Part shown: positions 1 to 22,059 of the stretch, piece by piece
Layout of the letters: each line of letters opens with the position of its first letter
Numbering within the stretch: the first letter of the stretch is position 1
IMG/VR virus record: IMGVR_UViG_3300030329_004737
Span: 1-22,059 of that record
DNA: 22,059 nt
Reading direction: 5' to 3' (one strand)
From: a virus
Position numbers and translations under genes: made by a program
Notes under the pieces: generated by a model
Database searches by the model: none
What the model saw: the letters and a program-made list of their open reading frames with translations, nothing else
What the model was told of the DNA's origin: nothing

Positions 1-120
1 GTCCGTGCCGTTGGCAGGCGTCGGCATCAGGTCGTACCATGTGCTGCCACCGTGACTCAGCCGCTCGTAGCGAGCGGTTGCGTCACCGGTGGGTACAGGC
101 TGCAAGAGAAAAGGGTTCAC
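1..120 (-). CDS. Partial CDS running off the left edge, unknown function
   Basis: I do not recognise this protein. From a GTG at 118-120 the minus strand stays open for 40 codons to the window edge, beginning VNPFLLQPVPTGDATARYER (the GTG would be read as Met). In this frame a TAA lies four codons upstream of the GTG, so the start must be this GTG or a later codon. The GTG overlaps the stop of the preceding 40-aa frame as GTGA, the same coupling style seen elsewhere in the operon. The purine-rich AAGAAGAAGAA before it is a poor ribosome site, so coupled translation is likely. Codons here are richer in G/C at third positions than in the giant gene. As the next co-directional late gene it could be structural, but nothing in the 40 residues identifies it. 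Confidence 0.5.
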   Translation of the reverse strand, partial: MNPFLLQPVPTGDATARYERLSHGGSTWYDLMPTPANGTD

Positions 121-239
121 TTCTTCTTCTTAGGGGCAGCCTTCTTCTTAGCTGCTGGCTTCTTAACTGGCTCTGGATCAGGTGTGCTAACAACAACGCG
201 TCGCGCATCTGGTCCAACATATTTAATTTCGCTGGGCAT
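117..239 (-). CDS. Small basic protein, 40 aa, Lys/Ala/Pro tail
   Basis: A short reading frame starts at ATG 239-237 and ends at TGA 119-117. The protein opens MPSEIKYVGPDARRVVVSTP, continues DPEPVKKPAAKK and ends in a lysine-, alanine- and proline-rich tail closing with KKKK. It overlaps the last 17 bases of the giant gene in the +1 frame. An AAAGG about 7 bases upstream of the ATG fits a ribosome site, and an in-frame TAG seven codons before the ATG makes this the only upstream start. The tail resembles histone H1-like or nucleic-acid-binding tails, and the N-terminal half (KYVGPDARRVVV) looks like a small beta-rich fold seen in short phage structural proteins. Both readings are inference. 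With only 40 residues a chance frame cannot be excluded, but the tight coupling on both sides supports a real gene. Confidence 0.55.
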   Translation of the reverse strand: MPSEIKYVGPDARRVVVSTPDPEPVKKPAAKKKAAPKKKK

Positions 240-3200
240 TTTTCTGCCTTTCTTTTTCTAGGCGCTGCTGAAAGGTAGCAGCTCGCCTTCGTGATTCTTT
301 AGTAATGTCAAGCCGTCTTTGTTTCAAGTCTTCCTGGCTCTTGCGAATAGATGCAGGACTTCTTTTTTGCACGGGTTTACCATCAATAATCAGATTCGGA
401 ATGTATCCTTTGTCCCCGCTAATCAGCTTACCCATTTGATTCATGAGCTTACGACGCTTTGCTTTATGAGCGTCAATAGCACGGGTGAAGTGATCGAAGT
501 CCTTCTTTGCTAATTCCATTTCATGCTCAGAAGAAGCCGTTGCCATTTTGTTTTCCGAGTATCTCTTAACTGAATCCTCAAACCCCTTATAGAAATCCTT
601 AAACCAATGAGGGTCTTTATACTTGTGAGAGCCGTCAGGACCAATAACACGCGGCGCTTCAATGGGCATCTCTCGGAAATAAACCTGAGTAATAGCGTCA
701 AGAGTATGATCAGCCATGAACTTGATCTGCTGCTCTCGCGGCCAGGCACTAAAGTTTCTTCCTATCTTTTTCTCTTGCTGCATAATCAAGTTGCGGAAAG
801 CGGACAGCCCACTCTTAGGGGCAATCATTCCTGTGCGCGGTGCTACCGCTTTTAGGATCTGCATCGTGTCAACACCCATGGGAAGAACAATGGCAGCAAG
901 ATCTGCCATCAGTTCTTGTGTTGGGTTCTCTATATCTTGACCGTACTTTTTACCTGTTTGGAATTTCGTAAAGATCTCCATCATTGGAGAGCCGCTTAAG
1001 AATCCAAGAGCCAGAATATCCTTAGGGCGCAATGCTTGTTTCTGATCAATGTCCATAAGCATTCTTTGTTTGATCTTAAGTGAGTTGTTCAGGATCTTTT
1101 GATGACCACGACTCAGAGAGTTCAGGTATTTGTTTGAGTACTCAATTGGTTTAGACTCTTCTAATGATAAAGGGTTAGAGCCACCTAGCCCAATGAATGA
1201 GCGGATGCCTCTTCCTGCATACAAAGACATGTAAGCCATCTGGCTCCAGAAGAGTTCACTCTGAGACATCGCATTAAAATTGTTTGCACCATATGCTTTA
1301 ATCCAACCAGCTTTATCGGACGGCTCAAACAAAGCTAGGGGATCAGGGCCTACCTGCAAGCCGTGACGCAAAGCCCTTCTTACAGCTTCACCCCAATATT
1401 CTTTGCCTTGATAGAACTGTTGCGCAGCCTGTTGTACCATCGCTGTTTTGCGGATGGCTCTTCCTGCTTCAGCCGCAGCCCAAAGAGCATTAACTTTCAT
1501 GTTATTGGTCTTGAACATCGGGGTCCGAGTGTTGCCAAACAAAGTATTTGAAACGATCCCTGGCTTACCCGGAAGATCAAGCATCAAGTAAGCGAAGCTC
1601 ATAAAAGGGCTAGCCAAGAATAGGAGGGGGTTCATCCCTTTACCAGACAAGCCTGCTCGAGCATTCCTAATAAACCGAGGAACCAGATTGTAATCAGGAA
1701 TCAGATAGTCTGTCTTGATCTTAGCCGCTTGCGACATAAGCTCATCAACCTTGCCCTTGCTTACGACTTTCTTACCCCGTGTCCAATGAAGCTTCCCGTC
1801 AATATTCTTCCGAACAAGCCTGGTTACTCTGTTCTTCCCGGTCACTAGATCAATATAGTCACCATCCTTAAGCTGGTTCATATAGTTATCTAGGTCAATA
1901 AAGTGCCGGGTAAACTCAGCTGTCTTAGGATAGGAATCCTCCATTGCATAAAGAGCCTTACGAGCACGCTCGAGATTCCTAGGGCCCTTGTCCATGAACT
2001 TAGATATTGCTGATATAACCTTAGGTGGAACATTTAGCCTCTGGGCAAATTCAATGATTTGGGTCGGAGCATAACCTGCCTCGATCAATGTCCCTATCTC
2101 AACCTCGGAAAAGGTTGTCTTAATAAAGCGATTCCTTTTTGCTTGAGCGAAAGCGCGTCCTAGTTGTGGGTTACTCTCCGTGAACTTCTTAGGGTTGCTG
2201 TTGAATCTCCATGTACCCCAAACAGTGCCCGCTACCCTGGCAGCAATAGCTGCTGGTGTTTCGCCGGTATTCAAGCCGATGTTAATCGTATGGCTTCCTG
2301 TGTTGCCCAGATTCGTTTTCGCTCTCATGATTGTATAAGATGTCTTTGTTCGGCCAAACAGCCAGCCAAAGAAGGTCTCTCTGTATTGCTCTGCTGCCTG
2401 CTTAAACCAAATACGATCAGACATCTGAGCATGCCAATCAGGATGGACATACACATCATACATAAAGTCATTAGAGAACTCAGCCGGGTCTGCATCCTTT
2501 GTGCTCTTTGAGCTTTCCTCGAGAGCCTGCTTCATCTCTTCAGGTAAAGCATCCTCAAGGATGTTCATCATATTATTCTTCTGACCCTTTTCAGTGAGGC
2601 GCTTGTACTTCCTTAGGCTGTCAAGCCAGCGACCAACTACTGAATCAGCATTGACAGTCCAGGTTCCGTCTTCTGATTTTTCTCCGACGTACTGTTTGAT
2701 CTCTTCATCGGTAAGCTTTCTTTTGTTCGGAAGATTCTGCTCAAGAGCATCAACAAATGCCTGGGGATCTGATGCCGCGCCTCGAACATTCTTTGAATCA
2801 GAGCCGTCAATAAGTTCTACTGGCGACACCTTAACCACGGTGCCATCTTCGTTGACTACTCGATTGGGCAACCCAAGAGGCTCGGCCTCTCTTGCAACCA
2901 AATGAGAAGAGGCTAAGCGTGATAGGTTTACTGTCGCTGTAGATGTCGAACCAGCACCACGCCTCTGAAGGTCCATAATGATAGCTCTGCCAATAGATCT
3001 TCCCTTTGCTACACCAGCGATGTTCCTGTTTATTTGAGATAACGCCTCGCCAGCGATAGTATCCATCAGCTTAGCGTTGTCGGCTATCTCAGCAATGGCA
3101 CTGTCGATTGATTTGTCGACATTGAATTCGCCGAGAACTTTTTCTTTCTCACCCAGAATGCGTATCTTTCCAGGAACCTTTCTCAGGATAGCGGCCCCAT

Positions 3201-6200
3201 CTAGCAATTTGTTCTTTGCTTCTTTCGATAGCCATGCAGCAGGATTATCTGAGCCGACAAACGGAACAGTAAACTTCTGAAGGTAATGATCAATTGCCTC
3301 GATTAAAGCTTCTCGGTTCTTTTTGTTTTTAGCTCCAGCAAAACTGCCTGGCAGTTCGTCGGTTATTCTGCTCACGAGCTTATTGCGAACAGCAAACCTT
3401 AGAGAGTTAGAAGCAAGCAGGGATCTCCCGTTGCCCAGGATCTCAAATACACCAGCCTTCCAGGCATTAACTTCTCTCTCGCTAAGACCTATCTTCGATG
3501 GGAGGCTGAACTTCTGAACAAGCCTTCTGATCGCTGACCATGCTCGAGCACTCATAACCGGTGCTTTGATTTCAACCGTTGGTAGCGGCTTCTTCTTCGG
3601 AGCATCATCACCCTTGGGTGGTTTGCCCGGAGGTTTGGGTGGCCCCTGTGGCGGCCCTTCAGGGGCCGCAGCAGGGGCAGATCTCCGAGCTTTAAGCTCT
3701 CGAACAAAAGCCTCTTCAGCTACTCTTGCTTCTGCTGCATCTACAAGCATGTCTATAATTTGCTGCTTGCCAGGCTCCGTCTTCATGTTTCTTAGCGCAC
3801 CAGACGGATCATTCTTTAGCTTAAAGTTATAGTCTCTCGCCTGCCTGACAACATCGGGAAACTCTTGCCTTAATGCCTCTAACGATTTCGATTCTAAATC
3901 TTTTTTGAAGGCTTCGATCTTTGGGTCCAGAACCCTACTCGGCAACACATTCGTCGGAGTGCCTTCAGGTGTCGGAGTCGTAGAGGTTGCCTGTGCAGCA
4001 AACTGCTCCTCAAGAGTTGGCGCTCTCACTTCAGCGGGCTCAGGTACAGGAGCCCTTTGGGCAGCCTCTTGCCTCACCTCGGCAGCGGTCTCAGGCTTAG
4101 GCGCTGGAGGTTTAGTAAACTTATCGCCAGCAGCTTTTACTCTTTCCTTAGCTGCTTCAAGCGCTTTGCCCTCTTGGTAATGAGCCTCTTCTTTTCCTTT
4201 GGGGATCTCATCAAAAGGGGTAGTCTTCCATTTAGACTCAGCAATTAATTTTACATCTTTGTTATAATCTTTAGCTGTATATGATTTAGCTGATTCAGGC
4301 TTAGGTGCTGGAGGTTTGGGCGCTGATTGTCGTGCTTTGTGCTCCTTCAAGGAGCGCAGGGAAGTCAGGAGCGCAGGGAAAGTTTTTGCCCAAAACTTAT
4401 CCCTGACAGGGTGAGTAATCTCCCCTGAGCTATCCAGAGCTTTTCTAAAATCTGGAACCTGATCGTACTTTGCTTCAAGTATTTCAGCCATAAGAGCCCG
4501 GTTTGTTTCTTTGTTTACCGGGGCTCCCCGCCCTTTTGATTTAGCCTGTGGGCCAGTAAGCTTCTCGTAACCAGGAACATACTCACCAGATTTGTACGCC
4601 TGATATGCACCCTCTGCTGTATTGAATGTCTTCCCTCGGAATTCGAACGGGTAAAAATAAAGGTTACTGAGTTCCTTATTGTATCCTTGGCCATAATGAA
4701 CCCTTGTCTCTGTAGGCTCTGGCCACTGATAGGGCTTAGATTCCGGGAATAAGGTACCTCTAGCATTTAAAGAATCAACCGCATCGTTAATGCGGTCTTC
4801 CATTTTTTGGCGGTGCTCGAAACGCTGTGCTTTGTTTGCAAACTCTTTGATGCTCTCGTTCGGAGCATTCTTCCCTACCTCAATTGTTTCAATATCATTG
4901 TTAAGGGGCTTGGTTTGGCGAACTTCCTGAATCTGCTCAGGGGTTATATCAACAGTAACACCGGCATTCTGGAATTCTTGATTAGGAGCTGAAACCTCTT
5001 TCCTCGCTTCGATGTTCCGACGCAGGGCAAACACCTCATTAGCTGTTAAGCCTTTGTCATTGAGGCCCCTGCTTATCTCATCCAGTTTGCTAAAGGGGAT
5101 CTCTCGGTCCATTGGACCAAGCTCTTCAAGAACCTTTCTCGCCTTTGGTGACACCTGGCGCTGAGGCTTCCCGCTGAAAGACTCTGCCGCTATCGCATTC
5201 ATTGTCTTGTTAAGCTGGGTAAAGGGAGTAAGAGCAATGTTCATCTCAAGATTCGCAACACCCTCCTCAACACGGGCGATCACGCTCTTGAAGACATCCG
5301 CAACGGTAGGCTCCGTTTTAATTAGTGTGACATGAGGGTTATCTCGCTTAAAGTTCTCGACTCTATTGCGACGAAGAATCTCTACCTCACCGAAGTAGGA
5401 AGACTTAACCCACTTGTTTAAGCCTCGAGTAAAGCCCCCCTCAACAGCGCCCTTCTTGCCTTTTGCTGCTGCATCGAGATCTGCCTTAAGTTCCTTTAGC
5501 TCGTCTCTGGATCTCTCAAGAATCTCATTTGCTTTTTCCGCTAGGGCATCAGGATCTTTTATCCCTCTTAGCTCTCTATCGTAACGAGAAAAGACAGTCC
5601 CGATCTCATCGTTAATCTTAGCCATAAGAGGACGCGCTGCCTCACCAGCAACGGCTGTCTCTGTTACCTCTCCTCTCTTGCCCGCCTCAATCTCATCAAT
5701 AAGGTTTGTATAACGATAGCCTTCAACTTGAGATCCTAAACTCTGATAGGGTTTGCCATCCCTTCTCTTCATCGCGCTGTTTTTAGGATTAGGCTGAATT
5801 ACATTCAGGATTTTCCTTACAAGATTCAGGGGCAGACCAGAAGCGATAGCATCTCGAGCAATCCTCTGGAGAACTCGTCGCTGATTCCACTGTCCTTTTC
5901 TTAATCCGGCTACTGATTCTTTCGCCTGATTAAGCAAGGCCCAGAATTTCTGAGCCTTGTGCCCAGCCTTAATATCGTTCGTAACCAGATGAAGAACGCG
6001 ACCATTTTTGCCCAGAGCTTTGATCAGTTTCGCTTTGCTGTTTCTTTCCTTGTAGGGGAGATTCATAACCTCAGGCATCTGAGTACTTGCAAAGTCTTTA
6101 AGCTCTTTGAAACTTAGGCTTTCTAGCGACGGAGCAACGGAGTTCTTCTCAATCTCTAGCAGGTCTGCCTTTGATAATGAGTCAAGCGAATTGGCCGCCT

Positions 6201-9200
6201 TAAGCTCAGCCTCTCTTTTCTCCTGGCGCTCTTTGCTAGCGTGCTTCTCTCTCGATTTTTCATCGGTAGATAATTGCTTTTTCCGCTCCTTTTCAAACTG
6301 ATACGCCTCAGCTATTTGCCTGGTCTCCTCAGGAGAGCGCTGCATTGTATCCTGCATCTTTGCTGTTGCAGCTTTTGGCTTGCCTGCGCCTGTAAGTTCC
6401 CCTTCGCCAGTATAGACCATTGCCTTTCTGCCAGGCTCAAGGTCTGCATCTCTTTCTCTAATCTGATCGCCCTGAAGTGGTCTTCTTACTGCTCCACTTT
6501 TTCCTTGGAACCCTTCGTCCTGAGAGACGCGCCTGAAAAGCTTGGAGCCTTCAATCAATTCACCCTTAGGGGTGATTGATTGAAGGACCGAGTCAAGGCC
6601 CTCACCTTTAAGCAGGAGCTTCTTGTACCGCTTCTGAAGCCTCGAGAAAGTATCTGTTTGAGCCCGGCTGATCTTTACTTCTTTTACCTGAGCAACTGCA
6701 TCGGCAATGTTATCTCTAACGAAGATGTCTTCTTCTGCCTTGTTGATCAGATCCCTAATTGTAGACTGCTCTAGGTCAGAGTTCTTGATGCTTTCAATAA
6801 GACCAGGAGGAGGCTCTTGATCAAATTGCTTATAGGCTTTTCTGATCCCCTCAATGTTATCGTTGAGGTTTTCAATCCGAGCAGCCCTCTGGGCATGATC
6901 GGGCGTGACAACAATAACTTCATCTACTTTGCTGCCTATACCAATATCAATTGCATAAGCACCTTCGGTCAAAGGCTCATCTGATGGCGGTCTTACTGGC
7001 TCTGGTTTGCCGGCAGCCTGCCAATTGCGCATTGCTTTATCGAGAGCCTTTTTGTTCTTCTTTGTTTTGTTTTTGTTGTAGCGATCTTTCGCTTCCTGGA
7101 GTTCTCTCCAGGTGGGAATCGTTGCCTGACCCCGACGAGTAGGCGCACCAGTAAAAGGAAGAGGGTTTCTTTCTTTTGGTGTCGGTACTTTTTCTCCGCG
7201 TCTTAGTAGCTCTTTCCGTGCTGCTACTAGCTCTTCTCTAAAAAGCTTACGAACACCGGGCGGATTACCATCGTAATCAGCCATCGCTTCATAGTTTTCA
7301 ATTTTTTCTAAGATCTCATTAACAGGGGTATCTTTGTAGTCTCCCCTCATTTGACCTTTATAGCCCTCAGGTTTAGCAGCTTCTGTTCGTGCTTTGTCTT
7401 CTTCTTTCCATCGGGCCTCTGGTAGCTCGTCATCTCCTCTTAGCTCGCTTCGAGCTTGCTCAGTGTCAGGCTTAGGAGTAGGCCGAGGAGCAGCAGTAGT
7501 TTCAGTATCAGTGACGACATCCGGGACTTGAACGTCTCTAGCTTCGCGCTGGCCAACAATGATTTCAGCATCTTTTTCTTGTTCTTTTGCTTTGACTGGA
7601 TCGATTTCAACTTCTCGATCTCTTTGTCTCTGCGCAAACTCATCATCAGGCTTTTTCCCGTACTCATCACGAAGAACATCTGTCATCTGAGCCAGGATCT
7701 CATCAACACGTTTAGGGTTCTCTGCTGCCTCTCTCGCTTTCTCGAGAAGCTCCCTGTTTGCAAAGCCCTCTTCCGTTGACCAAGCTTCTTCAATCTTCTT
7801 AAAGACAGATGCTTCTATTTGTGGATTGCCCCTAAGGAAATTCCTGAGTTGGCCAACAAGAGGAAGCGCCATGATCTCAGGTATCCCAAGGAGGCTTGCC
7901 TTGAGATACCACATGGCAATGTTGCCCAGTGCCTCTCGCTTGGTATAGCTAACAAGCTGACCCGGTAATGGTTTCTCGATTAACGAGGCAAGCCCATCAG
8001 CACCAGCTTTCGCATAGGCTTCTTCAATAGCATTAGCGCCCTTTTGGACACCGCCTGGCTCTCTTCTCTTAGGTCTGAATTTCTCATTGGCCTTGCGAAC
8101 ACTTTCGGGAATCGCCTGAACAGCAGACTGATAACCACTCTGGAGTGCTGCTAGTTTACCTGATGGGTTCTTAGAGACGTGTTCTCTGATTGCGCCCATC
8201 ATTGCTGGGGACAGCCTGCCCCCAAGAAACTTTACAATTAATGGAGCCGTTAAAAGAACAGGGATCGAAGGCTTGTATTTCATTGTCTTTACGGGGGCTG
8301 TTCCCATTCCCGTAATCATACCGATCAAACCCTGAGTACCAAATAACTCCCCATAGTATTCAGCGGTACCCATGGCATCCTCACCCATCGACTCCATCGT
8401 TCTAGCATCTACAATGGGCTGGCCTTGTCCGATGGCTGCCTTTGCAGCAGCAATGATTCCTTCCCTCAAAATCTTTGCTTCGTGCCCAAAGATAATATCT
8501 TCCCATTCAAGCGGAGGTTTGCCCTCGCTTATGAGCTTGGCATTTAATGCCTCCATATCTTCAATGGCTTCTCTAAACTCAACATGACTCCGAACCATTG
8601 GAGATTCCATGCTGTAGTAGAAATCAGATTGGCGATCAGCGACACCAACATAAGCCTGACGATATGCATTGAACTTCGATTTAATTGACTGAGCTTCTTC
8701 TGGGGGCAGGTGTTTAGCATCTAATAATGCTTGCTCAATAAACCCAGGGCGACCATCTTCCCTCTTTGCCATAAGGGCAGCGTAATAAGGATTGTCACCG
8801 GGCCTCGAGTTCTCAGTTCCTCGAAGACCCTGATCAAGAGGTGTGTATGAAATTTCATCTGAGTCTTTAGCTCGCTCACTAAAGATTCCTGGATACTCTG
8901 ACTTAGCTATGCGCTCCGGTCTCGGGACACGCATGTTATCCAGATGATCATCTCTTTGCCTCTTGAGTTCATCTATATCCTTTTGTGTCCAGCCATTATC
9001 GAGGAGATAACGATCACCCAAAGCTTCAACCTCGTTGGTCCTCATCTTCTCTTTGAGTAACTCTACTTCCTCATCCTTCGCCCACTGTCTTCTTTTTCGG
9101 CGAAGCCATGCAGGAATAAACCCAACAAGAGGGGCGGCTGCACCCAGAAAAGCGCCAGTCGAAGCAACACCAGTAACCAGTTCTTTTACTAGTGGCTTAG

Positions 9201-9237
9201 TATCTTCATCAAACTCAAGTAATCCTGGATCAGCCAC
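223..9237 (-). CDS. Giant 3004-aa virion (ejection/polyvalent-type) protein with NADAR domain
   Basis: This protein probably acts as the large internal virion protein ejected with the DNA. The role is inferred from size and position, being last in a 199/694/3004-aa trio after the tail genes. Visible parts: a hydrophobic Gly/Ala segment followed by a basic cluster (residues 20-50); more hydrophobic stretches near 300-350 and 440-470; long charged helical or coiled-coil regions (about 500-1500) with a SAP-like stretch at 1037-1076; a NADAR domain at 1511-1632; Pro/Lys linkers at about 1632-1890, including the very Pro-rich 1858-1893; and a globular C-terminal part with hydrophobic segments near 2535-2562 and 2775-2800, ending in a basic helix. 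The start is GTG, overlapping the previous stop by one base (TAGTG), with only a weak AGGGACGG site upstream, so translation is probably coupled. I see no transglycosylase motif and no RNA-polymerase motifs of the N4 virion type. The C-terminal third may be a large-polyvalent-protein-associated region, which is uncertain. Confidence 0.9.
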   Translation of the reverse strand: MADPGLLEFDEDTKPLVKELVTGVASTGAFLGAAAPLVGFIPAWLRRKRRQWAKDEEVELLKEKMRTNEVEALGDRYLLDNGWTQKDIDELKRQRDDHLDNMRVPRPERIAKSEYPGIFSERAKDSDEISYTPLDQGLRGTENSRPGDNPYYAALMAKREDGRPGFIEQALLDAKHLPPEEAQSIKSKFNAYRQAYVGVADRQSDFYYSMESPMVRSHVEFREAIEDMEALNAKLISEGKPPLEWEDIIFGHEAKILREGIIAAAKAAIGQGQPIVDARTMESMGEDAMGTAEYYGELFGTQGLIGMITGMGTAPVKTMKYKPSIPVLLTAPLIVKFLGGRLSPAMMGAIREHVSKNPSGKLAALQSGYQSAVQAIPESVRKANEKFRPKRREPGGVQKGANAIEEAYAKAGADGLASLIEKPLPGQLVSYTKREALGNIAMWYLKASLLGIPEIMALPLVGQLRNFLRGNPQIEASVFKKIEEAWSTEEGFANRELLEKAREAAENPKRVDEILAQMTDVLRDEYGKKPDDEFAQRQRDREVEIDPVKAKEQEKDAEIIVGQREARDVQVPDVVTDTETTAAPRPTPKPDTEQARSELRGDDELPEARWKEEDKARTEAAKPEGYKGQMRGDYKDTPVNEILEKIENYEAMADYDGNPPGVRKLFREELVAARKELLRRGEKVPTPKERNPLPFTGAPTRRGQATIPTWRELQEAKDRYNKNKTKKNKKALDKAMRNWQAAGKPEPVRPPSDEPLTEGAYAIDIGIGSKVDEVIVVTPDHAQRAARIENLNDNIEGIRKAYKQFDQEPPPGLIESIKNSDLEQSTIRDLINKAEEDIFVRDNIADAVAQVKEVKISRAQTDTFSRLQKRYKKLLLKGEGLDSVLQSITPKGELIEGSKLFRRVSQDEGFQGKSGAVRRPLQGDQIRERDADLEPGRKAMVYTGEGELTGAGKPKAATAKMQDTMQRSPEETRQIAEAYQFEKERKKQLSTDEKSREKHASKERQEKREAELKAANSLDSLSKADLLEIEKNSVAPSLESLSFKELKDFASTQMPEVMNLPYKERNSKAKLIKALGKNGRVLHLVTNDIKAGHKAQKFWALLNQAKESVAGLRKGQWNQRRVLQRIARDAIASGLPLNLVRKILNVIQPNPKNSAMKRRDGKPYQSLGSQVEGYRYTNLIDEIEAGKRGEVTETAVAGEAARPLMAKINDEIGTVFSRYDRELRGIKDPDALAEKANEILERSRDELKELKADLDAAAKGKKGAVEGGFTRGLNKWVKSSYFGEVEILRRNRVENFKRDNPHVTLIKTEPTVADVFKSVIARVEEGVANLEMNIALTPFTQLNKTMNAIAAESFSGKPQRQVSPKARKVLEELGPMDREIPFSKLDEISRGLNDKGLTANEVFALRRNIEARKEVSAPNQEFQNAGVTVDITPEQIQEVRQTKPLNNDIETIEVGKNAPNESIKEFANKAQRFEHRQKMEDRINDAVDSLNARGTLFPESKPYQWPEPTETRVHYGQGYNKELSNLYFYPFEFRGKTFNTAEGAYQAYKSGEYVPGYEKLTGPQAKSKGRGAPVNKETNRALMAEILEAKYDQVPDFRKALDSSGEITHPVRDKFWAKTFPALLTSLRSLKEHKARQSAPKPPAPKPESAKSYTAKDYNKDVKLIAESKWKTTPFDEIPKGKEEAHYQEGKALEAAKERVKAAGDKFTKPPAPKPETAAEVRQEAAQRAPVPEPAEVRAPTLEEQFAAQATSTTPTPEGTPTNVLPSRVLDPKIEAFKKDLESKSLEALRQEFPDVVRQARDYNFKLKNDPSGALRNMKTEPGKQQIIDMLVDAAEARVAEEAFVRELKARRSAPAAAPEGPPQGPPKPPGKPPKGDDAPKKKPLPTVEIKAPVMSARAWSAIRRLVQKFSLPSKIGLSEREVNAWKAGVFEILGNGRSLLASNSLRFAVRNKLVSRITDELPGSFAGAKNKKNREALIEAIDHYLQKFTVPFVGSDNPAAWLSKEAKNKLLDGAAILRKVPGKIRILGEKEKVLGEFNVDKSIDSAIAEIADNAKLMDTIAGEALSQINRNIAGVAKGRSIGRAIIMDLQRRGAGSTSTATVNLSRLASSHLVAREAEPLGLPNRVVNEDGTVVKVSPVELIDGSDSKNVRGAASDPQAFVDALEQNLPNKRKLTDEEIKQYVGEKSEDGTWTVNADSVVGRWLDSLRKYKRLTEKGQKNNMMNILEDALPEEMKQALEESSKSTKDADPAEFSNDFMYDVYVHPDWHAQMSDRIWFKQAAEQYRETFFGWLFGRTKTSYTIMRAKTNLGNTGSHTINIGLNTGETPAAIAARVAGTVWGTWRFNSNPKKFTESNPQLGRAFAQAKRNRFIKTTFSEVEIGTLIEAGYAPTQIIEFAQRLNVPPKVISAISKFMDKGPRNLERARKALYAMEDSYPKTAEFTRHFIDLDNYMNQLKDGDYIDLVTGKNRVTRLVRKNIDGKLHWTRGKKVVSKGKVDELMSQAAKIKTDYLIPDYNLVPRFIRNARAGLSGKGMNPLLFLASPFMSFAYLMLDLPGKPGIVSNTLFGNTRTPMFKTNNMKVNALWAAAEAGRAIRKTAMVQQAAQQFYQGKEYWGEAVRRALRHGLQVGPDPLALFEPSDKAGWIKAYGANNFNAMSQSELFWSQMAYMSLYAGRGIRSFIGLGGSNPLSLEESKPIEYSNKYLNSLSRGHQKILNNSLKIKQRMLMDIDQKQALRPKDILALGFLSGSPMMEIFTKFQTGKKYGQDIENPTQELMADLAAIVLPMGVDTMQILKAVAPRTGMIAPKSGLSAFRNLIMQQEKKIGRNFSAWPREQQIKFMADHTLDAITQVYFREMPIEAPRVIGPDGSHKYKDPHWFKDFYKGFEDSVKRYSENKMATASSEHEMELAKKDFDHFTRAIDAHKAKRRKLMNQMGKLISGDKGYIPNLIIDGKPVQKRSPASIRKSQEDLKQRRLDITKESRRRAATFQQRLEKERQKNAQRN
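4342..4707 (-). other. NADAR-like domain within the giant protein (residues 1511-1632)
   Basis: The stretch reads like the NADAR/YbiA fold (DUF1768). It has the opening HYGQGYNKELSNLYFYPFEF, then the G-K-T-F-N-T-A-E-G-A-Y-Q-A-Y-K block that matches the family pattern of a beta strand followed by an xE..YQ..K helix (E1542, Q1546, K1549). A KSKGRG loop at 1566-1571 follows, then a helix ALMAEILEAKYDQVPDFRKA, and the closing THPVRDKFWAKTFPALL (H1609, R1612, D1613, W1616, F1620, P1621), similar to phage-type members that end in a W..eFP.iL pattern. Established knowledge: NADAR enzymes hydrolyse N-glycosidic ADP-ribose bonds, including ADP-ribose on guanine bases in DNA placed by DarT-type toxins, and are found beside such toxins and in phages. 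Activity here is inferred. Confidence 0.8.
6010..6129 (-). other. SAP/Rho-N-like short helical module in the giant protein
   Basis: Residues 1037-1076 follow the spacing of SAP or Rho N-terminal-like helix-extended-loop-helix modules. A serine/leucine-rich first helix (SLESLSFKELKDFA) is followed by an extended segment and then SKAKLIKAL, where the K-x-x-L-I-x-x-L pattern is typical. Such modules often bind nucleic acid and occur in phage structural and recombination proteins. The match is from pattern only and is short, so it may simply be an amphipathic helical pair. Confidence 0.3.
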
Positions 9238-11321
9238 TATTGAAACCGTCCCTGAGTTGCAGCCGTTTTAACTTTGTTGAAGGTGGAAGCATCATTATTT
9301 GCCATTAGTGTTTTCGTTGCCCACCTTTTGAACTTCCTGATTTTAGCTCTGCCCTCTTTGGTCCTTCTGTTAAAGGATGTCGCGGGAAGTCTCCCCATTA
9401 AGCTTCTGACCTGCTTTGCTACCTTACTTCTTCGTCGATCAAGCTTCTCCATCTTGTTTGCTTCAGCAGTCCGAGCTTTGCGCTCGGCTGCTGAACCAGT
9501 GGAGCGCTCTTGTTCAACGGGTGAAACAGGTCGAGCTCTTGTGGCAGCCAGCCTGCGATTCTGTTGAGCCAGTCTTTGCTCTTTTGTTTGGGTATCACCC
9601 TCAAGATCGAGATTGATCTTTCTTCTTCTTCTTCTCGCTCTGCGCTGCTTCTTTCGCTTCTTCTCTTCTTCAAGCTGCCTTTTGCTTTTTGTTCCTGGGT
9701 CGTAATCTTTTAGTGCGGCAGCTTCCTCGGCACTTCCTGGAGGATGCTTGCGTTTGCGGCGAGCAACAGGCTTGCGCGGAGGATCGACCTCCACCTCTTC
9801 TTTCTTTTCTTCGGCCTCTTTCGCCTTTGCTCTCGCCTTCCTCATCAGATCCCCAAGGCTTCCAACTACTTTCCCTAGAGTGCTTTGTTGTTCTATGTCG
9901 TTAGAGACAGCATCAGATTCATCTTCTTCGATCTCACCCGTGCCCCCTCCTCCAGAAGCTCCTCCACCGCCCGCTGCTTCTGTGGGCATGCCGAGTGAGA
10001 AGTTTTTCCACTGCATCCGCTTTACGAAGGCGGGATCGTTAAGAGCATTCAGCATGTCATCTATGCTGCGGCCGGAAGCCATGACGACAGAAAAGGGATC
10101 GCTGACCTGCATTTGAAACAGTTGGTCATTTACGTTTGCATAGTTAGAGCGCTGTAAAGCGGCTCCACTGTTAGCACGGGCTCGACGCACAAGCTCCAGA
10201 AGAAGTGGAAAGTTTTTGTGCTTAGAAGCATTCATTACTTGCTGGTAACCGAGAATGCGCTCCTGCAAAACAAAGGCTGCCTCTTCCGGCCCAAGCTTCA
10301 TGCGTGCCTTTTGTTTATCAGTTGGCTGCAAGGCTAAAGTGCCTGGCTTGATCGTTGTCCCCACAACATCATTTGTAGATAACGGTGCCACGAAGTTCGT
10401 GTCATTAGGGTTAGCCCTTAGCGCGCTTGCTGCATTGATATAGTTAGCAGATTGGCTCTTATGCATAGCATCGAATAACGGCTTCGGCTTCTTCACCAGC
10501 TTAGGAGCCGGGCCCCCACGCACAGTAGCACGCTGTGGCTTACGGCCCGGGAATAAACGCTTAAGATTTTGAGTGATAGCAGCTTGCCCTTGACCAGCAG
10601 CCTGACCACTAAGAGTAGCAGCCCTCATTCTGTCATAGGCAGCTAGAGATTCATCAGTAGCCTCTTTGCGCTGGGCCATCGTCTCTGCACCAGCAGCAAG
10701 CTCGTAACCTCGAGCGGCTGACTGCTGAGCAAGAGCTTGCTCTTCAATAGCTTCTGCTCGAGCAAGAGCGGCCTGCCTTCGCCTATGCTCGATCTCAGAA
10801 GCATCATGGCCAAAGAGGCTGCCAGCACCAGCAACAAGACGATCGAGAGGCCCACCGGCTCGCTCTTGGAGGGTTGCATACTGAGCCATCTGCGCGGGCG
10901 TGAGGCCGAGCCTGCCCTTTTGTCGCGCCTTGTATTCTTCTATAGCTGTTCTGGTTTCTGGTCCCATCGTCGCATCAAGTTTACCAGTAGGCGACATTGA
11001 TTTAGGCAACTCAAAGCCAGCTTCGATAAGCTTTCTTTGGAGCTTGCTGACAACCGGATCTCCTTTTGCTGCCGCTTCTGCTGCCCGAGCAAGCTGAACC
11101 ATCTCACCTGTAGACTGAACCTCAGAGAGGATCTTGTTTGCAGCCTTCTTCTTTTGAACGGCAGCGTTGATTACCCCGCCAACACTATCGGTTAACTTCC
11201 AAGCTGTGGCTACTCCAGAAGGAGAGGTCCACTGATCCGCGGTTCTTTGACCGGGACTTCGTTTGTATTGTGTCTGACGATAGCCTCGACGAAATACTGA
11301 ATCAGGTACAATCCTAGCCAT
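9237..11321 (-). CDS. Internal virion protein with peptidoglycan-binding domain (694 aa)
   Basis: The only recognisable domain is a peptidoglycan-binding fold at residues about 88-142, with V..LQ..L...GF, a G-K-L-D turn and the G-P-E-T-R-T-A-I-E-E-Y helix. The rest has no visible hydrolase motif. Residues 160-260 are Ala/Gln/Glu-rich and probably helical. A Gly/Ser linker followed by an acidic patch lies at about 448-472, and a strongly basic stretch with runs of K and R at about 511-570. The C-terminus (to residue 694) is again basic. Length and middle position in the trio parallel T7 gp15 (about 747 aa), so I infer a virion or ejection protein that meets the cell wall. Start ATG at 11321 has an AGGA eight bases upstream and lies 9 bases after the preceding stop. 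Confidence 0.8.
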   Translation of the reverse strand: MARIVPDSVFRRGYRQTQYKRSPGQRTADQWTSPSGVATAWKLTDSVGGVINAAVQKKKAANKILSEVQSTGEMVQLARAAEAAAKGDPVVSKLQRKLIEAGFELPKSMSPTGKLDATMGPETRTAIEEYKARQKGRLGLTPAQMAQYATLQERAGGPLDRLVAGAGSLFGHDASEIEHRRRQAALARAEAIEEQALAQQSAARGYELAAGAETMAQRKEATDESLAAYDRMRAATLSGQAAGQGQAAITQNLKRLFPGRKPQRATVRGGPAPKLVKKPKPLFDAMHKSQSANYINAASALRANPNDTNFVAPLSTNDVVGTTIKPGTLALQPTDKQKARMKLGPEEAAFVLQERILGYQQVMNASKHKNFPLLLELVRRARANSGAALQRSNYANVNDQLFQMQVSDPFSVVMASGRSIDDMLNALNDPAFVKRMQWKNFSLGMPTEAAGGGGASGGGGTGEIEEDESDAVSNDIEQQSTLGKVVGSLGDLMRKARAKAKEAEEKKEEVEVDPPRKPVARRKRKHPPGSAEEAAALKDYDPGTKSKRQLEEEKKRKKQRRARRRRRKINLDLEGDTQTKEQRLAQQNRRLAATRARPVSPVEQERSTGSAAERKARTAEANKMEKLDRRRSKVAKQVRSLMGRLPATSFNRRTKEGRAKIRKFKRWATKTLMANNDASTFNKVKTAATQGRFQ
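10896..11060 (-). other. PG_binding_1-like domain (residues 88-142 of the 694-aa protein)
   Basis: The segment contains the hallmarks of the short three-helix peptidoglycan-binding repeat: a first helix VVSKLQRKLIEAGFEL, the turn TGKLDATMGPET and the last helix RTAIEEYKARQKGRLGL. In this family the domain anchors cell-wall hydrolases or virion proteins to murein. No hydrolase is fused to it here. Confidence 0.8.
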
Positions 11322-11330
11322 GATATAATC

Positions 11331-11930
11331 CTACCAGTCGTTGATCTGCTGATAGCCTTCACCACCCTCTTGAAGATATTTGCGCTCAAGTTCTCTCGCA
11401 GCTTCAGGATGTTGAAGTCTCAGTTTAGCAATCTCAGATCGAACAGCGCTGTTCATTGCTTCCTCGTCATCGTAAAGCCAGCCACGATTTTCTGTGATTG
11501 CTGTTTCAATAGCAGACTCAGCATCAGCAAGAGCAGCAACGTAGTCCTCTTCTTTTGTTCCTGCTTTTGCGGCATACTCTGCGGCTGATAGCTCTGCTTG
11601 CGCTGCGCCTTGCCTCAATCCCAGGCGTCGCTCCTCATCAGCCTGAGCCTGCCTGATGCCAGCCATCTCAGCGTCCATACCAGCTTGCCCTGCTGCCCCG
11701 AGGAAGCCACCGCCTGCGGCCATCCGCCCTGTAGGGGCGGCTGCCGCAAGGCCCCGAGCGGCACCATAACGAATATTCCTTTGGCGTTCTGCTGCTGACT
11801 CATCAAATCGAGCAAGGCCCTCTTTTGCGCCAGCAACCAGATCTTCCTGGGCAGCTAATCCCCGCTCTCTTTGAGCAGCGCGCTTGCGATAAGCCTCTGA
11901 CGCCATTCGATCACTTCTTGTGGCAACCAT
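11331..11930 (-). CDS. Small internal virion protein, Ala/Gly-rich (199 aa)
   Basis: No catalytic motif is visible. The protein is mostly helical, rich in Ala, Arg, Glu and Gln, with a Gly/Ala-rich hydrophobic patch at residues about 56-85 (G..RGLAAAAPTGRMAAGGG) that could insert in a membrane or pack into a helical pore. Its C-terminal third is acidic. Length and position, just before the 694- and 3004-aa genes, parallel T7 gp14 (196 aa), the first internal protein ejected into the outer membrane. That assignment is by analogy, not by sequence match. A very good ribosome site (TTGAGGTG, then AATT, then ATG) lies in the 8-base gap after the preceding stop and fixes the start at 11930. Confidence 0.75.
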   Translation of the reverse strand: MVATRSDRMASEAYRKRAAQRERGLAAQEDLVAGAKEGLARFDESAAERQRNIRYGAARGLAAAAPTGRMAAGGGFLGAAGQAGMDAEMAGIRQAQADEERRLGLRQGAAQAELSAAEYAAKAGTKEEDYVAALADAESAIETAITENRGWLYDDEEAMNSAVRSEIAKLRLQHPEAARELERKYLQEGGEGYQQINDW

Positions 11931-11938
11931 AATTCACC

Positions 11939-13522
11939 TCAAATTAAATGCTTCTTACCAATGATATAAACCCAATGACCAGGCCAACCAACAATTACCC
12001 CATTAATCGTTGACGGATCACCAACATCTGAAATCTTCCATCGAATATCTAATGCCTGCTCACACCCCTCTGTTACAGGAGGAGCAGCAGGAGTTCCAAT
12101 GTTTGTCCTTGTCTCTGTGCCTGTCTGGCCTTTAGCGGCATAAACAGGGAACCCTTGAGCCTTATAGCCCTGACCGCCTGCACCAACGAGAGGGCAGGAA
12201 AGAATATCCCACATATAAGTAAAAGCAGGCTTGCCCACACCGCCGGATGAAAACTGATCCACAAGTTTGGGTGTTAAGTTTGGAGGCTCCCATTTTAAAT
12301 GCGCCACCTGCTGAACAGAATAATCTTCTGCTCTTATCCCCTGAAGAAGACCAACACCAACTTCATTACTAAATGTAATCTGAGTGGGACGGACACCGGT
12401 AGCCGACCGAAGACCATGAGTGTAATTTACAGCAATCAAGACATGATGAATCGTCATTGGATAATGAAGAGGGATAATAGCCCGATCCATTGTCTTTATC
12501 CCGCCAACGCCCCAGGCTGACCACGGCAAATCAGACGGTCTAGACCATATGTCGTCAGAAGGATTGCCACCAACAGGGAATGTGTTGTCACAAAACCAAC
12601 TGCCAAACATGGGCACAGCAATAACTTCATAGCCTGCATCTGATCTGAGGTTTTGCTTATACCGTCTGCTGCCATCTTTGTTATAGCCGCCAGCCAAACC
12701 CCGGTCGATGATGCCATCAACAAGAGCAAGGTTTGTATTTACGCCGGCTGCGTTATCCGCAGAGATGACAGCGTTTCCTGCCGGTGTCACAGGACTAACA
12801 CTTACATTGTTAAAAGCCCCAAGGTGAGAGGGCATGTTTTGAATCGTTGCGCCTATATCGCGAAAGGTTAGCTTGTGCTTCAGCTTCAAGCTTAAGGTCA
12901 CAGAAAAGAAAGGCTGATTGGCTTTCTCAGGAACAAATTCAATAAGGTAAGATCGGTCATGCCTAAGCTGTACTGAGACACCTGTTTGAACATAGGGGTT
13001 TGCCCTGGAAAAAGAATCAAGAAGAGCCACCTCTGGAATGTTGATCTTGTAGATTTCCTTTGAGGCCCTACCTCCGCCAGCGCTCGTTGCATCAATTTCT
13101 TTTTCCATGAGATGAAAGGTATAAGCATTTCCCTCAAGCGGAATAATGCTTCCCTCTTCATTAACTGTGTTATCCATTTTCACGCCAAGAAGACGGCCCG
13201 CCTCACTTCTCGTATCGTGACTTACCGAGACTTCGATTAACTCATAATCATTGATCTCAGAGTTATCCAAACCAAAGACTTCCTGAAAAGCAGGCAGGAT
13301 AAAAGGAACAGTGATGGTGCTGTTACGATCATCATCAGTCATCTTTGACATGTGATTCACATAAGGAAAATTAATGTTAACCCTAAAGGTTCCGTATTCC
13401 TTATCGTAATCATCCGATTGAACCCCATTGGTCGTAAGAAGCTGGAGAACATTCGTAATAGGCGTAAAGACATGGGAAAAAAGTAGCTTTATCCCCCGTG
13501 TCAGGCGAGCGAACTTAGCCAT
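11939..13522 (-). CDS. Beta-rich virion protein of unknown role (527 aa)
   Basis: I do not recognise a named family. The sequence is rich in alternating hydrophobic/polar strands, Gly, Asn, Pro and aromatics, as in phage structural proteins, with no signal peptide and no enzyme motif. The N-terminus has an amphipathic helix (LLFSHVFTPITNVLQLL). Residues about 160-230 look like jelly-roll type strands (KINIPEVALLDSF and FFSVTLSLKLKHKLTFRDIG). The C-terminal half carries many Trp and Gly residues. It overlaps the preceding gene by 8 bases, and AGAGAGG about 7 bases before the ATG supports the start. Placed between the tail genes and the internal-protein trio, it may be a fibre, head-fibre or minor tail component. 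This is inferred from context only. Confidence 0.7.
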   Translation of the reverse strand: MAKFARLTRGIKLLFSHVFTPITNVLQLLTTNGVQSDDYDKEYGTFRVNINFPYVNHMSKMTDDDRNSTITVPFILPAFQEVFGLDNSEINDYELIEVSVSHDTRSEAGRLLGVKMDNTVNEEGSIIPLEGNAYTFHLMEKEIDATSAGGGRASKEIYKINIPEVALLDSFSRANPYVQTGVSVQLRHDRSYLIEFVPEKANQPFFSVTLSLKLKHKLTFRDIGATIQNMPSHLGAFNNVSVSPVTPAGNAVISADNAAGVNTNLALVDGIIDRGLAGGYNKDGSRRYKQNLRSDAGYEVIAVPMFGSWFCDNTFPVGGNPSDDIWSRPSDLPWSAWGVGGIKTMDRAIIPLHYPMTIHHVLIAVNYTHGLRSATGVRPTQITFSNEVGVGLLQGIRAEDYSVQQVAHLKWEPPNLTPKLVDQFSSGGVGKPAFTYMWDILSCPLVGAGGQGYKAQGFPVYAAKGQTGTETRTNIGTPAAPPVTEGCEQALDIRWKISDVGDPSTINGVIVGWPGHWVYIIGKKHLI

Positions 13523-14444
13523 TTACCGACCTCTCTAACAAAGTGAGAGTCATTGTTGGTATGGAATTCTGCCAGGGCTTAATACCCCATGGCTCAGCAC
13601 CAGACTCAAGAGGCAGGATCAAAGAAAACCTAAGACGGGTAAAGGGAGGAATGGGAATATTTAAATCATCCAGATTCATCGAGATAGAATACTCATGAGT
13701 AGGATTCATACCCGTTACGCTTGTGAGTTTAGGCTCCATATCACTGACAAGAGCTAGACCAATAGCCTGAACAGAAAAGAAAGAAGCCTCAGCGACAGAT
13801 TGGAACTTATGAAAAACAACAGTGTTTTTAAGCTGAAGGTTAGGAAGGAAAGGGTTGTCAGCAGTTACCAGTAAGTGAATATCATTAGAGTAGTTACGAG
13901 TTGCTGCATCATAGGCCGCAGAAGCAGAATCATATTTCCAGTCAGTAGTGTACTCATCATCGTAGGTGAGCATGACCAGATCAATTGAGTTTATAATTGC
14001 TGGGTCTTGACCGAGGGCAATTGCCGATGTCCAGACACACTGATCATTATAAATAACATCAGGAGTAGCAGGCGGGACAGCCCCCGCATCAACCCATGCC
14101 TGATAAAGATCTGTTGGCTTGGTGTATCCATCTTGCCACCACAGGCGATTACCTTTTACTCGAAAGGGATTCTGATTGCCTGCCGCATTGTAGACAGGAA
14201 GAAAGGGAGCGTGCCTGTAATTCCCAACAAGAGCTGTAAGACCGACAAGTGTTCCATTTGCACTAGCCGTAGGAGGTAGATACTTAAGAACATATTGAGA
14301 CTGTAGCCAGCGATTCCTGAACTGACCGTCTTCAATATTGTTACTCCAGTCCTCGAGATCCTGAAGCGCTTTCTCTAAGCGGTCCCCATCAATCGTCGTG
14401 CCTTCAGCGAACTGCTCAGAGGTAAAATGACGCAAAGAAACCAT
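13515..14444 (-). CDS. Putative tail-associated structural protein (309 aa)
   Basis: The N-terminal about 50 residues (RHFTSEQFAEGTTIDGDRLE, then LEDWSNNIEDGQFRNRWLQS) form a helical head. The pattern F..G..IDG.RL..AL is common at the start of phage tail or fibre-attachment proteins. The rest is beta-rich, ending in strands such as FTRLRFSLILPL. There is no enzymatic motif. The ATG overlaps the upstream stop by one base (TAATG), and a GGAG six bases before it supports this start. It and the 527-aa gene downstream overlap and probably work together. Which appendage it belongs to cannot be told from sequence. Confidence 0.7.
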   Translation of the reverse strand: MVSLRHFTSEQFAEGTTIDGDRLEKALQDLEDWSNNIEDGQFRNRWLQSQYVLKYLPPTASANGTLVGLTALVGNYRHAPFLPVYNAAGNQNPFRVKGNRLWWQDGYTKPTDLYQAWVDAGAVPPATPDVIYNDQCVWTSAIALGQDPAIINSIDLVMLTYDDEYTTDWKYDSASAAYDAATRNYSNDIHLLVTADNPFLPNLQLKNTVVFHKFQSVAEASFFSVQAIGLALVSDMEPKLTSVTGMNPTHEYSISMNLDDLNIPIPPFTRLRFSLILPLESGAEPWGIKPWQNSIPTMTLTLLERSVNG

Positions 14445-15103
14445 TAGATCTCCGGCCCAACAATCGTAACATTGTTATGTGTATGGGTTGTCATGTTAAC
14501 ACCCGAAGTTACATAGACTTCTGTAGCTAGGGCATTAAGACTCTGAACAACAGTGCCAAACCCATCCATTACTCCATCATCTCTGTTTGAGCGAAACACG
14601 CAGCCAGTAAACACAGCGCGAGCCAGGGAGTTAACAACAACAAATGCTTTGGTGTTTGCTGCGCCCGTCCCCCTTGACGCATTAAATTTCCGCTCGAAAA
14701 TACACTGACGAAAGAGAACGCGAATAGGTTTAAAGGCTGTCGCCCCTTCGTGGGGCACCAGCCTCACAAGAACATCTTCATTAGAAGGATCATCTAGTTG
14801 CTTGAAGTGGACATTGCTAATGACAGCATGATGACGAATCTCTGCGTATCTATCTACAATGGTACCTGCTTCGCCCTCTAAGATTGTATGGGGCTTTTCT
14901 AGCTTGAAGCCATGGTGAGATCCTCGACCTAGAATAAAATTATTTCCTGATGGAGAATTTTCTTTAACGAAAGAGCCAGGAGCAGTGCGAACCACTGAAT
15001 CGGAAGAGAAAAGATCTCCAATAAAATTATCAACGGCTTCTGTTCCCAATCGGTTTAAAGTGTTCTTATCCTTTTCAAGCGGGCGGAATGAGGCATTGGT
15101 CAT
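14444..15103 (-). CDS. Short beta-helix-like virion protein (219 aa)
   Basis: Residues about 65-210 show the repetitive short strands and Val/Ile/Asn/Gly turns of a right-handed parallel beta-helix, for example AVISNVHFKQLDD, then IRVLFRQCIFERKF, then ARAVFTGCVFRSNRDDG. This is the pectate-lyase-like pattern of tail spikes and related proteins. The protein is much shorter than classical tail spikes (over 500 aa) and has too few turns for a full spike. I see no clear polysaccharide-lyase or hydrolase catalytic set. It overlaps the nozzle gene as ATGA, with GGAGG eight bases upstream. It may be a small appendage or adaptor for a receptor-binding protein encoded elsewhere. Confidence 0.65.
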   Translation of the reverse strand: MTNASFRPLEKDKNTLNRLGTEAVDNFIGDLFSSDSVVRTAPGSFVKENSPSGNNFILGRGSHHGFKLEKPHTILEGEAGTIVDRYAEIRHHAVISNVHFKQLDDPSNEDVLVRLVPHEGATAFKPIRVLFRQCIFERKFNASRGTGAANTKAFVVVNSLARAVFTGCVFRSNRDDGVMDGFGTVVQSLNALATEVYVTSGVNMTTHTHNNVTIVGPEI

Positions 15104-17892
15104 CGGCCTGTCCTCCGTCTTCCACCTGCGCGCCTAAAGACACCACGAAGGCTCTCAATAGAAAGAGACGAGGCTCTATTCCTAATGAAGCCAAAGACCA
15201 TGTAGCTAATCGTTTCACCCTTGACGCTATCCGAAACAGCAATTGTATCTGTTTGACCGTCATCAATAAGGTAATCACCTTCGCCAGCAGCAGCGGAGTT
15301 ACCCCACTTAGGGGTATCCGCTGCGCTTGTACCAAATAAACGACCAACCATATTTCCGGTAACATTCTGAAACCGGCTTCGGATAGTAAGCTTATTCTCT
15401 ATCTTTGTGATGTCATCGTTGTAGTCAACGATCTGAGTCGTATAACCCTTATTATCTGAGCCCAGAAGGATATTGTAAATACCCCAGACCCAAGTTGGGA
15501 CAATAAGGGTCGAGCCAATACCAGTACTCTGCATTCTCGCATAGATTCCACGGGCTCTCATTTGAATGCCGGGAGTCGAAATCTGTTTGCTTTTATAGGC
15601 CCAATCTACAGCTTGAACCTTAGCATTGGATGTATGTTTATTGTTGGTCCCAACAACCATGCCACACCAAGCTAGTGTTGCTACTGCCGAATCAGTGTTG
15701 CCCCCTGAGTCGGTCACGGAATTTGAGATCATAAAAATGCCCAAACCACTTTGCGTCTTTGTTGTCGTGAGAGGAGTAAAGGGCAAAGCGATAAGGGGAT
15801 TAGGGTTTCTCGGAGTTAGATTAAGGCTTGGTTGATTCACATAGGTAAGAAGAGGAACAGCCGCGCCAGACCAGGTTACAGTAATGTGACCGCCACCAGG
15901 AGTAGCAACACCAACATTATTAGTTTCTGCAACAAGGGTGAATCCACTGGCACTCTTGATTCGTTCGTTTGGTATTCTCGGAGTAATTAAAGCCGTGGCC
16001 GGATTAGAGTTACAACTCCAAACAGAGCTGTCGAATTTAAATGTCATTGTATAAGCAACAACATTTCCAGTCCATGCTGCCTGCGGTGTCTGAGGAACCA
16101 ATTCAATAGGCGCCCAATAAATATCACCTGATGCTGACTCTTCCAGCTCGAGAGGGCGGAAATAAAATCGAGAGGTAAGGGGTAGCCCCCCTTTTGTTAC
16201 GGCGATGTACTTAGAGGAACCAAGTCTTTGATCCTCTGTCATGCAAGACCGATCTAAAGATCCGCCATAACCAAGTTTGGTTATAACAAAATTAGAACCA
16301 AGAGAATTAGAAGCCAGCCCTGTGAAATTCCCATCGAGATGCATCAAAGCATCGTTTTCCATAATGTCTCTGTTGATTCCGCAAACTGTAAAGAAGTCAG
16401 TATCAGAAGAAACAACCCATGGATTAATGAGATTCTGAACCGTATTTACCCTCGGCGCTCCCGCAGCAATGTCTTCATCGGCAATGCTTTCATAGGGCCA
16501 CCAAGACCACATGTTTGATGTCAGGCACCACGACCCATTCAAATGAGGGCAACTCATAATGAGAGCTTTTTTACCCTCATTATAAGCAAGCGTGACCATC
16601 TCTGGTTCAAACTGCAAAAGGGTGCGCGGCGGAGTCACGGATGAAATATCCACATGACCATTAGATGCAGTTTCAAAATAGCTGGTCATCGGGTTGGTCA
16701 TTAATCCACCAACCTTCCAGAAGCTTCTGATGTTACTGCTTACCTCTATGATCGAAGTGCCGTCCGAAGTAGAATAGATGCCAGTATGAGAAACCCACAA
16801 AAGCTTATTATCCGCATGGGTAATTGCTGAGGGCCCAACACAGCCAATATTGCTGCTGACATTAACGGGCGGCCGACCCCTTGAAACAATGGTCCCCTCC
16901 GACGGGATATAAAGATAGGTTTCCCTACTCGTGAAAATAAGAAGATTGCCTCTTAGCTCAGCAATGGCTTCAATCTTATTGGCAGATGGGCACTGGATAA
17001 AATTAACAGCAATAACATTGGACGGCCTACCCGGATCAGAAAAGAAAACCTCATGATCCGTAGCATAAGCCAGACGATCCCTGAAAATACAGGTTGCCCG
17101 TATCCGTGAAAGCCCACTGCTCTCAGCGTAAACAAAGCCATCACGATAAATGCCAGGAGTAAAATGCAGTCGTTTGATTATAGGGCTTTCGGAATACCCC
17201 GAAGACCAATCAAACTCCTCAGAGGTTTCGACTTGCTGATAACGAAGGTCTTTAAAGTCTACAGGCTGATACATGTAGACTCCTAGAGAAGGAGCCCCGA
17301 AATAAAGATTGTCCTGATAAACCTGAAAGAACCATTCGGGATCACTTTTCCCTGGTATAAAGCTGCTATTATCTAGGTCGTAAGCAGACTCATAACATCC
17401 CTGCCAGGTGCTCGGAAGCGACGGAGTGATGGTGAGAATCAAGGGACTCGCAAATTGACCCGATATGGCTCTCTCTGAAGTGTGCTCATGGAAAACCTCT
17501 TCCCAATGACGACGTGTCGTCAGGTCAAAGATCCTCGCAACAATGTAGAAGTCCCACCTATAAGGCTTGCTTTCACCAAAGGTGTTACCCGAATTGCACT
17601 TAGCAAGAAAGATCGAGATGATTTGCTCATGGCCAAAGCTTGTCTTGATGTACTGAGCACCAAGAAGTTTCGTGTAGCCATATTCAACAGCCTCGAAGTT
17701 TGCTGCCCCAGCAGAGTATTGCTTTATATCGAGACCTAGAGTTGTATCTAGCTCTGCTACCTGCCCCCAGCCAGGGCGGACAGAAACAGTACCCCTAATG
17801 TTCCAGAGGTTTTGCGCCCAGCCAACCCGGCGCTTATCATCCTGTTCGGTTCCGCCTGTGAGTAGCTCGATTTCTTTGCCGGGAGCAGCCAT
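15100..17892 (-). CDS. Tail nozzle/stabilisation-type protein (930 aa)
   Basis: This is probably the large ring protein at the end of the short tail, analogous to T7 gp12 or P22 gp10. The N-terminal motif with VGWAQNLWNIRG followed by VRPGWGQV matches the N.....G...RPG.G pattern common in this family. Residues about 262-335 contain CIFRDRLAYATDHEVFFSDP followed by a strand-rich block (ELRGNLLIFTSRETYLYIPS), and about 361-391 contain LLWVSHTGIYSTSDG. These are beta-propeller-like repeats typical of such nozzles. The C-terminal third is Asn/Thr/Gly-rich beta structure. It follows the adaptor gene after a 2-base spacer (TAA, TC, ATG) and has only a weak ribosome site, so coupled translation is likely. 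The position directly after portal and adaptor agrees with the role. Confidence 0.8.
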   Translation of the reverse strand: MAAPGKEIELLTGGTEQDDKRRVGWAQNLWNIRGTVSVRPGWGQVAELDTTLGLDIKQYSAGAANFEAVEYGYTKLLGAQYIKTSFGHEQIISIFLAKCNSGNTFGESKPYRWDFYIVARIFDLTTRRHWEEVFHEHTSERAISGQFASPLILTITPSLPSTWQGCYESAYDLDNSSFIPGKSDPEWFFQVYQDNLYFGAPSLGVYMYQPVDFKDLRYQQVETSEEFDWSSGYSESPIIKRLHFTPGIYRDGFVYAESSGLSRIRATCIFRDRLAYATDHEVFFSDPGRPSNVIAVNFIQCPSANKIEAIAELRGNLLIFTSRETYLYIPSEGTIVSRGRPPVNVSSNIGCVGPSAITHADNKLLWVSHTGIYSTSDGTSIIEVSSNIRSFWKVGGLMTNPMTSYFETASNGHVDISSVTPPRTLLQFEPEMVTLAYNEGKKALIMSCPHLNGSWCLTSNMWSWWPYESIADEDIAAGAPRVNTVQNLINPWVVSSDTDFFTVCGINRDIMENDALMHLDGNFTGLASNSLGSNFVITKLGYGGSLDRSCMTEDQRLGSSKYIAVTKGGLPLTSRFYFRPLELEESASGDIYWAPIELVPQTPQAAWTGNVVAYTMTFKFDSSVWSCNSNPATALITPRIPNERIKSASGFTLVAETNNVGVATPGGGHITVTWSGAAVPLLTYVNQPSLNLTPRNPNPLIALPFTPLTTTKTQSGLGIFMISNSVTDSGGNTDSAVATLAWCGMVVGTNNKHTSNAKVQAVDWAYKSKQISTPGIQMRARGIYARMQSTGIGSTLIVPTWVWGIYNILLGSDNKGYTTQIVDYNDDITKIENKLTIRSRFQNVTGNMVGRLFGTSAADTPKWGNSAAAGEGDYLIDDGQTDTIAVSDSVKGETISYMVFGFIRNRASSLSIESLRGVFRRAGGRRRTGR

Positions 17893-17895
17893 GAT

Positions 17896-18570
17896 TTACC
17901 AAGCCCAATTGTCGTAATAGTCCACATACTGAGAACCTTCATGGTTCCTACCTTGCTCGAGGTAAGTTTCGAGGTTCTTCGTTTTCCTGGCAAGCTCCTG
18001 GTTGACTTGAGGCAAATCAGCAGCATCCCTGACAGCGTATCGAAGATACGCATAAAGAGGGATCATGTCATGGAAGCCGTCTAAATCGTCAAGATAAGCA
18101 GTAGGAGCACCGCCAGTGAAAGTGATATTGTGATAAGGAACGTATTCAATTCTAAAAGAGTCTGAATAGGTTCCCCCAAGAACGATTGTATTGTTTGTGA
18201 AAGTATAACCATCAAAAGAGATTGTCCTTTCTGATGGAGACCCAGAAAGATAGCGGAGAACCTCGTTCGATCCGGTATTGTTAATGCGAGCTAACCTCAA
18301 AAGACGCTCAAGCTTCTTCCCCGCTGTAGCATTCTGACCGCATAGGATGGCCCCAGAAGGGCCTGTAGCGACCGTTAGGTCTATCTTGGAACCCGTGGCA
18401 TCAAGGACGTGCTCCGTCGCAAAAATAAAGGGATCTACGTTGCAGACAGCCTGACGAAAGTCATTGTAAGCCTGGCTCAGATAAAGCTCTACATTTGCAT
18501 CAGTGATAAATGTTGAGTCCGCTTCGTCCATATAGGTCCGAAACATTGCAGCGACATCAGCAGGCGTCAT
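17896..18570 (-). CDS. Head-tail connector (adaptor) protein (224 aa)
   Basis: The N-terminal helix-turn-helix arrangement (MTPADVAAMFRTYMDEAD, then ITDANVELYLSQAYNDFRQA) is the usual opening of podovirus adaptor proteins that dock under the portal (T7 gp11 and P22 gp4 type). The central beta-rich part has FDGYTFTNNTIVLGGTYSDS and the C-terminal helix runs from YAYLRYAVRDAA through LARKTKNLETYLEQG. The length is near the usual 190-220 aa. Its ATG overlaps the portal stop (ATGA), and GGGAGG six bases upstream is a strong ribosome site. Placement between portal and nozzle genes supports the call. Confidence 0.8.
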   Translation of the reverse strand: MTPADVAAMFRTYMDEADSTFITDANVELYLSQAYNDFRQAVCNVDPFIFATEHVLDATGSKIDLTVATGPSGAILCGQNATAGKKLERLLRLARINNTGSNEVLRYLSGSPSERTISFDGYTFTNNTIVLGGTYSDSFRIEYVPYHNITFTGGAPTAYLDDLDGFHDMIPLYAYLRYAVRDAADLPQVNQELARKTKNLETYLEQGRNHEGSQYVDYYDNWAW

Positions 18571-20537
18571 CCCACACCTCCCATTCGAGGCGCTCGGCCA
18601 GCTAAGATGGGCTTAGCATCATCGGTAACAGCGCGCCTCTCATCGAGGCTGCTGTACTGATCCGCCATCTGAGCAGCAGCCCCCGGACTTGAAACGCTGG
18701 TCATCATACCGGCAGCATCATCAGGCTTCTTAGGCATTCTCGGGAAGACAGTTCGCTCCAACTCTTGGCGAACAAAGTCTTCATCCTCTTTGCCGAAGGT
18801 GGCAACAGCAACAAGGACATCCCTAATGTAGTTCTGTGTTTCTTCAGGCAGCCTGTAGTAAGGCTCTGTCCGCATGAAGCCCTCGAACACTTCCTGGAAA
18901 GCCTTGAGGTCATCCGTCGGCATGATCTCAATTTCGCGCCCAGCAATAACAGCCTCAAGCATGTCGTGAGCATGGCTAAACCCAGCCATCTTGCGGGTAA
19001 CTCGAGCATTGCCCGTCCGGTAATCAAGAGCCCTGAGGGCTTCTTCCTTATCGAGAAGGCCAAGCTTGACCATCTCAAGAACACGTTGATCCCGATCCTT
19101 CTTCTCGTCCCGAAACATGGAACCTGACTCGAGGTAGATTTCAGCATCATGACAAAGGTCGGTGCTATTCAAAACCTTATGAACAACACGACCCGTATTA
19201 TCCATCATGCGAATCATTCGATCTCGGGTGTAAAATTTGCGAGCCATCTCAAGGACGCAAAGAGCCACGTCCTTAACCGCTTCCTCGATGTTGTGCTGGG
19301 TAACTAAAAGCTGCTGAGAATCTCGATTGGTGAGCGACTCAATAGCAGCGCCGGATTCGATGCCAATAGCTCGCTTACCAAGACTAGTGCTATGGACCCC
19401 CGCAACATCATGCATCTCAGATGAAAGCTGTCGAATGTTGTCGAGTACATAACCAGGCAAAGGAGCAGCAGCAACCTGACTAGGAGCCGGTCCTGAAGCA
19501 GCGTTGTAGACAACCTTTTCGCCCGGTCGAGAATCCGAGAGCGCATCTTTAGCCACTCCTGACGACTTAGGAACAAGCCACTTAGGGTTGCCCATAAGCT
19601 CAGCGTTCTGAATAATCTGGGTTCTTCCCCGGTTATACATTGTCTGAAGCTCAATCAGGGGCTCAATCATGCCCATGCCATAGAGACGGCCTGGCATCTT
19701 TGTGTACTGAACAATGGTGATGGGGCTTTTCCCGACAGGCCACTTTGACTTATAAAGCCAGTTTGTGCCCAGAAGCATCCCCATCTCACCAGTCTTCATG
19801 TAAACCTCAAAGACTTCGAGCCTATCCTTAAGCTCGTTGGAATCTGTTCCGCTTGAAGCCTGGAAGAAAGTACGAAAGGTTCTTTGGGGTTTGTCGCCTG
19901 ACTTCTTAATGATCTCAGCCTTGTCAGGATACGCAGCAATAAGATCATCCTTGTGAACGATGTGGCGAATCGCACAATAGCGAGACTCTTCAACCTTTGT
20001 GGCACCAGGCTCAAAGTAAAGATCGTAAGGGCTAACAACCCGAGTATGAATCTTGTCATCTTCGGGGTCATAAAAAGTATGAAGTCCGGCATTGCCCGCA
20101 ACAAGAAGCCATTCGAGAAGAGTTGTTAAAACACTCTTCATGTCCTCTGTATGCCAATAGTACCGAAGAAAAGTCTCAGAGGCTTCAGACTTCATGATGT
20201 CCTCAGTAGAAGGACTTGAAGGCATCACCGTCATTGCTGGGTAAGCAATGGTGAGTCGCGCCAAGAGGTTTCGGTAAATATTGATAATGAGATTAAAGGT
20301 AGCCCGACTGCGCTTTCGGTCCATCGGGATACCGATAAAGTTCTTAAGGTTCTTGTCCCATCGAATATGTTGGCGGCCCTGTAGGAATAGGCTGCACATA
20401 TCCCAGACTCTGGTGAACCTCTGCCTCTGAGTTGTAAAATTAGAAAGCTGGCTCTGAAGCGTCCCCGGTTTAGGAAGTTTCACTTCCTTGTCCTGAGGGG
20501 TAACACTCTCTGCAATAAGGACAACGCCAGACTTCAT
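18567..20537 (-). CDS. Portal protein (656 aa)
   Basis: The portal forms the ring through which DNA is packaged and ejected. The sequence fits large podovirus portals: N-terminal helices (TTQRQRFTRVWDMCSLFLQG), the segment GLHTFYDPEDDKIHTRVVSP with SPYDLYFEPGA, and a central segment MIEPLIELQTMYNRGRTQII (about residues 288-310) followed by NPKWLVPKSS. The stem/tunnel-type region is GYVLDNIRQLSSEMHDVAGV and then LGKRAIGIESGAAIESLTNR (about 360-405). After this come long helices and a disordered C-terminus ending APRMGGVG. The ATG overlaps the upstream stop by one base (TAATG) without a good ribosome site, indicating coupling. No terminase gene is in the window. Confidence 0.93.
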   Translation of the reverse strand: MKSGVVLIAESVTPQDKEVKLPKPGTLQSQLSNFTTQRQRFTRVWDMCSLFLQGRQHIRWDKNLKNFIGIPMDRKRSRATFNLIINIYRNLLARLTIAYPAMTVMPSSPSTEDIMKSEASETFLRYYWHTEDMKSVLTTLLEWLLVAGNAGLHTFYDPEDDKIHTRVVSPYDLYFEPGATKVEESRYCAIRHIVHKDDLIAAYPDKAEIIKKSGDKPQRTFRTFFQASSGTDSNELKDRLEVFEVYMKTGEMGMLLGTNWLYKSKWPVGKSPITIVQYTKMPGRLYGMGMIEPLIELQTMYNRGRTQIIQNAELMGNPKWLVPKSSGVAKDALSDSRPGEKVVYNAASGPAPSQVAAAPLPGYVLDNIRQLSSEMHDVAGVHSTSLGKRAIGIESGAAIESLTNRDSQQLLVTQHNIEEAVKDVALCVLEMARKFYTRDRMIRMMDNTGRVVHKVLNSTDLCHDAEIYLESGSMFRDEKKDRDQRVLEMVKLGLLDKEEALRALDYRTGNARVTRKMAGFSHAHDMLEAVIAGREIEIMPTDDLKAFQEVFEGFMRTEPYYRLPEETQNYIRDVLVAVATFGKEDEDFVRQELERTVFPRMPKKPDDAAGMMTSVSSPGAAAQMADQYSSLDERRAVTDDAKPILAGRAPRMGGVG

Positions 20538-20902
20538 TAGGTTGCTGCTTTCGTTATGAACTCGCCAGCCTCGAGGAATCCGTCAGCACCTTTTTTGGCG
20601 TCTTTTAGCTTCCTCGCTTTAGCCGCTGCTTCTCTTGCTGCCTTGGAATACTTGCCGTAGCTTTCGCCCACTGCCGCTGCATCACCCGGACCCTGAGAAC
20701 CCGTATAGCCACCAAGAATCGCTCCTAGAGCACCGCCAACAAGAGCACCCTTAGGGCCGCCGACCTTCATGCCGAGAGCAGCGCCCTCTAGGCCGCCAGA
20801 GGCAGCACCGGCAAGTGCGCCCCCCGCATTAGTCTTGCTTTCCTTTTTCTTGGGAGAGTGCCTGGTAATCGTAGGCCGCGCACCAAAAACGTTATCTCTC
20901 AT
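20537..20902 (-). CDS. Small Gly/Ala-rich protein between capsid and portal (121 aa)
   Basis: The function is not recognised. Residues 1-25 are basic (RHSPKKKESK). Residues 27-68 are a glycine-zipper-like run of small residues (GGALAGAASGGLEGAALGMK, then further G..G repeats), which can form membrane-inserted or tightly packed helices. Residues 80-105 form a Lys/Ala-rich helix. A gene here in other podoviruses would often be a scaffold or small head protein, but this sequence lacks the acidic helical character of a scaffold. The glycine zipper also resembles membrane-active proteins. The ATG at 20902 is preceded by GGAGAGG, and the hairpin at 20915-20946 ends just before that site. The stop overlaps the portal start. 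Confidence 0.7.
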   Translation of the reverse strand: MRDNVFGARPTITRHSPKKKESKTNAGGALAGAASGGLEGAALGMKVGGPKGALVGGALGAILGGYTGSQGPGDAAAVGESYGKYSKAAREAAAKARKLKDAKKGADGFLEAGEFITKAAT

Positions 20903-20914
20903 AACCTCTCCTTC

Positions 20915-20946
20915 GCTGGACCCCCCCCTTAAGGGGGGGGGCCAGC
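20915..20946 (-). terminator. Strong GC hairpin after the capsid gene (possible terminator/attenuator)
   Basis: A near-perfect inverted repeat with arms GCTGG and CCCCCCCC, loop TTAA and the complementary GGGGGGGG and CCAGC is broken by one A:G mismatch. It lies 10 bases after the capsid stop on the transcribed minus strand. No U-run follows; the next bases are GAAGGAGAGG, the ribosome site of the next gene. It is therefore not a classical intrinsic terminator. It may lower read-through, protect the capsid message at its 3' end, or hide the ribosome site. Confidence 0.45.
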
Positions 20947-20955
20947 TTGAAAGGA

Positions 20956-22059
20956 CTACATGCCCGAGAATTTAATCCCGCACAAAATAGCATTACGGTT
21001 AGGCTCTTTGCAAACCAAGTTGTAATACCAACGAACAAAGCCTTCCCACTCATCGCGATCGGATAAGCGGCTAAGGACATTGCCGTCCAGATCAGCCATA
21101 CCGAAGCTCTGAAGCTCGGTAATGCACCAGGTGTTGGTCTTCAGGAAGACCACGAGACCCTTACCGCAGTGGCGGCTAACCTTCACCGGAATGCCGGCGA
21201 AAGCATACGCACTGTAACCAGCCTCAGCCGTGCCAGCAGGCCCTTGAGCATCTTTGCTAAAGGTCGTGACAGCAGCAGCAGTGAAGCTAAGCAACGATGC
21301 ATACTCTTGGCGGAAGATCGGATGCACATACAGGCAGTCCGGGTTGTCCCCACCAAGAATTTGAATCTCGTCCAGAATGCCCTGCATACGACCGAAGTCG
21401 AGAGCATCGTTCGTTGCAGCAGCCTTGGCATCAATTGCCTGAACCGTCGAACGAAGCGGAGCATTTGCCGCAGTGTTGCGATCAACGCCGAAGTGGCTCT
21501 GCAAACCAAGGTTCGCATAGACACCAAGTGCCTGAGTAAGAACCGTTTCTTTGCAGGCTGCGTTTACAGTGCTACCTGCACCGGGAACCGCATCAGCCGT
21601 AAAGGTGATTACACCAGCAGGAGCCGTCCGTTGGCCTGATTCAAGGACTTGAATCATAGCAGCATACTCGCCAGTCATCGTGCTCAGCGTAACGCTCTGG
21701 CCATCAACACACTCAAGGTTGATATTGCCAGCACTCAGCGCATCAGCGTCAAGCATGCACACGCCGCTGTTTGCATTGCTGTAGTCGTCAAGACGAACCA
21801 CGTTCACACTTAAGCGAGCCGTTGCAGCAGCACCGGAATCAAGAGCTTGCAACGAAGCTGCAACATCTTTGTTTCCAGTAAATGCATAGTCCTGGTTGCC
21901 ACCAGGAACAGCCGCAGCAATGTCTGTACGGCTATGAATGAAGCCAACGCAGCCAGCGCCGGTCCACATGTTCTGGTTGGCCAGCACCTTAACGTCGGTG
22001 ACAAGGCCGTCCATTTCCGTTTGGACGTAGGTTGCAAAGCTGTTTGCGGTCGTCTTGGC
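20956..22059 (-). CDS. Major capsid protein, 3' part (N-terminus beyond the window)
   Basis: The reading frame is open from the right edge, and the first ATG inside the window (22014) is preceded by 15 in-frame codons, so this is an internal part of a longer gene. The last about 350 residues show the C-terminal half of an HK97-fold capsid protein: MQGILDEIQI, then DCLYVHPIFRQEYASLLSF, the segment AFAGIPVKVSRHCGKGLVVF, then WCITELQSFGMADLDGNVLS, and the closing FVRWYYNLVCKEPNRNAILC. Strand and loop order (P-domain helix, then the G-I-P-V strand, then the W-Y-N-L strand) matches many podovirus capsids. Nine cysteines occur in the visible part. It ends TAG at 20956-20958 and is followed by the hairpin. 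Confidence 0.9.
   Translation of the reverse strand, partial: AKTTANSFATYVQTEMDGLVTDVKVLANQNMWTGAGCVGFIHSRTDIAAAVPGGNQDYAFTGNKDVAASLQALDSGAAATARLSVNVVRLDDYSNANSGVCMLDADALSAGNINLECVDGQSVTLSTMTGEYAAMIQVLESGQRTAPAGVITFTADAVPGAGSTVNAACKETVLTQALGVYANLGLQSHFGVDRNTAANAPLRSTVQAIDAKAAATNDALDFGRMQGILDEIQILGGDNPDCLYVHPIFRQEYASLLSFTAAAVTTFSKDAQGPAGTAEAGYSAYAFAGIPVKVSRHCGKGLVVFLKTNTWCITELQSFGMADLDGNVLSRLSDRDEWEGFVRWYYNLVCKEPNRNAILCGIKFSGM

Follow-up and report, generated by a model that had tools for sequence, protein, structure and literature searches.

A predicted histidine-type NADAR domain in a giant, putative ejection protein of a podovirus-like phage

The DNA analysed here, an IMG/VR virus record of 22,059 bp referred to as the window, comes from a podovirus-like, short-tailed phage and contains a gene for a giant protein in which residues 1511-1632 are a genuine NADAR domain. 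The giant is the last of three predicted ejection proteins, and its NADAR domain is assigned to the histidine type on the basis of a Thr-His pair in its last strand. With modest confidence, we incline to the reading that such a domain, carried by the largest ejection protein, reaches the cell at entry as a ready-made ADP-ribose N-glycosidase and counteracts host defence. The coordinates of the relevant features are given in Table 1.

Table 1. Features of the window that bear on the NADAR domain and its carrier protein (residue numbers are those of the giant protein)
Feature	Position	Strand	Basis
Portal protein, P22 type	18567..20537	-	PF16510 E 6.2e-28, above cut-off
199-aa Ala/Gly-rich protein, predicted gp14/gp7-like ejection protein	11331..11930	-	Position, size, composition; kept in G012
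694-aa protein, predicted gp15-like ejection protein	9237..11321	-	Position, size (PMC8954989); weak PG_binding_1 match, E 0.0066
Giant protein, 3004 aa, predicted gp16-like ejection protein	223..9237	-	Last of the 199/694/3004 trio, after the tail genes
Conserved N-terminal half of the giant, residues 2-1506	4720..9234	-	53% identical to G001
Hypervariable slot, residues 1507-1887: NADAR, then Pro/Ala/Glu/Lys-rich linkers	3577..4719	-	13-18% identity to G001, against ~53-60% on the flanks
NADAR domain, residues 1511-1632	4342..4707	-	Profiles, structure model, PDB fold matches
E1542 codon, equivalent to E88 of E. coli C7 NADAR (distal ribose)	4612..4614	-	Invariant in 11 sequences; role from PMC11543638
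K1549 codon, equivalent to K95 of E. coli C7 NADAR (phosphates)	4591..4593	-	Invariant; 7 residues past the Glu, as in C7
H1609 codon, last-strand His replacing the Glu/Asp of other NADARs	4411..4413	-	T-H invariant in 11 sequences
Conserved C-terminal part of the giant, residues 1888-2999	241..3576	-	60% identical to G001; ~24% to G012 and L065/L066

The existence of a NADAR domain at this place, as put forward in the original prediction, was borne out by several lines of evidence. Pfam returned no match on the whole 3004-aa protein, and the domain surfaced in shorter pieces only, in which PF08719 scored 19.6-20.2 bits (E 1.3e-5 in the six-frame search and 7.6e-4 with a 190-aa piece), that is below its cut-off of 35.1 bits, which is a curated threshold and not a defining property. 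Its relatives in crAss-like giants, unlike the window domain, pass this cut-off. The assignment nevertheless holds because the independent tests are strong. The domain matched phrog_652 (E 9.7e-5) and, by tblastn, annotated phage NADAR/YbiA genes (3e-8), and it was found at E 3e-11 (scaled to 1e5 sequences) by a profile built from 13 standalone NADARs alone and at E 2.8e-34 by a profile of its own relatives from which the window had been left out, whereas 200 shuffles of the giant protein gave no match to either of these two profiles. Similarly, an AlphaFold2 model of the domain, computed with 11 sequences (pLDDT 90.6, pTM 0.84), found solved NADARs as its best three matches in a Foldseek search of the PDB, namely YbiA (2B3W, 3.8e-6, TM 0.72), 8BAU (1.5e-3) and 8BAT (0.26, probability 0.82). 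These were the sole credible PDB matches, every other one having E > 1 and a probability below 0.1, and no credible non-NADAR fold was found there. A fold search against viral models also matched NADAR proteins, including the crAss-like giants of cr131_1, cr130_1 and cr272_1.

The residues that had originally been singled out (E1542, Q1546, K1549, W1616, F1620 and P1621) are correct, and in an alignment of giant-embedded relatives (11 sequences, with identity down to 26%) Q1546 is invariant as well as E1542 and K1549. The seven-residue spacing of the Glu and the Lys is that of E88/K95 in the E. coli C7 NADAR and of E43/K50 in the P. nicotianae NADAR (PMC11543638). Two features of the pocket had been overlooked, however. 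The W-G-(n)-G-x-N-x-L-G loop that marks canonical NADARs is absent from the window domain and from its relatives. The acidic residue that YbiA and DarT1-type NADARs have in the last strand is likewise absent from the window domain, which has T1608-H1609 instead, with either H1609 or T1608 at the exact position of the Glu. A last-strand histidine defines the phage gp30.3 subclass of NADARs (PMC11125620), and the window NADAR is therefore assigned, from its T-H pair, to the same His type as T4 gp30.3. Both have the histidine in place of Glu/Asp and have kept the Glu and the Lys, but gp30.3 is encoded by a standalone gene of the early region, is 152 aa long, is very distant in sequence (a long branch) and lies outside any virion protein. 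With E. coli YbiA (2B3W) and the DarT1-linked NADARs (8BAT, E. coli C7) the window domain shares the fold and the Glu/Lys spacing, whereas these standalone or antitoxin proteins have the acidic last-strand residue and the Gly-rich loop, both missing in the window.

These two losses, together with the variation of R1570 and K1566 within the clade to which the window NADAR belongs, would be compatible with a non-catalytic remnant or a binding module. We regard this as very unlikely, as E1542, Q1546, K1549 and the T-H pair are invariant over the whole range of identities in the alignment and T4 gp30.3 is active with a histidine at that place. Two closer comparisons with DarT1-linked NADARs were abandoned. 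K1566 was dropped as an equivalent of the DarT1-rescue lysine K115, since it varies in the clade, and membership in the DarT1-antitoxin NADARs of the BC4488 type was rejected, the last strand having His where Asp is expected and a DarT1 partner not being found nearby.

The minus-strand structural genes of the window code, in order, for a major head protein candidate, a 121-aa glycine-zipper protein, the portal protein, proteins of 224, 930, 219, 309 and 527 aa, and then the trio of 199, 694 and 3004 aa. The glycine-zipper protein (20537-20902), flanked by the head protein candidate on one side and the portal on the other, is in an odd position for a membrane-active protein. The gene of the giant begins with a GTG that overlaps the stop codon of the 694-aa gene (TAGTG) and has no internal stop. 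Its rank as the last of three predicted internal-protein genes, already noted in the original prediction, was confirmed, and the trio is kept in two related phages, G001 and G012. Podovirus ejection proteins comprise a gp14 of ~200 aa, a gp15 of 431-982 aa and a gp16 of 609-1337 aa (PMC8954989), a series which the trio fits in order and, for its first two members only, in size. Thus, like the gp16 of T7, of P22 and of other podoviruses, the giant is the last and largest of three proteins; it differs from them by its 3004 residues, by the lack of detectable homology and by its enzyme domain, no such domain being known in gp16s. Profile searches with the three proteins did not find homology to named ejection proteins, and the model of the 694-aa protein reached a pLDDT of 52.

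Comparison with related phages shows that the NADAR is an accessory, removable module of the giant protein. The nearest relative of the window, G001, has a portal protein 87% identical to that of the window and a giant of 2835 aa that is colinear with the window's over both conserved parts (~53-60% identity), but it has no NADAR, and the region corresponding to window residues 1501-1900 is about half as long there and 13-18% identical. The second relative, G012 (L054), is more distant (70% identity for the portal, 42% for the 527-aa gene product and 38% for the 199-aa gene product). Its giant of 3234 aa, just 24% identical to the window's in the C-terminal part, has a NADAR at the corresponding place, which is 57-61% identical to that of the window. 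A fourth member of the family, represented by two nearly identical contigs (L065/L066), has none. The domain being present in two members and absent from two others, it is accessory, and as homologues without it exist, it would not be needed for ejection.

The identity of the window NADAR is no higher to that of G012 (57%) than to NADARs on unrelated backbones (56-58%), which fits horizontal movement of the domain. A backbone diverging fast around a conserved enzyme is an alternative that has to be kept in view. Composition gave no hint of recent transfer, the NADAR segment and the whole gene having the same GC3 (0.44).

Relatives of the window NADAR were then collected from IMG/VR. When the window NADAR alone served as query, no close relative was detected there, and alignments including the crAss and G004 NADARs were needed; a search of genome contigs yielded no relatives. 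The scans applied no selection on ORF size but were seeded with giant-protein NADARs, so that they are not an unbiased census. The five NADARs nearest to that of the window are all in large proteins: G012 (3234 aa), G008 (more than 2531 aa), G009 (4646 aa), G004 (4275 aa) and G013 (L056, 1487 aa). Except for the NADAR, the backbones of the last four have nothing in common with the window's giant. The gene of the giant comes after the terminase, the portal and one small gene in G004, sits between the terminase and the portal in G009, and closes the structural operon in G008, in the order ~220/490/giant. In four of the six giants of the clade the NADAR is accompanied by a cpYpsA SLOG domain, which is nested in the NADAR in G004, follows it directly in G008 and G009, and lies ~300 residues downstream in G013. 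In the window and G012 giants no SLOG domain was detectable. Several giants thus bear more than one effector domain (NADAR and SLOG in G004, G008, G009 and G013, plus DUF7831 in G004), whereas the NADAR is the only domain recognised in the giant of the window. In G004 (L033 7308-8222, with the SLOG at contig positions 13681-14097), the SLOG is inserted after the pocket helix of the NADAR and ahead of its last helices. DUF7831 joins the NADAR in two unrelated giants, those of G004 (L033) and cr131_1 (L030), and may belong to the same ADP-ribose network.

A second group of NADARs with the T-H signature was present in crAss-like giants, namely those of cr126_1 (2402 aa), cr131_1 (1401 aa), cr130_1 (5801 aa) and cr272_1 (6386 aa), according to the record coordinates, and of further IMG/VR contigs. 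The crAss-like single genes L026 and L027, of 6386 and 5801 aa, respectively, are open only if TAG is read as an amino acid, and they combine the NADAR with RNA-polymerase-like segments. The cr126_1 giant (L018 5509-12717) is an orthologue of PhicrAss001 gp50 (L049 13486-20724), with identities of 30% and 24% over most of its length, and has a NADAR added at its N-terminus that gp50 lacks. Mass spectrometry detected gp50 in virions, and the protein is regarded as a cargo that leaves the particle together with the RNA polymerase (PMC10172136). Of the indirect evidence that a giant with a NADAR may be virion cargo, this orthology is the strongest. The likeness concerns the giant size, the virion cargo status of gp50 and the accessory T-H NADAR of cr126_1, whereas the RNA polymerase backbone is unrelated to the giant of the window and the NADAR is only ~31% identical.

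In trees, the canonical standalone NADARs formed a separate group (ultrafast bootstrap 98-100), and a single origin of the giant-embedded NADARs was not forced. In one of the trees the SLOG insert was left out of the G004 NADAR row. Not every His-type NADAR is giant-embedded, because T4 gp30.3 and the more degenerate GAP32_342 of a jumbo phage are standalone and have the histidine.

From the gene order and the crAss gp50 orthologue taken together, we consider it highly probable that the giant of the window is packaged and ejected. The ejection of the giant being deduced from synteny and structural genes being expressed late, the NADAR might instead act late in the producing cell or merely be carried along, with the giant not reaching the cytoplasm or the NADAR part staying outside; part of a gp16-like protein can indeed stay in the periplasm (PMC8954989). 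This appears quite unlikely to us, as the NADAR recurs in the giants of several phage types, one of which has a virion cargo protein as its orthologue, and a free-standing gene would be simpler for a late role.

According to the delivery reading that we favour, the NADAR was acquired as an insert in a variable linker of the gp16-like, largest ejection protein. The giant would be packed in the head and pushed out into the cell ahead of the DNA or together with it; the NADAR would then refold in the cytoplasm, and it would at once hydrolyse ADP-ribose N-glycosidic bonds made by a host defence. The Pfam score below the cut-off and the missing acidic residue and G-x-N-x-L-G loop count against this reading, as do the lack of detected homology between the trio and named ejection proteins and the existence of homologues that have no NADAR. 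The bonds concerned might be those on guanine of nucleic acid, a substrate suggested by the activity of gp30.3, which hydrolyses guanine-ADPr in DNA in vitro (PMC11125620) and in RNA (PMC11833690). They might also be those of small ADPr-derived signals, a substrate to which the SLOG partners and the reasoning of PMC9503650 point.

The domain had originally been proposed to be an antidote to a DarT-type DNA-ADP-ribosylating defence, a proposal that is weakened. Stripping of ADP-ribose from guanine of the incoming phage DNA, with neutralisation of DarT1-type toxins, would agree with the guanine-ADPr hydrolysis by every assayed NADAR, including that of T4, and with phage DNA being a DarT target (literature cited in PMC11125620). 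However, T4 gp30.3, which is of the His type, does not rescue DarT1 toxicity in vivo (PMC11125620), and the DarT1-linked NADARs use an Asp and a conserved Lys, the first of which is replaced in the window while the position of the second varies in the clade. The SLOG neighbours suggest small ADPr molecules equally, and no DarT was found among the ORFs around the giant gene, which are structural or without assignment. A DarT1 antidote is thus possible but not favoured, and we rate it as unlikely. Destruction of small NAD-derived immune signals or toxic ADPr derivatives, such as cADPR isomers, instead of nucleic-acid marks, is a possibility that we hold to be rather less than probable. The SLOG partner in most giants of the clade points to it, as does the argument that phage NADAR and SLOG proteins mainly counter low-molecular-weight ADPr signals (PMC9503650), but no SLOG is detectable in the two giants of the window's own family that have the NADAR, and in the literature found no NADAR is reported to cleave such signals, the assayed substrates being guanine-ADPr and, for YbiA, riboflavin intermediates.

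Virion-borne polyvalent proteins and phage NADAR genes are known. A survey describes viral and phage NADARs as typically standalone proteins with an unclear role, while mentioning that some are fused to SLOG and that NADARs are packaged in virions (PMC9503650). The claim of an unusual architecture is therefore fair with regard to the literature, but the architecture is not unique, as at least six different giant backbones hold such a NADAR. The giant of the window resembles the polyvalent phage proteins (Iyer and others 2017, PMC5512222), which are very large, multidomain and predicted to be virion-borne effectors at entry. Those contain ARTs and many other domains, and the word NADAR is absent from that paper, whereas the NADAR is all that is recognised in our protein. 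No description of a His-type NADAR embedded in several unrelated giants was found in the open-access literature searched. Phages seem to have repeatedly loaded a NADAR onto proteins that enter the cell first. More tentatively, a distinct His-type lineage may be a travelling cargo module of giant ejected proteins (podovirus gp16-like proteins, portal-side polyvalent giants and crAss-like virion RNA polymerases), through which a preformed de-ADP-ribosylase would enter before the genome and pre-empt ADP-ribose-based immunity. As one lineage occurs repeatedly in giant, probably ejected proteins with relatives that have or lack it, early delivery of an ADP-ribose eraser is directly testable, and the NADAR provides a functional handle on otherwise unannotated giants of podoviruses and crAss-like phages.

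Two minor observations concern the surroundings of the giant gene. From the portal (87%) through the 199-aa protein (63%) and the 694-aa protein (55%) to the giant (51%), identity to G001 declines steadily along the operon (window positions 223-11930), as though evolution were fastest in the predicted ejection proteins. The gene that comes after the giant (L008 10494-11186; L054 14856-15554) codes for a LamG-like protein, possibly involved in tail or adhesion functions, which differs far less between G001 and G012 than their giants do.
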